A DNA stretch of 64,000 nucleotides from Streptomyces sp. Tu6071 (GTDB taxonomy: Bacteria > Actinomycetota > Actinomycetes > Streptomycetales > Streptomycetaceae): NCBI RefSeq assembly GCF_000213055.1, contig NZ_CM001165.1, positions 6,503,445-6,567,444 of the forward strand, read 5' to 3'. The notes under the pieces are model-generated. The model saw nothing but the letters and a program-made list of their open reading frames with translations, did no database searches and was not told the DNA's origin. This document shows, in pieces, positions 1 through 64,000 of this stretch. The position numbers were made by a program, and so were the translations under genes. Within the stretch, counting starts at the first letter, position 1, and the number at the start of each line of letters is the position of its first letter.

Positions 1-24
1 CTCGAAGGACTGCTCGTCACTCAT
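1..24 (-). CDS. Start of an unidentified gene running off the left edge
   Basis: Only eight codons are visible (Met-Ser-Asp-Glu-Gln-Ser-Phe-Glu). The ATG is at 24-22 and is preceded on the minus strand by a purine-rich ribosome binding site (AGAGG six bases before the start). It follows the EPSP-synthase/ligase fusion gene in the same direction, but a 16-bp hairpin lies between them, so joint transcription is uncertain. The product cannot be named from eight residues. Confidence 0.6.
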
Positions 25-117
25 GTGCTGCCTCTTCTTCCTCTCGTACGGTCCAGCTCTGCGTCGGCGGGGGCGGCGCGCGGCCCTCCCCGCCGTACCG
101 GGCCCTCACGCCCGGAA

Positions 118-149
118 GGGCCGGAGGGCGGCGCGCCGCCCTCCGGCCC
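118..149 (-). terminator. Perfect 16-bp inverted repeat after the fusion gene
   Basis: Positions 118-133 and 134-149 are perfectly complementary with no spare loop bases. The repeat begins about 8 nt after the fusion gene stop. There is no U-tract, which is normal for Streptomyces terminators. It could also weaken rather than stop transcription into the next gene. Confidence 0.55.
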
Positions 150-156
150 CGGGGAC

Positions 157-3147
157 TCAGTCCTCCTGCGGCCTCAGTTCCCTCGCTCTCTCGCGCAGTG
201 CGAACTTCTGCACCTTGCCGATCGGGTTGCGCGGCAGCACCCCGAGCGGTTCGAGCCGTTCGGGCCAGTACTGCTTCGCCACCTGGTGCTCGTCCAGGTA
301 CGCGCGCATCTCGCCGAAGCCGAGCCGCTCGCCCTCCTTGCACACCACGAAGGCGCAGGCGCGTTCGCCGAGCCGCGCGTCGGGCATCGCGACGACGGCG
401 ACGTCCTCGACGGCCGGGTGCGCGAAGAGCAGCTGCTCGATCTCGGCGACAGGGATCTTCTCGCCGCCCCGGTTGATGACGTCCTTGACGCGCCCGGTGA
501 TCCGCAGATACCCGGAGGCGTCGAGCGTCGCGAGGTCGCCCGTGCGGTACCAGCCGTCCTCCGTGAACACCTCGGCGGTCAGGTCGGGCCGGTCCAGGTA
601 GCCGTCGAACACGGTGGGGGAGCGCAGCTCGAAGTTGCCCTCGACCCCGGCCGGGAGCACGTGCCCCTGGTCGTCCGTGACGCGCAGCTCGATCCCGTCG
701 AGCGGACGCCCGTCCGAACCCCAGCGCTGCGCCGGTTCGTCCCCGGGCGCCGAGAGCGCCCCGAGGCACGTCTCGGTCGTCCCGAAGGCCCCGCACACGT
801 CCGCGCCGAGCACCCGCCCGGCCCGCTCGGCGAGCCCGCGCGGCACCTGCGCCCCGGTCGCGACGAAGATCCGCAGCTTGCGCGGCATGTCCCCGCCCTC
901 CTCGACCGCCTTCACGAGGTCGGTCAGGAACGGCGTCGCGGCCTGCACGAAGCTCGCCCCGTGCGTGTTGAGCGAGGCGAGCGCGCGCTTCGCGTCCCAC
1001 TCGGCCTGCGTGATCTGCGGGACTCCGAGGACGAGCGCCAGCGTCATCCCGTAGAGGAACCCCGTCTGGTGCGCGAGCGGCGAGGGCACCCAGATCGCGT
1101 CCCCCGCGTGCAGCCCGAGGTGCCGGATCTCCATCGAGACCGCGCGCACGAGGTTCCGCGAGGGCTGCGTGACGCCCTTCGGCTCCCCGGTGGTCCCCGA
1201 GGTGAACAGGAGCTGCGCGGTCGCGTCGGGCGAGGGCACGTACGCGTCGAGCGCGGCGCGGTCCACCTCGGTGCCCGCGAGCGCCTTCTCCCAGTCGTGC
1301 ACCCTGACACCCGAGCCGTCCGCCTCGGGCAGCGCCGCGCTCCCGCCCTCCTCGGCGAGCACGACGAGCCGCGCCAGCTCCCCGCGCTCCTCCGCGTCGA
1401 GCCCCATGACCTCCTCGGCGGGTCTCCGGTTCCGGTACCGGTCGGCGACGACGAGCACCTTCGCCCCGGACCGGCGCAGCACGAAGCCGAGTTCCCGCTC
1501 CCGGAAGAACGGGATGACGGGGCAGCACACCGCGCCGATCCGCAGCGCGGCGAGCGAGAGCACGACGAACTCGACGCGGTTCGGGAGCTGGTACGCCACG
1601 TTGTCCCCGGGCCGCACCCCGAGCCCGAGCAGCAGCGAGGCCGCCCGCTCGACCCGCTCGTGCAGCTCACGCCACGTCACGGTCTCGTCCCTGTCGGCCC
1701 GTACGTCGACGACCGCGACGTCGTGCGGACGGCTCGCGGCCCGCCGCCGCAGCCACTCGGGGAGCGTCACGCGCGCCGCGAGGTCCGGCTTCGCGACCTC
1801 CTTCTCCAGCCGCCTCTGCCGGGGCCGTCCCGAGGGCGCGGGCCCGTCCTCGACGCTCATCGGCACGCCGAGCGTGTTCATCGCGTCGAGGAAGGTCGGG
1901 TACGAGATCCGGTACGCGTTCGGGTACGTCAGCGTCGAGTGGCCGCGCGCCCGCGAGGACGCCACGGCGAGCGACATCAGGACCCGGTGGTCGTTGAACG
2001 AGGAGAGCTTCGCGCCCACCAGCCCCTCGACCCCGCGCACCCGCAGCGCGTCCCCGTCCAGCTCCAGGTCCCCGCCCATCGCGTTGAGCTGGAGCATCGC
2101 CGCGGCGCGGTCGGACTCCTTGAGCCGCGTGTGCGCGATGTTGTGGAAGACGGACTCGCCGTAGGCGAAGGAGCCGAGCGTGGAGAGGATCGGCAGCATG
2201 TCGGGCACGTCCCGGCAGTCCACCTCGACCCCCTTGAGCATCGGCGTCTCCTGCCGGATGCGCACCCCGCCGGCCGCCTCGTCCAGCTCCATCGGGACCC
2301 CCATCGCGCGCGCGATGTCGAGGAAATGGAACTCGGGGTGGTCGGCGGGACCGCCCTCCAGGCGGGTCATGCCCTTGAGCAGGACGTCCGAGGGGTGCAG
2401 CGCGGCGGCGGCGATCCCGAAGGCGGCCGAGCCGATGTCGGGCGGCAGCGTCAGCTCGGTCGCGACGGCCGACTGCCCCGGCTCGACGTCGAAGCGCCGC
2501 CAGTCCTCGGAGACCGTGACCGCGAGGCCGAACTGCCGCATCATCGCGACGGTCAGTTCGAGGTACGAGCGCTCGTTCAGCTCGCCCTCGACCTCGATCG
2601 TCGTGTGCCCCGTCGCGAACGGCGCGAGCAGGATGAGCCCGGAGATCCACTGCGAGAGCGTCCCGGCGATGCGCACGTGCCCACCGCTCGGGCGCCGCGC
2701 GGTGACGTGCACGGGCGGGCAGTCGTCGGCCGACTCGACCCCGACGCCCATCTGCCGCAGCGCGGTGAGCAGGGGGCCCACGGGACGGCGGCGGAAGTAC
2801 TTCTGCCCGGTCACCGCGACATCGCGGTCCGAGAGCGAGGCCAGGCCGATCATGAAGTAGAGGGTGGTGCCGGAGGAGCCGGCGGACACGGCCGCGCGGC
2901 GCGGCCGGTAGCGCCCACCGAGACCGTGCACCACAAAGGTGTCGCCCTCGGTGGTGATCTTGACCCCCAGGCCGCGCAGCAGCTGCACGGTGTACTGGAC
3001 GTGCCGGGCGTCGGAGAGCCCGTGCACGCGGCTGACGCCCTCGGCCAGCGAGGCGAGGATCAGCGCGCGGTGCGCGTGGTACTTGGAGTTGGGGACGAGG
3101 ACTTCACCGGTGAGCTGGTGCTGAATCCCTTTGACAAGAAGGTGCAT
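157..3147 (-). CDS. EPSP-synthase-like / acyl-CoA ligase fusion protein
   Basis: A 996-residue two-domain protein. Residues 1-430 resemble AroA (EPSP synthase): PNSKYHAHRALILASLAEG carries Lys22 at the same index as E. coli AroA, LSQWISGLILLAPF matches the substrate-loop region, RLKESDR lies near residue 343 and DHRVLMSLAVAS near 385. The canonical LGNAGTAMR motif is replaced by SAGSSGTTLYFM and loses its arginine, so ordinary EPSP synthesis is doubtful. A linker of about 25 residues leads to a full AMP-forming ligase (456-996) with LLFTSGTTGEPKG, GWYRTGDLA, RVKDVINRGGEKIPVAEIE and NPIGKVQK. The ligase half looks most like cyclohexanecarboxylate-CoA or fatty-acyl-CoA ligases. I infer a shikimate-derived ring acid activated as a CoA ester. 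The ATG at 3147 puts Lys at 22 and has AGGGAG 12 nt upstream; an ATG at 3171 is possible. No frameshift is seen. Confidence 0.8.
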   Translation of the reverse strand: MHLLVKGIQHQLTGEVLVPNSKYHAHRALILASLAEGVSRVHGLSDARHVQYTVQLLRGLGVKITTEGDTFVVHGLGGRYRPRRAAVSAGSSGTTLYFMIGLASLSDRDVAVTGQKYFRRRPVGPLLTALRQMGVGVESADDCPPVHVTARRPSGGHVRIAGTLSQWISGLILLAPFATGHTTIEVEGELNERSYLELTVAMMRQFGLAVTVSEDWRRFDVEPGQSAVATELTLPPDIGSAAFGIAAAALHPSDVLLKGMTRLEGGPADHPEFHFLDIARAMGVPMELDEAAGGVRIRQETPMLKGVEVDCRDVPDMLPILSTLGSFAYGESVFHNIAHTRLKESDRAAAMLQLNAMGGDLELDGDALRVRGVEGLVGAKLSSFNDHRVLMSLAVASSRARGHSTLTYPNAYRISYPTFLDAMNTLGVPMSVEDGPAPSGRPRQRRLEKEVAKPDLAARVTLPEWLRRRAASRPHDVAVVDVRADRDETVTWRELHERVERAASLLLGLGVRPGDNVAYQLPNRVEFVVLSLAALRIGAVCCPVIPFFRERELGFVLRRSGAKVLVVADRYRNRRPAEEVMGLDAEERGELARLVVLAEEGGSAALPEADGSGVRVHDWEKALAGTEVDRAALDAYVPSPDATAQLLFTSGTTGEPKGVTQPSRNLVRAVSMEIRHLGLHAGDAIWVPSPLAHQTGFLYGMTLALVLGVPQITQAEWDAKRALASLNTHGASFVQAATPFLTDLVKAVEEGGDMPRKLRIFVATGAQVPRGLAERAGRVLGADVCGAFGTTETCLGALSAPGDEPAQRWGSDGRPLDGIELRVTDDQGHVLPAGVEGNFELRSPTVFDGYLDRPDLTAEVFTEDGWYRTGDLATLDASGYLRITGRVKDVINRGGEKIPVAEIEQLLFAHPAVEDVAVVAMPDARLGERACAFVVCKEGERLGFGEMRAYLDEHQVAKQYWPERLEPLGVLPRNPIGKVQKFALRERARELRPQED

Positions 3148-3804
3148 GGGGTCGTGCTTCTCCCTGGCCATGGGCGGGCACACCGAACCGCGCACGCACG
3201 CGCGCCGCCCCCGTCGGCCGCACACACGGCCGGTGGCCGGGCAGCACGAACAGGGCCGCGGGGCATCCGTGGCTCGGTGATGGAGCCGTCTCGGGGACGG
3301 CAGTGGTTACGTTATGGAAGCGAGGCCCTACAGGCGTGCGACGTCGCCGAAGACAGCGGCGCATGGCCCGTTCGGGGGACGGGTGCCGTCTTCCTCGACG
3401 GCGGCAGGGGCTCTTGGACACGCGCGGACGGCGACATCCGGCAACGCCTGGAGAAACAGATCGGACGGCTGTCATGGCACGGGGCCTGGGTGGGGCCCGT
3501 AAGTCGTGGCAGGAGCCGAGGTGCGTTCGCGCGGCCGGGCAGGGGCCGCGCACGAGTAAGCGTCCGGATGACCGGCCCACGCGAAACAACGCGTTGCTCA
3601 GTCACACAATCTTTATATCAATGCCCGATGCATCTAGACAGTCCAGGTCCCGCTATCTGGCCGAAAGCCCGCTGACCTGCGGTTTTCTCCAGGGGTGCCA
3701 TCGGAGGCCGCGCAGGTGAGGCCCGGGGTGCTCGTGTGGGCTCGTTCTCCCCGCCTCGGGGGAGCGGTAGGGGGCGAGTGCGCCGGCGTACGGGCATACG
3801 ACTG
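3148..3804. other. Gap between the fusion gene and the tRNA-Leu terminator
   Basis: No convincing gene is visible. Short open frames on both strands lack ribosome binding sites and family features. The right part (about 3596-3645) is clearly less GC-rich than anything nearby and includes TATATCAATG and CATCTAGACAG. The promoter of the fusion gene should lie at the left side of this gap, but I cannot place it. The position next to the 3' end of a tRNA fits an integration scar, but no att repeat was found. Confidence 0.4.
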
Positions 3805-3828
3805 AGGGCCCCGCTTTCGCGAGGCCCT
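3805..3828 (-). terminator. Terminator of the tRNA-Leu transcript
   Basis: On the minus strand this reads as a 10-bp stem (one G-T pair) closed by a GAAA tetraloop. It begins 7 nt beyond the tRNA 3' end. Confidence 0.8.
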
Positions 3829-3834
3829 CTGCTG

Positions 3835-3919
3835 TGTCCGAGGGGGGACTTGAACCCCCACGCCCGATAAAGGGCACTAGCACCTCAAGCTAGCGCGTCT
3901 GCCATTCCGCCACCCGGAC
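3835..3919 (-). tRNA. tRNA-Leu (anticodon GAG)
   Basis: A class II tRNA of about 85 nt. The acceptor pairs GTCCGGG with CTCGGAC (one G-U), the anticodon arm CTAGC/GCTAG encloses loop TTGAGGT giving GAG, there is a long variable arm (TGCCC...GGGCG), and the T arm holds GGTTCAAGTCC. CCA is not encoded. It decodes CUC/CUU leucine codons. The accessory-looking fusion gene lies on its 3' side. Confidence 0.95.
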
Positions 3920-4130
3920 AGGGTGTTCGCTCTGGGCCGTTCGGCCCTGGCGACGTGGAAAACAATACCAAACATCCGGGGGCCTCCGATCACCCCTGGT
4001 CCGGGGCCCCGTGTGAACGGCGTGTGTCCCGGGGGAGGGCGGTCTTGGGGGCGTGGCGGGGGGCGCGCGAGGATGGGGGGAGCGCGGCGCCGAGCAGGGC
4101 GCCGGCCGACCGACCGCCAAGGAGAGCAGC

Positions 4131-5456
4131 GTGAGCGAGCCGAGCACCGGAAGGGCGGCCTCGGGCCAGGACGAGGTCGTCGACCTCACCCGGGACCTGA
4201 TCCGTATCGACACCAGCAACTACGGGGACCACTCGGGCCCCGGCGAGCGCGCGGCGGCCGAGTACGTCGCCGAGAAGCTGGCCGAGGTCGGCCTCGAACC
4301 GCGGATCTTCGAGTCCCACCCGGGCCGTGCCTCGGTCGTGGCCCGCGTCGAGGGCGAGGACCGCTCCCGCCCCGGTCTCCTCATCCACGGCCACACCGAC
4401 GTCGTCCCGGCCAACGCCGCCGACTGGACCCACGACCCCTTCTCGGGCGAGGTCGCCGACGGCTGCGTGTGGGGACGCGGGGCCGTCGACATGAAGGACA
4501 TGGACGCGATGACCCTCGCGGTCGTCCGCGACCGGCTCCGTACCGGCCGCAAGCCCCCGCGCGACATCGTCCTCGCCTTCCTCGCCGACGAGGAGGCGGG
4601 TGGTACGTGGGGCGCCCGCCACCTCGTGGACCAGCACGCGGACCTCTTCGAGGGCGTCACCGAGGCGATCGGCGAGGTCGGCGGCTTCTCCTTCACCGTC
4701 AACGAGAAGCTGCGGCTCTACCTCGTCGAGACGGCCCAGAAGGGCATGCACTGGATGAAGCTCACGGTGGCCGGGACCGCCGGGCACGGCTCGATGATCC
4801 ACCGCGACAACGCGATCACGGAGCTGTCCGAGGCCGTCGGGCGCCTCGGGCGCTACGAGTTCCCGATCCGCGTGACCAAGACGCTCCGCCACTTCCTCGA
4901 CGAACTCGGCGACGCGCTCGGCACCGAACTCGACCCCGAGAACATGGACGACACCCTCGCCAAGCTCGGCGGCATGGCCAAGCTCATCGGAGCCTCGCTC
5001 AAGAACACCGCCAACCCGACCCAGCTCGGCGCCGGCTACAAGGTCAACGTCATCCCCGGCGAGGCCACCGCGCACGTCGACGGCCGCTTCCTGCCCGGGT
5101 ACGAGGAGGAGTTCCTCGCCGACCTCGACCGCGTCCTCGGCCCGCGCGTGCGCCGTGAGGACGTGCACGCCGACAAGGCCCTGGAGACCGGCTTCGACGG
5201 GGCCCTCGTCGACGCCATGCAGACCGCGCTCGGCGCCGAGGACCCGATCGCCAAGGCCGTCCCGTACATGCTCTCGGCGGGCACCGACGCGAAGTCCTTC
5301 GACGACCTCGGCATCCGCTGCTTCGGCTTCGCGCCCCTGCGGCTGCCCGCCGACCTCGACTTCGCCGGGATGTTCCACGGCGTCGACGAGCGCGTCCCCG
5401 TCGACGCGCTCCGGTTCGGCGTCCGCGTCCTGGACCGCTTCATCGACGCCTGCTGA
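4131..5456 (+). CDS. M20 family metallopeptidase / deacylase
   Basis: A 441-residue cytoplasmic hydrolase of the ArgE/DapE/CPG2/ACY1 family, which cleaves amide bonds in N-acyl amino acids or dipeptides with two zinc ions. Visible features are HGHTDVV (His88, Asp90), the second metal motif WGRGAVDMKDM near residue 120, the catalytic pair Glu154-Glu155 in LADEEAGG, and the dimerisation-domain segment GTAGHGSMIHRDNAI. There is no signal peptide. The GTG at 4131 was chosen because AAGGAG lies just upstream; the longer open frame adds 26 low-complexity residues. The gene stands alone. Substrate is not inferable. Confidence 0.9.
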   Translation: MSEPSTGRAASGQDEVVDLTRDLIRIDTSNYGDHSGPGERAAAEYVAEKLAEVGLEPRIFESHPGRASVVARVEGEDRSRPGLLIHGHTDVVPANAADWTHDPFSGEVADGCVWGRGAVDMKDMDAMTLAVVRDRLRTGRKPPRDIVLAFLADEEAGGTWGARHLVDQHADLFEGVTEAIGEVGGFSFTVNEKLRLYLVETAQKGMHWMKLTVAGTAGHGSMIHRDNAITELSEAVGRLGRYEFPIRVTKTLRHFLDELGDALGTELDPENMDDTLAKLGGMAKLIGASLKNTANPTQLGAGYKVNVIPGEATAHVDGRFLPGYEEEFLADLDRVLGPRVRREDVHADKALETGFDGALVDAMQTALGAEDPIAKAVPYMLSAGTDAKSFDDLGIRCFGFAPLRLPADLDFAGMFHGVDERVPVDALRFGVRVLDRFIDAC

Positions 5457-5647
5457 GTCGGAGGCGAGCGGGGGCGCACACTCCCGCGAACGGCGCGCGC
5501 GCCGTGTCCGTACGCTCCCTGTCGCGTACGGGCGCGGCGCGCGTTTCCGCTGGTCGGGGCGGTCCGGCGGGCTTGCCAGGGGTCGCCGGGCGGCGCCTGC
5601 CCGGTCCGGTCACCGGGCTGCCGCGACCGGCCGGTAATCGAGCGTCT

Positions 5648-5666
5648 GTACCAGTCCCACTGGTAC
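5648..5666. promoter_or_regulatory. Perfect palindrome upstream of the chpH promoter
   Basis: GTACCAGT and ACTGGTAC flank a 3-nt centre, 21 nt upstream of the candidate -35 box of chpH. The position suits an operator for a developmental regulator, but the factor is unknown. Confidence 0.45.
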
Positions 5667-5687
5667 GGGTGAATGCACTCATCGGGT

Positions 5688-5715
5688 CGTAGCTCGAATA
5701 CTCCCTCCTCGTTAC
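5688..5715 (+). promoter_or_regulatory. Candidate sigma-BldN promoter of chpH
   Basis: CGTAGC (5688-5693), a 16-nt spacer and CGTTAC (5710-5715). The sigma-BldN consensus as I recall it is CGTAAC-N16-CGTTGA, giving 5/6 and 4/6 matches with the right spacer. Chaplin genes are known sigma-BldN targets. The leader from here to the chpH ATG is about 45 nt. Confidence 0.5.
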
Positions 5716-5764
5716 AGGTGTTGCGGTCCGCGGCTGGGACCGCGCTGTCCACCTAGGAGGAAAA

Positions 5765-5998
5765 ATGATCAAGAAGATCGTCGCCACGGTCGCCGCGACC
5801 GGTGGCCTCGTGCTCGCCGGTGCGGGCCTGGCCTCGGCCGACGCGGGCGCCCAGGGTGCGGCCGTCGGTTCCCCCGGCGTGCTCTCGGGCAACGTCGTGC
5901 AGGTTCCCGTGCACGTCCCGGTGAACCTCTGCGGCAACACGATCTCCGTGATCGGTCTGCTCAACCCGGCCTTCGGCAACACCTGCGTCAACGCCTGA
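5765..5998 (+). CDS. chpH: Short chaplin ChpH
   Basis: A 77-residue secreted amyloid-forming surfactant that coats aerial hyphae and spores. A Sec signal peptide (positive MIKK start, hydrophobic core, cleavage after ASA near residue 26) precedes one chaplin domain with AQGAAVGSPGVLSGN, VPVHVPVNLCGN and IGLLNPAFGN. The two cysteines of long-lived short chaplins are present (in NLCGN and NTCVN). TAGGAGG lies 6 nt before the ATG. It is followed by two hairpins and then chpC in the same direction. ChpE is the other short type, but adjacency to a long chaplin matches the chpH-chpC pair of S. coelicolor. Confidence 0.93.
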   Translation: MIKKIVATVAATGGLVLAGAGLASADAGAQGAAVGSPGVLSGNVVQVPVHVPVNLCGNTISVIGLLNPAFGNTCVNA

Positions 5999-6010
5999 TC
6001 CAGGCATGAC

Positions 6011-6032
6011 GTCACCCCCGGCCGGGGGTGAC
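6011..6032 (+). terminator. Perfect 11-bp hairpin after chpH
   Basis: Positions 6011-6021 pair perfectly with 6022-6032. It is the first of two tandem hairpins between chpH and chpC. Confidence 0.65.
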
Positions 6033-6035
6033 CCT

Positions 6036-6070
6036 GCGGCCCCGGAGCGCGCCACGCGCTCCGGGGCCGC
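6036..6070 (+). terminator. Perfect 15-bp hairpin between chpH and chpC
   Basis: Positions 6036-6050 pair with 6056-6070 around a 5-nt loop. With the preceding hairpin it should separate chpH mRNA from chpC, so chpC probably has its own promoter within 6071-6130. Confidence 0.75.
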
Positions 6071-6140
6071 GGCTCTCACCACACCGCGCACGCGCGAGGT
6101 GCCGTGCGCTTCGAAGCTGTGACTACGACAGGGAATTGCT

Positions 6141-6932
6141 ATGCGACAGGTCACGCGCAAGGGCCTGATGACTGTGGCGGCCGCCTCCGGCGTGCTCGCC
6201 GTCACCGGTGGCTACGCGGTCGCCGACTCCGGCGCCCAGGGCGCGGCCGTGGGTTCGCCCGGCGTCCTCGCGGGCAACCTCGTGCAGGCACCGGTCGATG
6301 TGCCGGTCAACGTGTGCGGCAACACGGTCGACGTCGTCGGCCTGCTCAACCCGGCCTTCGGCAACCACTGCCAGAACGGCTCGGGCCAGTCCCGTCCGGG
6401 CGGCTACGGCGACGAGGACGGCGGCGGCCACCACGGCGGCCACCAGAGCGGGGGCGGCCACCACGGCGGCGGCCACCAGAGCGGCGGCGGCGCCCACGCG
6501 GGTGGTCCCGCCACCAACTCGCCCGGCGTCGGCTCCGGCAACGAGGTGCAGATCCCGGTGGACGTGCCGGTCAACGCGTGCGGCAACAACATCTCGGTCA
6601 TCGGACTGCTCAACCCGGTCTTCGGCAACGACTGCGCCAACGAGTCGACGCCGCAGCACCCGGAGCACCCCGGCAACCCGGGCACGCCCGAGAAGCCGAA
6701 GCCGCCGAAGACCCCGGAGACGCCGGAGCCCCCGAAGACTCCGGAGACGCCGAAGCCCCCGGTCGAGCGCACCACGCCCCCGGCCCCGCAGATCTCGGTG
6801 AAGACCCCGGCGCACACGCAGCAGCTCGCCGAGACCGGCAGTGAGGTCCCCGCGGGCGCCCTCGGTGCCGCCGCGGCCGGGATGCTCCTCGCGGGTGCCG
6901 TGGTCTACCGCAAGGCCCGCGCGAACGCCTGA
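6141..6932 (+). CDS. chpC: Long, sortase-anchored chaplin ChpC
   Basis: A 263-residue cell-wall-anchored chaplin. Order: signal peptide (about 1-30), chaplin domain 1 (SGAQGAAVGSPGVLAGN...LLNPAFGN), a Gly/His-rich spacer (about residues 95-125 with repeated GGHHGG and GHQSGG), chaplin domain 2 (NSPGVGSGN...LLNPVFGN), a Pro/Lys/Thr/Glu wall-spanning stalk, then the sorting signal LAETG, a hydrophobic helix and an RKARANA tail. The LAXTG motif is the class E sortase signal expected for long chaplins. ChpC presents chaplins at the cell surface so that short chaplins can polymerise. AGGGAA lies 7 nt before the ATG. No sortase is in the window. Confidence 0.95.
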   Translation: MRQVTRKGLMTVAAASGVLAVTGGYAVADSGAQGAAVGSPGVLAGNLVQAPVDVPVNVCGNTVDVVGLLNPAFGNHCQNGSGQSRPGGYGDEDGGGHHGGHQSGGGHHGGGHQSGGGAHAGGPATNSPGVGSGNEVQIPVDVPVNACGNNISVIGLLNPVFGNDCANESTPQHPEHPGNPGTPEKPKPPKTPETPEPPKTPETPKPPVERTTPPAPQISVKTPAHTQQLAETGSEVPAGALGAAAAGMLLAGAVVYRKARANA

Positions 6933-6986
6933 GCCCGCGGCCGTACGCGAGCGCGCACCGACGCCCTCCGCGCACGGCATGCCGAA

Positions 6987-7013
6987 GGGCCCCGCTCAGG
7001 GAGAGCGGGGCCC
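6987..7013. terminator. Bidirectional terminator after chpC
   Basis: A perfect 11-bp stem (6987-6997 with 7003-7013) and 5-nt loop between the converging chpC and DUF5703-type genes. Confidence 0.8.
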
Positions 7014-7087
7014 GACAACACGAGGAGGGCCGGTCGCCCGTCCGGGTGAGGAACGGGAGCCGCGGCCGTGGCCGCCGCTGCCCCGTC

Positions 7088-7276
7088 TCACCACGTGGCC
7101 CGCGGCTGGCGGATGATCCTGCGCCGCAGCCGCACCCGGCGGCTCCCGTCGGGATGCAGCCTGAGGCGGTCCAACTCCCAGTGCCCGTACTCTGCGTGGT
7201 CCGTGAGCAGGCGAGTCGTGTCCTTGCGGCTGACGCCCCTGGGCACGTACACGTCGACAAATTCGTATTCCGGCAT
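7088..7276 (-). CDS. Small conserved DUF5703-type protein
   Basis: A 62-residue protein beginning MPEYEFVDVYVPRGVSRKD and ending in a very basic stretch (RRVRLRRRIIRQPRATW). I recognise it as a small family common in Streptomyces (DUF5703) with no known function. There are no cysteines, no signal peptide and no membrane segment. A CACAAT box lies 7 nt upstream of the ATG and no Shine-Dalgarno is visible, so the mRNA may be leaderless. It diverges from the gene at 7324 with only 47 nt between starts. Confidence 0.85.
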   Translation of the reverse strand: MPEYEFVDVYVPRGVSRKDTTRLLTDHAEYGHWELDRLRLHPDGSRRVRLRRRIIRQPRATW

Positions 7277-7310
7277 CGCATCTATTGTGCGGCCACGGGC
7301 CCGGTACGGA

Positions 7311-7316
7311 TAGCGT
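7311..7316 (+). promoter_or_regulatory. -10 box of a probably leaderless transcript
   Basis: TAGCGT ends 7 nt before the ATG at 7324, which places the transcription start on or next to the start codon. No Shine-Dalgarno sequence is present. Confidence 0.45.
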
Positions 7317-7323
7317 CTGCCCT

Positions 7324-8007
7324 ATGTCTGATGCTGAGCAGCCCCCGGTTGCCGAGGTACGTGCCGCCGCCGAGGCGGTGAAGGCCGCGCTCGACCGTCA
7401 CCTGGCCGCGGTCGAGAACCGCTCGGGCGAGGACGACCCCGCCGTCTACCAGGCTTTCAACGAGCTGGCCACCGCCGCGGAGAACTACGACGAACTGCTC
7501 TACGAGCGCTACGACGAGGTCACCCCCTTCGAGATCCCCGGCGCCGAGGACTCCTTGCCGCCCTACACCGGGCCCGAGGACCCCAGCGCCCTGAGCGTGC
7601 TGATCCGCAGGGACTACACCGTCGCCCGCCCCGACCTCCTGCTCGGCCAGGCCGAACGCGTCGCCGACCTGCACCCCGAGTCCCCGGGCGCCGGGCTGCA
7701 CGCGGCACTCGGGGTGCTCTTCGGCGAGTACGAGCCGGACGAGATCGCCTCGCGGCACCGGGAATTCGGTCTGGAGGAGGGCGACTCGACGCTGTGGGTC
7801 GCCGCCACCGACGACCCGCCCGAGCCCGGTGAGTGGCTCGACGCGCCCTTCGAGGGCGCCGACCCGCAGTCGGTCATCTGCCGCTTCGACGTCAGCGCGG
7901 TCTTCGACGACGACCCCGAGGACGACGTACGACCCGCCCACCGCCCGGGACTGCGCGGCCACGGAGGCGAGGCGGAGGACGAGATCGACGAGGACGACGA
8001 GCTCTGA
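7324..8007 (+). CDS. Conserved acidic hypothetical protein
   Basis: A 227-residue soluble protein of unknown function. It starts with a helical region (AEVRAAAEAVKAALDRHLAAVE, NELATAAENYDELLYERYDEV), has a central conserved-looking part (IRRDYTVARPDLLLGQAERVADLHPES) and ends in an extremely acidic tail (EAEDEIDEDDEL). There is no catalytic motif, signal or membrane segment. It resembles actinobacterial hypotheticals found near chaplins, but I do not recognise a named domain. Translation probably starts leaderless at the ATG. A hairpin separates it from the converging gene at 8103. Confidence 0.8.
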   Translation: MSDAEQPPVAEVRAAAEAVKAALDRHLAAVENRSGEDDPAVYQAFNELATAAENYDELLYERYDEVTPFEIPGAEDSLPPYTGPEDPSALSVLIRRDYTVARPDLLLGQAERVADLHPESPGAGLHAALGVLFGEYEPDEIASRHREFGLEEGDSTLWVAATDDPPEPGEWLDAPFEGADPQSVICRFDVSAVFDDDPEDDVRPAHRPGLRGHGGEAEDEIDEDDEL

Positions 8008-8036
8008 GGACGTGCCCCGGGGCGGGGGACCCGGGG

Positions 8037-8059
8037 ACGGGGCGGCCTTCCGGCCCCGT
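8037..8059. terminator. Hairpin between converging genes
   Basis: ACGGGGC (8037-8043) pairs with GCCCCGT (8053-8059). A weaker flanking GGGACGGGG/CCCCGTCCC pairing can extend it. Confidence 0.5.
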
Positions 8060-8102
8060 ACCCCGGCCCCGTCCCTAGCCCCAGGGCCCCCGCGGAAGCC
8101 TC

Positions 8103-10325
8103 TCAGCCCTCCGTCGGCCGGCTCAGGAGTGTCGTGAGGCGGGTGCGGCGCTCTCCGGACGGGCGCGCGGCCACCGCCTGCGCGAGGGCCTCCCCGGTGC
8201 CCTGGACGACGGAGAGGTGGCGTTCGGCGCGTCCCGCCGCCGTGTAGAACCACGCGCGGCTCAGGACCGGGACGGCGTCGCCCGGCACCACGACCACGAC
8301 GGCCGCCCAGCGGTGCCCGACCGCCTGGTGCGCGGTGAGCGCCCAGGCGTGGCGCACCGTGCGCCCCGTGTCGGCGGGGGCGACGCGGACGGGGGTGCCC
8401 TCGCACTCCAGGCGCAGCCCCTCCTGGTCCGCGCCGACCACCCGCCCGAGCGCCGTGCGCCCGGGGGCGGGCGACCACACGATCCGGTCGCCCGGGTCGA
8501 AGCCGCCGAAGCGCCCCGGCCCCGGGTTGAGCCGTTCCTTCAGCGCCGCGTTGAGCACCCGCGTACCCGCCGCGCCGCCGTGCCCGGGGACGAGGACCTG
8601 CGTCTCGTCGGGGGCGACGCCGAGGGCGCGCGGTACGGAGTCGGTGACGAGCTGCACCGTGCGGTGCACGGCCTCGCCCGGCTCGCGGACCGGGACCACG
8701 ACGACCTCGTGCCCGCCCGTGCGCGGCACCTCGAACTCGCCGACGCCGAGCCCCGAGACGAACTCGCCGACCGGGCCCGGATCGGGTGTGCGCGAGACGA
8801 CGTGCGGCGCGAAGCGCGCGGCGAGCAGGTCCCCGAAGACCCGCCCCGCACCCGCCGAACCGAGCACGCCCGGGTCCCCGCTCAGCACGAGCCGGGCCCC
8901 GTCCGGCACCGACTCGGCGAGCAGCGCGGCCTCCTCGACGCCGAGCTGGGGGGCGTCGAGCACGACGAGCAGGTCGAGCGCGAAGTGCCCCTCCCCGTCG
9001 CGCGCGGGCCCCTGCGTGCCGGAGAGCAGCCCCGCGACGGTGAGCGCGGGCTCCTTCGCGCCGAGCAGCGCGGCGAGCGCGCGCCGGCCCTCGGCGGTGT
9101 GCGCCGCCGCGAAGGCGCGCAGGCCCAGGCCGCGCGCGGCGGAGACGAGCGCCGCCGCCTCGGCGCGGGCCGCCTCGCCGCCCGTGTGCAGGACGAGGGT
9201 GTGCGCGGCGGCGGCGCGGATCAGCTCGGCCGCGCTGCCGCGACCCGCGGCCTCGGCGGCGGGTTCCCAGCCGTCCTCGGTCCCCGCCCCGGCGGCGGCG
9301 ATCCGGCCGAGCGCGTCCGCGAGGCTCTCCTCCGCGAGCGCGTACCGCTCCAGACCGACGAGCACGGGGACCGGCGGCGCTTCCTCCTCCTCGTCCCCGG
9401 CGGGCGGGACACCGTCCTGGAAGAGCAGCGCGTCGCCCTCGGCGACGGCCTCCTGCACGGCCTCCTCGGCGTCGGGGACGCCGTGCTTGCCGAGCGCGGC
9501 GGCGAGTTCGGCCAGCTCGCGGACGGTGTGCCCGCGCAGCGCCGCTTCTTCGAGCAGCCGTACGGTCAGCGCCCGCCCCCGGCGTACGTCCCCGGGGCCC
9601 GCGCCGGCGCCGAGCAGGGCGCGCGCGAAGGCGTCGGCGTGCTCGGGCGTGACGCCCGCGAGCCGCAGCAACTGCCACGGGTCGGACTCCAGCTCGCCCG
9701 CCGCGCCCTCGCCGAGCGCGCGCACGGCGGCCGGGGCGAGCGCCTCGGGCGCGCCCCCGCGCGTGAGCAGCGCGGCGACGGCTTCGAGCGCCGCCGGGTC
9801 GGGCGCCGAAGGGGCCGGGGGCACGGAGACCGGCTCGGCGCCGCGGGGCGGCGGGGGAGCGGTGCGGCGCGGGGCGACGGGGGAGGCGGGGGCGTCGAAG
9901 GTCGCCGCGGGCCGTTCGCCCTGCTCGACGGCACGGACGGCGGCGAGCAGCTCGGCGGCCTTCCCGGTGAGCTTCGTCCCCGCGGCGACGGGCTCCTCGC
10001 GGGCGGCCTTGCGCGCCGCGATCCGCGCCCGTTCGACCCGCTGGGCCGCGAGTTCCGCCTCGGCCTCGGAGAGCTGCGCGGCGGTCTTCCCACCCGCGTC
10101 CGCCTCCTCGGCGGCGGAGGCACCGGCCTCCTCGCCGGAGGTCCCGGCCTCGTCGGCGGGGGTCACGGCTTCGCCGGAGGTCCCCTCCTCGTCGGCGGCG
10201 GTCCCGGCCTCGGCGGTGCCCGTCTCCTCCCCGGTGCCGGTCTCCTCCTCCTCGGTACGGGGGGTGGCCGCGTCGGGCGGGTCCTCCTCCGTACCGGCGT
10301 TCTCGGCTGCCGGCTCCGTGCTCAC
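8103..10325 (-). CDS. RecD2-like helix-hairpin-helix protein with degenerate ATPase motifs
   Basis: A 740-residue protein. Residues 1-75 are an acidic Glu/Thr/Ala-rich repeat-like tail and 75-200 are low complexity. A RecD2-type helix-hairpin-helix part follows (WQLLRLAGVTPEHADAFA; DVRRGRALTVRLLEEA), then a helicase-like core and a C-terminal UvrD-C-like part. The ATPase motifs look decayed: the P-loop position reads LHTGGEAARAEAA with no GKT, motif II reads VVLDAPQLG instead of DEA-M, and the late motif is LTAHQAVGHRW where active enzymes have T-HKSQG. The segment SGDPGVLGSAGAGRVFGDL still matches the RecD motif III region. I infer a non-ATPase DNA-binding or scaffold protein. The GTG start overlaps the upstream reductase stop (GTGA), indicating translational coupling. 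Confidence 0.75.
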   Translation of the reverse strand: MSTEPAAENAGTEEDPPDAATPRTEEEETGTGEETGTAEAGTAADEEGTSGEAVTPADEAGTSGEEAGASAAEEADAGGKTAAQLSEAEAELAAQRVERARIAARKAAREEPVAAGTKLTGKAAELLAAVRAVEQGERPAATFDAPASPVAPRRTAPPPPRGAEPVSVPPAPSAPDPAALEAVAALLTRGGAPEALAPAAVRALGEGAAGELESDPWQLLRLAGVTPEHADAFARALLGAGAGPGDVRRGRALTVRLLEEAALRGHTVRELAELAAALGKHGVPDAEEAVQEAVAEGDALLFQDGVPPAGDEEEEAPPVPVLVGLERYALAEESLADALGRIAAAGAGTEDGWEPAAEAAGRGSAAELIRAAAAHTLVLHTGGEAARAEAAALVSAARGLGLRAFAAAHTAEGRRALAALLGAKEPALTVAGLLSGTQGPARDGEGHFALDLLVVLDAPQLGVEEAALLAESVPDGARLVLSGDPGVLGSAGAGRVFGDLLAARFAPHVVSRTPDPGPVGEFVSGLGVGEFEVPRTGGHEVVVVPVREPGEAVHRTVQLVTDSVPRALGVAPDETQVLVPGHGGAAGTRVLNAALKERLNPGPGRFGGFDPGDRIVWSPAPGRTALGRVVGADQEGLRLECEGTPVRVAPADTGRTVRHAWALTAHQAVGHRWAAVVVVVPGDAVPVLSRAWFYTAAGRAERHLSVVQGTGEALAQAVAARPSGERRTRLTTLLSRPTEG

Positions 10326-11308
10326 AGCGTGCTCCAGTCCTGATCGGGGTAGCGGTGCACGGGCGCGGACACGTCGTCCAGGGCCCGGCAGATCTCGTCA
10401 GGAAGACTAAGGCCCTCCACCGACAGCGCCTCGCTCAGCTGCTGGGCGGTGCGCGCGCCGACGATCGGGGCGACGACCCCGGGGCGGTCGCGCACCCAGG
10501 CGAGCGCGACGTGCAGCGGCGTCGCCGCGAGGCCCTCGGCGGCCGTCACGACGGCCTCGACGACCGCCGAGGCCGTCCCGTCGAGGTACGGGGCGACGAA
10601 CCCGGCCATCGCCTCGCCCGCCCCGCGCGAGCCCGCCGGGCTCGCGCCCTCGCGGTACTTGCCGGTGAGCACCCCGCGCCCGAGCGGTGAGGAGGGCAGC
10701 AGCCCCACGCCGAGGTCGCGCGCGGCGGGCAGCACCTCGCGCTCCACGCCGCGCTGGAGCAGCGAGTACTCCATCTGCGTGCTCGCGAGCCTGGTCCGCG
10801 TGCCGCCGCCCGCGAGCTGCCAGGTCGCGGCCTTGGCGAGCTGCCAGCCGCTGAAGTTGGAGACGCCCGCGTACCGGGCGCGGCCCGTGCTCACCGCGAG
10901 GTCGAGCGCCTGAAGGGTCTCCTCCAGGGGCGTCACGGGGTCGAAGGCGTGCACCTGCCACAGGTCCACGTAGTCCGTGCCGAGGCGGCGCAGCGAGGCG
11001 TCGAGCGCGGCGAGCAGGTGGCCGCGCGAGGCGTTGAAGCGGCGGTCGGGGTCGGGGACGCTGCCGGCCTTCGTCGCGATCACGAGGTCGCGGCGCGGCA
11101 CGAGGGACTCGACGAGCTGCCCGAGGAGGTACTCGGCCTCGCCGTCCGCGTAGACATCCGCGGTGTCGACGAGCGTGCCGCCCGCCTCCCAGAAGACCTT
11201 GAGCGAGGCCGCCGCCTCGTGCTCGTCGGTGTCCCGGCCCCAGCCGAGGGTGCCGAGCCCTATCCGGGACACGCGCAGGCCGGTGCGGCCGAGATGCCTC
11301 TGCTCCAT
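10322..11308 (-). CDS. Aldo/keto reductase
   Basis: A 328-residue NADPH-dependent carbonyl reductase with the (beta/alpha)8 fold. The full catalytic tetrad is visible: Asp48, Tyr53 (DTADVYADG), Lys80 (VIATKAG) and His120 (LWQVH). The start MEQRHLGRTGLRVSRIGLGT is the typical AKR N-terminus and fixes the ATG at 11308. Its stop overlaps the GTG of the downstream RecD2-like gene by 4 nt, so the two are translated together even though their functions seem unrelated. Substrate is unknown; the sequence looks closest to the YajO/Tas-type AKR group. Confidence 0.93.
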   Translation of the reverse strand: MEQRHLGRTGLRVSRIGLGTLGWGRDTDEHEAAASLKVFWEAGGTLVDTADVYADGEAEYLLGQLVESLVPRRDLVIATKAGSVPDPDRRFNASRGHLLAALDASLRRLGTDYVDLWQVHAFDPVTPLEETLQALDLAVSTGRARYAGVSNFSGWQLAKAATWQLAGGGTRTRLASTQMEYSLLQRGVEREVLPAARDLGVGLLPSSPLGRGVLTGKYREGASPAGSRGAGEAMAGFVAPYLDGTASAVVEAVVTAAEGLAATPLHVALAWVRDRPGVVAPIVGARTAQQLSEALSVEGLSLPDEICRALDDVSAPVHRYPDQDWSTL

Positions 11309-11445
11309 GGACGCTGAGATTACGCGTCGGACGTCCGTTCGTGGGGTGCCGCGAGGAGAGGTTCTCGCCGTGCCCCGCCCGGCCGGGGGACGAAGCTCAC
11401 GTGGGCGCGCGTGTCGCCTCCCTGTCGCCCCGCGACGGGGGGCAG

Positions 11446-11451
11446 TAGAGT
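11446..11451 (+). promoter_or_regulatory. -10 box of the LLM oxidoreductase gene
   Basis: TAGAGT is placed so that transcription would start at about 11458, the left edge of the operator described next. Confidence 0.45.
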
Positions 11452-11457
11452 CCCCGC

Positions 11458-11479
11458 AGTAAACGTTACTGATCAGTAA
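11458..11479 (+). promoter_or_regulatory. TetR-type operator overlapping the transcription start
   Basis: AGTAA, TTACT and AGTAA alternate, and TTACTGATCAGTAA (11466-11479) is a perfect 14-bp palindrome. Sites of this form are typical of TetR-family repressors. No TetR gene is present in the window, so the regulator would act in trans. Confidence 0.6.
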
Positions 11480-11491
11480 GGGGTGTGGCGC

Positions 11492-12541
11492 ATGCGGCTC
11501 GGGATCAATCTCGGCTACTGGGGCGCGGGCATGGACGCGGACAACCTCGCCGTCGCGCAGGAGGCCGACCGGCTGGGATACGCGGTCTGCTGGGCCGCCG
11601 AGGCGTACGGCTCGGACGCCCCCACGGTCCTCGCCTACGTCGCGGCCAAGACCGAGCGCATCGACATCGGCTCGGCGATCCTCCAGATCCCGGCGCGACA
11701 GCCCGCGATGACCGCGATGACCGCCGCGACCCTCGACTCCCTCTCCGGCGGCCGTTTCCGCCTCGGCCTCGGCGTCTCGGGCCCGCAGGTCTCCGAGGGC
11801 TGGTACGGGGTCAAGTTCGACAAGCCGCTCGCGCGCACCCGCGAGTACGTGGAGATCGTGCGCCGCGCGATGAGCCGCGAGCGCCTGAGCTTCGAGGGCG
11901 AGCACTGGACCCTCCCGCTCCCGGGCGGCCCCGGCAAGCCGCTCAAGCTCACCGTCCACCCCGAGCGCCCGCACATCCCGCTCTACATCGCCGCGATCGG
12001 CCCGAAGAACCTGGAGCAGACCGGCGAGATCGCCGACGGCGCGCTCCTCATCTTCCCGGCCGCCGCGCACCTGGAGGAGACGGCGCTGAAGCCGATCCGC
12101 GCGGGCCGCGAGAAGGCGGGCAGGACGATGGAGGGCTTCGATGTCGTGCCCACCGTGCCCCTCGCGATCGGCGAGGACATCGAGGCGCTGGCCGACACCT
12201 TCCGCCCGTACACCGCGCTCTACGTCGGCGGCATGGGCAGCCGCAAGCAGAACTTCTACAACCGCCTCGCCCAGCGCATGGGGTACGAGAAGGAGGCGGC
12301 CGAGATCCAGGACAAGTACCTCGCCGGCGACAAGGACGGCGCCGCCGCCGCCGTCCCGCACAGCCTCATCGACTCCACGACGCTCCTCGGCTCCGTCGAC
12401 CGGATCGCCGACGGGATGCGCGCCTACGCGGCGGCCGGGGTCACGACCCTCACCCTCGCCCCCGCCGGGTTCACGCTCGACGAGCGCATCGCCGCGCTGC
12501 GCGCGGGCGCCGAGGCGCTGGAGCGGGCCGGGGTGGCCTGA
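11492..12541 (+). CDS. LLM class F420-dependent oxidoreductase
   Basis: A 349-residue luciferase-like TIM-barrel enzyme expected to use coenzyme F420 (the F420-dependent subgroup is common in actinomycetes). Family features: MRLGINLGYWG start, SAILQIPARQPAMTAMTAATLDSLSGGRFRLGLGVSGPQVSEGWYG, and the C-terminal LGSVDRIADGMRAYAAAGVTTLTL. These are typical of the MSMEG_2256/Rv0791-like type. AAGGGG lies 9 nt before the ATG. A TetR-type palindrome covers the likely transcription start, so the gene is probably repressed until a ligand is present. Substrate unknown. Confidence 0.9.
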   Translation: MRLGINLGYWGAGMDADNLAVAQEADRLGYAVCWAAEAYGSDAPTVLAYVAAKTERIDIGSAILQIPARQPAMTAMTAATLDSLSGGRFRLGLGVSGPQVSEGWYGVKFDKPLARTREYVEIVRRAMSRERLSFEGEHWTLPLPGGPGKPLKLTVHPERPHIPLYIAAIGPKNLEQTGEIADGALLIFPAAAHLEETALKPIRAGREKAGRTMEGFDVVPTVPLAIGEDIEALADTFRPYTALYVGGMGSRKQNFYNRLAQRMGYEKEAAEIQDKYLAGDKDGAAAAVPHSLIDSTTLLGSVDRIADGMRAYAAAGVTTLTLAPAGFTLDERIAALRAGAEALERAGVA

Positions 12542-12585
12542 GCGGACCCCGCACGGGCCCGGGACGCCGGTGCGGCCCGTACGGC

Positions 12586-12619
12586 GAAGGGGCGCGCGTA
12601 TCCGTACGCGCGCCCCTTC
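12586..12619 (+). terminator. Perfect 15-bp terminator of the LLM gene
   Basis: Positions 12586-12600 pair perfectly with 12605-12619 around TCCG. Confidence 0.85.
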
Positions 12620-12732
12620 CGCGCACCGCCACCCGAACGGCCCACGCCCTCCGCCGCCCGCTTGCCGGACCCCGGGACCGCGCCTTGACTCGTCGGGCGG
12701 GCACGTGCGCGCCCCGATGTGGAGGTACGGAG

Positions 12733-13521
12733 ATGCTTTCGGCCAGGAGTCTCTTCCAGGAGATCATCGACAACGACGAGACCTACCGGCTCTTCTGCTC
12801 GGTGGCCGCCAGCGGCGAGGCCCAGGGCGGCTGGGAGAACGGGCGGATCGCCGCGCTGCTCCCCGCGAGCATGGTGCATCTGGCCCCGAAGGTCGCCCGG
12901 CACGGCGCCGACGAGGACAAGCACGGGCGCATCTTCCACGGCCTCATGCGCCGCCGCGGGGTCGAGCCCGTCGAGGTCCCGCCCGAGACCGATTACACGA
13001 TGCTCCTCGAACGGGCGGGGATCGGCCTCCCGCACGCCAAGCTCGACGCCGACGAGCCGCTGAGCGAGGAGGACGTCATCACGTACCTCGCGCACAGCCG
13101 CGTCACCGAGCAGCGCGCCTCCGACCAGATGGACATGCTCCGCCGCTACTTCGCCGCGCACCCCGAGGTGGGCAACGCGGTACGGATCATCTCGGCCGAC
13201 GAGGACAACCACCTCGCCTACTGCCACGAGGAGTTGCTGCGCCTCGCGAGCGAGGGCCACGGCCGTGCCATCCAGCGCGTCCTGCACGAGTGCGCGCGCG
13301 CCGAGAACCTCATCTACCGCGACGTGAGCCTCGCCGTCATGGACCACATCGGCCGCATCCTCGGCTGGTCCCGCCCGAAGGCCGCCGTCCTCGCCACCGC
13401 CATCCACGCCGCCTACGCCTGGGAGCGCGCGGTCGGCTGGCGCCGCATGGTGACCCTCACGATGCCCCGGCGCCGCGACGCCCTCGGCGGCCCGGCGACA
13501 CCGGAGCCCGAGTTCGCCTGA
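12733..13521 (+). CDS. Ferritin-like di-iron protein
   Basis: A 262-residue mostly helical protein. Two E-x-x-H motifs (EDKHGRIFHGLM near residue 59 and EDNHLAYCHEE near 160), with glutamates in VTEQRASDQ and CARAENLIYR, form the di-iron ligand set of ferritin-like proteins. The length and the C-terminal basic part (GWRRMVTLTMPRRRD) differ from bacterioferritin and Dps, so it is more likely an oxidase-like or iron-handling member. GGAGG lies 7 nt before the ATG, which excludes a much longer open frame upstream. No membrane segment is seen. The exact function is not known to me. Confidence 0.82.
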   Translation: MLSARSLFQEIIDNDETYRLFCSVAASGEAQGGWENGRIAALLPASMVHLAPKVARHGADEDKHGRIFHGLMRRRGVEPVEVPPETDYTMLLERAGIGLPHAKLDADEPLSEEDVITYLAHSRVTEQRASDQMDMLRRYFAAHPEVGNAVRIISADEDNHLAYCHEELLRLASEGHGRAIQRVLHECARAENLIYRDVSLAVMDHIGRILGWSRPKAAVLATAIHAAYAWERAVGWRRMVTLTMPRRRDALGGPATPEPEFA

Positions 13522-13545
13522 GCCGGTCGCCGTCGCCCACCCGTT

Positions 13546-13581
13546 CCGTCCCGCCCGTCCCCTCCGTCCCGCCCGTCCCCT
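13546..13581. repeat. Two 18-bp tandem copies after the ferritin-like gene
   Basis: CCGTCCCGCCCGTCCCCT occurs twice in direct succession, with a third copy started. It lies between two converging genes and is probably slippage-derived. Confidence 0.7.
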
Positions 13582-13609
13582 CCGTCCCGGACGGGGCGGG
13601 CGGTGGCGC

Positions 13610-14629
13610 TCAGAGCCAGCCGCGCCGCTTGAACTGCTGGTACAGCAGGACCTCCAGGACGATCATCAGGGCGATGACCGCCGGGTACGACCACACCCAG
13701 TGCAGCTCCGGCATGTGGTCGAAGTTCATCCCGTAGATGCCCGCGATCATCGTCGGCACGGCCGCCATCGCCGCCCACGCCGAGATCTTGCGCATGTCGT
13801 CGTTCTGGCGCACGCCCATCTGCGCGAGGTGCGCCGAGAGGATGTCGGACACGAGGCGGTCCAGGCCCTCGACGGACTCGTTCACCCGGGTCAGGTGGTC
13901 GCTCACGTCCCGGAAGAAGGGCCGGACCGCGTCGTCCACGAAGGGCACGGCCGCGGCGAAGGGGCCGTTGCCCGCGAGCCGCAGCATCGGCATCGCGAGC
14001 GGCCCGGTGGCACGCCGGAACTCCAGGATCTGCCGCTTGAAGTTGTAGATCCGCGAGGCCGTGCTCGCCCCCGTGCCCGAGGAGGTGGAGCCCTCGGGCG
14101 AGAAGACCGCGCTCTCCAGCTCCTCCAGGTCGTTCTGCAACTCGTCGGCCACCACCAGGTAGTGGTCCACCACCTGGTCCGCGATCGAGTAGAGCACCGA
14201 GGTCGGCCCGTGCCGCAGCATCTCGGGCTTCTCCTCCAGGTGCTTGCGCAGGTCGGCCACCGGCGTCCCGTCCCCGTGCCGCACGGTCACCACGAAGGAG
14301 TCGCCGAGGAAGAGCATCAGCTCACCCGAGGAGACCGTGTCGCTGTCGGCCTCGTAGTGGACCGGCTTGAGGACGACGAAGAGCGAGTCGTCGTAGACCT
14401 CCAGCTTCGGGCGCTGGTGCGCCTTGAGCGCGTCCTCGACGGCGAGCGGGTGGAGCTTGAACTCGTCCGTGACGTGCGTGAACTCCTCCTCGCTCGGCTC
14501 GTGCAGGCCGATCCACACGAAGGCGTCGCCGGCGGCACGAGCGGCGTCGAGAGCGTCCGAGAAGTCGCTGGGGCCGTCCGTGCGGTGGCCGTTCCGGTAG
14601 ATGCCGCAGTCCACGATCACGGAACCCAT
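13610..14629 (-). CDS. corA: CorA-type magnesium/cobalt channel
   Basis: A 339-residue CorA family channel. A large cytoplasmic alpha/beta N-domain is followed by the long stalk helix and two C-terminal transmembrane helices. The signature Tyr299-Gly300-Met301-Asn302 (IAGIYGMNFDHMPELH) ends the first helix, and the protein stops in a basic tail (QFKRRGWL). It mediates divalent cation uptake as a pentamer. The acidic MPEL loop is typical of transporting members. It diverges from the phosphatase gene at 14781. The ATG at 14629 begins MGSVIVDCGIYRNG, as in other actinobacterial CorA proteins. Confidence 0.93.
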   Translation of the reverse strand: MGSVIVDCGIYRNGHRTDGPSDFSDALDAARAAGDAFVWIGLHEPSEEEFTHVTDEFKLHPLAVEDALKAHQRPKLEVYDDSLFVVLKPVHYEADSDTVSSGELMLFLGDSFVVTVRHGDGTPVADLRKHLEEKPEMLRHGPTSVLYSIADQVVDHYLVVADELQNDLEELESAVFSPEGSTSSGTGASTASRIYNFKRQILEFRRATGPLAMPMLRLAGNGPFAAAVPFVDDAVRPFFRDVSDHLTRVNESVEGLDRLVSDILSAHLAQMGVRQNDDMRKISAWAAMAAVPTMIAGIYGMNFDHMPELHWVWSYPAVIALMIVLEVLLYQQFKRRGWL

Positions 14630-14708
14630 AGTGCCCTGCCCTCCGGGGGTTATACGTGGCCGGTAGGGCGCTCTGGCGTGGGGTTCCCGTTCCCGCGGGC
14701 GGCCCTCT

Positions 14709-14756
14709 CCGGGGTCCGCCCCGGACCCCGCTCCTCACACGCCGGAGGGGCTGGAA
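14709..14756 (-). repeat. Dispersed Streptomyces-type intergenic repeat
   Basis: An 8-bp hairpin (GGGGTCCG/CGGACCCC, 14711-14729) is followed by the core ACGCCGGAGGGGCTGGAA. The core is the reverse complement of the copy at 31231 and related to two copies near 16965 and 17047. Confidence 0.7.
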
Positions 14757-14767
14757 ACACGGGCACG

Positions 14768-14773
14768 TAAGGT
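14768..14773 (+). promoter_or_regulatory. -10 box 7 nt before the phosphatase start
   Basis: TAAGGT then seven bases then ATG. The spacer GGAGCGC also resembles a Shine-Dalgarno sequence but lies too close to the expected transcription start to be used if the mRNA is leaderless. Confidence 0.35.
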
Positions 14774-14780
14774 GGAGCGC

Positions 14781-15470
14781 ATGACCACCCTCATCCTCGT
14801 GCGCCACGGAAGGTCGACCGCCAACACCGAGGGGGTCCTCGCCGGGTGGATGCCCGGGGTGGCCCTCGACGAACGCGGGCGGGAGCAGGCCGCGGCGCTG
14901 CCGGAGCGGCTCGCGGGGCTGCCGCTCGTGGCCGCCGTGGCGAGTCCGCTCCAGCGCTGCGAGGAGACGCTCGCGCCGCTCCTCGCCGCCCGTCCCGGGC
15001 TGCCGCTGCACAGCGAGGAGCGGATCGGGGAGTGTCACTACGGGGACTGGACGGGCCGCAAGCTCAAGGAGCTGAGCGGCGAACCGCTCATGGACGTGGT
15101 CCAGAACCACCCCTCCGCCGCGGCCTTCCCCGGTGGCGAGTCCCTGCGCGCGATGGCCGCCCGCTCCGCCGAGGCGGTACGGGAGTGGAACGCGCGCCTC
15201 ACCGAGGAGCACGGCGAGCAGGCGATGTACGTCATGTGCTCGCACGGCGACATCATCAAGTCCCTCGTCGCCGACGCCCTGGGCCTCCACCTCGACCAGT
15301 TCCAGCGCATCCACGTGGACCCCTGCTCCGTGACCGTCATCCACTACACGCGGTTGCGCCCGTTCCTCGTCCGGCTCGGTGACACCGGCGACCTCGCGGG
15401 ACTCGCGCCCCGTACCGAGGGCGGCGAGCAGGGGCAGGCCACGGTCGGCGGCGGCGCGGGAGCGGCCTGA
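14781..15470 (+). CDS. Histidine phosphatase (phosphoglycerate-mutase-like)
   Basis: A 229-residue member of the histidine phosphatase superfamily. The catalytic motif is LVRHGRS (Arg8, His9), with SPLQRCEETLAP holding the second arginine, ERIGECHYGDWTGR, and the second histidine in MCSHGDII. It most resembles the MSMEG_4193 / Rv2135c group, which sits in the same order before a DUF3090 gene, a kinase-like gene and mshC in mycobacteria. A separate -10 box for the next gene (TAGGCT at 15484) suggests it is not simply the first gene of one operon. A role linked to mycothiol or inositol phosphate metabolism is only an inference from position. Confidence 0.9.
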   Translation: MTTLILVRHGRSTANTEGVLAGWMPGVALDERGREQAAALPERLAGLPLVAAVASPLQRCEETLAPLLAARPGLPLHSEERIGECHYGDWTGRKLKELSGEPLMDVVQNHPSAAAFPGGESLRAMAARSAEAVREWNARLTEEHGEQAMYVMCSHGDIIKSLVADALGLHLDQFQRIHVDPCSVTVIHYTRLRPFLVRLGDTGDLAGLAPRTEGGEQGQATVGGGAGAA

Positions 15471-15483
15471 TCGTCACCGGCAG

Positions 15484-15489
15484 TAGGCT
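15484..15489 (+). promoter_or_regulatory. -10 box for the DUF3090-kinase pair
   Basis: TAGGCT lies about 67 nt before the GTG of the DUF3090 gene; AAGGAGAGTC in the leader is the ribosome binding site region. Confidence 0.4.
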
Positions 15490-15555
15490 GTCCGGTACCC
15501 GTGGCCCCAGGGGCCCCGCTACCCCCGACGTCTGATCCCAAGGAGAGTCAAGGAC

Positions 15556-16146
15556 GTGTCCCGTCAGGTGTTCCTCTACGACCCGCCGGAGCGCTTCGTG
15601 GCCGGTACGGTCGGGCTCCCCGGGCGCCGTACCTTCTTCCTCCAGGCCTCGGCCGGTGGCCGGGTCACCAGTGTCGCCCTGGAGAAGACCCAGGTGGCGG
15701 CGCTCGCCGAGCGCATGGACGAGTTGCTGGACGAAGTGGTACGGCGCAGCGGCGGCAACGCCGCGGTCCCGGCCGTCGCGCCCACCGAGGTCGCCGACTC
15801 CGACCCGCTGGACACCCCCGTCGAGGAGGAGTTCCGGGTCGGCACGATGGCGCTCGCCTGGGACGGCGACGCCGAGCGCATGATCGTCGAGGCCCAGGCC
15901 CTCGTCGAACTCGACGCCGAGTCCGAGGACGAACTCGCCGCCGCCGAGGAGCAACTCCTCCAGGACGACGAGAACGGCCCGCCCATGCTGCGGGTCAGGC
16001 TCAGCGGCTCCCAGGCCAGGGCCTTCGCCAAGCGCGCGCTCGACGTCGTCAACGCGGGCCGGCCGCTGTGCCCGCTGTGCAACCTCCCGCTCGACCTCGA
16101 AGGACACGTGTGCCCGCGACAGAACGGATACCGCAGGTCGGCGTGA
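15556..16146 (+). CDS. DUF3090 family protein
   Basis: A 196-residue actinobacterial protein of unknown function (DUF3090, TIGR03847). The N-terminus SRQVFLYDPPERFVAGTVGLPGRRTFFLQA is characteristic. The C-terminus carries a small metal-binding-like motif, CPLC followed by CP (RPLCPLCNLPLDLEGHVCP). The middle is acidic. GTG at 15556 follows AAGGAG-containing leader sequence. The stop codon overlaps the next GTG by 4 nt (GTGA), so it is translationally coupled to the kinase-like gene. This pair is conserved upstream of mshC across actinobacteria. Confidence 0.9.
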   Translation: MSRQVFLYDPPERFVAGTVGLPGRRTFFLQASAGGRVTSVALEKTQVAALAERMDELLDEVVRRSGGNAAVPAVAPTEVADSDPLDTPVEEEFRVGTMALAWDGDAERMIVEAQALVELDAESEDELAAAEEQLLQDDENGPPMLRVRLSGSQARAFAKRALDVVNAGRPLCPLCNLPLDLEGHVCPRQNGYRRSA

Positions 16147-16961
16147 GCGAGCCCACCGGAGCCGAAGCCCCGGACCCCGCCCTCGTCCGCGAGATCCTCA
16201 CCCGCGGCGAGCTGACCGTGCGCGGCCAGATCACCCGCGCCTCCAACGCCGTCCTGCTCTGCGACGCCGCGCTCGACGGGCGGAGCCTCGCCTGCGTGCA
16301 CAAGCCCGTCGCGGGGGAGCGCCCCCTGTGGGACTTCCCGGACGGCAACCTCGCCCGCCGCGAGGTCGCCGCGCACGAGGTGTGCCGGGCGATGGGCTGG
16401 GACTTCGTACCGCCCACCGTGCTCCGCGAGGGGCCCTGGGGCGAGGCGATGACCCAGCTGTGGATCGAGACGTCCGAGGACGGCGGCGGCCTCCTCGCCC
16501 TCCAGGACGCCGAGGAGCCCGAGGAGGGCTGGAAGGCGATCGGCCTCGCGGAGGTCGAGGAGGAGCGCACGGCCCTGCTCGTCCACCGCGACGATCCCCG
16601 CCTGCGCCTCCTCTCGGTCCTGGACGCCGTCATCAACAACGCCGACCGCAAGGGCGGGCACCTCCTCCCCACCCCGGAGGGCCGCCTCCACGCCATCGAC
16701 CACGGCGTCACCTTCCACACGGACAACAAGCTGCGGACCCTGCTGTGGGGCTGGGCGGGCGACCCCCTGCCGGCCGAGGCCCTCGACGCCCTGGCGCTCC
16801 TGGCGGAGGGCCTGGACGGCCCCCTGGCGGCCACTCTGGCTCCTCTCCTGACGGAGGCGGAGATCACGGCGCTGCGGAGCCGGGTGGCGAGCCTGCGCGA
16901 AACGGGCGTCCACCCGGAGCCGAGCGACGAGTGGCCGACGATCCCGTGGCCGCCGGTGTAA
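16143..16961 (+). CDS. PI3/4-kinase-like SCO1/TIGR03843 family protein
   Basis: A 272-residue protein of the actinobacterial TIGR03843 family, distantly related to phosphatidylinositol 3/4-kinase folds. Kinase-like features are ACVHKPVAGERPLWDFPDG (nucleotide-binding lysine), the LSVLDAVINNADRKGGHLL catalytic-loop-like segment (N-N-A-D-R) and LHAIDHGVTFH (metal-binding IDH). It starts at a GTG inside the DUF3090 stop. No substrate is known; phosphorylation of a small molecule or protein is inferred from fold only. It lies just before mshC with intergenic repeats in the gap. Confidence 0.88.
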   Translation: MSEPTGAEAPDPALVREILTRGELTVRGQITRASNAVLLCDAALDGRSLACVHKPVAGERPLWDFPDGNLARREVAAHEVCRAMGWDFVPPTVLREGPWGEAMTQLWIETSEDGGGLLALQDAEEPEEGWKAIGLAEVEEERTALLVHRDDPRLRLLSVLDAVINNADRKGGHLLPTPEGRLHAIDHGVTFHTDNKLRTLLWGWAGDPLPAEALDALALLAEGLDGPLAATLAPLLTEAEITALRSRVASLRETGVHPEPSDEWPTIPWPPV

Positions 16962-16964
16962 GGG

Positions 16965-17073
16965 AATCCAGTCCGTCCGGCGCTCGAGAACCCGCCAGAG
17001 GCAGATCCCCCGCCGGACGGCGCCCCGAGCCCGGACGGCCCGCCCGATCCAGCCCGTCCGGCGCTTGAGGACC
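16965..17073 (+). repeat. Two copies of a dispersed intergenic repeat
   Basis: Copies of the form ATCCAGYCCGTCCGGCGCTYGAG start at 16966 and 17047. The same core is found at 31231 and, inverted, at 14731. Between them the sequence contains further CCGGACGG pieces. Confidence 0.7.
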
Positions 17074-17137
17074 CCCGCCGGAGGCGAAGGCCCCCCGGAT
17101 GGGGCGAACCCGACCACCGGGCCCACCCCCGGCCGGT

Positions 17138-17143
17138 TAACCT
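17138..17143 (+). promoter_or_regulatory. -10 box of a probably leaderless mshC mRNA
   Basis: TAACCT lies 6 nt before the mshC ATG and no Shine-Dalgarno sequence is visible. Confidence 0.4.
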
Positions 17144-17149
17144 CGACGT

Positions 17150-18379
17150 ATGCATTCCTGGCCCGCTTCCGAGGTCCCCGCTCTTCCCGGCAAGGGCCGC
17201 GACCTCCGAATACACGACACCGCGACCAACGGTCCCGTGACGCTCACCCCCGGCGAGGTGGCCCGTATCTACGTCTGCGGGATCACCCCGTACGACGCGA
17301 CGCACATGGGACACGCGGCCACCTACAACGCTTTCGACCTCGTCCAGCGGGTCTGGCTCGACTCCGGCCGCCAGGTGCACTACGTGCAGAACGTCACCGA
17401 CGTGGACGACCCGCTGCTGGAGCGGGCCGTGCGCGACGGCGAGGACTGGACCGGGCTCGCCGAGCGCGAGACCGCCCTGTTCCGCGAGGACATGACCGCG
17501 CTGCGGATGCTGCCCCCGCGCCACTACATCGGCGCCGTCGAGGCGATCCCCGGGATCGTCCCGCTCGTCGAACGCCTGTGCGCCATGGGTGCCGCGTACG
17601 AGCTGGAGGGCGACATCTACTTCTCGGTCGCCTCCGACCGGCACTTCGGCGAGGTCTCGAACCTCGACGCCGAGGCGATGCGGCTGCTCTCCGCCGAGCG
17701 CGGGGGCGACCCGGAGCGTCCCGGCAAGAAGAACCCGCTCGACCCGATGCTGTGGATGGCCGCCCGCGAGGGCGAGCCGAGCTGGGACGGCGGGAGCCTC
17801 GGCCGCGGCCGGCCCGGCTGGCACATCGAGTGCGTCGCCATCGCGCTCGACCACCTCGGCATGGGCTTCGACGTGCAGGGCGGCGGCTCCGACCTCGCCT
17901 TCCCGCACCACGAGATGGGCGCCTCGCACGCCCAGGTCCTCACCGGCGAGCACCCCTTCGCACGCTCCTACGTGCACGCGGGGATGGTCGGTCTCGACGG
18001 CGAGAAGATGTCGAAGTCCAAGGGCAACCTGGTCTTCGTCTCGCGGCTCCGCAAGGACGGCGTCGACCCGGCGGCGATCCGCCTCGCCCTGCTCGCGCAC
18101 CACTACCGCGCGGACTGGGAGTGGACCGCCGAGGGCCTCCAGGAGGCCGTGGACCGGCTCGCCCGCTGGCGCGCCGCCGTCTCGCGGCCCGACGGCCCCT
18201 CGGCGGAGGCGCTCGTCGAAGAGGTACGGGACGCGCTCGCCGACGATCTCGACTCGCCGCGCGCCCTGCTCGCCTTCGACCGCTGGGCCGCCCGCCAGCA
18301 GGAGACCGGCGGCGAGGACACGGGCGCTCCGGGCCTCGTCTCGCGCACGGCCGACGCCCTCCTCGGCGTCGCGCTGTGA
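17150..18379 (+). CDS. mshC: Cysteine:glucosaminyl-inositol ligase MshC
   Basis: A 409-residue ATP-dependent ligase that joins cysteine to GlcN-Ins, the third step of mycothiol synthesis in the cytoplasm. It is a class I cysteinyl-tRNA-synthetase relative lacking the tRNA-binding C-terminal part. Visible: the zinc/cysteine-binding start [10 protein letters not shown] (Cys43), HIGH equivalent THMGH (51-55), [15 protein letters not shown], the FPHHE zinc ligands and KMSKS (286-290). The adjacent histidine phosphatase, DUF3090 and kinase-like genes form the conserved msh-linked block. A strong hairpin follows the stop. Confidence 0.95.
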
Positions 18380-18402
18380 CCCGTACGGTCTAGCGCACAC
18401 AC

Positions 18403-18444
18403 GGAGGAGGGGCGGGGCGCCGACCGGCACCCCGCCCCTCCTCC
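18403..18444. terminator. Perfect 15-bp bidirectional terminator
   Basis: Positions 18403-18417 pair with 18430-18444 between the converging mshC and PAC2 genes. Confidence 0.8.
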
Positions 18445-18472
18445 GTACGTACGGCTCCCGCCGGGAGCGGAC

Positions 18473-19660
18473 TCAGTCCTCGCCCGGCCCGTCCTCGTCC
18501 GCGCGCCTCTCCGGCTTCTGCCCGGAGGACTCCGACGCGGAAGCGGACCCGGAGGACCCGGGCCCCGAGGACCCGGACCCGGGCCCCGCGGACTCCGCGG
18601 ACCCCGGCCCGGCGGTGTCGGGCTCAGCGGCACCGGGTTCGGCGGCGTCCGGCCCGGCGGCCTCCGGCCCCGGCTGCTCGTCCTCCGCGTCCTTCTCCTC
18701 CGGCTTCGGCTCCCTCGGCTCCTCCGCCCGCGCCGGTCGCGTGGACCGCGCCCGGTCGCCGCCGGGGCCCGCCGCCTCGCGCCCGAAGCCGGGAGCACCC
18801 GGGCCGCCGGGGCCCGAGCCGGGCTCCCTGCGCCGCAGGTACCGCTCGAACTCGCGCGCGATCGCCTCGCCGCTCGCCTCCGGAAGCTCCGCGGTGTCCC
18901 GCGCCTCCTCCAGCGACTGCACGTACTCGGCGACCTCGCTGTCCTCGGCCGCGAGCTGGTCGACCCCGAGCTGCCAGGCCCGCGCGTCCTCGACCAGCTC
19001 GCCGAGCGGGACCCGCAGGTCGAGCAGGTCCTCCAGGCGGTTGAGCAGGGCGAGGGTCGCCTTCGGGTTCGGCGGCTGCGAGACGTAGTGCGGCACGGCG
19101 GCCCACAGGCTCACCGCCGGGACCCCGGCGTGAGTGCACGCCTCCTGGAGGATGCCGACGATGCCCGTGGGGCCCTCGTACTTCGACTCCTCCAGGTCCA
19201 TCGTGCGCGCGAGGTCGGGATCGGAGGTGACGCCGCTCACCGGGACCGGGCGCGTGTGCGGGGTGTCGCCCAGGAGGGCGCCGAGCACCACGACCATCTC
19301 GACGCCCAGCTCGTGCGCGAAGCCGAGCAGCTCGTTGCAGAACGAGCGCCAGCGCATGGAGGGCTCGATGCCCCGCACCAGCACGAGGTCGCGCGGGCGT
19401 TCACCGGTGATCCGGACGACGGAGAGCCTGGTGGTGGGCCAGGTGATCTTCCGGGTGCCGTCCTCCATGAAGACGGTGGGCCGGTTGACCTGGAAGTCGT
19501 AGTAGTCCTCGGCGTCGAGCGCCGCGAAGACCTCGCCCTTCCACTCCTGCTCCAAGTGCGCGACCGCGCTGGAGGCGGCGTCACCCGCGTCGTTCCAGCC
19601 CTCGAACGCGGCCACCATGATGGGGTCGATCAGCTCGGGGACCCCTTCGAGCTCGATCAC
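18473..19660 (-). CDS. PAC2 family protein with a long acidic tail
   Basis: A 395-residue protein. Residues 1-280 form a PAC2 domain (IMVAAFEGWNDAGDAASSA; VLGALLGDTPHTRPVPV; ESKYEGPTGIVGILQEA; VSLWAAVPHYVSQPPNPKATLALLNRLEDLL), the fold of archaeal/eukaryotic proteasome assembly chaperones. The last 110 residues are a low-complexity Gly/Pro/Ser/Glu tail and probably disordered. The GTG at 19660 has GAAGGAGG upstream, and TAAGGT on the minus strand (19705-19700) is a likely -10. A role in proteasome biology is tempting because the full 20S locus lies 25 kb away, but it is not shown. Confidence 0.88.
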   Translation of the reverse strand: MIELEGVPELIDPIMVAAFEGWNDAGDAASSAVAHLEQEWKGEVFAALDAEDYYDFQVNRPTVFMEDGTRKITWPTTRLSVVRITGERPRDLVLVRGIEPSMRWRSFCNELLGFAHELGVEMVVVLGALLGDTPHTRPVPVSGVTSDPDLARTMDLEESKYEGPTGIVGILQEACTHAGVPAVSLWAAVPHYVSQPPNPKATLALLNRLEDLLDLRVPLGELVEDARAWQLGVDQLAAEDSEVAEYVQSLEEARDTAELPEASGEAIAREFERYLRRREPGSGPGGPGAPGFGREAAGPGGDRARSTRPARAEEPREPKPEEKDAEDEQPGPEAAGPDAAEPGAAEPDTAGPGSAESAGPGSGSSGPGSSGSASASESSGQKPERRADEDGPGED

Positions 19661-19775
19661 CCACCGCCTCCTTCGGACGTGTTCCCAGACATACGCCCCA
19701 CCTTACGGCGTGGGCGGGAGACCTCCGCGGTCCCCTGCGAGGAGAACGCCCGATCACTGCCCCGCACGCCCCGGC

Positions 19776-20858
19776 TTACTCCTCCCCGCTCTCCTCGCCG
19801 TCCTCCCACAGCGTGGTCGGCGCCTCGCGCCGCACGACGGGGAGCACCTCCTCGGCGAAGCGCTGCAACAGCTCCAGCTGCTCGCCGCAGGGGAGGCCGA
19901 AGCCGTCGACGCTGATCGACTGGAGGTCGTGGCGGTAGGAGGCGTGGAAGCCGAGCAGCTTGTCGACGACCTGCTGCGGCGAGCCGATGAGCTGCGGTCC
20001 TTCCTTGATCGCCTCCTCGATCGTCGCGAAGGGGGTGTTGTAGCCGGCCTTCCCCGCGAGGTGCGGTTTGAAGTTCTGCCGCACAGACGCCTCGTACAGC
20101 TCGCGGTAGCGGCTGATCGCCTCCTCGGCCGTGTCGGCGAGGAGCAGACCGCCGGAACCGGCGGCGACGCGGGCCTTCGCGGGGTCGTGCCCGTGGGCGG
20201 CGAACCGCTCGCGGTAGTGAGCGACGAGACGTACGTACGCCTCGCGCGGCTGGATCGCGTTGGCGGTGAAGAGCGGGTCGCCGTGGCGCGCGGCCAGCTC
20301 GGTGGAGTGGAGGCTCGTCGCCGAGCCGTGCCAGACGGTGGGCGGGCCCGCGTACGGGCGCGGCACGGTCGTGACGTCCTTGAGCGGCGGACGGAACTCG
20401 CCCTCCCAGTCGACGCCCTCCTCGCGCCACAGCCGGCGCAGCAGCTCGTACTTCTCCGCCTGGAGGTCCCACTGCCGTTCCTCGTCGAGGCCGTAGAGCG
20501 AGAAGTGCCCCGCCTCCGCGCCCTTGCCGATGACGAGTTCGAGGCGGCCCGCGGCGAGCTGGTCGAGCGTCGCGTAGTCCTCGGCGACCCGCACGGGGTC
20601 GAGGATCGCGAGCACCGTCACGCCCGTGAGCAGCTTGATCCGCCGCGTACGGGCGGCTATCGCGCCGAGCACGACGGTGGGCGAGGAGGAGAGGAAGGCC
20701 CCCGCGTGCCGCTCGCCGACCGCGAAGGCGTCGAAGCCGAGCGCCTCGGCCGCCTCGGCGAGCGCGAGGACGTCCTGGAACCTCTCGGCGGCCGGGCGCA
20801 CCGCGGCGGTGAGGGGGTGGGGCGCGTGCTGGATGAGGCTGAGCACCTGAAACTTCAT
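19776..20858 (-). CDS. LLM class flavin-dependent oxidoreductase
   Basis: A 360-residue bacterial-luciferase-like monooxygenase or oxidoreductase. Features: FQVLSLIQHAPHPLTA start, FDAFAVGERHAGAFLSSSPTVVLGAIAARTRRIKLLTGVTVL, DYATLDQLAAGRLELVIGKG, and the GSPQQVVDKLL element near the C-terminus. These fit the FMN-type subfamily rather than the F420 type. The start is the ATG at 20858, where family homology begins; no Shine-Dalgarno is seen, but CACAGT lies 7 nt upstream, suggesting a leaderless mRNA. It lies downstream of the glycerol operon but is cut off from it by a hairpin. Confidence 0.9.
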   Translation of the reverse strand: MKFQVLSLIQHAPHPLTAAVRPAAERFQDVLALAEAAEALGFDAFAVGERHAGAFLSSSPTVVLGAIAARTRRIKLLTGVTVLAILDPVRVAEDYATLDQLAAGRLELVIGKGAEAGHFSLYGLDEERQWDLQAEKYELLRRLWREEGVDWEGEFRPPLKDVTTVPRPYAGPPTVWHGSATSLHSTELAARHGDPLFTANAIQPREAYVRLVAHYRERFAAHGHDPAKARVAAGSGGLLLADTAEEAISRYRELYEASVRQNFKPHLAGKAGYNTPFATIEEAIKEGPQLIGSPQQVVDKLLGFHASYRHDLQSISVDGFGLPCGEQLELLQRFAEEVLPVVRREAPTTLWEDGEESGEE

Positions 20859-20990
20859 GACGACCACTGTGCGCGGCGAGTGTTGCGGCACTGTGGCGGC
20901 GGTACGAAGCCGGAGCGGGGGCGGGTGTGCGGGACGCCCGGCGCCCGGGTGCGGAAGGGCGGGCGCGCCGCCCGCCGCCCGGGTACGGAA

Positions 20991-21024
20991 GCGGGGCGGC
21001 ACGCTCGCTCGCGCACCGCCCCGC
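20991..21024 (-). terminator. Terminator of the glpFKD operon
   Basis: GCGGGGCGG (20991-20999) pairs with CCGCCCCGC (21016-21024), starting 45 nt after the glpD stop. Confidence 0.65.
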
Positions 21025-21068
21025 CGGTCCCCTCACAGGCCCCGTGCGGGCCTCCGAGGGGTCCTCGC

Positions 21069-22682
21069 TCAGCTCTCGCGCTCGGCGAGGACCTTCGCGA
21101 CCCGCTCGCGCAGCGCGTCGTCCGTGAGTCCGCGGATCGTCAGCGTCGTACGGCGCCGCAGCACGTCGTCCGGGGTCTCGGCCCACTCGTGGTCGCGGGC
21201 CCACACGACCTGCGCCCAGATCTCCGGGGCCTCCGGGTGGATGCGCTCGCCCAGCTCGGGGTGCTCGTTGGCGAGGCGCGCGATGTCGAAGGCGAGGGAG
21301 CCGTAGTGCGTCGCGAGGTGCTGCGCGGTGTCGGCGGCCATCTCGGTGCCCGCGCCCTGGTGATCGACGAGCAGCCGGTGCTTGACGGCGAGCGGGTTGG
21401 CGACGCCGGGCAGCGGCATCTTCGAGGGCAGCTCGGAGATGGGCTCCATGTCGTCGCCGAGCGGGTGCCCGGGGAGCGAGGCGAGCTTGTTCATGACCGT
21501 GCGGCCGATGTGCCGGAACGTCGTCCACTTGCCGCCCGCGACGGAGAGCATGCCGCCCGTGCCCTCGGTCACGACCGTCTCGCGCTTCGCCTTCGAGGTG
21601 TCGCCCGGACCGCCGGGGAGCACGCGCAGCCCCGCGAAGGAGTACGTGATGAGCGAGCGGTCGAGCTGCTGGTCCCGCACCGAGAAGGCGGCCTCGTCGA
21701 GGATCTGCGTGATGTCCTTGTCGTTGACCGCGACATCGGCCGGGTCGCCCTCGTACTCCTCGTCGGTCGTGCCGAGCAGGAGCATGTCCTCCCAGGGGAG
21801 GGCGAAGGTGATGCGGTACTTGTCGATCGGCGTCGCGAGCGCGGCGTTCCACGGCGAGGTGCGCTTGAGGACGAGGTGCGCGCCCTTGGAGAGCCGCACC
21901 GAGGGGGCCGCGTGCGGGTCCTCCATCCGGCGCAGGTGGTCCACCCACGGGCCGGTCGCGTTGAGGACGAGCCGCGCGTTGACGCCGAACTCGGTGCCGT
22001 CCGTGCCGTCCTTCAGCTCCACGCCCGTGACACGCCCGTTGGTGAAGCGCAGCCCGGTGACGGCCGCGTGGTTGAGGACGACGGCCCCGGCCTCGACGGC
22101 CGCGCGGACGGTCATGACGGCCATGCGCGCGTCGTTCATCTGGTCGTCGCCGTAGACCGCGACCGCCTTCAGGTTCTCCGTGCGCAGCTCGGGCACGTCG
22201 CGCTGGGCGCGCGCGGGCGAGAGCAGGTGCCCGACGCCGTCGCCGAAGGCGGAGAGCGCCGAGTAGGCGAAGACGCCCGCGCCGAGCTTCGCGGCACCGT
22301 GCGGGCCGCCCTTGTAGACGGGCAGGTAGAAGGTGAGCGGGTTGGCGAGGTGCGGGGCGACCTGCCGCGAGACGGCGCGCCGCTCGAAGTGGTTCTCGGC
22401 GACGAGCTTGACGGCCCCCGTCTGGAGGTAGCGCAGCCCGCCGTGGAGCAGCTTCGAGGAGGCGGAGGAGGTGGCCCCCGCGAAGTCGCCGCTGTCGACG
22501 AGGGCGACCCGCAGCCCGGACTGCGCGGCGTGCCAGGCGGTGGAGATGCCCAGGATGCCGCCGCCGATCACCAGGAGGTCGTAGCTCGCGCGGGAGAGCT
22601 GTTCGCGGGTCTCGGCGCGGCTCGGGCCTGTCCCCGTGGCCGGGTGGGTCCCGAGGCTCGGCAGGTGCTGGACGGTGGTCAT
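21069..22682 (-). CDS. glpD: Glycerol-3-phosphate dehydrogenase (FAD-dependent)
   Basis: A 537-residue membrane-associated flavoenzyme that oxidises glycerol 3-phosphate to dihydroxyacetone phosphate and feeds electrons to the quinone pool. The FAD motif is YDLLVIGGGILGISTAWHAA, followed by SSASSKLLHGGLRYLQTG, the LLGTTDEEYEGDP segment and GGKWTTFRHIGR; the GlpD C-terminal helical domain ends the protein. GAGGAG lies 6 nt before the ATG. It is the last gene of the glycerol operon, 179 nt after glpK. The terminator lies beyond its stop. Confidence 0.95.
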   Translation of the reverse strand: MTTVQHLPSLGTHPATGTGPSRAETREQLSRASYDLLVIGGGILGISTAWHAAQSGLRVALVDSGDFAGATSSASSKLLHGGLRYLQTGAVKLVAENHFERRAVSRQVAPHLANPLTFYLPVYKGGPHGAAKLGAGVFAYSALSAFGDGVGHLLSPARAQRDVPELRTENLKAVAVYGDDQMNDARMAVMTVRAAVEAGAVVLNHAAVTGLRFTNGRVTGVELKDGTDGTEFGVNARLVLNATGPWVDHLRRMEDPHAAPSVRLSKGAHLVLKRTSPWNAALATPIDKYRITFALPWEDMLLLGTTDEEYEGDPADVAVNDKDITQILDEAAFSVRDQQLDRSLITYSFAGLRVLPGGPGDTSKAKRETVVTEGTGGMLSVAGGKWTTFRHIGRTVMNKLASLPGHPLGDDMEPISELPSKMPLPGVANPLAVKHRLLVDHQGAGTEMAADTAQHLATHYGSLAFDIARLANEHPELGERIHPEAPEIWAQVVWARDHEWAETPDDVLRRRTTLTIRGLTDDALRERVAKVLAERES

Positions 22683-22861
22683 GTCGTGCTCCTCGTCATG
22701 CGTTCCGGAGGTGGTCGCGGGGCGCGTGCCTTCTGGGCGGGGCACCCGCGGCTCCCTCCGGTGATCCGGGTCGGTTCCCGGAGGGGGTCCGGGGCGGGGT
22801 CCCGAGCGGGCGCGACCTCTTCGTCTCGTGCGCCCGCCCCGGGCCCCGGCCCGGCGGGGGT

Positions 22862-24412
22862 TCAGCTCTCGTCGTCGTCCAGCCAGCCCATGGTGCGCTG
22901 GACGGCCTTGCGCCACTTCTTGTACTCGGCCTCGCGGGTCTCCTCCGGCATCTTCGGCGTCCACTCGGCCGCCCGGCGCCAGTTGGCCCGCAGTTCCTCG
23001 ACGTCGTTCCAGAAACCGACCGCGAGACCGGCCGCGTACGCCGCTCCCAGACACGTGGTCTCGGCCACCATCGGCCGCACCACGGGCGCGTCGAGCACGT
23101 CCGAGAGCGTCTGCATCAGCAGATTGTTCGAGGTCATGCCGCCGTCCACCTTGAGGGCGGTCAGCTCGACCCCGGAGTCCTTGTTCATCGCGTCCGCGAT
23201 CTCCCTGGTCTGCCAGGCGGTGGCCTCCAGGACGGCGCGGGCGATGTGCGCCTTCGTCACGTACCGGGTGAGCCCGGCGATCACGCCGCGCGCGTCCGGG
23301 CGCCAGTACGGGGCGAAGAGACCGGAGAAGGCGGGGACGAAGTAGGCGCCGCCGTTGTCCTCGACGGAGGAGGCGAGCGTCTCGATCTCGGCCGCCGAGT
23401 TGATGAGGCCCATCTGGTCCCGCATCCACTGCACGAGCGAACCGGTGACCGCGATCGAGCCCTCCAGGGCGTACACCGGCTTCTGGTCGCCGATGCGGTA
23501 GCCGACCGTGGTGAGCAGTCCGCTGTAGGAGTTGATCGCCTTCGTACCGGTGTTGATCAGCATGAAGGTGCCGGTGCCGTACGTGGACTTCGCCTCGCCC
23601 TCGGCGAAACACGTCTGCCCGAAGAGCGCGGCCTGCTGGTCGCCGAGCGCCGAGGCGACCGGGATGCCGCCTAGCACGTCGCCGAGCAGCCCGCCCTTGA
23701 CCTCGCCGTAGACCTCGGCGGAGGAACGGATCTCGGGGAGCACCGACTTGGGCACGCCGATCGAGGCGCAGATCTTGTCGTCCCACTCCAGCGTGCGCAG
23801 GTTCATCAGGAGGGTGCGCGAGGCGTTGGTGACGTCGGTGACGTGCACGCCGCCGTTGACGCCGCCGGTCAGGTTCCAGATGACCCAGGAGTCCATCGTG
23901 CCGAAGAGCAGGTCGCCCCGGTCGGCCCGCTCCTGGAGCCCCTCGACGTTGTCGAGCAGCCAGCGGATCTTCGGGCCGGCGAAGTACGAGGAGAGCGGGA
24001 GGCCCGTCTCGCGCCGGAAGCGGTCCGCGCCGACGTTGCGGCCCAGTTCCTTGCAGAGCGCGTCGGTACGCGTGTCCTGCCAGACGATCGCGTGGTGCAC
24101 CGGCTCGCCGGTGTGCCGGTCCCACAGCATCGTGGTCTCGCGCTGGTTGGTGATGCCGATCGCCTTGACGTCGTCCTTGGTGATCCCGGCCTTGCGGATC
24201 GCCCCGGCGACGACCTCCTGCACGTTGTCCCAGATCTCGGAGGCGTCGTGCTCGACCCAGCCCGGCTTCGGGAGGATCTGCTCGTGCTCCTTCTGGTCGA
24301 CCGAGACGATCCGGCCGTCGCGGTCGAAGACGATGCAGCGGCTCGACGTCGTGCCCTGGTCGATCGCGGCGATGAAGGGGCCGGTGCCGTGTCCTGTGGT
24401 GGGGGTGCTCAT
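22862..24412 (-). CDS. glpK: Glycerol kinase
   Basis: A 516-residue FGGY-family kinase that converts glycerol to glycerol 3-phosphate with ATP, trapping it in the cell. Features: [20 protein letters not shown] (phosphate-binding loop 1), [43 protein letters not shown] and [14 protein letters not shown]. The ATG is preceded by AGGAG. It lies between glpF and glpD in the operon. Length is the same as in other bacterial glycerol kinases. Confidence 0.97.
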
Positions 24413-24496
24413 GAGTGGCGCTCCTGTTACGTCATACGTCGGTGTACGTCGTGGTGCGGGCGGGTCGCGTGACCCGGGCGCGGTGCGGGGCCTCGC

Positions 24497-25297
24497 TCAG
24501 GCGAAGCAGAGCTTGTAGACCCCGCCGGCCGCCGCGGCGCCGATGAGCGGCGCGACCACCGGAATCCACGCGTACCCCCAGTCCGAGCCGCCCTTGTTCT
24601 TGAGCGGGAGGAGGGAGTGGATGATGCGGGGGCCGAGGTCACGTACCGGGTTGATGGCGTACCCGGTCGGGCCGCCGAGCGAGAGACCGATACCGACCAC
24701 GACGAGGGCCGTGATGAGCACGCCCAGGGTGCCGAGACCCTTGCCGCTGTCGTTGAGGCCCTGCGTGAGGATCGCGAGGACCAGCACGAAGGTGGCGATG
24801 ACCTCGGTCATCACGTTCTGCACGGTGTTGCGGATCTCGGGGCCCGTGGAGAAGACGCCGAGGAGCGGGCCCGCCTTGGGCGAGGCCTGCTTCTCGATGT
24901 CCACGAGGCCCTCCTCGCCCTTGGGGCCGGGGCTCACGAACTCGGGGTCCGCGAGGTGCGCCTTGAACTGCCCGTAGTAGGCGAGCCAGACCAGGACGGC
25001 GCCGACCATCGCGCCGGCCAGCTGCGAACCCATGTAGAGCGGTACGTCGCTCCACTTGGTGCCGCCCTCGATGGCGAGGCCCAGCGTGACCGCCGGGTTG
25101 AGGTGGGCCCCGGAGGGGCCGCTCGCGATGTAGGCGCCGGTGAGGACGGCGAAACCCCAGCCGAAGGCGATGGCGACCCAGCCCGCCTCGTACGCCTTCG
25201 ACCGCTTGAAGGTGATGGCGGCGCACACACCGCCACCGAGCAGTACCAGAACGGCGGTCCCGATGAACTCGCCGAAGAAAATATCGGAGCTGGACAC
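24497..25297 (-). CDS. glpF: Glycerol facilitator (aquaglyceroporin)
   Basis: A 266-residue MIP family channel with six hydrophobic helices and two half-helices. The first signature is [12 protein letters not shown]. The second is [12 protein letters not shown], where the usual NPA is NPV but Arg and Asp of the glycerol-specific NPARD motif are kept. The loop of about 40 residues between helices 3 and 4 ([22 protein letters not shown]) is typical of actinobacterial GlpF. GTG at 25297 follows AAAGGAGT. It is the first gene of the glycerol operon; a candidate GylR operator lies about 130 nt upstream. Confidence 0.95.
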
Positions 25298-25425
25298 CCG
25301 CGACTCCTTTGTCCTTCGTCCAGGGGTGGCGAACCCCTTGTCCCCGGGGGGTGGGCCACCTCCGGTGAGGAGGGGGCGCTGCCGACCCGTGGCGTCTTGC
25401 CACCCTAGCGCTGATTCCCGTCAAC

Positions 25426-25444
25426 TGTTCGACAATGCCGACCA
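25426..25444 (-). promoter_or_regulatory. Candidate GylR operator at the glpF promoter
   Basis: TGTTCGACA-A-TGCCGACCA is an imperfect palindrome (7 of 9 half-site bases agree). A 15-of-19-like match occurs in the gylR promoter. It covers the -35 region upstream of TAGGGT. IclR-type dimers are expected to bind such sites and release on glycerol or glycerol 3-phosphate. Confidence 0.5.
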
Positions 25445-25713
25445 ATGACCGGCAGTTTTCTCCTCGGGCGGCACCCCGTCAACCCTCCTGCGCGCTGGAT
25501 CACGGGCCACTCGCTCCCTCAGTGTGGTGTGCGACACACCGTCCGGCGAGTGGGCGGGGGACCGCCGTCCGGCGGTACGCGCCTTTTGCCCGTGTACGCG
25601 AAGGGGAGGGGCGCCGCGGGCTTGAAACCGGGTGTGCGGCGAATGGGTGACGACGGGGGCGGGGGAGGGGTGGTGACGGGCGCGCGGCCCCGCAGGCCGG
25701 GCACTCGCCCGGT

Positions 25714-25775
25714 CCCGTACGGCTGAGGTACGTACCCGCTCGGCCCCGTACGGCTGGGGTACGTGCCAGCTCGGC
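25714..25775. repeat. Two tandem 31-bp direct repeats downstream of gylR
   Basis: Copies 25714-25744 and 25745-25775 differ at three positions. A weaker third copy follows into 25776-25810. GTACGG and GGTACGT words recur in them. Confidence 0.75.
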
Positions 25776-25812
25776 CGCGTACCGCTCGGGCCCCCGTACC
25801 GCCCGGGACCCG

Positions 25813-26577
25813 TCAGAAGCGGGCCGCGCCCAGGTCGCGGGAGACGGAGCGCGCGCACTCGCGGACCGCGGCGATCAGCTCGGGGCGCAGCGTGCCGTCC
25901 GGGCACAGGCGCTCGACCGCGCCCGTGACGGCGACCGCGCCGACCGGGAGGGCGCGGCGGTCGTGGATGGGGGCGGCGACCGAGGTCACGCCCTCCCAGG
26001 TCTCCTCCAGGTCGGCGGCCCAGCCGCGCTTGCGGGTCTCGTCGAGCGCGGCCGTGAACTCCTCCGGGCCCGTCACCGTGCGCGCGGTGAACGACTTGCG
26101 CTCGTTCTCCAGGGCCTCGCTGCGGGCCACCGGGTCGAAGGCGCACAGGACCTTGCCGAGCCCCGTGGAGTGCAGCGGCTGCATCGCGCCCACCTCCAGA
26201 ACCTGGCGGCTGTCGTCGGGCCGGAAGACGTGGTGCACCACGAGCACGCCGCCCAGGTGCAGCACGCCCAGGTGCACGCTCTCCCCGCTGGAGCGCGCCA
26301 GGTCGTCGGTCCACACGAGCGCCCTGGCCCGCAGCTCGTGCACGTCGAGATAGCTGTTCCCGAGCCGCAGCAGTTCCGCGCCGAGCTGGTACCGGCCCGA
26401 GGCCGGGTCCTGCTCCACGAAGCCCTCCGCCTGGAGGGTGCGCAGGATGCCGTGCGCGGTGCCCTTGGCGAGGCCGAGGGTCGCGGAGATGTCCGACAGG
26501 CCCAGCCGCCGCTCGCCGCCCGCGAGCAGCCGCAGCATCGCCGCCGCCCTCTCCAGCGACTGGATGTTCTTCGCCAT
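25813..26577 (-). CDS. gylR: IclR-type glycerol operon regulator GylR
   Basis: A 254-residue IclR family regulator. An N-terminal winged helix-turn-helix (SLERAAAMLRLL, LGLSDISATLGLAKGTAHGILRTLQAEGFVEQD) is followed by the ligand-binding GAF-like domain (VHLGVLHLGGVLVVHHV, LHSTGLGKVLCAF, ADLEETWEGVTSVAAPI). In Streptomyces, GylR represses the glycerol operon and its own gene and is relieved by glycerol or glycerol 3-phosphate. It is transcribed in the same direction as glpFKD and lies 515 nt upstream. GGAGA precedes the ATG by 10 nt. A minus-strand TAGGCA (26660-26655) with a palindrome upstream suits an autoregulated promoter. Confidence 0.93.
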   Translation of the reverse strand: MAKNIQSLERAAAMLRLLAGGERRLGLSDISATLGLAKGTAHGILRTLQAEGFVEQDPASGRYQLGAELLRLGNSYLDVHELRARALVWTDDLARSSGESVHLGVLHLGGVLVVHHVFRPDDSRQVLEVGAMQPLHSTGLGKVLCAFDPVARSEALENERKSFTARTVTGPEEFTAALDETRKRGWAADLEETWEGVTSVAAPIHDRRALPVGAVAVTGAVERLCPDGTLRPELIAAVRECARSVSRDLGAARF

Positions 26578-26900
26578 CAGCCCGGTGTCTCCTCAGGTCT
26601 CCGCGGGCCGGCGCCGCCCGGACCCTCCATGTGCGCACCCATGATCGCGCACCTTGCCTACTCCCCATGGTCGGCCATGCTGAACATCATGCGCCTATGC
26701 CGAAGTCGTGTCACGGGCCGGAACGCGGAAGCCGGGCGGCTCGCGCGGCCGGACGACCGCGAACGGGCGTATCCCGCTGTCCGGAGGAGGTGAAGCGGTC
26801 ATAACGTGACAAAGACTCGCGGGTCGACCGGAGCCCCGACGTCGTCCGCGCGTTCGTCCATCCCGTGCCCGTCCGGCAAGAGCAGGGACACCACCACGCC
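26578..26900. other. gylR promoter region and leader of the VOC gene
   Basis: This 323-nt gap contains the gylR -10 (minus-strand TAGGCA, 26660-26655), its candidate operator (26668-26686) and the upstream region of the VOC gene, for which I cannot place a promoter. Confidence 0.5.
26668..26686 (-). promoter_or_regulatory. Candidate GylR operator at the gylR promoter
   Basis: The minus strand reads TGTTCAGCA-T-GGCCGACCA, matching the glpF site (TGTTCRRCAWKGCCGACCA in common). It lies 8 nt upstream of the putative -10 and would block the -35 region. Confidence 0.5.
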
Positions 26901-27353
26901 ATGTCGCAGGAACACTTTCCCGCCCCCGAGTCCGGGATGCTTCTCAGCTACTTCCTCACCGTCGCCGACGTGCCGCGTTCCCGCGCCTTCTACACCGACG
27001 TCCTCGGCGGCGAGCTGGTGCTCGCCGAGAACCCGTGCACGGTCCGCCTCGCCAACAGCTGGATCATCATGAACCCCGGTGGCGGCCCCACCCCGGACAA
27101 GCCCGGCATCACGCTGCACCCGCCGCAGGACCCGTCCACGGCGACGTGCTTCCTCAACATCCGCGTGGCCGACATCCAGGCCGTGTACGAGGAGTGGAGC
27201 GCCAGGGGCGCCGAGTTCGTCACGCCGCCGATCGACCGCAAGGCGGAGATCCGCTGCTACCTGCGCGACCCCGACGGCTACCTCATCGAGCTGGGCCAGG
27301 CCACCGGGATGCTGCGCGGTGTCTACGCCGACCCGCCCGCCGGACGTACCTGA
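26901..27353 (+). CDS. VOC (glyoxalase/bleomycin-resistance-like) protein
   Basis: A 150-residue vicinal-oxygen-chelate fold protein with two beta-alpha-beta-beta-beta modules: LSYFLTVADVPRSRAFYTDVLGGELVL and TCFLNIRVADIQAVYEEWSARGAEFV...RCYLRDPDGYLIELGQ. The glutamate of YLIELGQ is a usual metal ligand. The ATG at 26901 gives a normal family N-terminus; only a weak AGGGA lies upstream, and an ATG at 26865 in the same frame is possible. Function may be a dioxygenase, isomerase or antibiotic-binding protein. It stands alone between gylR and metH. Confidence 0.85.
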   Translation: MSQEHFPAPESGMLLSYFLTVADVPRSRAFYTDVLGGELVLAENPCTVRLANSWIIMNPGGGPTPDKPGITLHPPQDPSTATCFLNIRVADIQAVYEEWSARGAEFVTPPIDRKAEIRCYLRDPDGYLIELGQATGMLRGVYADPPAGRT

Positions 27354-27425
27354 TCCGGCCCGTGCGGCCGGGCCCCCGGGCGTCCGCCTCGTGGAACGGC
27401 CCGACGCGCGGAAGGGCCCGCCAGC

Positions 27426-27464
27426 TAGGCTGCCCCTGTGCGCCGCCCGTCACCGGGGCGGCGC
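27426..27464 (+). promoter_or_regulatory. metH -10 box and leader hairpin
   Basis: TAGGCT (27426-27431) would start a leader of about 63 nt containing a 9-bp hairpin (27440-27448 with 27456-27464). The leader is too short for a cobalamin riboswitch. Confidence 0.45.
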
Positions 27465-27500
27465 AAAGCCGACAGCCGTCGCACCTCAGGGAGCACACCC

Positions 27501-30500
27501 ATGGCCCACCCGTCCCCCCATGCCGCCGACGACGCGACCCGCGTCACCGCGCTCCGCGAAGCCCTCGCCTCCCGTGTGGTCGTCGCCGACGGAGCGATGG
27601 GAACGATGCTCCAGGCGCAGAACCCGACGCTGGAGGACTTCCAGGACCTGGAGGGCTGCAACGAGGTCCTCAACGTCACGCGTCCCGACATCGTCCGCTC
27701 CGTGCACGAGGCGTACTTCGACGTCGGCGTCGACTGCGTCGAGACCAACACCTTCGGCGCCAACCACTCCGCCTTCGGCGAGTACGAGATCGCCGACCGC
27801 ATCCACGAGCTGTCCGAGGCCGGTGCCCGCCTCGCCCGCGAGACCGCCGACAGCTACACGGCCCGTGACGGCCGCACCCGCTGGGTCCTCGGCTCGATCG
27901 GCCCCGGCACCAAGCTGCCGACGCTCGGCCACCTCCCGTACGGCGTCCTGCGCGACGGTTTCCAGCAGAACGCCGAGGGCCTGCTCGCCGGCGGCGCCGA
28001 CGCACTCATCGTGGAGACGACGCAGGACCTCCTCCAGACCAAGGCATCGGTCCTCGGCGCCCGCCGCGCGCTCGACGCGCTCGGCGCCGACGTCCCGCTC
28101 ATCGTCTCGCTCGCCTTCGAGACGACCGGCACGATGCTCCTCGGCTCCGAGATCGGCGCCGCGCTCACCGCGCTGGAACCCCTCGGCATCGACCTCATCG
28201 GCCTGAACTGCTCGACCGGGCCCGCCGAGATGAGCGAGCACCTGCGCTACCTCGCCCAGCACTCCCGCATCCCGCTCACCTGCATGCCCAACGCGGGCCT
28301 GCCCGTCCTCACGAAGGACGGCGCGCACTTCCCGCTCACCGCCCCCGAGATGGCGGACTGGCAGGAGAGCTTCGTCAACGACTACCGCCTCTCGCTCGTC
28401 GGCGGCTGCTGCGGCTCCACGCCCGAGCACCTGCGGCAGGTCGTCGAGCGGGTACGGGGCATGGCGCCGGGCACCCGCGAGCCGCAGCCCGAGCCGGGCG
28501 CCGCCTCGCTCTACCAGACGGTCCCCTTCCGGCAGGACACCTCGTACCTCGCGATCGGCGAGCGCACCAACGCCAACGGCTCCAAGAAGTTCCGCGAGGC
28601 CATGCTGGAGGCCCGCTGGGACGACTGCGTCGAGATGGCGCGCGAGCAGATCCGCGAGGGCGCGCACATGCTCGACCTCTGCGTCGACTACGTCGGCCGC
28701 GACGGCGTCGCCGACATGCGCGAACTCGCCGGTCGCTTCGCGACCGCGTCCACGCTCCCCCTCGTCCTCGACTCGACCGAGGTCGACGTCCTGGAGGCCG
28801 GGCTCGAAATGCTCGGCGGCCGGGCCGTCATCAACTCCGTCAACTACGAGGACGGCGACGGCCCCGAGTCCCGCTTCGCGCAGGTCACCTCGCTCGCCAG
28901 GGAGCACGGCGCCGCGCTCATCGCGCTCACCATCGACGAGGAGGGCCAGGCCCGCACCGTCGAGACCAAGGTCGCCGTCGCGGAGCGCCTCATCGCGGAC
29001 CTGACGGGCAACTGGGGCATCCACGAGTCGGACATCCTCGTCGACTGCCTCACCTTCACCATCTGCACCGGGCAGGAGGAGTCCCGCAAGGACGGCATCG
29101 CGACGATCGAGGCGATCCGCGAGCTGAAGCGCCGTCACCCCGACGTGCAGACCACGCTCGGCCTCTCCAACATCTCCTTCGGCCTCAACCCGGCCGCGCG
29201 CATCCTCCTCAACTCCGTCTTCCTCGACGAGTGCGTCAAGGCGGGACTCGACTCGGCGATCGTGCACGCGAGCAAGATCCTGCCGATCGCCCGGTTCAGC
29301 GAGGAGGAGGTCGCCACCGCCCTCGACCTCGTGCACGACCGCCGCGCCGAGGGCTACGACCCGCTCCAGAAGCTCATGCGGCTCTTCGAGGGCGCGACGG
29401 CCAAGTCCCTCAAGGCGGGCAAGGCCGAGGAACTCGCCGCGCTGCCGCTCGACGAGCGCCTCAAGCGCCGCATCATCGACGGCGAGCGCAACGGCCTCGA
29501 AGCCGACCTCGACGAGGCCCTCCAGACCCGGCCCGCGCTCGACATCGTCAACGCGACGCTCCTCGACGGCATGAAGGTCGTCGGCGAGCTGTTCGGCTCC
29601 GGGCAGATGCAGCTTCCCTTCGTGCTCCAGTCCGCCGAGGTCATGAAGACCGCGGTCGCCCACCTGGAACCGCACATGGAGAAGTCCGACGCCGAGGGCA
29701 AGGGCACCATCGTGCTCGCCACCGTGCGCGGCGACGTCCACGACATCGGCAAGAACCTCGTCGACATCATCCTGTCCAACAACGGCTACAACGTCGTCAA
29801 CCTCGGCATCAAGCAGCCCGTCTCCGCGATCCTGGAGGCCGCCGAGGAGCACCGCGCCGACGTCATCGGCATGTCCGGGCTCCTCGTGAAGTCCACGGTG
29901 ATCATGAAGGAGAACCTGCAGGAGCTGAACCAGCGCGGCATGGCGGCCGACTACCCCGTCATCCTCGGCGGCGCCGCGCTCACCCGCGCCTACGTCGAGC
30001 AGGACCTCCACGAGATCTACGAGGGCGAGGTGCGCTACGCCCGCGACGCTTTCGAGGGACTGCGCCTCATGGACGCCCTCATCGGCGTCAAGCGCGGCGT
30101 GCCGGGGGCGACGCTGCCGGAGCTGAAGCAGCGCCGGGTGCGGCCCACCGCGAGCGCCGTCGTCACGGAACTCGCCGAGGAGGAGGGCCAGGTCCGCTCC
30201 GACGTCGCGACCGACAACCCGGTCCCCGCGCCGCCCTTCTGGGGCAGCCGCGTCGTCAAGGGCATCCCGCTCAAGGACTACGCCTCCTGGCTCGACGAGG
30301 GCGCGCTCTTCAAGGGCCAGTGGGGCCTGAAGCAGAACCGCACGGGCGAGGGCCCCGGCTACGAGGAACTGGCCGAGACCGAGGGCAGGCCGCGCCTGCG
30401 CGGCTGGCTCGACCACCTCCAGACCGAGAACCTCCTCGAAGCCGCCGTGGTCTACGGCTACTTCCCCTGCGTCTCCAAGGGCGACGACGTCATCCTGCTC

Positions 30501-31016
30501 GGTGAGGACGGCTCCGAGCGCACCCGGTTCACCTTCCCCCGCCAGCGGCGCGGACGGCGCCTGTGCCTCGCGGACTTCTTCCGCCCCGAGGAGTCCGGCG
30601 AGACCGACGTCATCGGCCTCCAGGTCGTCACCGTGGGCTCCCGCATCGGCGAGGCCACGGGCAAGCTCTTCGCCGCCGACGCCTACCGCGACTACCTCGA
30701 ACTGCACGGGCTCTCCGTCCAGCTCGCCGAGGCGCTCGCCGAGTACTGGCACGCCCGGGTGCGCGCCGAGCTGGGCTTCGCCGGCGAGGACCCGGCCGAC
30801 GTCGAGGACATGTTCGCGCTCAAGTACCGCGGGGCCCGCTTCTCGCTCGGCTACGGCGCCTGCCCGAACCTGGAGGACCGCGCGAAGATCGCGGCACTCC
30901 TGGAACCCGAACGCATCGGCGTCCAGCTCAGCGAGGAATTCCAGCTCCACCCCGAACAATCCACCGACGCCCTCGTCATCCACCACCCCGAGGCCAAGTA
31001 CTTCAACGCCCGCTGA
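27501..31016 (+). CDS. metH: Cobalamin-dependent methionine synthase
   Basis: A 1171-residue four-module enzyme that transfers a methyl group from 5-methyltetrahydrofolate to homocysteine through cobalamin. Homocysteine-binding domain: DGAMGTMLQ, LIGLNCSTGPAEM and the zinc cysteines GGCCGSTPEH. Pterin domain: YLAIGERTNANGSKKF. Cobalamin domain: DVHDIGKN with the lower ligand His747 and MSGLLVKSTVIMKEN. The C-terminal S-adenosylmethionine reactivation domain includes RYRGARFSLGYGACPNLEDR-like residues near 1120. Length is slightly below the 1227 residues of E. coli MetH. The ATG has GGGAG upstream. A 12-bp terminator and an unusual 30-bp repeat array follow. Confidence 0.97.
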   Translation: MAHPSPHAADDATRVTALREALASRVVVADGAMGTMLQAQNPTLEDFQDLEGCNEVLNVTRPDIVRSVHEAYFDVGVDCVETNTFGANHSAFGEYEIADRIHELSEAGARLARETADSYTARDGRTRWVLGSIGPGTKLPTLGHLPYGVLRDGFQQNAEGLLAGGADALIVETTQDLLQTKASVLGARRALDALGADVPLIVSLAFETTGTMLLGSEIGAALTALEPLGIDLIGLNCSTGPAEMSEHLRYLAQHSRIPLTCMPNAGLPVLTKDGAHFPLTAPEMADWQESFVNDYRLSLVGGCCGSTPEHLRQVVERVRGMAPGTREPQPEPGAASLYQTVPFRQDTSYLAIGERTNANGSKKFREAMLEARWDDCVEMAREQIREGAHMLDLCVDYVGRDGVADMRELAGRFATASTLPLVLDSTEVDVLEAGLEMLGGRAVINSVNYEDGDGPESRFAQVTSLAREHGAALIALTIDEEGQARTVETKVAVAERLIADLTGNWGIHESDILVDCLTFTICTGQEESRKDGIATIEAIRELKRRHPDVQTTLGLSNISFGLNPAARILLNSVFLDECVKAGLDSAIVHASKILPIARFSEEEVATALDLVHDRRAEGYDPLQKLMRLFEGATAKSLKAGKAEELAALPLDERLKRRIIDGERNGLEADLDEALQTRPALDIVNATLLDGMKVVGELFGSGQMQLPFVLQSAEVMKTAVAHLEPHMEKSDAEGKGTIVLATVRGDVHDIGKNLVDIILSNNGYNVVNLGIKQPVSAILEAAEEHRADVIGMSGLLVKSTVIMKENLQELNQRGMAADYPVILGGAALTRAYVEQDLHEIYEGEVRYARDAFEGLRLMDALIGVKRGVPGATLPELKQRRVRPTASAVVTELAEEEGQVRSDVATDNPVPAPPFWGSRVVKGIPLKDYASWLDEGALFKGQWGLKQNRTGEGPGYEELAETEGRPRLRGWLDHLQTENLLEAAVVYGYFPCVSKGDDVILLGEDGSERTRFTFPRQRRGRRLCLADFFRPEESGETDVIGLQVVTVGSRIGEATGKLFAADAYRDYLELHGLSVQLAEALAEYWHARVRAELGFAGEDPADVEDMFALKYRGARFSLGYGACPNLEDRAKIAALLEPERIGVQLSEEFQLHPEQSTDALVIHHPEAKYFNAR

Positions 31017-31046
31017 CCGAACCCGCCCTTTCGCCCCGACCGACAC

Positions 31047-31080
31047 CGCGGTCTCCGGCCTCTCACGACCGGAGACCGCG
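31047..31080 (+). terminator. Perfect 12-bp terminator of metH
   Basis: Positions 31047-31058 pair with 31069-31080 around a 10-nt loop, 31 nt after the metH stop. Confidence 0.8.
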
Positions 31081-31110
31081 AAATCCAGCGTCTGCCGCTT
31101 GGTGACGCAC

Positions 31111-31230
31111 ATCCGGCCTGTCCGGGGCCGCGGACCTGAAATCCGGCCTGTCCCGGTTCGGGGACGTGAAATCCGACTGGTCCCGGGCCGGGAGCGCGAA
31201 ATCCACCCCCTCCCGGGCCAGGAACGCAAA
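31111..31230 (+). repeat. Four degenerate 30-bp tandem repeats
   Basis: Units start at exactly 31111, 31141, 31171 and 31201, each beginning ATCC and ending in GAA or AAA (first unit ATCCGGCCTGTCCGGGGCCG, then CGGACCTGAA). Related sequence flanks both sides (31082-31110 and 31231-31260). The first bases of the unit resemble the dispersed repeat core, so the array may be an expansion of it. No ribosome binding site or conserved frame is seen. Confidence 0.8.
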
Positions 31231-31285
31231 AATCCAGCCCCTCCGGCGTTTGAGGAGCGGGGTCTGGGGCGGAGCCCCAGGAAGG
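31231..31285 (+). repeat. Dispersed intergenic repeat, full copy
   Basis: AATCCAGCCCCTCCGGCGTT followed by TGAGGAGCGG, then a hairpin (GGGGTCTGGGGCGGAGCCCC region). It is nearly the exact reverse complement of the copy at 14731-14756. Confidence 0.75.
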
Positions 31286-31374
31286 AAGGGCCCACCCGGC
31301 ACAGCGCAACGCGACGGCACAAGCCCGAGCCCCCCGTCCCGCCCCACGACAGTGCACCGCACCCCCCGCGGACG

Positions 31375-31380
31375 TAGACT
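31375..31380 (+). promoter_or_regulatory. -10 box of the HAD phosphatase gene
   Basis: TAGACT, 36 nt before the ATG, which leaves room for the GGAGGT ribosome binding site. Confidence 0.4.
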
Positions 31381-31416
31381 GACCGGCCCTGCTGGCACCC
31401 CACGGAGGTTCGCCGG

Positions 31417-32112
31417 ATGACGAGCACGATCCCCACCACGTCCCTCCTGACCGGCCGCGCGGAGCCCCTCGCCGCCGTCCTGCTCGACATGGACGGCACG
31501 CTGCTCGACACCGAGGGCCTGTGGTGGGAGGCGGAGGTCGCGGTCTTCGCGCGCCTCGGTCACCGGCTCGACGAGTCCTGGCGCGGCGTCGTGGTGGGCG
31601 GCCCCATGACCCGGAGCGCCGGATACCTCATCGAGGCCACGGGCGCCGCCATCGCCCTGGAGGAGCTGAGCGGCCTGCTCAACGACGCCTTCGAGGAGCG
31701 CATCGCCCGCGACCTGCCGCTCATGCCGGGCGCGGCGCGGCTCCTCGCCGAGCTGCACGGCGCCCGCGTGCCCACCGCCCTCGTCTCCGCCTCGCACCGC
31801 CGCATCATCGACCGCGCCCTGCCCGCGCTCGGCGCCCACCACTTCGCGCACACCGTGGCGGGCGACGAGGTGACCCGTACGAAGCCCCACCCCGAGCCCT
31901 ACCTGCACGCGGCCCGCAGACTCGGCGTGGACCCGTCCCGGTGCGTCGTCATCGAGGACACCGCGACGGGTGTCGCCTCGGCCGAGGCGGCCGGCTGCCG
32001 GGTCCTCGCGGTGCCCTCCGTGGCCCCCATCCCGGCCGCCGCGCGCCGCACGGTGGTGCCCTCGCTCGACTCCGTGGATCTGGGTTTCCTGCGCGGATTG
32101 TGCACGGGCTGA
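31417..32112 (+). CDS. HAD family phosphatase (beta-phosphoglucomutase-like)
   Basis: A 231-residue HAD hydrolase. Motif I is LLDMDGTLLDTE (Asp24, Asp26), a helical cap domain follows (WWEAEVAVFARLG to LLNDAFEERIA), motif II is ALVSASH, motif III lysine lies in TRTKPHPEPYL and motif IV is VIEDTATGVASAEAAG. These are subfamily IA features, with sugar phosphates or phosphoglycolate as common substrates. GGAGGT lies 9 nt before the ATG. It stands alone after metH. The specific substrate cannot be read from sequence. Confidence 0.92.
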   Translation: MTSTIPTTSLLTGRAEPLAAVLLDMDGTLLDTEGLWWEAEVAVFARLGHRLDESWRGVVVGGPMTRSAGYLIEATGAAIALEELSGLLNDAFEERIARDLPLMPGAARLLAELHGARVPTALVSASHRRIIDRALPALGAHHFAHTVAGDEVTRTKPHPEPYLHAARRLGVDPSRCVVIEDTATGVASAEAAGCRVLAVPSVAPIPAAARRTVVPSLDSVDLGFLRGLCTG

Positions 32113-32574
32113 GGTGAACCGCGGCCCACATCGCAGACCGCCGGACCGATATCCGGACACGCGGGCCGTATACAGGACGTGACTGCCGGACCCCGGAAAG
32201 CGGCTGTCGCCGCGAAGGGGCCGCTTGCCCCTTTCGCGCGTCATGTGGTGAGCTTTCTCACTCCTGGCCGCCATCGACAGTGCCCACGCTCTGTGCATCC
32301 GTCCGTTATCCGGTGCGCGGGGCCGCGCCCTTGTGTCCGCATTTGGTGAGCCTTCGGTGAAACCTCACCCGGCCGGTGCTCCGGACCGTTGACAGCCTGT
32401 TTCCCTGCGTGTTCCTCCCGCCCGCCGCTCCGGCCCGACCGACCGTCAAAGGCCGCTGCGGGGAGCATTAATCTCAACGCGGGACACGAGGGTGTTACTT
32501 CTCGCACAAACCCGGCGGGGCCGCGCACATCCCCGCGTCTGGCCCGGGACCGACAGCTCTGGAGAAATACGCGC
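32113..32574. other. Gap between the HAD gene and the first solute-binding protein
   Basis: A 462-nt non-coding region. It holds a bulged hairpin at 32211-32238 (likely HAD terminator) and TTGACA at 32389 that has no good -10 partner. The last 40 nt resemble the leader of the paralogue at 34691 (CCGACAGCTCTGGAGAA in both). Confidence 0.5.
32211..32238 (+). terminator. Bulged hairpin after the HAD gene
   Basis: CGCGAAGGGG pairs with CCCCTTTCGCG with one extra T. It lies about 100 nt after the stop. Confidence 0.4.
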
Positions 32575-34179
32575 ATGAACCGCAAGACTTGGGTGCTGCC
32601 CGTCGCCATCGGCGTGCTCGCCCCCGTGCTCGCCGGCTGCGGCGACTCGGGCAGTGGCGACGGCGGTGGCAAGCCCATCGTGGTCGGCACCACCGACGCG
32701 TACGAGAAGAGCGCCGAGGCGCCCGCGCCGCTCGACCCGGCCTACGCCTACGACAGCGCCCTGTGGAACGTGCTGCGCCAGACGGTCCAGTCGCTCGTCC
32801 GCATCCCCAAGGGCGGCGGCCAGCCGCAGCCCGACGCGGCCAAGTCCTGCAAGTGGGTCGGCTCCGGCGGCACCGTCTACACGTGCGAGATGCGCGACGG
32901 GCTCCAGTTCCCCGACGGCACCGGGATCACGTCGAAGGACGTGAAGTACTCGATCCAGCGCGTCCTCGACATCAAGGACCCCAACGGGGCCGTGGGTCTG
33001 CTCTCCGGCATCAAGACGATGGACACGCCGGACGAGAAGCACATCACCTTCCACCTCAGCAGCCCCGACGCGACGCTTCCGTACAAGCTCGCCACGCCCG
33101 TCGCGGGCATCGTGCAGAAGAAGTTCTACCCGCCGAAGTCGCTGCGCAAGGGCTACGTCCTCGACGGTTCGGGCCCCTACACGCTGAAGGCCGAGACCAA
33201 CAGCAAGGCCATGACGAAGGTGCAGTTCACCAAGAACCCGAAGTACAAGGGCTCGCTGACGGTGAAGAACAACCGCGTCGACCTCGTCTCCTACGCCGGA
33301 GCCCCCGCGCTCGGCGACGCCCTGGAGGCCGGGAAGATCGACGTCATGACCGGGAAGTTCGACCCGTCCCAGGTCGAGACCCTGCTCGACAACCCGCCCG
33401 AGCACATCCAGTTCATGGAGATGCCGGGCCTTGAGACGCACTACATCATCTTCGACACCAGCAACGCGGCCACCTCCAAGCCGGTCCGGCAGGCCGTCGC
33501 CCAGCTCGTCGACCGCGGCGAGATAGCCAGCAAGGTGTACTCCCCGGTCGCCGAGCCGCTGTACTCGCTCGTCCCGGCCGCCATCTCGGGGCACACCAAC
33601 TCCTTCTTCAACCGCTACGGCAACCCGAACGTCGCGAAGGCGAAGACCATCCTGGAGAAGGCCGGGATCACCACCCCGGTCAAGTTCGACATGTACTACT
33701 CCAAGGAGCACTACGGGCCCGCCAAGGAGAAGGAGTACAAGCTCATCCAGAAGCAGCTCAACGACAGCGGGCTCTTCGACGTGTCGCTCAAGGACGTCGC
33801 CGACTGGACGAAGTACCGCAAGGACGGGATGGACGGCAAGTACCCCGCCTACACGATGGCGTGGGCGCCCGACTTCCCCGACGCGGACAACTACATCGCC
33901 CCGTTTCTCGACGCGGACAACTTCCTCAACTCGCCGTACAACAGCAAGGAGATCCGCAAGACCCTGATCCCCGCCGAGCGGCGCGGCTCGGACCGCGGCG
34001 AGGCGACCCCGGACCTGGAGAAGATCCAGGACATCGTCGCCGACGACGTGCCCGTCGTCCCGATGTGGCAGGGCAAGCAGTACATCGGTGCCCGCGACGA
34101 CATCACCGGCGTCGAGTGGTCGCTCAGCACCTCCACCGACCTCCAGCTCTGGGAGCTGGCGCGCGGCGTGGGCGACTGA
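32575..34179 (+). CDS. Peptide-type ABC solute-binding lipoprotein, copy 1
   Basis: A 534-residue extracellular lipoprotein of the SBP_bac_5 (DppA/OppA) family. The signal peptide MNRKTWVLPVAIGVLAPVLAGC ends in lipobox LAGC (Cys22). Family features: LDPAYAYDSALWNVLRQTVQSLVRIP, VYTCEMRDGLQFPDGTGITSKDVKYSI, LDGSGPYTL, KPVRQAVAQLVDRGEIAS and MAWAPDFPDADNYIAPF. GGAGA lies 9 nt before the ATG. No permease or ATPase gene is adjacent, so it must use a transporter encoded elsewhere. A paralogue of exactly the same length follows. Ligand is probably an oligopeptide, but other ligands are known for this family. Confidence 0.92.
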   Translation: MNRKTWVLPVAIGVLAPVLAGCGDSGSGDGGGKPIVVGTTDAYEKSAEAPAPLDPAYAYDSALWNVLRQTVQSLVRIPKGGGQPQPDAAKSCKWVGSGGTVYTCEMRDGLQFPDGTGITSKDVKYSIQRVLDIKDPNGAVGLLSGIKTMDTPDEKHITFHLSSPDATLPYKLATPVAGIVQKKFYPPKSLRKGYVLDGSGPYTLKAETNSKAMTKVQFTKNPKYKGSLTVKNNRVDLVSYAGAPALGDALEAGKIDVMTGKFDPSQVETLLDNPPEHIQFMEMPGLETHYIIFDTSNAATSKPVRQAVAQLVDRGEIASKVYSPVAEPLYSLVPAAISGHTNSFFNRYGNPNVAKAKTILEKAGITTPVKFDMYYSKEHYGPAKEKEYKLIQKQLNDSGLFDVSLKDVADWTKYRKDGMDGKYPAYTMAWAPDFPDADNYIAPFLDADNFLNSPYNSKEIRKTLIPAERRGSDRGEATPDLEKIQDIVADDVPVVPMWQGKQYIGARDDITGVEWSLSTSTDLQLWELARGVGD

Positions 34180-34690
34180 CCGGCCTCCGCGAGCGGCCAC
34201 CCCGCGGGCCCGGCTCCCGGCTGACGGTCTTCGCACGGGTCAACTCCCGTTCGGCATATGCCAGATGACTGTACCGGTGGGTAACTCCGTGTCCACCCTG
34301 CGGACTTCACACCCCGCACCGCTGTGATCTTTTTCACCGCCCCCGCTGTCGACAACGGGCGGCGCCTGTGCAGGCGCCGCCCGTTCGGCATGTCCGGGGG
34401 CGCCCATGTGTCCCGGTTCATCGACAGGTGCGCGAAAATCTTCCCCCGCGGCGCCCGTCACTCCCGGCGACCCCGGCTGCGCTGCGTGATCGCCCGCCGC
34501 CCCCTCTTCCCGGAGCCTCCGCCGAGCGCGCACTAGTGTCGTCGCGAGCACCACGGCGTTACATCTTCCGCAGCTCCTGGCGCCACCTCCCCGCACGTCC
34601 GCACGCCCGGCATGTCCGGTGATTCCGTATGCCCGTACGTCGCGCACGTCCGCCGTCACCAGGGGCCGACAGCTCTGGAGAACGACCAGC
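34180..34690. other. Gap between the two solute-binding genes
   Basis: A 511-nt non-coding region. It holds a perfect 14-bp hairpin (34355-34384), some lower-GC sequence around 34255-34340 and, at its end, a copy of the leader seen before the first paralogue. No gene is supported. Confidence 0.5.
34355..34384 (+). terminator. Perfect 14-bp hairpin between the paralogues
   Basis: Positions 34355-34368 pair with 34371-34384 around TG. It probably ends the transcript of copy 1, although it lies 175 nt after the stop. Confidence 0.65.
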
Positions 34691-36295
34691 ATGAACCGCA
34701 AGACTTGGGTGCTGCCGTCCCTCATCGGCCTGCTCGCGCCCGTGCTCGCCGGCTGCGGCGGGCTGACGGGCTCGGACGACAAGGACAAGCCGATCGTCGT
34801 AGGCACCTCCGACGTCTTCTCCGTCAGCAAGGACATTCCCGCCCCCCTCGACCCGGCGTACTCCTACGACATCTCCTCCTGGAACCTGCTGCGGCAGACG
34901 GTCGAGCCCCTCATGCGCATCCCGCGCGGTGGTGGCGCGCCGACCCCCGAGGCCGCCCAGGAGTGCTCCTTCACCGACGCCGGGCAGCAGCGCTACGTCT
35001 GCAAGCTGCGCTCGGGCCTGCAGTTCTCCAACGGGCGCCCCATCACGTCGAAGACCTTCAAGTACTCGATCGAGCGCGTCGTCCGCATCAGCGCCGACTC
35101 GGGCGTCAAGTCCCTGCTCACCAACATCGACACCATCCAGACGCCGAGCGACCACGAGATCGTCTTCCTGCTCAAGACGCCGGACGCCACCTTCCCGTAC
35201 AAGCTCTCCACGCCGACGGCGGGGGCTGTCGACCCGGAGCTGTACCCGAAGGACAAGCTCCGCCCCGGCTTCACCCTCGACGGCTCCGGCCCGTACACGG
35301 TCAAGCTGGAGACCGAGGGCAGCACCATGACCAACGCCGCCTTCACGCGCAATCCGAAGTACAAGGGCAGCATCAAGGTCGAGAACGACCGCATCGACCT
35401 GCGCCCCTACAAGGACGGCAAGGGCCTCGGCGCCGCCGTCGCGGACGGCCAGATCGACATGGTCGTCAAGGGACTGACGACCGGTGAGTCCGAGAAGTGG
35501 CTCGCGGACCCGCCCGAGCACGTCGGGGTCACCGAACTGCCCGCGCTGGAGATCCGCTACCTCGCCTTCGACACCGACGACCCGCTGGTCACCAAGCCCG
35601 TCCGGCAGGCGATGGCCCACCTCATCGACCGCGGCCAGATCGCCTCGGAGGTCTACGGCACCTCCGCCGAACCGCTCTACTCGCTCGTGCCCCAGGGCGT
35701 CGCCGGGCACAGCAACTCCTTCTTCAACGTCTACGGCGAACCGAGCGTGTCCAAGGCGCGCAAGGTGCTGAGCGACGCCGGTGTCACGACCCCGGTCAAG
35801 CTCACCCTCAACTACGCGACGGACCACTACGGAGCGCGCACCAAGGGCGAGTTCGAGGTCCTCAAGAAGCAGCTCAACGCCTCGGGCCTCTTCGACGTGG
35901 ACATCAAGGGCCGTCCCTGGATCGTCCACAAGCCCGAGGAGCAGAAGGGCAAGTACGAGGTCTACGGGATGGGCTGGTTCCCCGACTTCCCCGACCCCGA
36001 CAGCTTCATCGCCCCCTTCCTCGACAAGCCGAACTTCCTCAACTCCCCTTACGACAACAAGCGGATACGCAAGGAACTCATCCCCGACTCGCGCCGCGCC
36101 GCCGACCGCCTCTCCACCGCCAACGGCAGCCTCCAGAAGATCCAGGACCTCGTCGCCGAGGACGTCCCCTTCCTGCCCCTGTGGCAGGGCAAGCAGTACG
36201 TCGCCGCGCGCGACGACATCACCGGCGTCGAATGGAGCCTCAGCGCCTCCTCGATCCTCCAGCTCTGGGAACTCGACCGCGGCGTGGGCAGCTGA
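34691..36295 (+). CDS. Peptide-type ABC solute-binding lipoprotein, copy 2
   Basis: A 534-residue paralogue of the preceding gene, with the same signal peptide start (MNRKTWVLP) and lipobox LAGC. Conserved blocks are LDPAYSYDISSWNLLRQTVEPLMRIP, FKYSIERVV, LDGSGPYTVKLE, KPVRQAMAHLIDRGQIAS, EPLYSLVPQGVAGHSNSFFN and WFPDFPDPDSFIAPFLDKPNFLNSPY. Divergence is spread over the whole mature domain, so the two copies probably differ in ligand. The Shine-Dalgarno GGAGAA is shared with copy 1. No transporter genes are adjacent. It is followed by a 17-bp terminator. Confidence 0.92.
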   Translation: MNRKTWVLPSLIGLLAPVLAGCGGLTGSDDKDKPIVVGTSDVFSVSKDIPAPLDPAYSYDISSWNLLRQTVEPLMRIPRGGGAPTPEAAQECSFTDAGQQRYVCKLRSGLQFSNGRPITSKTFKYSIERVVRISADSGVKSLLTNIDTIQTPSDHEIVFLLKTPDATFPYKLSTPTAGAVDPELYPKDKLRPGFTLDGSGPYTVKLETEGSTMTNAAFTRNPKYKGSIKVENDRIDLRPYKDGKGLGAAVADGQIDMVVKGLTTGESEKWLADPPEHVGVTELPALEIRYLAFDTDDPLVTKPVRQAMAHLIDRGQIASEVYGTSAEPLYSLVPQGVAGHSNSFFNVYGEPSVSKARKVLSDAGVTTPVKLTLNYATDHYGARTKGEFEVLKKQLNASGLFDVDIKGRPWIVHKPEEQKGKYEVYGMGWFPDFPDPDSFIAPFLDKPNFLNSPYDNKRIRKELIPDSRRAADRLSTANGSLQKIQDLVAEDVPFLPLWQGKQYVAARDDITGVEWSLSASSILQLWELDRGVGS

Positions 36296-36311
36296 GCCAC
36301 CGCGCACACGG

Positions 36312-36348
36312 ACGGCGGCCCGCCCCGGACACCGGGGCGGGCCGCCGT
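36312..36348. terminator. Perfect 17-bp bidirectional terminator
   Basis: Positions 36312-36328 pair with 36332-36348 around ACA, between the converging solute-binding and response-regulator genes. Confidence 0.85.
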
Positions 36349-36379
36349 ACGCGCGAGGTCCCGCGTCGTACCCGAGAGG

Positions 36380-37051
36380 TCACTGCCCGCCCGGCCGCAC
36401 CAGCCCGCTCTCGTACGCGAACACCGCCGCCTGCACCCGGTCCCGCAGGCCCAGCTTCGTGAGCACGTGCCCCACGTGCGTCTTCACGGTCGTCTCGCTC
36501 ACGAACAGGTCCGCCGCGATCTCCGCGTTCGACAGGCCCCGCGCCACGAGCTTGAGGACCTCCACCTCCCGCTCCGTGAGCGTCTGGAGGGTGCTCGGCG
36601 GCTGCTCCTCGCCGGAGGGCAGGTGCCCCGCGTACTTGTCGAGCAGCCGCCGCGTCACGCTCGGCGCGAGCATCGCCTCGCCGCTCGCCACCACCCGGAT
36701 CGCCTGCACCAGCTCGTGCGCGGGCGCGTCCTTGAGCAGGAAGCCGCTGGCCCCCGCCCGCAGCGCCTCCACGACGTACTCGTCGAGGTCGAAGGTCGTC
36801 AGCACCAGCACCTTGACCGGGCCGTCCCGCTCCGGCCCCGTGATCTGCCGCGTCGCCTCGACGCCGTCCATCCGGGGCATGCGGATGTCCATGAGCACCA
36901 CGTCCGGCTGGAGTGCCCGCACCTGGTCGAGCGCCTGCACCCCGTCCCCGGCCTCGCCCACCACCGCCACATCGGGCTCGGCCTCCAGGATCATCCGGAA
37001 GCCGGTGCGCAGCAGCGGCTGGTCGTCCACCAGGAGGACACGGATCGCCAC
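36380..37051 (-). CDS. LuxR/NarL-type response regulator
   Basis: A 223-residue response regulator. The receiver domain has Asp9-Asp10, phosphoacceptor Asp55 (LMDIRMPRMDG), Thr85 and Lys107 (FLLKDAP). The C-terminal LuxR helix-turn-helix reads LTEREVEVLKLVARGLSNAEIAADLFVSETTVKTHVGHVL. It is a complete NarL-family regulator. The GTG start has AGGAGA upstream. No histidine kinase gene is adjacent, so its partner is elsewhere or it is an orphan. Its target genes cannot be inferred. Confidence 0.93.
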   Translation of the reverse strand: MAIRVLLVDDQPLLRTGFRMILEAEPDVAVVGEAGDGVQALDQVRALQPDVVLMDIRMPRMDGVEATRQITGPERDGPVKVLVLTTFDLDEYVVEALRAGASGFLLKDAPAHELVQAIRVVASGEAMLAPSVTRRLLDKYAGHLPSGEEQPPSTLQTLTEREVEVLKLVARGLSNAEIAADLFVSETTVKTHVGHVLTKLGLRDRVQAAVFAYESGLVRPGGQ

Positions 37052-37121
37052 GGGAAGTCTCCTTCGTTAGCCCCGGGCCATTGTGCCCTGCGGCCGGAAG
37101 CGGTACGGGGCCGGTACGGGA

Positions 37122-38216
37122 TCAGGCCCCGGCGCCCGGCGCGGGCGCCTCCCCGGCCGCGCGGACCGGCAGCGGGTACGGCGGGGGAGTGCCGCCGAAC
37201 TCCGGGCACACCGCGCGGTGGTCGCACCAGCCGCACAGCTTCGAGGGGCGCGGACGCCAGTCCCCGCTCGCCGTCGCCTCCTCGATCGCCTGCCACAGCG
37301 CGTGCAGCTTCCGCTCGACGCGCTCCAGGTCCCCGGGGACCGGGTCGTACGTGAGCACGTCGCCGCTGCCGAGGTAGACGAGCTGGAGCCGCCGCGGCAC
37401 GACGCCCTTCAGGCGCCACACCACGAGCGCGTAGAACTTCATCTGGAAGAGCGCGCCCTCCGCGTACTGCGGGCGCGGTGCCTTGCCTGTCTTGTAGTCG
37501 ACGATGCGGACGTCCCCGGTCCCCGGCGCGATGTCGACGCGGTCGATGATCCCGCGCAGGCGCAGGCCGGAGTCGAGCGAGGTCTCCACGAACATCTCGC
37601 GCTCGGCGGGCTCCAGGCGGGTGGGGTCCTCCAGCGTGAACCACCGCTCGACGAGCCGCTCGGCCGAGGCGAGCCAGCGCGCGAGCCGCTCCCCGGCCGT
37701 GCCCTCCGCGCCGTCCCCGTCCCCGTCCGCCGCGGCCACCGCGGTGAACAACGCGTCGAGTTCAGGGCGCGCCGCGCGCAGCTTCTCCCACTGCCCCGGG
37801 AGCAGGGCCGTGGCCCGCTCCGCCGTGCGCTCGGCGGCCGGGGCGTCGAAGAGCCGCTCCAGGACCGCGTGCACGAGCGTGCCCCGCGTCGCCGCCTCGC
37901 TCGGCTTCTCGGGCAGCCGGTCGATGACACGGAAGCGGTAGAGCAGCGGGCACTGCATGAAGTCGCTCGCGCGCGAGGGCGAGAGCGAGGAAGGGGGAGC
38001 GGGCGGCCTCGGCGCCGGTACGGGCACGGCCGCCGGTGGTACGGAAACGGGGGCCCCCGTCGCCACGGAACCAGGGGCCTCCGCCGGTACGGAAACGGGC
38101 GCCGCCGAACCGGGCGACACGCCCTCCTCCGCCGGGACCGCCCCCGTGACCCCGCTCCCGCCGTCGCCCGTCCCCCGGGCCTCCGGCACCGACGCCTGAA
38201 CCGCGCTGCTCTCCAT
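37122..38216 (-). CDS. RecB family PD-(D/E)XK nuclease with iron-sulfur cluster
   Basis: A 364-residue protein with a low-complexity Pro/Val/Ala-rich N-terminus (about 1-80) and a RecB/AddB-type nuclease domain. LSPSRASDFMQCPLLYRFR holds the first cluster cysteine, RGTLVHAVLERLF the active-site histidine, RGIIDRVDI and IVDYKTGK (about 238-244) the D and K catalytic residues, and CGWCDHRAVCPEF the last three cysteines. Four cysteines in this arrangement bind a 4Fe-4S cluster in AddB and Cas4. There are no CRISPR or cas genes in the window, so a DNA repair role is more likely. The ATG at 38216 is chosen for the divergent arrangement; the open frame upstream is a shadow of the S2P gene. Confidence 0.9.
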   Translation of the reverse strand: MESSAVQASVPEARGTGDGGSGVTGAVPAEEGVSPGSAAPVSVPAEAPGSVATGAPVSVPPAAVPVPAPRPPAPPSSLSPSRASDFMQCPLLYRFRVIDRLPEKPSEAATRGTLVHAVLERLFDAPAAERTAERATALLPGQWEKLRAARPELDALFTAVAAADGDGDGAEGTAGERLARWLASAERLVERWFTLEDPTRLEPAEREMFVETSLDSGLRLRGIIDRVDIAPGTGDVRIVDYKTGKAPRPQYAEGALFQMKFYALVVWRLKGVVPRRLQLVYLGSGDVLTYDPVPGDLERVERKLHALWQAIEEATASGDWRPRPSKLCGWCDHRAVCPEFGGTPPPYPLPVRAAGEAPAPGAGA

Positions 38217-38300
38217 GACCCCCGACCCTACGGCCCCGTACCGACATCCCGCCGCATACCATCGACCCAGCCAAGGCACCGACGAGGGGAACGTTTCACC

Positions 38301-39554
38301 GTGGACGAACGCGGCGAGAACGGGCAAGCGCCCACCGGGGGTCCCGGCGGTCGCCCGCCCGCCCCGCACGGGCCGCCCCGCAAACGTCCCGCGCGCGAGC
38401 CGGGGGAACCGGGCAACGGCTTCCTCGTGGGGCGCCCCTTCGGCGTACCGGTGTACGTCGCGCCGAGCTGGTTCCTCGTCGCCGCGCTCATCACCTGGGT
38501 CTTCGGCGGCCAGCTCGACCGCGTCCTGCCCGAACTCGGCGCCGTCCGCTACCTCGTCTCGCTCTTCTTCGCCCTCGCGTTCTACGCCTCCGTCCTCGTC
38601 CACGAACTCGCCCACACCGTCGCTGCCCTCCGCTTCGGCCTGCCCGTGCGCCGCATCCAGCTCCAGTTCTTCGGCGGCGTCTCGGAGATCGAGAAGGAGA
38701 GCGAACGCCCCGGACGCGAATTCGTCCTCGCCTTCGTCGGCCCGCTCCTCTCCCTCGTCCTCGCCGCCGTCTTCTACGGCCTCCTGTACGCGGTCGAGCC
38801 GGGCACCGTCCCCGGCGTGCTCGTCGCCGGGCTGATGATCTCCAACCTCATCGTCGCCGTCTTCAACCTGCTCCCCGGGCTGCCGCTCGACGGCGGCCGG
38901 ATGCTGCGCGCGGTCGTCTGGAAGTGCACGGGCAGCGCGATGAAGGGCAGCGTCGCCGCCGCCTGGGCCGGGCGCGGACTCGCCGTCGCCGTCCTGATCG
39001 GGCTCCCGCTGCTCACCCAGTCGGACCTCCTCGGCGACGCCCCCGAGACCGTGAGCGCCACCGACACCGTCTTCGACGCGCTGCTCGCCGCGATCCTCGC
39101 CGCCATCATCTGGACCGGCGCGGGCAACGGCCTGCGCATGGCCCGGCTCCGCGAGCACCTGCCCGCGCTGCGCGTGCGCACCCTCACCCGCCGCGCCATC
39201 CCCGTCGAGGGCACGACCCCGCTCTCCGAGGCGCTGCGCCGCGCCAACGAGGCGGGCGCCCGCGCGCTCGTCGTCGTCGACGGGTACGGCACACCGCAGG
39301 CCCTCGTCCGCGAGAGCGGCATCGTCGCCGTGCCCGAGCACCGCCGCCCCTGGGTCGCCGTCTCGACCCTCGCCCAGGACCTCACCGACGACCTGCGCGT
39401 CTCCGCCGAACTCGGCGGCGAGGAACTGCTGGAGCGGCTGCGCGCCCACCCGGCCAGCGAGTACCTCGTCGTCGAGGAGACCGGCGAGATCTACGGGGTC
39501 CTCTCCGCCGCCGACGTCGACCGCGCCTTCGTACGGGCCATGGCGCGGCCCTGA
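38301..39554 (+). CDS. Site-2 protease (M50) with CBS domains
   Basis: A 417-residue integral membrane metalloprotease of the SpoIVFB-like S2P group. The zinc motif is HELAH (His101-Glu102...His105) and the third ligand is Asp197 in NLLPGLPLDGGR. About six hydrophobic segments are visible between residues 50 and 285, followed by a pair of CBS-like modules (LTRRAIPVEGTTPLSEALRRANEAGARALVVVD and AHPASEYLVVEETGEIYGVLSAADVDRAF). It cuts substrates within the membrane, and CBS domains may sense nucleotides. The GTG start has GAGGGGA upstream. Divergent from the nuclease gene, 84 nt apart. Substrate unknown. Confidence 0.92.
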   Translation: MDERGENGQAPTGGPGGRPPAPHGPPRKRPAREPGEPGNGFLVGRPFGVPVYVAPSWFLVAALITWVFGGQLDRVLPELGAVRYLVSLFFALAFYASVLVHELAHTVAALRFGLPVRRIQLQFFGGVSEIEKESERPGREFVLAFVGPLLSLVLAAVFYGLLYAVEPGTVPGVLVAGLMISNLIVAVFNLLPGLPLDGGRMLRAVVWKCTGSAMKGSVAAAWAGRGLAVAVLIGLPLLTQSDLLGDAPETVSATDTVFDALLAAILAAIIWTGAGNGLRMARLREHLPALRVRTLTRRAIPVEGTTPLSEALRRANEAGARALVVVDGYGTPQALVRESGIVAVPEHRRPWVAVSTLAQDLTDDLRVSAELGGEELLERLRAHPASEYLVVEETGEIYGVLSAADVDRAFVRAMARP

Positions 39555-39594
39555 GCCCCCGAAGGGGCCGGTCGGGTGGACCCGCGGGGGCCGG

Positions 39595-39600
39595 TAGGCT
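39595..39600 (+). promoter_or_regulatory. -10 box of a probably leaderless trmI mRNA
   Basis: TAGGCT lies 7 nt before the ATG at 39608 and no Shine-Dalgarno sequence is visible. Confidence 0.5.
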
Positions 39601-39607
39601 TGCGCCC

Positions 39608-40501
39608 ATGTCCGAACCGACCGGTGCCGCCCGCCGACGCGGGCCCTTCAAGGTCGGGGATCAGGTACAGCTCACCGACCCCAAGGGCCGCCACTACACC
39701 TTCACGCTCGAAGCCGGGAAGAACTTCCACACCCACAAGGGTTCCTTCCCGCACGACGAGCTGATCGGCTCCCCCGAAGGCAGCGTGGTCCGCACCACGG
39801 GGAACGTCGCCTATCTCGCGCTGCGCCCCCTGCTCCCCGACTTCGTCCTGTCCATGCCCCGCGGGGCTGCCGTCGTCTATCCCAAGGACGCCGGGCAGAT
39901 CATCGCCTTCGCCGACATCTTCCCCGGCGCGCGCGTCGTCGAGGCGGGCGTGGGCTCGGGCTCGCTGAGCGCCTTCCTGCTGCGCGCCATCGGCGACCAC
40001 GGGATGCTGCACAGCTACGAGCGGCGTGCCGACTTCGCGGAGATCGCGCAGGGCAACGTGGAGCGCTACTTCGGCGGCCCGCACCCCGCCTGGGAACTCA
40101 CCGTCGGGGACCTCCAGGACCACCTGAGCGACACCGAGGTCGACCGCGTCGTCCTCGACATGCTCGCGCCCTGGGAGTGCCTGGAGGCCGTCTCCAAGGC
40201 GCTCGTGCCCGGCGGCATCCTGTGCTGCTACGTGGCGACGACGACGCAGCTCTCGCGCACCGTCGAGACGATCCGCGAACACGGCTGCTTCGCCGAGCCG
40301 CAGCCGTGGGAGTCGATGATCCGCAACTGGCACGTCGAGGGCCTCGCGGTCCGCCCCGACCACCGCATGATCGGCCACACCGGCTTCCTCGTCACCGCCC
40401 GCCGCCTCGCCGACGGCGTCGAACCCCCCATGCGCCGCCGCCGCCCCGCGAAGGGCGCCTACGGAGACGACTACGAGGGTCCGGGCAGCGGCAGCCGCTG
40501 A
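39608..40501 (+). CDS. trmI: tRNA (adenine-58-N1)-methyltransferase TrmI
   Basis: A 297-residue SAM-dependent methyltransferase that makes m1A58 in the tRNA T loop. N-terminal beta domain (FKVGDQVQLTDPKGRHYTFTL, THKGSFPHDELIGSPEGSVV) and Rossmann domain with FPGARVVEAGVGSGSLSAFLLRAIG (SAM motif I) and VDRVVLDMLAPWECLEAV. It matches the actinobacterial Rv2118c type, which is also encoded next to the proteasomal ATPase gene. The C-terminal tail is basic and low complexity. Confidence 0.95.
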   Translation: MSEPTGAARRRGPFKVGDQVQLTDPKGRHYTFTLEAGKNFHTHKGSFPHDELIGSPEGSVVRTTGNVAYLALRPLLPDFVLSMPRGAAVVYPKDAGQIIAFADIFPGARVVEAGVGSGSLSAFLLRAIGDHGMLHSYERRADFAEIAQGNVERYFGGPHPAWELTVGDLQDHLSDTEVDRVVLDMLAPWECLEAVSKALVPGGILCCYVATTTQLSRTVETIREHGCFAEPQPWESMIRNWHVEGLAVRPDHRMIGHTGFLVTARRLADGVEPPMRRRRPAKGAYGDDYEGPGSGSR

Positions 40502-40517
40502 CCCCTTTCGCTCCACC

Positions 40518-40551
40518 CCCCCGCAGGAAGGGCTTCCTCCTCCTGCGGGGG
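40518..40551 (+). terminator. 11-bp hairpin after trmI
   Basis: CCCCCGCAGGA (40518-40528) pairs with TCCTGCGGGGG (40541-40551). Purine-rich low-complexity sequence follows to about 40620. Confidence 0.75.
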
Positions 40552-40686
40552 CAGGGGGCAAGGGGCAGGGGGCAGGCGGGCGGAGCCCCCGAGGGCGCCC
40601 CCGCGCGAGGAAGGGCGCCCCGCGCGAGCGGCGGGCGCACGGCGGGGCCACCCCCGCCCTGTCCCACCCCTGTGAGGTATGGCACG

Positions 40687-41352
40687 ATGCCGACCACCCC
40701 ACCGGCACGCGCCCACAGCGGGAGACACACCCTCGTGCAGCACTCCGTCAAACCGGAACTCGCCCACACCCGCACCACCCCTCTGCACTGGCTCGCCGTC
40801 GCCGCGGCGCTCTGCGCGGTGATCTCCCTCTCCTCGGTGTTCCAGCCCGGCGAGGCCGACGCCACCACGCACCACGCGCCCGCCGCCGCGCCCTCGGCCC
40901 ACGCGCCGGCCCGCCCGGTGCCCGCACCGGACGCCGCGCTCGCCACGTACCCGCTCACCTGCCCCGCCCCGCCCGGCGAGAAGGCGGAGCCGCCGACGCT
41001 CGCCTCCCACGTCGCGGGCGACCTCGACGGGGACGGCAGCCCCGAGACCGTCGCGCTCGTCCACTGCGCGGCCGGCTCCGGCAATCCGCCCGAGGGCCTC
41101 TACGTCCTCACCCGGACGGCGGCGAAGAAGAAGCCCCGCGTCGTCGCGACCCTCCTCGACCCCACCGAGCAGCGCACCGTCAAGGGCCTCACGATCCACC
41201 GCGGCGAGGTGCGCGCGAGCCTCCTCGGCTACTCCAGCCTGGACGTCCCGCGCTGCTGCCCCGACGTCCACCAGTCCACGGCCTGGGCCTGGCACGGGAA
41301 CCGCTTCACCCGCGGCAGCCCCGGCGCCGCCGCGGGCGACGGCCTCGCCTGA
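40687..41352 (+). CDS. Membrane-anchored or secreted hypothetical protein
   Basis: A 221-residue protein with one hydrophobic segment (LHWLAVAAALCAVISLSSVF, about residues 33-52), an Ala/Pro/His-rich linker and an extracellular domain with DLDGDGSPETVALVHC, which resembles a VCBS/EF-like D-x-D-x-D calcium loop, plus CCPDVH. Whether the hydrophobic segment is an anchor or a signal peptide is not clear. The ATG at 40687 has GAGGT 8 nt upstream; a GTG at 40735 is an alternative. I do not recognise a named family. Similar proteins occur between trmI and arc in Streptomyces as far as I recall. Confidence 0.75.
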   Translation: MPTTPPARAHSGRHTLVQHSVKPELAHTRTTPLHWLAVAAALCAVISLSSVFQPGEADATTHHAPAAAPSAHAPARPVPAPDAALATYPLTCPAPPGEKAEPPTLASHVAGDLDGDGSPETVALVHCAAGSGNPPEGLYVLTRTAAKKKPRVVATLLDPTEQRTVKGLTIHRGEVRASLLGYSSLDVPRCCPDVHQSTAWAWHGNRFTRGSPGAAAGDGLA

Positions 41353-41441
41353 ACCCGCGTCAGCCCGTCCCGGCATGCGGCCCGCTCCGCCGCGGGTGAC
41401 GATGGGCCCCGTCCGTCGTCGTCCCGGTCAGGAGCCCCGCC

Positions 41442-42809
41442 ATGTCCCCTCCGCGCGTACTGGTGATCGGCGCGGGCTTCGCAGGGGTCGAGTGTCTGCA
41501 CCGGCTGGAGCGGACGCTCCGCCCGGAGGAAGCGGAACTCGTCCTCGTCTCGCCCGAGGACTACCAGCTGTACCTCCCGCTGCTCCCGCACGTCGCCGCG
41601 GGCCTGCTCACGCCCCAGTCCATCGCGGTGTCGCTCCGCCGCCGCCTGCGCCGCACCCGGTACGCCCCGGGCATCGCCGTCGGCGTCGACCACGAGCGGC
41701 GGCACGTCACCGTACGCACCCCCGAGGGACACGAGCGCGCGCTGCGCTACGACATCCTGCTCCTCGCCGCCGGCAGCACGACGCGCCTCCTCGGCATCCC
41801 GGGGGTGCGTGAACACGCCCTCGGCATGAAGACCCTCGCCCAGGCCGCCTACCTGCGTGACCACGTCATCGGCCAGCTCGACGCCGCCGCGGTCGCCACC
41901 GATCCCGCCGAACGCGCCGAACGCCTGCGCTTCCTCGTCGTCGGCGGCGGCTACGCGGGCACCGAGACCGCCGCCTCGCTCCAGCTCCTCACCAGCGCCG
42001 CCGTGCGCCGCTTCCCGCGCCTCGACCCGGCCGAGCTGAGCTGGCACCTCGTCGACATCGCCCCGCGCCTGCTCCCCGAGATCGGCGAGCGCCTCGGCGA
42101 CGACGCCCTGCGCGCTCTCCGTGCGCGCGGCATCGAGATCTCGCTCGGCACGAGCGTCGCCCGGCTCACCCCGCGCTCCGTCGAGCTGACGGACGGCCGG
42201 GTCCTGCCCACCCGCACGCTCGTGTGGACGGCCGGGGTCGCGGCGAGCCCGCTCATGACGACCGTCGAGACGGAACTGGCGCGCGGTCGGCTCGTGACGA
42301 CGGCCGAGATGGCCGTGCCCGGCGCACAGGGGGTCTTCGCCGTCGGGGACGCCGCCGCCGTGCCCGACCTCGCCAAGGGCGGCGACGCGGTCACCCCGCC
42401 CACGGCCCAGCACTCGCAGCGGCAGGGCAAGGCGGTCGCGTACAACATCGCGGCCCGGCTGCGCGGCACAGCGCCCCGCCCCTACTACCACCGCGACCTC
42501 GGCCTCGTAGTGGACCTGGGCGACAAGTACGCGGTCTCCCGGCCGCTCGGCATCGGGCTCACGGGGCTGCCCGCCCAGGCGGTGGCGCGCGGCTACCACC
42601 TCGCGGCGCTCCCGACCCTGACCGCCCGCGCCCGCGTCCTCGTCAACTGGACGCTCAAGGCGGCCACCGGGGACGACTTCGTCAGCACCGGCTTCCAGCG
42701 CGGCCGTCCCGCGACCCTCCCGCAGTTCGAGCACGCGGAGCTGTACGGGGGCGGGGGAGCAAACGCCGCGCCCCCGGAGCCGGGCGCCGCGCCCCCGGAG
42801 CCGGAGTGA
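41442..42809 (+). CDS. NDH-2 type NAD(P)/FAD-dependent oxidoreductase
   Basis: A 455-residue pyridine-nucleotide-disulfide-type flavoprotein of the type II NADH dehydrogenase family, without cysteine redox motif. FAD motif VLVIGAGFAGVE (residues 6-17), NAD motif FLVVGGGYAGTE near 167, FAVGDAAAVPD (FAD ribityl contact) and the C-terminal amphipathic part that can bind the membrane. It would pass electrons from NADH to menaquinone. AGGAG lies 7 nt before the ATG. The last 20 residues are Ala/Pro/Glu repeats. It converges with the ferredoxin gene. Confidence 0.92.
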   Translation: MSPPRVLVIGAGFAGVECLHRLERTLRPEEAELVLVSPEDYQLYLPLLPHVAAGLLTPQSIAVSLRRRLRRTRYAPGIAVGVDHERRHVTVRTPEGHERALRYDILLLAAGSTTRLLGIPGVREHALGMKTLAQAAYLRDHVIGQLDAAAVATDPAERAERLRFLVVGGGYAGTETAASLQLLTSAAVRRFPRLDPAELSWHLVDIAPRLLPEIGERLGDDALRALRARGIEISLGTSVARLTPRSVELTDGRVLPTRTLVWTAGVAASPLMTTVETELARGRLVTTAEMAVPGAQGVFAVGDAAAVPDLAKGGDAVTPPTAQHSQRQGKAVAYNIAARLRGTAPRPYYHRDLGLVVDLGDKYAVSRPLGIGLTGLPAQAVARGYHLAALPTLTARARVLVNWTLKAATGDDFVSTGFQRGRPATLPQFEHAELYGGGGANAAPPEPGAAPPEPE

Positions 42810-42860
42810 GGCCGGCCCCGTACGTCCGCGGACGCGCCGCGCACGGCCGCCCGGGGGAAC

Positions 42861-43181
42861 TCAGCCCGCGTCCGCCTCCGGCCCGTAGACCTCCACGCGG
42901 TCCGTCACCCGGCGGACGTGGATGCACTCGCCGGGGCACTCCTTGGCCGAGTCCGCGACGTCCCGGAGCAGCGGCAGCGGGACACGCGTGGTCGCGCCGG
43001 GGGCCTGGAGGAGTTCGTCGTCGCCGCTCTTGACGTACGCGAGCCCGTCGATGTCCAGCTCGAAGACCTCGGGCGCGTACTGCGCGCAGATGCCGTCGCC
43101 CGTGCACAGGTCCTGGTCGATCCAGACCTCCAGCGGTTCGTCCTCCCGCGCCGCGAGCCCGGACTCCTGCTGTGCGGTCAT
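42861..43181 (-). CDS. fdx: 3Fe-4S type ferredoxin
   Basis: A 106-residue ferredoxin. Cys26 and Cys32 (DLCTGDGIC) and Cys82 (AKECPGEC) fit the three-cysteine ligand pattern of single-cluster ferredoxins that serve P450s and other oxidoreductases; Cys86 is an extra. YAPEVFELD is typical. A ferredoxin gene adjacent to arc/mpa is common in actinobacteria. It diverges from arc with a 234-nt gap. Whether it serves the neighbouring oxidoreductase is unknown. Confidence 0.9.
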   Translation of the reverse strand: MTAQQESGLAAREDEPLEVWIDQDLCTGDGICAQYAPEVFELDIDGLAYVKSGDDELLQAPGATTRVPLPLLRDVADSAKECPGECIHVRRVTDRVEVYGPEADAG

Positions 43182-43348
43182 GTTTCCTGCCGTTTCCTCT
43201 GCGTGAAGCCCGCCACCGTCAAGGGGCGTTGAACACCTCGACGATACAACCGGGCCGCTTCATCGGGGGATGGGTGGGTATTCCCCTCGGGAGAGGGAGA
43301 GCGCAAGGGTGAACATCGGACACGCCCCACCGTCTTTTTGATCTAGGG

Positions 43349-43377
43349 GTTTCAACCGGCACCCGCCCAGGTAGGGT
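43349..43377 (+). promoter_or_regulatory. Promoter of arc
   Basis: GTTTCA (43349-43354), 17 nt, TAGGGT (43372-43377). The pafA promoter has the same GTTTCA and spacer. The leader is about 32 nt with GGAGGTGAGG as ribosome binding site. Confidence 0.5.
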
Positions 43378-43415
43378 CTGGAAGCGTCCAGCTCCCTTTG
43401 GAGGAGGTGAGGACC

Positions 43416-45182
43416 GTGGCAGCCCACGACGACGACATGAACCGCGGCATCCGCCCGGGCCGGGGGTCCGAGGACCCGCTCGCCCAGGTCGCCCAGCTTG
43501 AGCAGGAGATCGCCGTCCTGCGGCGCAAGCTCGCCGACTCACCGCGTCACACAAGGATTCTTGAGGACCGGATCGTCGAGCTTCAGACCAACCTGGCCGG
43601 GGTGTCCGCGCAGAACGAACGACTGGCGAACACCCTCCGCGAGGCCCGCGACCAGATCGTGGCCCTCAAGGAGGAAGTGGATCGCCTTGCCCAGCCCCCA
43701 GCGGGCTTCGGAGTCTTCCTCGCGGCGAACGAGGACGGCACCGTCGACATCTTCACCGGCGGGCGCAAGCTCCGGGTGAACGTCAGCCCCGAGATCGAGA
43801 CCGACACCTTGCAGCGTGGCCAGGAGGTCATGCTCAACGAAGCGCTCAACGTGGTCGAGGCCATGGAGTTCGAGCGCGCGGGCGACATCGTCACCCTCAA
43901 GGAGATCCTGGAGGACGGCGAACGCGCGCTCGTGGTGGGGCACACCGACGAGGAGCGCGTGGTGCGCCTCGCCGAGCCCCTCATGGGCGTCACCATCAGG
44001 GCCGGCGACGCCCTGCTCCTCGACTCCCGTTCCGGGTACGTCTTCGAGGTCGTGCCCAAGAGCGAGGTCGAGGAACTGGTCCTCGAAGAGGTCCCGGACA
44101 TCGGCTACGAGCAGATCGGCGGTCTGGGCAACCAGATCGAGCTGATCCGCGACGCCGTCGAGCTCCCGTACCTCTACCCGGACCTCTTCAAGGAGCACGA
44201 GCTCCGGCCGCCGAAGGGTGTGCTGCTCTACGGCCCGCCCGGCTGCGGCAAGACGCTCATCGCCAAGGCCGTCGCCAACTCGCTCGCCAAGAAGGTGGCC
44301 GAGGTCACCGGACAGGCGGCGGGCAAGAGCTACTTCCTGAACATCAAGGGCCCCGAGCTGCTCAACAAGTACGTCGGCGAGACCGAGCGGCACATCCGCC
44401 TGGTCTTCCAGCGGGCCCGGGAGAAGGCGAGCGAGGGCACCCCCGTCATCGTCTTCTTCGACGAGATGGAATCCCTCTTCCGCACCCGGGGTTCCGGCGT
44501 CAGCTCGGACGTGGAGAACACCATCGTCCCCCAGCTGCTCGCCGAGATCGACGGCGTGGAGGGCCTGGAGAACGTCATCGTCATCGGGGCGTCGAACCGC
44601 GAGGACATGATCGACCCCGCGATCCTGCGCCCCGGCCGGCTCGACGTCAAGATCAAGATCGAGCGTCCGGACGCCGAGGCGGCCAAGGACATCTTCGCGA
44701 AGTACCTCACCGACCGGCTCCCGCTGCACACCGACGACCTCGCCGAGCACACGGGCGACCGCGCGGAGACCGTCCACGGCATGATCCAGTCCGTGGTCGA
44801 GCAGATGTACGCCGAATCGGACGAGAACCGCTTCCTCGAAGTGACCTACGCCAACGGTGACAAGGAAGTCCTGTACTTCAAGGACTTCAACTCCGGCGCC
44901 ATGATCGAGAACATCGTCGGCCGCGCCAAGAAGATGGCCATCAAGGCCTTCCTCGAACAGAACCAGAAGGGCCTTCGCGTCTCCCACCTCCTCCAGGCAT
45001 GCGTGGACGAGTTCAAGGAGAACGAGGACCTGCCCAACACCACCAACCCGGACGACTGGGCCCGTATCTCCGGCAAGAAGGGGGAACGGATCGTCTACAT
45101 CCGCACCCTCGTCACCGGGAAGCAGGGCGCCGACACCGGTCGCTCCATCGACACGGTGGCGAACACCGGTCAGTACCTGTAG
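43416..45182 (+). CDS. arc: Proteasome-associated AAA ATPase ARC (Mpa)
   Basis: A 588-residue hexameric unfoldase that captures pupylated proteins and feeds them into the 20S core. An N-terminal coiled coil (about 20-80) that binds Pup is followed by two OB folds (about 85-230), then the AAA module with Walker A GPPGCGKT (273-280), Walker [10 protein letters not shown] near residue 349 and the arginine region [13 protein letters not shown]. The C-terminus ends Gln-Tyr-Leu, the motif that docks into the proteasome alpha ring. The GTG at 43416 has GGAGG/GTGAGG upstream. It is the first gene of the proteasome locus. Confidence 0.97.
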
Positions 45183-45195
45183 GGATTCATACGCA

Positions 45196-45232
45196 GGAGG
45201 CCGCGGTCGCTCCCCGGAGCCCCGCGGCCTCC
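45196..45232 (+). terminator. 11-bp terminator of arc
   Basis: GGAGGCCGCGG (45196-45206) pairs with CCGCGGCCTCC (45222-45232), 14 nt after the stop. Confidence 0.8.
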
Positions 45233-45339
45233 CGCGTTGGCGACGGCAGCGGACGGCCCGCCCGGGCCGGCCGGTACGAGGAAGACGCGCCGGGCCGCAG
45301 GAAGCAAGGAATACCCCCACCAGCGACGCACAAGCGTTC

Positions 45340-45345
45340 TAGGCT
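45340..45345 (+). promoter_or_regulatory. -10 box of dop
   Basis: TAGGCT about 115 nt before the dop ATG. With the arc terminator upstream it implies a separate dop transcript. Confidence 0.4.
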
Positions 45346-45459
45346 CAGCGACATCACCGGGCGGCGCGGCGCGGGGACGGGGACCGGGCGCGCGCCCGAG
45401 CGCGCACGGTACTGGAGCGCGGCTCCCGCGGGGGAGCGGCGCCGGGCAAGGAGGGCCGC

Positions 45460-46971
45460 ATGACCGTACGGCGAGTAATGGGCATCGAGACGGAGTACGG
45501 GATCTCCGTGCCCGGTCACCCGAACGCCAATGCCATGCTCACCTCGTCCCAGATCGTCAACGCCTACGCGGCGGCGATGCACCGGGCCAGGCGGGCACGC
45601 TGGGACTTCGAGGAGGAGAACCCGCTGCGCGACGCGCGCGGCTTCGACCTCGCCCGCGAGTCGGCCGACTCCACCCAGCTCACCGACGAGGACATCGGCC
45701 TCGCCAACGTCATCCTCACCAACGGCGCCCGGCTCTACGTGGACCACGCCCACCCCGAGTACAGCTCCCCGGAGATCACCGGGCCGCGGGACGCGGTGCT
45801 GTGGGACAAGGCGGGGGAGCGGATCATGGCCGAGGCCGCCGAGCGCGCGGCGGCCGTGCCGAACACGCACCCCATCCACCTCTACAAGAACAACACCGAC
45901 AACAAGGGCGCCTCCTACGGCACCCACGAGAACTACCTGATGTCCCGGGCGACCCCCTTCGGCGACATCGTCCGGCACCTCACGCCCTTCTTCGTCTCGC
46001 GCCAGGTCGTCACGGGCGCGGGCCGGGTCGGGATCGGGCAGGACGGCCGCGAGCACGGCTTCCAGCTCAGCCAGCGCGCCGACTACTTCGAGGTCGAGGT
46101 GGGCCTGGAGACGACGCTCAAGCGGCCGATCATCAACACCCGCGACGAGCCGCACTCGGACGCCGAGAAGTACCGCAGGCTGCACGTCATCATCGGCGAC
46201 GCGAACCTCTCGGAGATCTCCACCTACCTCAAGCTCGGCACCACCTCGCTCGTCCTCGCGATGATCGAGGACGGCTTCATCGCCGTCGACCTCGCCGTGG
46301 ACCAGCCGGTCCGCACCCTGCACCAGGTCTCGCACGACCCCTCGCTCCAGCAGCTCGTGAAGCTGCGCGACGGCCGCAGCCTCACCGCCGTGCAACTCCA
46401 GATGGAGTACTGCGCCCTCGCCCGCAAATACGTGGACGAGCGGTACGGGAGCGACGCGGACGAGGAGACCACCGACATCCTCGCCCGCTGGGAGGACACC
46501 CTCGACCGCCTGGAGCGGGACCCCTCCAGCCTCTCCAAGGAGCTGGACTGGGTCGCCAAGCGCGAGCTGATGGAGGGCTACCGGCGCCGCGACGGCCTCG
46601 ACTGGGACGCCGCGAGGCTCCACCTCGTCGACCTCCAGTACGCCGACGTACGGCCCGACAAGGGCCTGTACAACCGGCTCGTCGCCCGCGGCAGCATGAA
46701 AAGGCTGCTGAGCGAGGAGGAGGTGTCCCGGGCGGTCTTCGACCCGCCGGAGGACACGAGGGCCTATTTCCGCGGGCGCTGCCTGGCACAGTACGCGGAC
46801 GAGGTCGCCGCCGCCTCCTGGGACTCGGTGATCTTCGATCTGCCCGATCGCGACTCCTTGCAGCGGGTCGCGACCCTGGAGCCCTTGCGCGGTACACGTA
46901 CCCACGTGAAGGATCTTCTCGACCGCTGCCGCACGGCCGAAGAGCTGGTCAGGGCCCTGACCGGACCCTGA
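45460..46971 (+). CDS. dop: Deamidase/depupylase of Pup
   Basis: A 503-residue enzyme of the carboxylate-amine ligase-like Dop/PafA family. The nucleotide-binding start is MGIETEYGI (residues 7-15). The insertion [26 protein letters not shown] (about 45-80) is the Dop-loop that distinguishes it from Paf[21 protein letters not shown] and [13 protein letters not shown] are shared core motifs. It removes Pup from substrates and, in species with a Pup ending in Gln, deamidates it; here Pup already ends in Glu. AAGGAGG precedes the ATG. Confidence 0.97.
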
Positions 46972-46988
46972 GCGGCGCCAATCCGTGA

Positions 46989-47020
46989 CCTCGTGGGGGC
47001 CTGAAAAGGTCCCCACGAGG
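46989..47020 (+). terminator. 10-bp terminator of dop
   Basis: CCTCGTGGGG (46989-46998) pairs with CCCCACGAGG (47011-47020), 17 nt after the stop; a CC/GG pair extends it. Confidence 0.8.
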
Positions 47021-47079
47021 GAAACATCAGGGCAGGCAGCGCGTTGAGCAATCACAGGGCCGGATCGCGGCCCTGCTTG

Positions 47080-47085
47080 TAGGGT
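47080..47085 (+). promoter_or_regulatory. -10 box of pup
   Basis: TAGGGT, about 90 nt before the pup ATG and downstream of the dop terminator. Confidence 0.45.
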
Positions 47086-47174
47086 CGGAGAGAACCGATC
47101 TTGGGGCCGGGACAGAACCGGTCACCGGCACACCACAGCACATCCAGCGGGGCACACCGAGCGGGGTGAGGTAG

Positions 47175-47393
47175 ATGGCGACCAAGGACACCGGCGGCGG
47201 ACAGCAGAAGGCGACGCGGTCCACCGAGGAGACCGAGGAACAGACCCAGGACGCACAGGACTCCTCGGATCTCAAGGAGCGCCAGGAGAAGCTGAGCGAC
47301 GACGTGGACTCCGTCCTGGACGAGATCGACGACGTCCTGGAGGAGAACGCGGAGGACTTCGTGCGCAGCTTCGTCCAGAAGGGCGGGGAGTAG
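47175..47393 (+). CDS. pup: Prokaryotic ubiquitin-like protein Pup
   Basis: A 72-residue, largely disordered, acidic protein that is linked through its C-terminal glutamate to lysines of substrate proteins. The C-terminal half SDDVDSVLDEIDDVLEENAEDFVRSFVQKGGE is the helix that binds the ARC coiled coil, and the protein ends Gly-Gly-Glu (codons GGC GGG GAG TAG). Many Pups end in Gln and need Dop deamidation; this one does not. GTGAGGT precedes the ATG. Two hairpins follow, so pup is probably transcribed alone. Confidence 0.98.
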   Translation: MATKDTGGGQQKATRSTEETEEQTQDAQDSSDLKERQEKLSDDVDSVLDEIDDVLEENAEDFVRSFVQKGGE

Positions 47394-47402
47394 CGCACCC
47401 CC

Positions 47403-47420
47403 GTGGGGTCACGACCCCAC
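47403..47420 (+). terminator. Short hairpin after pup
   Basis: GTGGGGT/ACCCCAC closes a four-base loop, 10 nt after the pup stop. Confidence 0.6.
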
Positions 47421-47436
47421 GAGTGAACGTACGGAC

Positions 47437-47470
47437 GCGGGACGTCCCGGGAGACCCCGGGGCGTCCCGC
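47437..47470 (+). terminator. Second, stronger hairpin after pup
   Basis: GCGGGACG/CGTCCCGC plus an inner CCCGGG/CCCGGG stem around AGAC, with two unpaired bases. Confidence 0.7.
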
Positions 47471-47585
47471 GCCGTGCTTTCCGCTCGGCCCCTCCCGTGC
47501 CGCACCGTCAAGACGCAGGTCAGCGGCCCGCGCATCCGTGTGGCACGGGTTTGCCACTGTGGGTGGTTCCGCCCGCTGTGGCGGG

Positions 47586-47591
47586 TAGGGT
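47586..47591 (+). promoter_or_regulatory. -10 box of prcB
   Basis: TAGGGT, about 100 nt before the prcB ATG, downstream of both pup hairpins. Confidence 0.4.
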
Positions 47592-47691
47592 CCGAGGCGT
47601 ACGTACCGTCATCAACCGCTACCGGGCCCGTCGGCGCGGATGAGCGCCCCCGTGGCGCCGCGACCGGACCACCGCCCGACCGGAGGGAAAC

Positions 47692-48534
47692 ATGGGAGCA
47701 CACACGCGTCACACCGGGCGTCTGCCCGCCGCCTTCCTGACACCCGGTTCCTCCTCGTTCCTGGACTTCCTGTCCGAGCATCAGCCCGAACTGCTGCCCG
47801 GCAAGCGGCAGCTTCCCGTCAAGGGGGCCATCGAACTGCCGCACGGGACCACGATCCTGGCCCTCGCCTTCGACGGCGGCGTGATCCTCGCGGGCGACCG
47901 CAGGGCCACGATGGGGAACGTCATCGCCCAGCGGGACGTCGAGAAGGTCTTCCCCGCCGACGAGTACTCGGCGGTCGGGATCGCGGGCACCGCCGGGCTC
48001 GCCGTCGAGATGGTCAAGCTCTTCCAGCTGGAGCTGGAGCACTTCGAGAAGGTCGAGGGCACCACGCTCTCGCTGGAGGGCAAGGCGAACCGCCTCGCCA
48101 CGATGATCCGCGGCAACCTCGGCATGGCCATGCAGGGCCTCGCCGTCGTCCCGCTCTTCGCCGGCTACGACGTCGACCGCGGCACCGGCCGCATCTTCTC
48201 GTACGACGTCGCGGGCGGTCGCTCCGAGGAGTACGGCTACGCCTCGACGGGCTCGGGCTCGGTCTTCGCCCGGGGCGCGCTCAAGAAGCTCTACCGCCCC
48301 GGCCTCGACGCGGACCAGGCGAGCATCCTCGCCATCCAGGCGCTCTACGACGCCGCCGACGACGACTCGGCGACCGGCGGCCCGGACCTCGGCCGCCGGA
48401 TCTTCCCGATCATCAGCGTCATCACGGACGAGGGCTACCGCCGCGTCTCCGAGGAGGAGACCGCCCGTATCGCCGAGGACGTGCAGCGCCGCAGGCTCGC
48501 GCAGCCGGACGGGCCGCGCGCCGAACTGCTCTGA
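47692..48534 (+). CDS. prcB: 20S proteasome beta subunit
   Basis: A 280-residue catalytic subunit made with a 52-residue propeptide. Autocleavage at Gly52-Thr53 ([15 protein letters not shown]) would expose the nucleophile Thr53; the lysine expected near mature position 33 lies in DRRATMGN...EKVF. Other family blocks are [28 protein letters not shown] and [19 protein letters not shown]. It builds the inner two heptamer rings of the core. GGAGGGAAAC directly precedes the ATG. prcA follows after 55 nt. Confidence 0.97.
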
Positions 48535-48589
48535 CCCCCCGGAACTCCGAAGACCTCCCCCGACCCCGACAGAAAGCGACGGTCAGCCG

Positions 48590-49363
48590 GTGTCCACGCC
48601 GTTCTACGTCTCACCCCAGCAGGCGATGGCCGACCGGGCGGAGTACGCCCGCAAGGGCATCGCCCGAGGCCGCAGCCTCGTCGTGCTCCAGTACGCCGAC
48701 GGCATTGTCTTCGTCGGCGAGAACCCCTCCAGGGCCCTCCACAAGTTCAGCGAGATCTACGACCGCATCGCCTTCGCCGCGGCCGGCAAGTACAACGAGT
48801 ACGAGAACCTGCGGATCGGCGGCGTCCGCTACGCCGACCTGCGCGGTTACACCTACGACCGCACCGACGTCACCGCGCGCGGACTCGCCAACGTCTACGC
48901 GCAGACGCTCGGCACCATCTTCTCCAGCGCCGCCGAGAAGCCGTACGAGGTGGAACTCGTCGTCGCCGAGGTCGGGGACACCCCCGAGGGCGACCAGATC
49001 TACCGGCTCCCGCACGACGGCTCGATCGTCGACGAACACGGCTCGGTCGCCGTCGGCGGCAACGCGGAGCAGATCAGCGGCTGGCTCGACCAGCGCCACC
49101 GCGACGGGATGACCCTCGCCGAGGCCCTCAAGCTCGCCGTCCAGGCCCTCGCCCGCGACGCCAACGGCAGCGAGCGCGCGATCCCGGCGGAGCGCCTGGA
49201 GGTCGCGGTCCTCGACCGGACGAGGGCGCAGCAGCGCAAGTTCCGCCGCATCACGGGCACCCACCTGGCCCGCCTCCTCGCGGGCGAGGCGGAGCAGGCC
49301 GACGCGGAGGACACCGAGGCCCCGGCCGCCCCGGCCGAGGACGAGGACACCGACGACAGCTGA
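48590..49363 (+). CDS. prcA: 20S proteasome alpha subunit
   Basis: A 257-residue alpha-ring subunit without catalytic Thr. The N-terminus [28 protein letters not shown] is the gate and H0 helix region, followed by [39 protein letters not shown]. The acidic C-terminal tail ([23 protein letters not shown]) is typical of actinobacterial PrcA. It forms the outer rings that ARC docks to. The GTG at 48590 has no clear Shine-Dalgarno, so it probably depends on coupling to prcB. Confidence 0.96.
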
Positions 49364-49398
49364 GCCCCGGCGGGCGGCCCCGGCCGTCCGGCGGGATC

Positions 49399-49431
49399 AC
49401 GGCCCCGTGCCCCCGGTGGGCGCGGGGCCGT
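49399..49431. terminator. Hairpin between prcA and lacI-type gene
   Basis: ACGGCCCCG (49399-49407) pairs with CGGGGCCGT (49423-49431) between converging genes. Confidence 0.7.
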
Positions 49432-49499
49432 CGCGCGCCCACCGGTCCCGGGGCGAGCGCGCGGCGACGGGCGACGGACGGTGAGGACCGGACGGGGGG

Positions 49500-50522
49500 T
49501 CAGGCGGGCGCCGGGCCCGTCGAGCCGCGGACGACGAGTTCCACGGGGAGCGGGTCCGTGCGGGGCTCGGTGCCGTCCAGGAGGGCGAGCAGGGCGGTCA
49601 TGCCGCGGGCGCCGAACTCCTCGGCGGGCAGCCGCACGGTGGTCAGTTCGGGGTCGAGGGCGCGGGCGAGGGTCAGGTCGTCCATGCCCGTGACCGAGAG
49701 GTCGTCGGGCACGCGCAGGCCGAGGCCGCGTGCCGCCTTCAGGACGCCCGCCGCCATCAGGTCGTCGTCGCACACGACCGCCGTGGGCCGCCCCGGGCCG
49801 TCGAGCAGGCGCAGCGCCGCCTCGCGCGCGCCCGCGATGGACAGCGGGGCCCGCACGGTGGCGAGGTCCGCCCCCGGCAGGGCCCCGGCGAGGGCGGTGG
49901 CGCGGCTCGTGAACGTCCACGAGTCCACGCCGGCGGCGAGGTGCGCGAAGCGCCGGTGGCCGAGCGCGCGCAGGTGCGCGGCGATCTGGCGCATCCCGTC
50001 CGCGAGGGCGAGGTTGACCGTGGCGGTGCGGGCTCCCGGCAGCGGCTCCGCGTCCAGCATCACCAGCGGCAGCGTGTCCCCGCGGATCGCGGCGAGCGCC
50101 TGGGCGGCCATCGAGGAGGCGAGGACCCCGTCGAGCGCGGCGCGCGCGGAGTCGAAGGGGTCGCGCGCCGGGCCGATGCCCTCGGGCGAGGGATAGAGCA
50201 CGAGCCCGGTGCCGTGCGCGGCGGCGACCCGCTGGGCCCCCGTGTACACCCCGGCGAAGAACTCGCTCGTGAGGGCGGGCACGACGAGCAGCGCGGTGCG
50301 CGTGCGCCCGAGGCGCAGGTTCCGCGCCGCCAGGTTCGGCCGGTACCCGAGCCCGTCCGCCGCCTCCCGCACCCGCTCCGCCGTGGCGGCCCCGACCCGT
50401 CCCCGCCACTTCCCGCTCAGCACGAGCGACACGGCCGCCTGCGAGACCCCGGCGGCACGGGCGACGTCACGGCTCGTGGGGCGCGGGACGGAGTCGGGCG
50501 GGGGGCTGCCTGAGGCGGGCAC
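49500..50522 (-). CDS. LacI family transcriptional regulator
   Basis: A 340-residue regulator. The N-terminal helix-turn-helix reads PTSRDVARAAGVSQAAVSLVLSG with the minor-groove hinge YRPNLAARNLR, then a periplasmic-binding-protein-like sensor domain (TALLVVPALTSEFFAGVYTGAQRVA; GVLASSMAAQALAAI; PTAVVCDDDLMAAGVLKAARGLGLRVPDDLSVTGMDD). The inducer is unknown. The GTG start has GAGGAG upstream. It diverges from an MFS gene, and an inverted repeat lies between them, so the pair is probably a self-contained repressor/exporter unit placed within the proteasome locus. Confidence 0.93.
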   Translation of the reverse strand: MPASGSPPPDSVPRPTSRDVARAAGVSQAAVSLVLSGKWRGRVGAATAERVREAADGLGYRPNLAARNLRLGRTRTALLVVPALTSEFFAGVYTGAQRVAAAHGTGLVLYPSPEGIGPARDPFDSARAALDGVLASSMAAQALAAIRGDTLPLVMLDAEPLPGARTATVNLALADGMRQIAAHLRALGHRRFAHLAAGVDSWTFTSRATALAGALPGADLATVRAPLSIAGAREAALRLLDGPGRPTAVVCDDDLMAAGVLKAARGLGLRVPDDLSVTGMDDLTLARALDPELTTVRLPAEEFGARGMTALLALLDGTEPRTDPLPVELVVRGSTGPAPA

Positions 50523-50560
50523 GGAACTCCTCGACGGCTGGACCGGTGGGCGAGGTCATG

Positions 50561-50589
50561 GTACGTATAGGCCGCGACGTTATACGTAC
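50561..50589. promoter_or_regulatory. Inverted repeat between lacI-type and MFS genes
   Basis: GTACGTATA (50561-50569) and TATACGTAC (50581-50589) are perfect complements 11 nt apart, in the 88-nt divergent region. They are the most AT-rich bases nearby and a good candidate operator for the LacI-type protein. Confidence 0.6.
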
Positions 50590-50610
50590 AACTGAAGGGG
50601 TGGGGCGGCG

Positions 50611-51822
50611 ATGGCGAGCGGATACCTGGGGGTGCTGCGCGCGCCGTACGCGAGCAGGCTGCTCTCCTCGACCCTCCTCGGGCGGCTGCCCAACGGGGTC
50701 GGGCACATCGCGATCGTCGTCCACGTGCGCGAGCAGGGCGGCGGCTACGCCCTCGCCGGTGCCCTCGCCGCCGTCTACGGGCTCGCCACCGCCGCCGGGC
50801 AGCCGCTCCTCGGGCGGGCCGTGGATCTGCGCGGGCAGCGCGCCGTACTGCTCCCCGCGGCCGTCCTCTCCGCGCTCGCCATGGCCGCCTTCGCTTTCAC
50901 GGGGATCACGCCCCGTCCCCTCGCGTACCTCCTCGTCGGCCTCGCCGGACTCACCACCCCGCCGTTGGAGGGAGCGCTGCGCGCGCTGTGGCCGAGCGTC
51001 CTCGGCCGCGCGGACCGCGTGCACACCGCGTACGCCCTCGAAGCGGTGGCGCAGGAGGTGATGTTCACCGTGGGCCCGCTCCTCGTCACGCTCCTGGTCG
51101 CGCTCCGCTCGACGACGGCGGCGCTCCTCGTCGTCAACGTCCTCGGGGTGCTCGGCGCCCTCTCCGTCGTCCTCTCGCGGCCCTCGCGCGCCTGGCGCGG
51201 CGCCGCGCGCGAGGCGCACTGGCTGGGCGCGCTGCGCTCGCCCGGACTCCTCGCGCTGCTCGGCGCCTTCCTCTTCGTCGGCGTCGCGCTCGGCTCCATC
51301 ACGGTCTCCGCGCTCGCCTACTCCGACGGGGCGGGCGGCGAGACGGCGTACGGGTGGATCATGGCCGCGCTCGGCGCCGGTGCCCTCGTCGGCGGGATCG
51401 CCTACGGCGCGCGGGTGTGGACCGGCCGGCCCGAGCCCCGCCTGCGGCTGCTCGTCGCGCTGCTCGCGCTCGGCTACCTGCCGCTGCTCCTGACCCCCGG
51501 CCGGTGGGCGATGACCGGCCTCGCCCTGCTCGCCGGGGTCTTCCTCGCCCCGGCGCTCGCCTGCGCCTTCGTCGCCGTGGACCGGCACGCCCCGCGCGGC
51601 ACCGTGACGGAGGCGTTCTCCTGGCTCGTGACGACCTTCGGCGTCGGCAACGCGCTCGGCACCGCGCTCGCGGGCCCCGCGCTGGACGCGGGCGGCATCC
51701 GCGCCGGCTTCGCCGTGGCGGCGTGCGGCGGGGTGCTCGCGGCGCTCGTCCTCGTCGTCACCGCACCGGCCCTGGAGGGCCGTACGGGCGGGGCGGTCGC
51801 GCCCGAAACGACCGGGCCCTGA
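50611..51822 (+). CDS. MFS transporter
   Basis: A 403-residue major facilitator with 12 predicted helices. The GRAVDLRGQRAVLLPAAVLSALAMAAFAF segment is the motif A-like loop between helices 2 and 3. It resembles drug/sugar exporter-type MFS proteins without substrate motifs. Divergent from and probably controlled by the LacI-type repressor. Upstream GGGGTGGGG may serve as a weak ribosome binding site. Substrate unknown. Confidence 0.9.
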   Translation: MASGYLGVLRAPYASRLLSSTLLGRLPNGVGHIAIVVHVREQGGGYALAGALAAVYGLATAAGQPLLGRAVDLRGQRAVLLPAAVLSALAMAAFAFTGITPRPLAYLLVGLAGLTTPPLEGALRALWPSVLGRADRVHTAYALEAVAQEVMFTVGPLLVTLLVALRSTTAALLVVNVLGVLGALSVVLSRPSRAWRGAAREAHWLGALRSPGLLALLGAFLFVGVALGSITVSALAYSDGAGGETAYGWIMAALGAGALVGGIAYGARVWTGRPEPRLRLLVALLALGYLPLLLTPGRWAMTGLALLAGVFLAPALACAFVAVDRHAPRGTVTEAFSWLVTTFGVGNALGTALAGPALDAGGIRAGFAVAACGGVLAALVLVVTAPALEGRTGGAVAPETTGP

Positions 51823-51888
51823 AGGACGGGGCAGGTCGGGCCGGGGGGCCGCGCGGTGAAAATGATCCGAACCCTCACGCCCGAGCCG

Positions 51889-51917
51889 GTTTCAGGAAGT
51901 GGCCTGAGGCGTAATGT
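51889..51917 (+). promoter_or_regulatory. Promoter of pafA
   Basis: GTTTCA (51889-51894), 17 nt, TAATGT (51912-51917), 6 nt, ATG. The transcript would be leaderless. The -35 and spacer equal those of arc. Confidence 0.55.
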
Positions 51918-51923
51918 TCAAGC

Positions 51924-53285
51924 ATGGACCGCCGCATTTTCGGGCTGGAGAACGAGTACGGCGTCACGTGCACGTTCCGGGGACAGCGCCGTCTGTCTCC
52001 GGACGAAGTGGCGCGGTACCTCTTCCGCCGTGTCGTGTCATGGGGCCGCAGCAGCAATGTCTTCCTGCGCAACGGCGCCCGCCTCTACCTCGACGTGGGC
52101 TCGCATCCGGAATACGCCACCCCCGAATGCGACAACATCACCGAACTGGTGACCCACGACAAGGCCGGTGAGCGCATCCTCGAAGGATTGCTCACCGACG
52201 CGGAACGCCGCCTGCACGAGGAGGGAATCGCGGGCGACGTCTATCTCTTCAAGAACAACACCGACTCAGCGGGCAACTCCTACGGCTGTCACGAGAACTA
52301 CCTCGTGGCCCGGCACGGGGAGTTCTCCCGGCTCGCCGACATCCTCATTCCCTTCCTCGTCACCCGGCAGTTGCTGTGCGGGGCCGGAAAGGTGCTCCAG
52401 ACCCCCCGGGGCGCGGTCTTCTGCGTCAGCCAGCGGGCGGAGCACATCTGGGAGGGCGTCAGCTCGGCGACCACCCGTTCCCGGCCGATCATCAACACCC
52501 GGGACGAGCCGCACGCCGACGCCGAGCGCTACCGCAGGCTCCACGTCATCGTCGGCGACTCGAACATGTCCGAGACCACCATGCTGCTCAAGGTCGGCGC
52601 CACCGACCTCGTCCTGCGGATGATCGAGGCCGGCACGGTCATGCGCGACCTCACCCTGGAGAACCCGATCCGGGCGATCCGCGAGGTCAGCCACGACATC
52701 ACGGGCCGCCGCAAGGTCCGCCTCGCGAGCGGCAGGGAGGCGTCCGCGCTGGAGGTGCAGCGCGAGTACTACGAGAAGGCGCTCGACTTCTGCGAGCGCC
52801 GCGGCATCAACACCGGCACCGTCGCCCAGGTCCTCGAACTGTGGGGCCGGACCCTCGACGCGATCGAGTCGGAGGACCTCGACCGGATCGGTACCGAGAT
52901 CGACTGGGTCATGAAGTACAAGCTGATCGAGCGGTACCGCGCCAAGCACAACATGACGATGTCGAATCCGCGGGTCGCGCAGATAGACCTCGCCTATCAC
53001 GACATCCACCGCCGCCGGGGGCTGTACTACCTCCTGGAGAAGAAGGGACAGGCCGCGCGGATCTGCAACGACCTGCGCATCTTCGAGGGCAAATCCGTTC
53101 CCCCGCAGACCACGCGGGCGCGGCTGCGCGGCGATTTCATCCGCCGGGCACAGGAGCAGCGGCGCGATTTCACGGTGGACTGGGTGCACCTCAAGCTCAA
53201 TGACCAGGCGCAGCGCACGGTGCTGTGCAAGGACCCCTTCAGGTCGGTCGACGACCGGGTGGAGAAGCTCATCGCCGGAATGTGA
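51924..53285 (+). CDS. pafA: Pup-protein ligase
   Basis: A 453-residue ATP-dependent ligase that attaches the C-terminal glutamate of Pup to substrate lysines. The start [20 protein letters not shown] carries the nucleotide-binding GLENEYG motif; [20 protein letters not shown] and [22 protein letters not shown] are shared with Dop, and no Dop-loop is present. It is separated from prcBA by the lacI/MFS pair. No Shine-Dalgarno is present; TAATGT 6 nt before the ATG points to a leaderless mRNA. A strong terminator with a T-run follows. Confidence 0.97.
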
Positions 53286-53344
53286 CCGCCGGTTTATGGA
53301 ACAGGGCGGATTTCTTTTCCCTGTGCGGAGCCACCGAAACCTGT

Positions 53345-53379
53345 GAAAAGGCCGGGCACGCGCTGTGCCCGGCCTTTTC
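53345..53379 (+). terminator. Terminator of pafA
   Basis: A perfect 15-bp stem (53345-53359 with 53365-53379) ending in TTTTC, one of the few here with a T-rich end. Confidence 0.9.
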
Positions 53380-53522
53380 CGCGCCCCGACCTGGCGGTTT
53401 CACCCGCCGTGAGCTGCCTGTTCCGCCTCCGGAGCCCAGGCGGTACCCGCGGCGCGCGGGGCGCGTGCGCGCACCTCGCTGAAAAGCGCTGCCGCGTTCC
53501 CTGTCGCCGAGGTGAGAGGGCC

Positions 53523-53528
53523 TAGAGT
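53523..53528 (+). promoter_or_regulatory. -10 box of the FKBP lipoprotein gene
   Basis: TAGAGT, 34 nt before the GTG at 53563. Confidence 0.4.
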
Positions 53529-53562
53529 GACGGAACCGTATCCGCAACACTCTGGGGATCTT

Positions 53563-54588
53563 GTGCATCGCCGACTCGCAGCCTTCATCATCGTGCCCGC
53601 CCTGGCACTCGTCGCCACCGCCTGCGGTGGTGACGACGACAGCAAGGACAAGGCCGATTCGTCCAGCTCGCCCTCGGCGTCCGCTCCCGCCGAGTCCTCG
53701 GCGCCCAAGCCGGTCTCCTCGGCCTCGCCGATGCCCACGGTCTCCGGTGCCAAGGACAAGCAGCCCAAGATCACGATCCCCAAGGGCGAGCCGAGCAAGA
53801 AGTTCGTCGTCCACTCCGAGAGCGCGGGCGACGGGAAGACCGTGAAGAAGGGCGACTTCGTCTCCTTCGACTTCACCGGCAAGATCTGGAAGAGCGGCAA
53901 GGACTTCGGCTCGACCTACGACAAGGGCGGCCAGCCGCAGGTCATCCAGGCGGGCTCCGCGGGGATCATCCCCGCCTTCGCCCAGGCCATGGCCGGGCAC
54001 AAGGAGGGTGAGCGCGTCCTCGTCGTCGCCCCGCCGTCGGCCGGCTTCGGCGCCCAGGGCAACCAGCAGGCCGGGGTCGCCGCCGACGACACGCTCGTCT
54101 TCGTCGTCGACATCAACAAGATCGTCCCGACCACCGAGGTCAAGGGCACGCAGGCGTCGATCCCCTCGGACCTGCCGCAGATCAAGGTCGACGACAAGAC
54201 CCACAAGGCCGACATCACGATCCCGAAGAACGACCCGCCCACGAAGCTCACCAGCAAGGTGCTCATCCAGGGCAAGGGCGAGAAGATCGAGTCCGGCAAC
54301 AACGTGATCATGGAGTACAGCGGCGCCGCCTGGAAGATCAACGAGGGCAAGAAGCCCGCGACCCTCTTCGACACCTCCGCCAACCGCGGCGAGCCCTTCG
54401 TGACCCCGATCGGCACCGGCGCCGTCATTCCCGGCTGGGACAAGGGCCTCGTCGGCAAGCACGTCGGCGACCGCGTCCTCCTCGTGATCCCGCCGGCCGA
54501 CGGCTACGGCGACCAGGCCCAGGGCGACACCCTCCCGGCCAAGTCCACCCTCGTCTTCGCGGTCGACGTCGTCGGCGTCGCGAAGTGA
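53563..54588 (+). CDS. FKBP-type prolyl isomerase lipoprotein with two FKBP domains
   Basis: A 341-residue exported peptidyl-prolyl isomerase. The signal peptide (HRRLAAFIIVPALALVATAC) ends in a lipobox-like VATAC, so it is probably a lipoprotein. A Ser/Ala/Pro linker precedes two FKBP domains, about 80-190 (GKTVKKGDFVSFDFTGKIWKSGKDFGSTYDKG; FAQAMAGHKEGERVLVVAPPSAGFG) and 215-341 (NNVIMEYSGAAWKINEG; IPGWDKGLVGKHVGDRVLLVIPPADGYG). It folds proteins outside the membrane. The GTG at 53563 has GGGGA upstream. A hairpin separates it from the next FKBP gene. Confidence 0.92.
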   Translation: MHRRLAAFIIVPALALVATACGGDDDSKDKADSSSSPSASAPAESSAPKPVSSASPMPTVSGAKDKQPKITIPKGEPSKKFVVHSESAGDGKTVKKGDFVSFDFTGKIWKSGKDFGSTYDKGGQPQVIQAGSAGIIPAFAQAMAGHKEGERVLVVAPPSAGFGAQGNQQAGVAADDTLVFVVDINKIVPTTEVKGTQASIPSDLPQIKVDDKTHKADITIPKNDPPTKLTSKVLIQGKGEKIESGNNVIMEYSGAAWKINEGKKPATLFDTSANRGEPFVTPIGTGAVIPGWDKGLVGKHVGDRVLLVIPPADGYGDQAQGDTLPAKSTLVFAVDVVGVAK

Positions 54589-54667
54589 GCCCGCGCGGCG
54601 GCAGCGGCGTACGGCCCCCGTACGTCCACCGCCGCGCCCCCCGGTGACAGACTGGGCCACGAACGAC

Positions 54668-54696
54668 GGACCGCCCCGCCCGCGGCGGGGCGGTCC
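54668..54696 (+). terminator. Perfect 13-bp terminator between the FKBP genes
   Basis: Positions 54668-54680 pair with 54684-54696 around CGC. Confidence 0.8.
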
Positions 54697-54720
54697 TCCT
54701 GCCAACACTGGAGCACAGAC

Positions 54721-55092
54721 GTGAGCATCGAGAAGCCCGAGGTCGACTTCCCCGGTGGCGAGCCCCCGGCGGAGCTGGAGATCAAGGACATCTGGGAGGG
54801 CGACGGTCCCGTGGCGAAGGCCGGGGACAACGTCCGCGTCCACTACGTGGGTGTCGCCTTCTCCACCGGCGAGGAGTTCGACGCGAGCTGGAACCGCGGC
54901 GCGCCGCTCGCCTTCCCGCTCGGCGCCGGCCGCGTCATCGCGGGCTGGGACCAGGGCGTGCAGGGCATGAAGGTCGGCGGTCGCCGCCAGCTCGTCATCC
55001 CCCCGCACCTCGCCTACGGCAGCCAGTCCCCGAGCCCCCTGATCAAGCCCAACGAGACGCTGATCTTCGTCTGCGACCTCGTCTCCGTCTGA
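54721..55092 (+). CDS. fkbP: Cytoplasmic FKBP-type prolyl isomerase
   Basis: A 123-residue single-domain FKBP with no signal peptide. Active-site residues are visible in VRVHYVGVAFSTGEEFDASWNRG, FPLGAGRVIAGWDQGVQGMKVGGRRQLVIPPHLAYG. It catalyses cis-trans proline isomerisation and would bind FK506 or rapamycin. GTG at 54721 follows GGAGC. It lies directly after the lipoprotein FKBP and before pafB. Confidence 0.95.
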   Translation: MSIEKPEVDFPGGEPPAELEIKDIWEGDGPVAKAGDNVRVHYVGVAFSTGEEFDASWNRGAPLAFPLGAGRVIAGWDQGVQGMKVGGRRQLVIPPHLAYGSQSPSPLIKPNETLIFVCDLVSV

Positions 55093-55110
55093 GCCCCGGA
55101 GCACCTCCCG

Positions 55111-55155
55111 CGCGGCCCCGGGCCCGTACCACGCAGGTACGGGCCCGGGGCCGCG
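55111..55155 (+). terminator. Perfect 20-bp hairpin after fkbP
   Basis: Positions 55111-55130 pair with 55136-55155 around a 5-nt loop, the longest perfect hairpin in the window. Confidence 0.85.
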
Positions 55156-55238
55156 CCCGTACGGAGCCGCTCCCGAACTTTTCCCGCGCCCCCGCGGCGC
55201 TGTACGGTCGACGCGGACGAACAGCAGAAAGGGCGTCG

Positions 55239-56192
55239 ATGGCGATTGCCAAGGCCGAGCGGCTCATGAACCTCGCGCTGTGCCTGCTCGGGACCCGCAG
55301 GCCGCTGAGCAAGCGTGAGCTGCGCGAGTCCATCGAGGCGTACCTCGAAGCCGCCTCGGACGAGGCGTTCAACCGCATGTTCGAGCGCGACAAGGACGAC
55401 CTGCGCGAACTCGGCCTCGTCATCGAGACGGTGGAAGGACTCGACGGCGAGATCGGCTACCGCGCGGGCCGCGACAGCAACCGCCTGCCGCCCATCACGC
55501 TCGACGCCGAGGAGGCCGCGGCCCTCGGCCTCGCCGCGAAGGTCTGGCAGCAGGCCCGGCTCGCCGGAGCCGCGAGCGGCGCCCTCCAGAAGCTCCGCGC
55601 CGCGGGTCTCCCCGAGGACGTCGACCCCTACGGCACCCACACCGCGCTCGAACCGCGCATCCCCGTCCACGAGGCCGCCTTCGAGCCGCTCATGCTCGCC
55701 TGCCGCGACCGACGCCCCGTCGTCTTCGACTACCGCAAGTCCACCGCGCCGCGCCCCGAGGCCCGGCACGTCGAGCCCTGGGCCCTGGAGTGCTGGCGCG
55801 GCCACTGGTACCTCGCCGGGTACGACCGCGAGCGCGGCGCCGAGCGCGTCTTCCGCCTCTCCCGCATCACCGGCCGGGTCCGCGCCACGCGCGGCGCCTT
55901 CACCAGCGAGGTCCCCCCGGTCGTCACCGTCCGCGAGACCGTCGCCGCCTGGGCCGGTGAGAACGCCGACCGCAGCGCCTTCATCCGGCTGCGTGCGGGC
56001 TCCGGCTACCCGCTGCGCGCCAAGGCCATCAACGTGCGGTCCGTGGACGGCGAGTGGGACGAGCTGGAGATCCCGTACGGGCACGGGCTCGACGCCTGGC
56101 TCGTCGAGTTCGGCCCCGACGTGGTCGTCCTGGAACCGGCCGAGCTGCGCGCCGACGTGCTCGACCGGCTGCGCGCCGTGGCCGCGAGCTGA
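55239..56192 (+). CDS. pafB: WYL-domain regulator PafB
   Basis: A 317-residue regulator with an N-terminal winged helix-turn-helix (RLMNLALCLLGTRRPLSKRELRESIEAY; RDKDDLRELGLVIE) and a WYL domain containing the eponymous motif in GHWYLAGYD, then a C-terminal WCX-like domain. In mycobacteria PafB and PafC form a heterodimeric activator of the RecA-independent DNA damage response and lie next to pafA. AAAGGG precedes the ATG; TACGGT at 55203 is a likely -10. pafC follows after 81 nt. Confidence 0.94.
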   Translation: MAIAKAERLMNLALCLLGTRRPLSKRELRESIEAYLEAASDEAFNRMFERDKDDLRELGLVIETVEGLDGEIGYRAGRDSNRLPPITLDAEEAAALGLAAKVWQQARLAGAASGALQKLRAAGLPEDVDPYGTHTALEPRIPVHEAAFEPLMLACRDRRPVVFDYRKSTAPRPEARHVEPWALECWRGHWYLAGYDRERGAERVFRLSRITGRVRATRGAFTSEVPPVVTVRETVAAWAGENADRSAFIRLRAGSGYPLRAKAINVRSVDGEWDELEIPYGHGLDAWLVEFGPDVVVLEPAELRADVLDRLRAVAAS

Positions 56193-56273
56193 GCCGCCTC
56201 CGCCACGGGACGGCCCCCGTACCCCCGCGAAGCCCCCACCCCGACGCTCCCGACCACGAGAAGGAGGAGGCAC

Positions 56274-57230
56274 ATGGCGGCCAACGCCATCGACCAGACC
56301 CGGCGGATGCTCTCGCTCGTCACCTACCTGCGCGAGCGGCCGGGCGCCTATGTCGCCGACGTGGCGCGGGCCTTCGGCATCACCGAGGACGAACTCATCT
56401 CGGACCTCGACGTGCTGCCGCTGTGCGGGACCAGCTTCCGCGGCGGTGACCTGCTCGACATCGACACCGACGGCGAGCGCATCTGGTGGCACAACGCCGA
56501 CGACGTCGCGGCCCCGCTCCGGCTCGCCGCCGACGAGGCGACCGCGCTCCTCGTCGCGGCCCGCGCCGTCACGACCCTGCCCGGACTGCGCGAGAGCGAC
56601 CGGCAGGCGCTGCTGCGCGCGACCGCCAAGCTGGAGACCGCCGCGGGGGACACCGCGGGGGCGAGCAGCAGGCTCTCGGTGACCTTCGAGTCCGAGGGCG
56701 GCGTCTTCGCCGAGGTGGACCGCGCGATCGCGGAGCGGCGCCGGTTGTGGCTGCGCTACTACTCGCCCGCGCGCGACGAGCTGACCGAGCGCGAGGTGGA
56801 CCCCATCCGGCTCTTCGCCGTGGGCCACACCTACATGGAGGCGTGGTGCCGCCTCTCCGAGGACCGGCGCACCTTCCGCCTCGACCGCGTCGCCGCGATC
56901 CGCATCCTCGACGAGCCCTCCGCGCCTCCGGAGATGGAGCTGCGCGATCTGTCGGCCGGACTCGTGCAGCCCGCGGCCGACGACCCCGAGGTCACCGTCG
57001 AGGTCGCGCCCGCCGGACGCTGGGTCGCCGAGTACTACCCGCACGACAAGGCCGAGGAACTCCCCGACGGCGGACTGCGGATCACGCTGCGCACCCCCGA
57101 CCCGGCCTCCCTGCGCCGCCTCGCGCTCCGGCTCGGCGCCGACGGCCGTATCGTCGCGCCCGGCGAGCTGGCCACGAGCGCCCGCGCGGCGGCGAAGCAG
57201 GCCCTCGCCGCGTACGGCGAGGAGCTGTGA
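56274..57230 (+). CDS. pafC: WYL-domain regulator PafC
   Basis: A 318-residue partner of PafB with the same architecture: an N-terminal winged helix (IDQTRRMLSLVTYLRERPGAYVADVARAFGITEDELISDLDVL), a WYL domain and a C-terminal domain. The WYL motif is not conserved (HTYMEAWC at the equivalent place), as far as one can align by eye. GGAGGAGG immediately upstream gives strong translation. It presumably acts as a heterodimer with PafB. Small genes and tatAC follow. Confidence 0.94.
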   Translation: MAANAIDQTRRMLSLVTYLRERPGAYVADVARAFGITEDELISDLDVLPLCGTSFRGGDLLDIDTDGERIWWHNADDVAAPLRLAADEATALLVAARAVTTLPGLRESDRQALLRATAKLETAAGDTAGASSRLSVTFESEGGVFAEVDRAIAERRRLWLRYYSPARDELTEREVDPIRLFAVGHTYMEAWCRLSEDRRTFRLDRVAAIRILDEPSAPPEMELRDLSAGLVQPAADDPEVTVEVAPAGRWVAEYYPHDKAEELPDGGLRITLRTPDPASLRRLALRLGADGRIVAPGELATSARAAAKQALAAYGEEL

Positions 57231-57239
57231 CGTCCCGTA

Positions 57240-57330
57240 CGCCCGCCCGAGACCGCGACTCCGCCCGGGACGGTGAGCCCGTCCGGGACGGTGAGCCCGT
57301 CCGGGGCGGGGCGCCCGCCCGAGACCGCGA
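57240..57330. repeat. Nested direct repeats after pafC
   Basis: A 19-bp sequence (CGCCCGCCCGAGACCGCGA) occurs at 57240-57258 and 57312-57330. Between them an 18-bp unit (GGGACGGTGAGCCCGTCC) is repeated exactly at 57267-57284 and 57285-57302. Confidence 0.8.
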
Positions 57331-57345
57331 GAGGGAGACAGCCCC

Positions 57346-57609
57346 GTGACGTCCGCCGAAGGAATCCTGGAAGCGACAGGCGATACCAACGGGCGGCTCT
57401 ACCGCGCCGCGTGCCCCGCCTGCCGGGCCCGCTTCGACCTCTCCGCCGCCGCGCTGCGGCTCGCCATCGGCGGCAGCCGCAAGACCACCTTCTACTCCTT
57501 CACGTGTCCCGAGTGCGGCGAGTCGGTCCGCAAACCGGCGGGGGAGCGGATTGTGGAACTCCTCACAGAAGGCGGCGTCAGCACGCTGCGCCTGCACTCC
57601 GCCCTCTGA
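57346..57609 (+). CDS. Small zinc-ribbon-like protein
   Basis: An 87-residue protein with two CxxC motifs, AACPACRARFDL and SFTCPECGESV, which should bind one zinc ion. SRKTTFYSFTCPECGE resembles TFIIS-type or Sec-type ribbons. The ends have no signal or membrane segment. The GTG at 57346 has AGGGAGA 9 nt upstream. It lies between pafC and a small membrane protein. Function unknown; nucleic-acid binding is the usual guess for such ribbons. Confidence 0.85.
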   Translation: MTSAEGILEATGDTNGRLYRAACPACRARFDLSAAALRLAIGGSRKTTFYSFTCPECGESVRKPAGERIVELLTEGGVSTLRLHSAL

Positions 57610-57634
57610 CCCCGGCCTCCCGCCCCCAAGGAAC

Positions 57635-57640
57635 TAGGCT
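57635..57640 (+). promoter_or_regulatory. -10 box of a probably leaderless transcript
   Basis: TAGGCT lies 7 nt before the ATG at 57648. Confidence 0.45.
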
Positions 57641-57647
57641 CCCCCGC

Positions 57648-57875
57648 ATGCCCTCGCCCTCCGTTCTCTCCTGGTCCATGATCGCCGTCGCCCTCGGTTT
57701 CGCCGGGCTCGCTGTCCTCGGGGTTCTCGGGGTACGGGTGTGGATCGAGGTCCGCCGCCTGGGCCTGCAGGTGGCCCGCACCTCGCAGCGGATCAGCGAG
57801 GCGACCGGCGACCTGGAGCGCGCGGCGACCGATCTCGCCCGGACCTCGGGAAGTCTGCCCGCCCAGCGAAGGTGA
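57648..57875 (+). CDS. Small membrane protein with coiled coil
   Basis: A 75-residue protein with one N-terminal transmembrane helix (WSMIAVALGFAGLAVLGVLGVRVWI) followed by a short coiled-coil-like stretch (LQVARTSQRISEATGDLERAATDLART). No family is recognised. There is no Shine-Dalgarno sequence, and a TAGGCT box 7 nt upstream supports a leaderless mRNA. It lies before tatA. Confidence 0.75.
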   Translation: MPSPSVLSWSMIAVALGFAGLAVLGVLGVRVWIEVRRLGLQVARTSQRISEATGDLERAATDLARTSGSLPAQRR

Positions 57876-58095
57876 CCTACCGGCGCAGCGACCTGTCATA
57901 ATCCGCGACCCTCCAGGTACGCTGCTGGCGCGGCCCGGAGCGAGGCGTGGGTCGCGAAACCGGGAATGCGCACAGGGATAGTCCCGTGTTCACCTGTGAG
58001 CGCTACGATCGCGGAGCGTACGGAAACCGGACGTGTGTCCAGCTCCCGCTCGCAGCTCCCCATCCCCGCCGCCTCGGTGAGAAGGTAGTACGCCT

Positions 58096-58377
58096 ATGTT
58101 CGGAAAGATCGGCGCCCCCGAGATCATCCTCATCCTCGTCGTCGTGGTGCTGCTGTTCGGCGCGAAGAAGCTTCCCGACATGGCCCGTTCGCTCGGCAAG
58201 TCCGCGCGCATCCTCAAGAGCGAGGCCAAGGCGATGAAGTCCGAGGGCAAGCAGGACGAGGCCGCCCCGGCCGACCCGCCGGCCGACCAGGCGGTGCCGC
58301 GGACCATCCAGGCCGCCCCCGGCGACGTGACCAGCTCCCGCCCGGTCGCCGAGCCCTCGGACACGACCAAGCGCTGA
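58096..58377 (+). CDS. tatA: Twin-arginine translocase subunit TatA
   Basis: A 93-residue pore-forming subunit of the Tat pathway. The N-terminal helix [30 protein letters not shown] has the typical Phe-Gly hinge before the amphipathic helix, and a Lys/Ala/Pro/Asp-rich cytoplasmic tail follows. GAAGGT lies 9 nt before the ATG. TACGAT at 58004 is a possible -10 with a leader of about 85 nt. tatC follows in the same direction. Confidence 0.96.
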
Positions 58378-58436
58378 GCGCCCACGCGGCGCCGGAGCAG
58401 GCCGGCGTCACCGTACGCACGAGATGAGGACGTGGG

Positions 58437-59387
58437 TTGCTGAAGTCTGCCCGCACACACGCCGAGAAGGACCCCGAGGGGCGCATGCCGCTCATGGATC
58501 ACCTCCGTGAGCTGCGCAACCGTCTCGCCAAGGGGGTCCTGGGGATCGTCGTCGTGACGATCGTGGCCGCGTTCTTCTACCAGGACATCGTCGACTTCGT
58601 GACGCGCCCCATCATGCACTCGGTGGGCTGCACGGAGACGTTCTCGGACCTGGCCCAGCGGGAGAAGGGCGAGTGCGCGAGGATCGTCATGAACGGGCTG
58701 CTCAGTCCCTTCAGCCTGGCGATCAAGGTCTCGCTCATGGCCGGCGTCGTCGGTTCCTCACCGATCTGGCTCTACCAGCTGTGGGGCTTCATCGCGCCCG
58801 GCCTGCACCGCAACGAGAAGAAGTACGCCTTCGGTTTCGTCGGCGCGGGCGTCCCCCTCTTCCTCGTCGGCGCCTTCCTGGCCTACCGCACGCTGCCGAC
58901 GATGGCGAAGGTGCTGCTGGACTTCACCCCGACGAACGCCGAGAACCAGCTGCCCCTGGACGACCTGCTCAACCTCATCACGCGCATGGTGCTGGTCTTC
59001 GGCGCCTCGTTCGAGCTGCCGCTGCTCCTCGTCATGCTCAACCTGACCCACATCATCACCGGCAAGCGGATGCTGAGCTGGTGGCGCTGGATGATCATGG
59101 GCATCACGGTCTTCGCCGCCGTGGCCACCCCCAGCACCGACCCCGTCAGCATGCTCGCCCTGGCCGGTCCCATCTGGGTCCTCTACTTCGGCGCGACCCT
59201 CTTCGCGCTCCTCAACGACCGGCGCCGCGCCGTCAACGACCCGTACGCGGGTCTCGACGACGACGAGGCCGCCCCCCTCGACCTGAGTCCCGCGGACATC
59301 GGCGCGGTCGAACGCGTCGGCAGCCCCCGCGCCCTCCCGGAGCAGACCGACCGCGACCGCATCAACGGCTACGACGACGTGACCTGA
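58437..59387 (+). CDS. tatC: Twin-arginine translocase subunit TatC
   Basis: A 316-residue six-helix receptor for twin-arginine signal peptides. The N-terminal segment PLMDHLRELRNRLAKGVLGI with the HLxELRxR motif, FSLAIKVSLMAGVVGSSPIWLYQLWGFIAPGLHRNEKK, and the conserved GFVGAGVPLFLVGAFLAY region are diagnostic. A C-terminal extension of about 60 residues is hydrophilic. It starts with TTG (58437) 8 nt after GAGGA; no ATG or GTG fits better. With TatA it exports folded proteins. Confidence 0.96.
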   Translation: MLKSARTHAEKDPEGRMPLMDHLRELRNRLAKGVLGIVVVTIVAAFFYQDIVDFVTRPIMHSVGCTETFSDLAQREKGECARIVMNGLLSPFSLAIKVSLMAGVVGSSPIWLYQLWGFIAPGLHRNEKKYAFGFVGAGVPLFLVGAFLAYRTLPTMAKVLLDFTPTNAENQLPLDDLLNLITRMVLVFGASFELPLLLVMLNLTHIITGKRMLSWWRWMIMGITVFAAVATPSTDPVSMLALAGPIWVLYFGATLFALLNDRRRAVNDPYAGLDDDEAAPLDLSPADIGAVERVGSPRALPEQTDRDRINGYDDVT

Positions 59388-59419
59388 GACCGCCCCTGTC
59401 CCACGGCCCTACCGAGCGG

Positions 59420-59425
59420 TAAGGT
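59420..59425 (+). promoter_or_regulatory. -10 box of a probably leaderless transcript
   Basis: TAAGGT lies 6 nt before the GTG at 59432. Confidence 0.45.
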
Positions 59426-59431
59426 CGCGCC

Positions 59432-60343
59432 GTGACCAGCGAGATCACCCTCTTCGTGAACCCCACGGCCGGTCGCGGCCGGGGCGCCGCGGCAGCGCGG
59501 CCCGCAGCCCGTGTCCTCAGGGACGCGGGCTTCCGCGTGCGGACGGTCGTCGGCACCGACGCCGAGGACGCGGCCTCGCGCGCGAAGGAGGCCGTCGCCG
59601 CCGGGACGGCCGCGCTCGTCGCGGTCGGCGGGGACGGGCTGCTCTCGCTCGCGCTCGGGGCCGTCGCGGGGACCCGTACCCCGCTCGGCGTCATCGCGGT
59701 CGGCAGCGGCAACGACTTCGGGCGCTCGCTGGGCCTGCCGGTACGGGCGCCCGCCGAGGCCGCCGCGGTCATCGCGCGGGCGCTGCGCGAGGACACGCAC
59801 CGCGCCGTCGACCTCGGCCGCGTCGCGGGGCGCTGGTACGGCACCGTCCTCGCCACCGGCTTCGACTCGCGCGTCAACGACCGGGGCAACCGGATGCGGC
59901 TCCCGCTCGGCCGCTTCCGCTACGACCTCGCGATCCTCGCCGAACTCGCCGCCTTCCGGCCCACCCCCTACCGGCTGCGCCTGGACGACGGGCCCGTGCG
60001 CGAGATCGAGGCGACGCTCGTCGCCGTGGGGAACTCGACCTCGTACGGCGGCGGCATGCGGATCTGCGCGGACGCGCGGCTCGACGACGGCCTCCTCGAC
60101 ATCACCGTCGTCGGGCCCTGCAGCCGCGCCACGCTCCTCAAGGTCTTCCCGCGCGTCTACCGGGGCACCCACCTGACGCACCCCGTCGTCACGAGCTACC
60201 GCGCCGGTCGCGTGGAGCTCGACGCGGCGGGCCTCACCGGATACGCGGACGGCGAACCGCTCGGCCCCCTCCCGCTCACCGCGACGGCCCACCCCGCCGC
60301 GCTGCGCCTCCTCGCGCCGCCCCGCAAGACGGCCCGGGGCTGA
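59432..60343 (+). CDS. Diacylglycerol-kinase-like lipid kinase
   Basis: A 303-residue DagK/YegS family protein. The substrate/nucleotide-binding motifs are VNPTAGRGRG (residues 9-18), GGDGL (66-70) and GSGNDFGRSLGLP. The C-terminal beta domain has DGLLDITVVGP and GYADGEPLG. It phosphorylates diacylglycerol or a related lipid. A GTG start is used; TAAGGT 6 nt upstream suggests a leaderless mRNA. It lies between tatC and the HelY-type helicase, an order shared with S. coelicolor as I recall it. Confidence 0.92.
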   Translation: MTSEITLFVNPTAGRGRGAAAARPAARVLRDAGFRVRTVVGTDAEDAASRAKEAVAAGTAALVAVGGDGLLSLALGAVAGTRTPLGVIAVGSGNDFGRSLGLPVRAPAEAAAVIARALREDTHRAVDLGRVAGRWYGTVLATGFDSRVNDRGNRMRLPLGRFRYDLAILAELAAFRPTPYRLRLDDGPVREIEATLVAVGNSTSYGGGMRICADARLDDGLLDITVVGPCSRATLLKVFPRVYRGTHLTHPVVTSYRAGRVELDAAGLTGYADGEPLGPLPLTATAHPAALRLLAPPRKTARG

Positions 60344-60348
60344 GCACG

Positions 60349-60373
60349 GGCGGGGCCCGAGCGGGGCCCCGCC
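60349..60373 (+). terminator. 10-bp terminator of the lipid kinase gene
   Basis: GGCGGGGCCC (60349-60358) pairs with GGGCCCCGCC (60364-60373). Confidence 0.75.
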
Positions 60374-60439
60374 ACGCCGGTGACCTGCGACGACGGAGTA
60401 CGTCGGTTTTTATGATCGTGTTCTGTCGGCAGGGGCCGG

Positions 60440-60445
60440 TAGGCT
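60440..60445 (+). promoter_or_regulatory. -10 box of helY
   Basis: TAGGCT lies 10 nt before the ATG at 60456, so the leader is at most about 4 nt; no Shine-Dalgarno is present. Confidence 0.4.
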
Positions 60446-60455
60446 CGATCGCACG

Positions 60456-63263
60456 ATGACAGAGGACCTCTCCCCGGCCGAGCGGTACGCGGCCAGCCGC
60501 CGTCGCACCGCCGAAGCCGCCACCGCGCTCGGTGCCTTCCGCGAGATGTACGAGTTCGGGCTCGACCCCTTCCAGATCGAGTCCTGCCAGGCCCTGGAGG
60601 CCGGCAAGGGCGTACTCGTCGCGGCGCCCACCGGCTCCGGCAAGACGATCGTCGGCGAGTTCGCCGTGCACCTCGCCCTGCGCCAGGGCAAGAAGTGCTT
60701 CTACACGACGCCCATCAAGGCGCTCTCCAACCAGAAGTTCGGCGACCTCAGCAAGCGCTACGGCGCCGACAAGGTCGGTCTGCTCACCGGTGACAACAGC
60801 GTCAACGCGGACGCCCCCGTCGTCGTCATGACGACCGAGGTGCTGCGGAACATGCTCTACGCGGGCAGCCCCGCGCTCACCGGGCTCGGGTACGTCGTCA
60901 TGGACGAGGTGCACTACCTCTCCGACCGCATCCGGGGCGCCGTCTGGGAAGAGGTGATCATCCACCTGCCCGAGTCGGTCACGCTCGTCTCGCTCTCGGC
61001 GACCGTCTCGAACGCCGAGGAGTTCGGCGACTGGCTCGACACCGTCCGCGGCGACACCGAGGTCGTCGTCTCCGAGCACCGGCCGGTGCCGCTCTTCCAG
61101 CACGTCCTGGCCGGGCGCCGGATGTACGACCTCTTCGAGGAGGGCGGGGGCCGCAAGCGCGCGGTCAACCCCGACCTGCTCCGCATGGCCCGCATGGAGG
61201 CCGGACGCACCGGCTACGGCGGCAAGCGGCGCGGGCGCGAGGCCGACAGGGAGCGCGAGCGCCGCCAGCGGAGCCGGACGTGGACCCCGGGACGCCCCGA
61301 GGTGATCGACCGGCTCGACTCCGAGGGCCTGCTCCCCGCCATCACCTTCATCTTCAGCCGCGCGGCCTGCGAGGCCGCCGTGCAGCAGTGCCTCTTCGCC
61401 GGGCTGCGCCTCAACGACGAGTCCGAGCGCCTCGCCGTGCGCGAGATCGTCGAGGAGCGCACCGCCTCGATCCCGCCCGAGGACCTGCACGTCCTCGGCT
61501 ACTTCGAGTTCCTGGAGGGCCTGGAGCGGGGCATCGCCGCGCACCACGCGGGGATGCTCCCGACCTTCAAGGAGGTCGTCGAGGAGCTGTTCGTACGGGG
61601 CCTGGTCAAGGCCGTCTTCGCGACCGAGACCCTCGCGCTCGGCATCAACATGCCCGCGCGCTCCGTCGTGCTCGAAAAGCTCGTCAAGTGGAACGGCGAG
61701 CAGCACGCCGACATCACGCCGGGCGAGTACACCCAGCTCACCGGGCGGGCCGGGCGGCGCGGCATCGACGTCGAGGGGCACGCCGTCGTGCTGTGGCAGC
61801 GCGCCATGAGCCCCGAGCACCTCGCGGGCCTGGCGGGCACCCGTACGTACCCGCTGCGCTCCAGCTTCCGGCCCTCGTACAACATGGCCGTCAACCTGGT
61901 CCAGCAGTTCGGGCGGCACCGCTCGCGCGAACTCCTGGAGACCTCCTTCGCGCAGTTCCAGGCCGACCGCTCCGTCGTCGGCATCTCCCGCGACGTGCAG
62001 CGCAACGAGGCGGGACTCGCGGGCTACAAGGAGTCGATGACCTGCCACCTCGGGGACTTCGAGGAGTACTCGCGGCTGCGCAGGCAGCTCAAGGACCGCG
62101 AGAACGAACTCGCCCGCGAGGGCGTCAACCAGCGGCGCGCCGCGGCTGCCGCCGCGCTGGAGAAGCTGCGCCCCGGCGACATCATCCACGTGCCGACGGG
62201 CAAGTTCGCCGGGCTCGCCCTGGTCCTGGACCCGGGCGTTCCGGCCGGGCGCGCGGTCGGTGGCCGCCGCGGGCGCGACTTCGACGCCTTCGACGGGCCC
62301 CGCCCGCTCGTACTGACCGCCGAGCGGCAGGTCAAGCGGCTCAACGGCGTCGACTTCCCGGTGCCCGTCGAGGCCCTGGACCGGATGCGCGTGCCGAAGT
62401 CCTTCAACGCGCGCAGCCCCCAGTCCCGCCGCGACCTCGCCTCGGCGCTGCGCACCAAGGCCGGGCACCTCGTCCCCGAGCGGCACCGCAAGGGCCGTGC
62501 CGAGGCCGCGGACGACCGCGAGATCAACCGGCTGCGCACCGAACTGCGCGCGCACCCCTGCCACGGCTGCTCCGAGCGCGAGGACCACGCGCGCTGGGCC
62601 GAGCGGTACCACCGGCTGCTGCGCGACACGAAGCAGTTGGAGCGCCGTATCGAGGGCCGGACGAACACCATCGCGCGCACCTTCGACCGGATCGTCGCGC
62701 TCCTGACCGAACTCGACTACCTGCGTGGGGAACAGGTCACCGAGCACGGCCGGCGGCTCGCGCGGCTCTACGGGGAACTCGACCTGCTCGCCTCCGAGTG
62801 CCTGCGCGCCGGGGTCTGGGAGGGCCTCGGCCCGGCCGAGCTGGCCGCCTGCGCCTCCGCGCTCGTCTACGAGTCGCGCTCGGGGGACGACGCGGGCGCG
62901 CCCAAGGTGCCCTCGGGCAAGGTGACGTCGGCGCTCACCGAGATGGTGCGCCTCTGGGGCAGGCTCGACGCGGTCGAGGAGGACTTCGGGATCAGCCGGA
63001 CCGAGGGCGTCGGCCAGCGCGAGCCGGATCTCGGCTTCGCCTGGGCCGCGTACGAGTGGGCCTCGGGCAAGGGGCTCGACGAGGTGCTGCGCGAGGCGGA
63101 GATGCCGGCCGGCGACTTCGTGCGGTGGACGAAGCAGATCATCGACGTCCTCGGCCAGATCGCCGCGGCGGCCCCCGGCCAGGGGAGCACGGTGCCGAAG
63201 GCCGCCCGCCGGGCGGTGGACGGGCTCCTGCGCGGAGTGGTCGCGTACACCTCGGTGAGCTGA
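60456..63263 (+). CDS. helY: DEVH-box superfamily 2 helicase HelY
   Basis: A 935-residue Ski2/Mtr4-like helicase. Walker A APTGSGKT (57-64), motif II DEVH (150-153), SLSATVSNAEEFGDWL (motif III), and motif VI QLTGRAGRRGID. A C-terminal helical part of about 400 residues, DSHCT-like, completes it. It is expected to unwind RNA or RNA/DNA in an ATP-dependent way. The order pafBC-tatAC-helY is conserved with Mycobacterium. A strong terminator follows. Confidence 0.94.
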   Translation: MTEDLSPAERYAASRRRTAEAATALGAFREMYEFGLDPFQIESCQALEAGKGVLVAAPTGSGKTIVGEFAVHLALRQGKKCFYTTPIKALSNQKFGDLSKRYGADKVGLLTGDNSVNADAPVVVMTTEVLRNMLYAGSPALTGLGYVVMDEVHYLSDRIRGAVWEEVIIHLPESVTLVSLSATVSNAEEFGDWLDTVRGDTEVVVSEHRPVPLFQHVLAGRRMYDLFEEGGGRKRAVNPDLLRMARMEAGRTGYGGKRRGREADRERERRQRSRTWTPGRPEVIDRLDSEGLLPAITFIFSRAACEAAVQQCLFAGLRLNDESERLAVREIVEERTASIPPEDLHVLGYFEFLEGLERGIAAHHAGMLPTFKEVVEELFVRGLVKAVFATETLALGINMPARSVVLEKLVKWNGEQHADITPGEYTQLTGRAGRRGIDVEGHAVVLWQRAMSPEHLAGLAGTRTYPLRSSFRPSYNMAVNLVQQFGRHRSRELLETSFAQFQADRSVVGISRDVQRNEAGLAGYKESMTCHLGDFEEYSRLRRQLKDRENELAREGVNQRRAAAAAALEKLRPGDIIHVPTGKFAGLALVLDPGVPAGRAVGGRRGRDFDAFDGPRPLVLTAERQVKRLNGVDFPVPVEALDRMRVPKSFNARSPQSRRDLASALRTKAGHLVPERHRKGRAEAADDREINRLRTELRAHPCHGCSEREDHARWAERYHRLLRDTKQLERRIEGRTNTIARTFDRIVALLTELDYLRGEQVTEHGRRLARLYGELDLLASECLRAGVWEGLGPAELAACASALVYESRSGDDAGAPKVPSGKVTSALTEMVRLWGRLDAVEEDFGISRTEGVGQREPDLGFAWAAYEWASGKGLDEVLREAEMPAGDFVRWTKQIIDVLGQIAAAAPGQGSTVPKAARRAVDGLLRGVVAYTSVS

Positions 63264-63680
63264 GAAGGCGGGCGATCGATTTCAGTCGCTACTGATCGGA
63301 ATTGATCTCGAAAGAAAGAAGGCGGGTCTCATTTCCTCGCGGGGGAATGAGTCCCGCCTTCTTTTGTGCGAAAAAGTATTAGCGCATATGTGCGTCGGTG
63401 GAGCCGAAAGGGTGAACGCGACCCGCCTGACCTGCGTGGATGCCCGGCGGGCGAGGTGGGACAAGCCGCTTTCCCCGCCCCTGTTGGCGTATAAATGGGC
63501 TCGATTCTAGGCCGCGCGCGGTGCGCCATGGGCTTGCTCGCGGAATATGACACCCGGCGCGTCGAGGCGCACTAGGCTCGCCGACGCAGCGCCCCGGTCC
63601 CCCGGTCGTGTCCCTTACGCATGCCCGTACCCCGGACCGGATCGCGCCGTCCTTTCCGTCGATCGCGCTTGAGGGCATAC
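63264..63680. other. Gap between helY and the rarA-type gene
   Basis: A 417-nt non-coding region with a strong nested terminator at 63315-63364, lower-GC sequence up to 63410, and TAGGCT at 63573-63578 as a possible -10 for the right-hand gene, which would give a leader of about 100 nt. Confidence 0.5.
63315..63364 (+). terminator. Strong terminator of helY
   Basis: AAAGAAGGCGGG (63315-63326) pairs with CCCGCCTTCTTT (63353-63364), with an inner CTCATT/AATGAG stem, and ends in a T-rich tail (CTTCTTTTG). Confidence 0.9.
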
Positions 63681-64000
63681 ATGGTGAGTGTCGCTTCACC
63701 CCCCGCTTCGCCTCCCGCCGTCCGGCCGGCGCCTCTGCCGAGGATGCTGCTGACCGGCCTCCCGCTCCTGGCGGCCACCGTGGTGGCGGGCTCGTTCCTG
63801 ACCGGGGCCGCCAGGATCACGGCGCTCGCCGGGGGAGTGGTCGCCCTCGCGCTCGGGCTCGCCCTCACCGCCGAGGTCGTTCGCGGCCAGCGGGCCCGGG
63901 TGGCCGAGTACCGCGCCTACCGCCGCCATCTCACAGAGGTCCAGAACCTCGTGGACACCAACGACGAGCGCCTCTACTACCTGACCGACGTCGTCCTGCC
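63681..64000 (+). CDS. Start of a RarA/CvnA-type sensor kinase-like protein (partial)
   Basis: The first 106 codons of a gene running off the right edge. After a Ser/Pro-rich start there are two hydrophobic helices (LLTGLPLLAATVVAGSFLTGA and ITALAGGVVALALGLALTAEV), then a basic, coiled-coil-like linker (RGQRARVAEYRAYRRHLTEVQNLVDTNDE). This is the layout of membrane sensor kinase-like proteins that head Streptomyces conservons, and in S. coelicolor rarA follows helY. The ATG at 63681 has GAGGGC upstream; a GTG at 63684 is also possible. The kinase part is not visible, so the call rests on layout and order. Confidence 0.65.
   Translation, partial: MVSVASPPASPPAVRPAPLPRMLLTGLPLLAATVVAGSFLTGAARITALAGGVVALALGLALTAEVVRGQRARVAEYRAYRRHLTEVQNLVDTNDERLYYLTDVVL

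What the first reader, a model, noticed from the sequence alone, without database searches (positions are those of the whole stretch)
157..3147. EPSP-synthase-like domain fused to an acyl-CoA ligase
Seen: one open frame joins an AroA-like domain (Lys22 and RLKESDR kept, LGNAGTAMR changed to SAGSSGTTLYFM, losing its arginine) to a complete AMP-forming ligase that looks like cyclohexanecarboxylate-CoA ligases. Known: Streptomyces make cyclohexanecarboxyl-CoA starter units from shikimate, and AroA homologues have been reported in such pathways. Inference: this fusion could dehydrate a shikimate-type ring and activate it, so it may begin an undescribed or shortened route to a ring starter unit.
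Basis: partly seen in the sequence, partly recalled or inferred. Interest (0 to 1): 0.75.

Follow-up and report, generated by a model that had tools for sequence, protein, structure and literature searches.

The report
Fused cyclohexanecarboxyl-CoA starter-unit enzyme (PlmJK type)
The gene is a known kind of two-part bacterial enzyme that helps turn shikimate into the cyclohexane ring used to start some antibiotics; the unsolved part is what its first half, a reshaped relative of the herbicide target EPSP synthase, actually does.

Summary
The fusion is real: one minus-strand frame (window 3147 to 157, 996 aa) joins an EPSP-synthase-like domain (J) to a complete AMP-forming CoA ligase (K). Downstream, outside the window, lie an acyl-CoA-dehydrogenase homologue (L), a ChcA-like SDR, an OYE-type reductase (M), a FabF-like KAS and a second CoA ligase. 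JK, L, ChcA, M matches the order in which PMC5852498 lists the phoslactomycin starter-unit genes plmJK, plmL, chcA, plmM. So the route is not undescribed, and this is a new member of a known kind. J is not a decaying AroA: in 85 J sequences all 15 alignable EPSP-synthase substrate or catalytic positions (recalled list) are invariant. Acid/base residues and 6 of 7 PEP contacts are kept, but S197 (3-phosphate contact) is always Glu, S23 Tyr, K411 Ile. J therefore probably acts on an unphosphorylated shikimate-type ring; direct dehydration versus PEP-driven activation is open. In this strain a dedicated KAS, not a PKS, adjoins, so the product may be an omega-cyclohexyl fatty acid (inference).

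The parts
157..3147 (-). fused gene, J-K (PlmJK homologue), 996 aa
1849..3147 (-). J half: EPSP-synthase-like domain (aa 1-433 counted from the ATG at 3147)
   Evidence: Pfam EPSP_synthase; nearest solved chains are EPSP synthases, best E 9.4e-51
214..1752 (-). K half: AMP-binding and AMP-binding_C domains, with SGTTGEPKG, YRTGD and PIGKVQK stretches
   Evidence: stretches read (their roles recalled)
2851..2886 (-). SAGSSGTTLYFM loop (J aa 88-99): E. coli N94S, R100Y
2572..2574 (-). J Glu192 in place of the EPSP-synthase Ser197 (3-phosphate contact, role recalled)
   Evidence: Glu in 85 of 85 J rows, Ser in 16 of 16 AroA or AroA-like rows
2107..2127 (-). RLKESDR (J aa 341-347): R338, K340, E341, D343, R344 of E. 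coli kept
1..24 (-). first codons of the next gene, L (acyl-CoA dehydrogenase homologue, PlmL-like), which continues outside the window (G000:C1:6502299-6503468)

Best explanation
The gene is a PlmJK homologue at the head of a cyclohexanecarboxyl-CoA (CHC-CoA) cassette (JK-L-ChcA-M). K adenylates a shikimate-type acid and makes its CoA thioester (inferred from family; a paper title that I recall but could not read speaks of a shikimoyl-CoA synthetase). L, ChcA and M then dehydrate and reduce the ring to CHC-CoA (gene roles from print and recall). J is a catalytically competent, repurposed EPSP synthase that binds the unphosphorylated ring and helps remove a ring hydroxyl (inferred). Glu192 sits where the 3-phosphate contact used to be and could protonate the leaving 3-OH (hypothesis). 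In this strain CHC-CoA is probably handed to the adjacent dedicated FabF-like KAS rather than to a polyketide synthase (inferred).
For: Same set and listed order as plmJK, plmL, chcA, plmM. Of 80 named loci (identity floors J 55, K 50, L 60, ChcA 60, M 44%): J and K 80, L 73, ChcA 64, all five 54; of the 7 without L, 3 have at most 2 bases of contig left after K. A PKS lies directly upstream of JK-L-ChcA-M in L061 (Pfam on its first 918 aa) and, by like sequence, in L076, with a LuxR-type regulator (named by eye) after M. Of 396 genomes of the phylum the same 5, ours included, hold L at 56% identity or more and J. Of 443 J columns 99 are invariant in 85 rows, yet 15 of 15 alignable substrate or catalytic positions are (hypergeometric P 7e-11, a rough guide since rows are related); 11 of the 16 listed positions equal E. 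coli. The strain has a separate AroA (366.6 bits). KAS2 is 43% identical to the strain's best other KAS but 62-76% to cassette-linked KAS of more distant Streptomyces and other actinomycetes.
Against: No assay and no structure model (answered busy). J scores above the AroA equivalog cut-off, so an EPSP-synthase-type reaction is not excluded by profile. The binding-site list is recalled, not from a call, and the strain's own AroA also departs from it (D313E, N336H, K340H). The set is not fixed: L and ChcA are missing with kilobases of DNA at hand in L060, L063, L065 and L066, and ChcA in nine Cellulomonas and Arthrobacter loci. The KAS beside Eremiobacterota cassettes is only 36-40% identical. 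The fatty-acid outlet rests on neighbourhood alone.
Confidence: 0.88

Rival explanations
1. J is an ordinary second EPSP synthase, perhaps boosting shikimate flux or giving glyphosate tolerance, fused by accident.
For: J passes the AroA equivalog cut-off (316-319 bits); K22, D313, E341, R344 and R386 are kept in 85 of 85.
Against: S23Y, S197E and K411I in 85 of 85 J against Ser, Ser and Lys in 12 of 12 AroA rows (E. coli, the strain's own and 10 unnamed Streptomyces hits; 4 odd AroA-like rows dropped). The 5 solved EPSP synthases shown keep S23, GNAGTAMR and S197 (read by eye). J stands next to K in 80 of 80 loci, and the genome has another AroA.
Confidence: 0.05
2. J is a dead scaffold or substrate-docking domain for K, without catalysis.
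For: Several substrate contacts are lost; the recalled paper title credits the synthetase and an FAD-dependent dehydratase, not J.
Against: All 15 alignable active-site positions are invariant in 85 rows from at least two phyla by record title; J persists as its own frame in four genomes.
Confidence: 0.15
3. The cassette in this strain is a degradation route for cyclohexanecarboxylate or shikimate rather than a biosynthetic one.
For: The best K hit is a catabolic ligase model (TIGR03208), and L has hits to cyclohexanecarboxyl-CoA dehydrogenase models (130.8 and 189.3 bits, far under cut-offs 575 and 650).
Against: Related cassettes sit in PKS clusters or beside KASIII plus ACP (4 of 80), and cassette-type KAS is near in 19 of 80 loci.
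Confidence: 0.08

Closest known systems
PlmJK of the phoslactomycin cluster (PnP1, LmP1)
   Same: Listed in the same order with L, ChcA and M (table in PMC5852498); relatives in a like setting, L061 and L076, are fused J-K.
   Different: Here no PKS adjoins; a FabF-like KAS and a second CoA ligase do. PlmJK itself was not at hand for a direct comparison, and the passages seen do not describe its J half.
EPSP synthase (AroA)
   Same: Family by sequence, acid/base residues, most PEP contacts.
   Different: Uniform S23Y, D49H, R100Y, S197E, K411I; 27% identity to E. coli AroA and to the strain's own AroA.
Cyclohexanecarboxylate-CoA ligase (TIGR03208)
   Same: Best NCBIfam model for the K half.
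   Different: 471 bits against a cut-off of 792, so not a member; fused to J.
ansJ/ansK/ansL/ansM-chcA of ansatrienin and the asukamycin CHC genes (recalled)
   Same: Same pathway by recall.
   Different: Not compared: the asukamycin paper is not held, and ansatrienin searches gave no pathway paper.

Membership tests
PlmJK-type CHC-CoA cassette | EPSP-synthase-like and AMP-ligase domains in one protein (the J half of PlmJK itself is inferred) | tested here: met
PlmJK-type CHC-CoA cassette | followed by L, ChcA, M in that order | tested here: met
PlmJK-type CHC-CoA cassette | linked to a PKS (as in phoslactomycin; not needed for the enzyme set) | tested here: not met
   the only KAS homologue near is the FabF-like one; the next at E 1e-20 or better lies about 870 kb away
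PlmJK-type CHC-CoA cassette | makes CHC-CoA from shikimate | not testable with these tools
   needs enzymes or labelled feeding
EPSP synthase (AroA) | curated equivalog cut-off | tested here: met
   316 and 319 bits over 287
EPSP synthase (AroA) | 3-phosphoshikimate contacts (10 recalled positions) | tested here: not met
   6 of 10 kept; S23Y, S169 gap, S197E, N336H in 85 of 85 J; S169 is also a gap in 8 of 16 AroA or AroA-like rows and N336 is Asn in only 8 of 16
EPSP synthase (AroA) | PEP contacts (7 recalled positions) | tested here: inconclusive
   6 of 7 kept in 85 of 85; K411I
EPSP synthase (AroA) | converts S3P and PEP to EPSP | not testable with these tools
   assay needed
AMP-forming acyl-CoA ligase | AMP-binding and C-terminal domains, P-loop and A10 lysine motifs | tested here: met
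   (motif roles recalled)
Cyclohexanecarboxylate-CoA ligase TIGR03208 | curated cut-off | tested here: not met
   471.2 of 792.3 bits

The most novel reading that the evidence does not exclude
J is a PEP-spending deoxygenation helper: it still binds PEP (6 of 7 contacts fixed) and puts an enolpyruvyl group on a hydroxyl of unphosphorylated shikimate or a derivative, turning a poor leaving group into pyruvate that a later cassette enzyme expels. This would be a new use of the EPSP-synthase fold. In hosts where no PKS adjoins, such as this strain, Arthrobacter and Eremiobacterota, the cassette would feed omega-cyclohexyl membrane lipids.
Probability: 0.15. Interest if true: 0.75.

Novelty: new member of a known kind. 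Interest (0 to 1): 0.35.

Why it matters
The JK gene is in print, but its J half is a tightly conserved family that passes the automatic AroA threshold (ours at 316-319 bits, an unfused one at 325, cut-off 287) and so is probably annotated as EPSP synthase, although its 3-phosphate contact is always replaced. Its role is a specific, testable gap in what I could learn of the CHC-CoA pathway. The spread of the cassette to places without an adjoining PKS, including ribosomal-protein gene neighbourhoods, suggests uses beyond antibiotics.

Tried and rejected
Ordinary EPSP synthase: rejected on the pocket changes and the separate AroA. Chance frame or assembly join: rejected. Plasmid collection with the J half: 63 records, none at 60% identity or more; 20 rows were shown, the best at 33%, 18 of the 20 annotated as 3-phosphoshikimate 1-carboxyvinyltransferase; no J seen.

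Of the papers listed only PMC5852498 holds plmJK. The asukamycin paper, the phoslactomycin cluster paper and a guessed ACS Catalysis DOI are not held. A paper that I recall by title only, 'Biosynthesis of Cyclohexanecarboxyl-CoA Highlights a Promiscuous Shikimoyl-CoA Synthetase and a FAD-Dependent Dehydratase', was not found (searched 'shikimoyl'), so J's role may already be settled there. Searches gave only reference-list or unrelated passages.

Own errors corrected: the rows from minus-strand loci (7 of 14 AroA-like rows L020-L033; also unfused J L144 and L147) were read on the wrong strand. One search replaces them; the 80 J rows were not affected. In one search four odd AroA-like rows (L020-L023) were dropped from the AroA set, leaving 12. 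The M count of 64 includes one 387-base fragment (L066), so 63; the count of 54 complete sets is not affected. One search printed nothing. No PDB chain close to L or ChcA was found: best matches are general acyl-CoA dehydrogenases and FabL.

Full report
What is there. On the minus strand of the window one frame runs from 3147 to 157. Its first 433 residues are an EPSP-synthase-family domain and the rest is a full AMP-forming ligase. The nearest solved chains for the first part are EPSP synthases (best E 9.4e-51), far ahead of MurA enzymes (best 2.9e-07). The window lies at G000:C1:6503445-6567444, so I read the chromosome to its left. The next genes on the same strand are an acyl-CoA-dehydrogenase homologue (6502299-6503468), an SDR nearest to FabL-type enoyl reductases though under that cut-off (6501408-6502244), an OYE-type oxidoreductase (6499140-6501203), a FabF-type KAS over its cut-off (512.5 of 493.75 bits; 6497824-6499068) and a second acyl-CoA ligase (6496089-6497759).

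What it is. A table in PMC5852498 (I saw passages and the table) lists for phoslactomycin-class clusters plmJK (AMP-dependent synthetase and ligase), plmL (short-chain-CoA dehydrogenase), ChcA (cyclohexenylcarbonyl-CoA reductase) and plmM (NADH:FMN oxidoreductase); the text speaks of six genes for the CHC starter. Our operon has the order of that list. The passages do not describe a J half in plmJK. CHC-CoA as the phoslactomycin starter is stated in PMC9730843 and PMC7496768 (passages). I could not align with PlmJK itself, but L061 has a type I PKS (Pfam on the first 918 aa of a 3289-aa frame) directly before JK-L-ChcA-M, L076 has a like frame, and both have a LuxR-type gene (named by eye) after M, as in the list.

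How widespread. One scan of named genomes with five J sequences gave 218 relatives, of which the best 80 were kept. In all 80 K follows J. 76 of 80 have a closed frame of at least 950 aa; L088 is broken and three run off contigs. By the identity floors, L is present in 73, ChcA in 64, a complete set in 54. L060, L063, L065 and L066 lack L with 1.9 to 8.3 kb after K at hand. L063, L065 and L066 also lack ChcA and M there (a 387-base M-like fragment in L066 apart). L063 carries a crotonyl-CoA carboxylase/reductase (582.7 bits, cut-off 378.6), whose relatives in L065 and L066 are 97 and 83% identical. The same three organisms hold a second locus with the full set (L058, L069, L071), so the partners may act in trans (inference). 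In a genus survey J relatives of at least 55% identity were found in 6 of 295 genomes, ours included, one (G096) broken; the other rows there are 30-35% AroA or AroA-like.

Unfused form. In a sample of 396 genomes of the phylum the L search gave matches of at least 56% in 5, and the J profile hit the same 5; weaker L-like hits (41-45%) occur as second copies in four of these and alone in G351 and G426, which have no J. In the four genomes other than our own (family f18, another class) J is a frame of 441-445 aa; 4 of 60 relatives of G391 have it, the same four. I read two of the four neighbourhoods: in L148 J and K overlap by 8 bases, then come L, ChcA and, in place of M, a luciferase-like (LLM) protein; L149 has J, K, L and ChcA in a row by tblastn. 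A tree of 40 rows (24 of the 85 J) puts all J in one branch (100), the unfused pair at 99 and the fused group at 86; quick method, long branches flagged.

Is J active? Over 85 J rows (80 loci, ours and 4 unfused) 99 of 443 columns are invariant, but 15 of the 15 alignable EPSP-synthase substrate or catalytic positions are (hypergeometric P 7e-11; the rows are related, so a rough guide). The position list is recalled, not from a call. Kept as in E. coli: K22, R27, G96, R124, S170, Q171, D313, K340, E341, R344, R386 (11 of 16), and also D384 and H385. Changed in every J: S23Y, S197E, N336H, K411I, with S169 a gap. Against 12 AroA rows that are themselves invariant there, J differs uniformly at S23Y, S47A, D49H, R100Y, S197E, Q271H and K411I. 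N336 and S169 also vary among AroA rows and say little, and the strain's own AroA departs at D313 and K340. I read this as an enzyme whose 3-phosphate site was rebuilt while catalysis and most anion contacts were held, that is, one acting on an unphosphorylated ring. This is inference.

Outlet in this strain. A whole-genome search with the adjacent KAS finds no other KAS homologue at E 1e-20 within about 870 kb, so no PKS adjoins. That KAS is 43% identical to the strain's best other KAS, 84-98% to the KAS beside cassettes of close Streptomyces, and 62-76% to those beside cassettes in more distant Streptomyces, Microbacterium, Acidothermus and actinomycete or Solirubrobacterales MAGs; such a KAS is near in 19 of 80 loci. 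The KAS beside Eremiobacterota cassettes is only 36-40% identical. This favours a dedicated elongation step here, perhaps towards omega-cyclohexyl fatty acids, which are known from Alicyclobacillus (passages, PMC10562698). Not shown.

Verdict. The interpretation points to the right pathway, but the gene set is already in print. What remains interesting is the chemistry of J, unassigned as far as I could read, and the spread of the cassette to places without a PKS. No structure model could be made. On rechecking, wording and counts were mended; the odds did not need to change.

Noticed in passing
L020-L023 and L039-L042: Four unnamed Streptomyces genomes carry another AroA-like paralogue with S23P, D313N, K340H, E341K and K411L, in a neighbourhood whose genes look alike by eye; a different repurposed EPSP synthase.
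   Followed up: partly
L102, L118 (also L074): In Arthrobacter and Sinomonas the cassette lies beside ribosomal-protein genes and, in L102 and L118, EF-Tu and EF-G genes on the other side (named by eye), a core-genome place rather than a metabolite cluster.
   Followed up: no
L150, L151: Two of the genomes with unfused J also hold a paralogous set, K-like (31%), L-like (42-45%) and ChcA-like (39%), with no J match in the 14 kb read; perhaps a related pathway for another acid.
   Followed up: no
L148 6777-7793: A luciferase-like (LLM) protein takes the place of the OYE-type reductase M after ChcA.
   Followed up: partly
L084, L086, L102, L107, L111, L112, L116, L118, L122: ChcA is not found within the fetched DNA next to J-K-L-M in Cellulomonas and several Arthrobacter loci, so the ring may be left less reduced or another reductase serves.
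   Followed up: no
G000:C1:2418233-2419489: The strain's other AroA has Glu at D313 and His at N336 and K340, unlike most AroA rows.
   Followed up: no
window 5765-6932: Two small secreted proteins with repeated cysteine-containing chaplin-like segments (named by eye, recalled).
   Followed up: no
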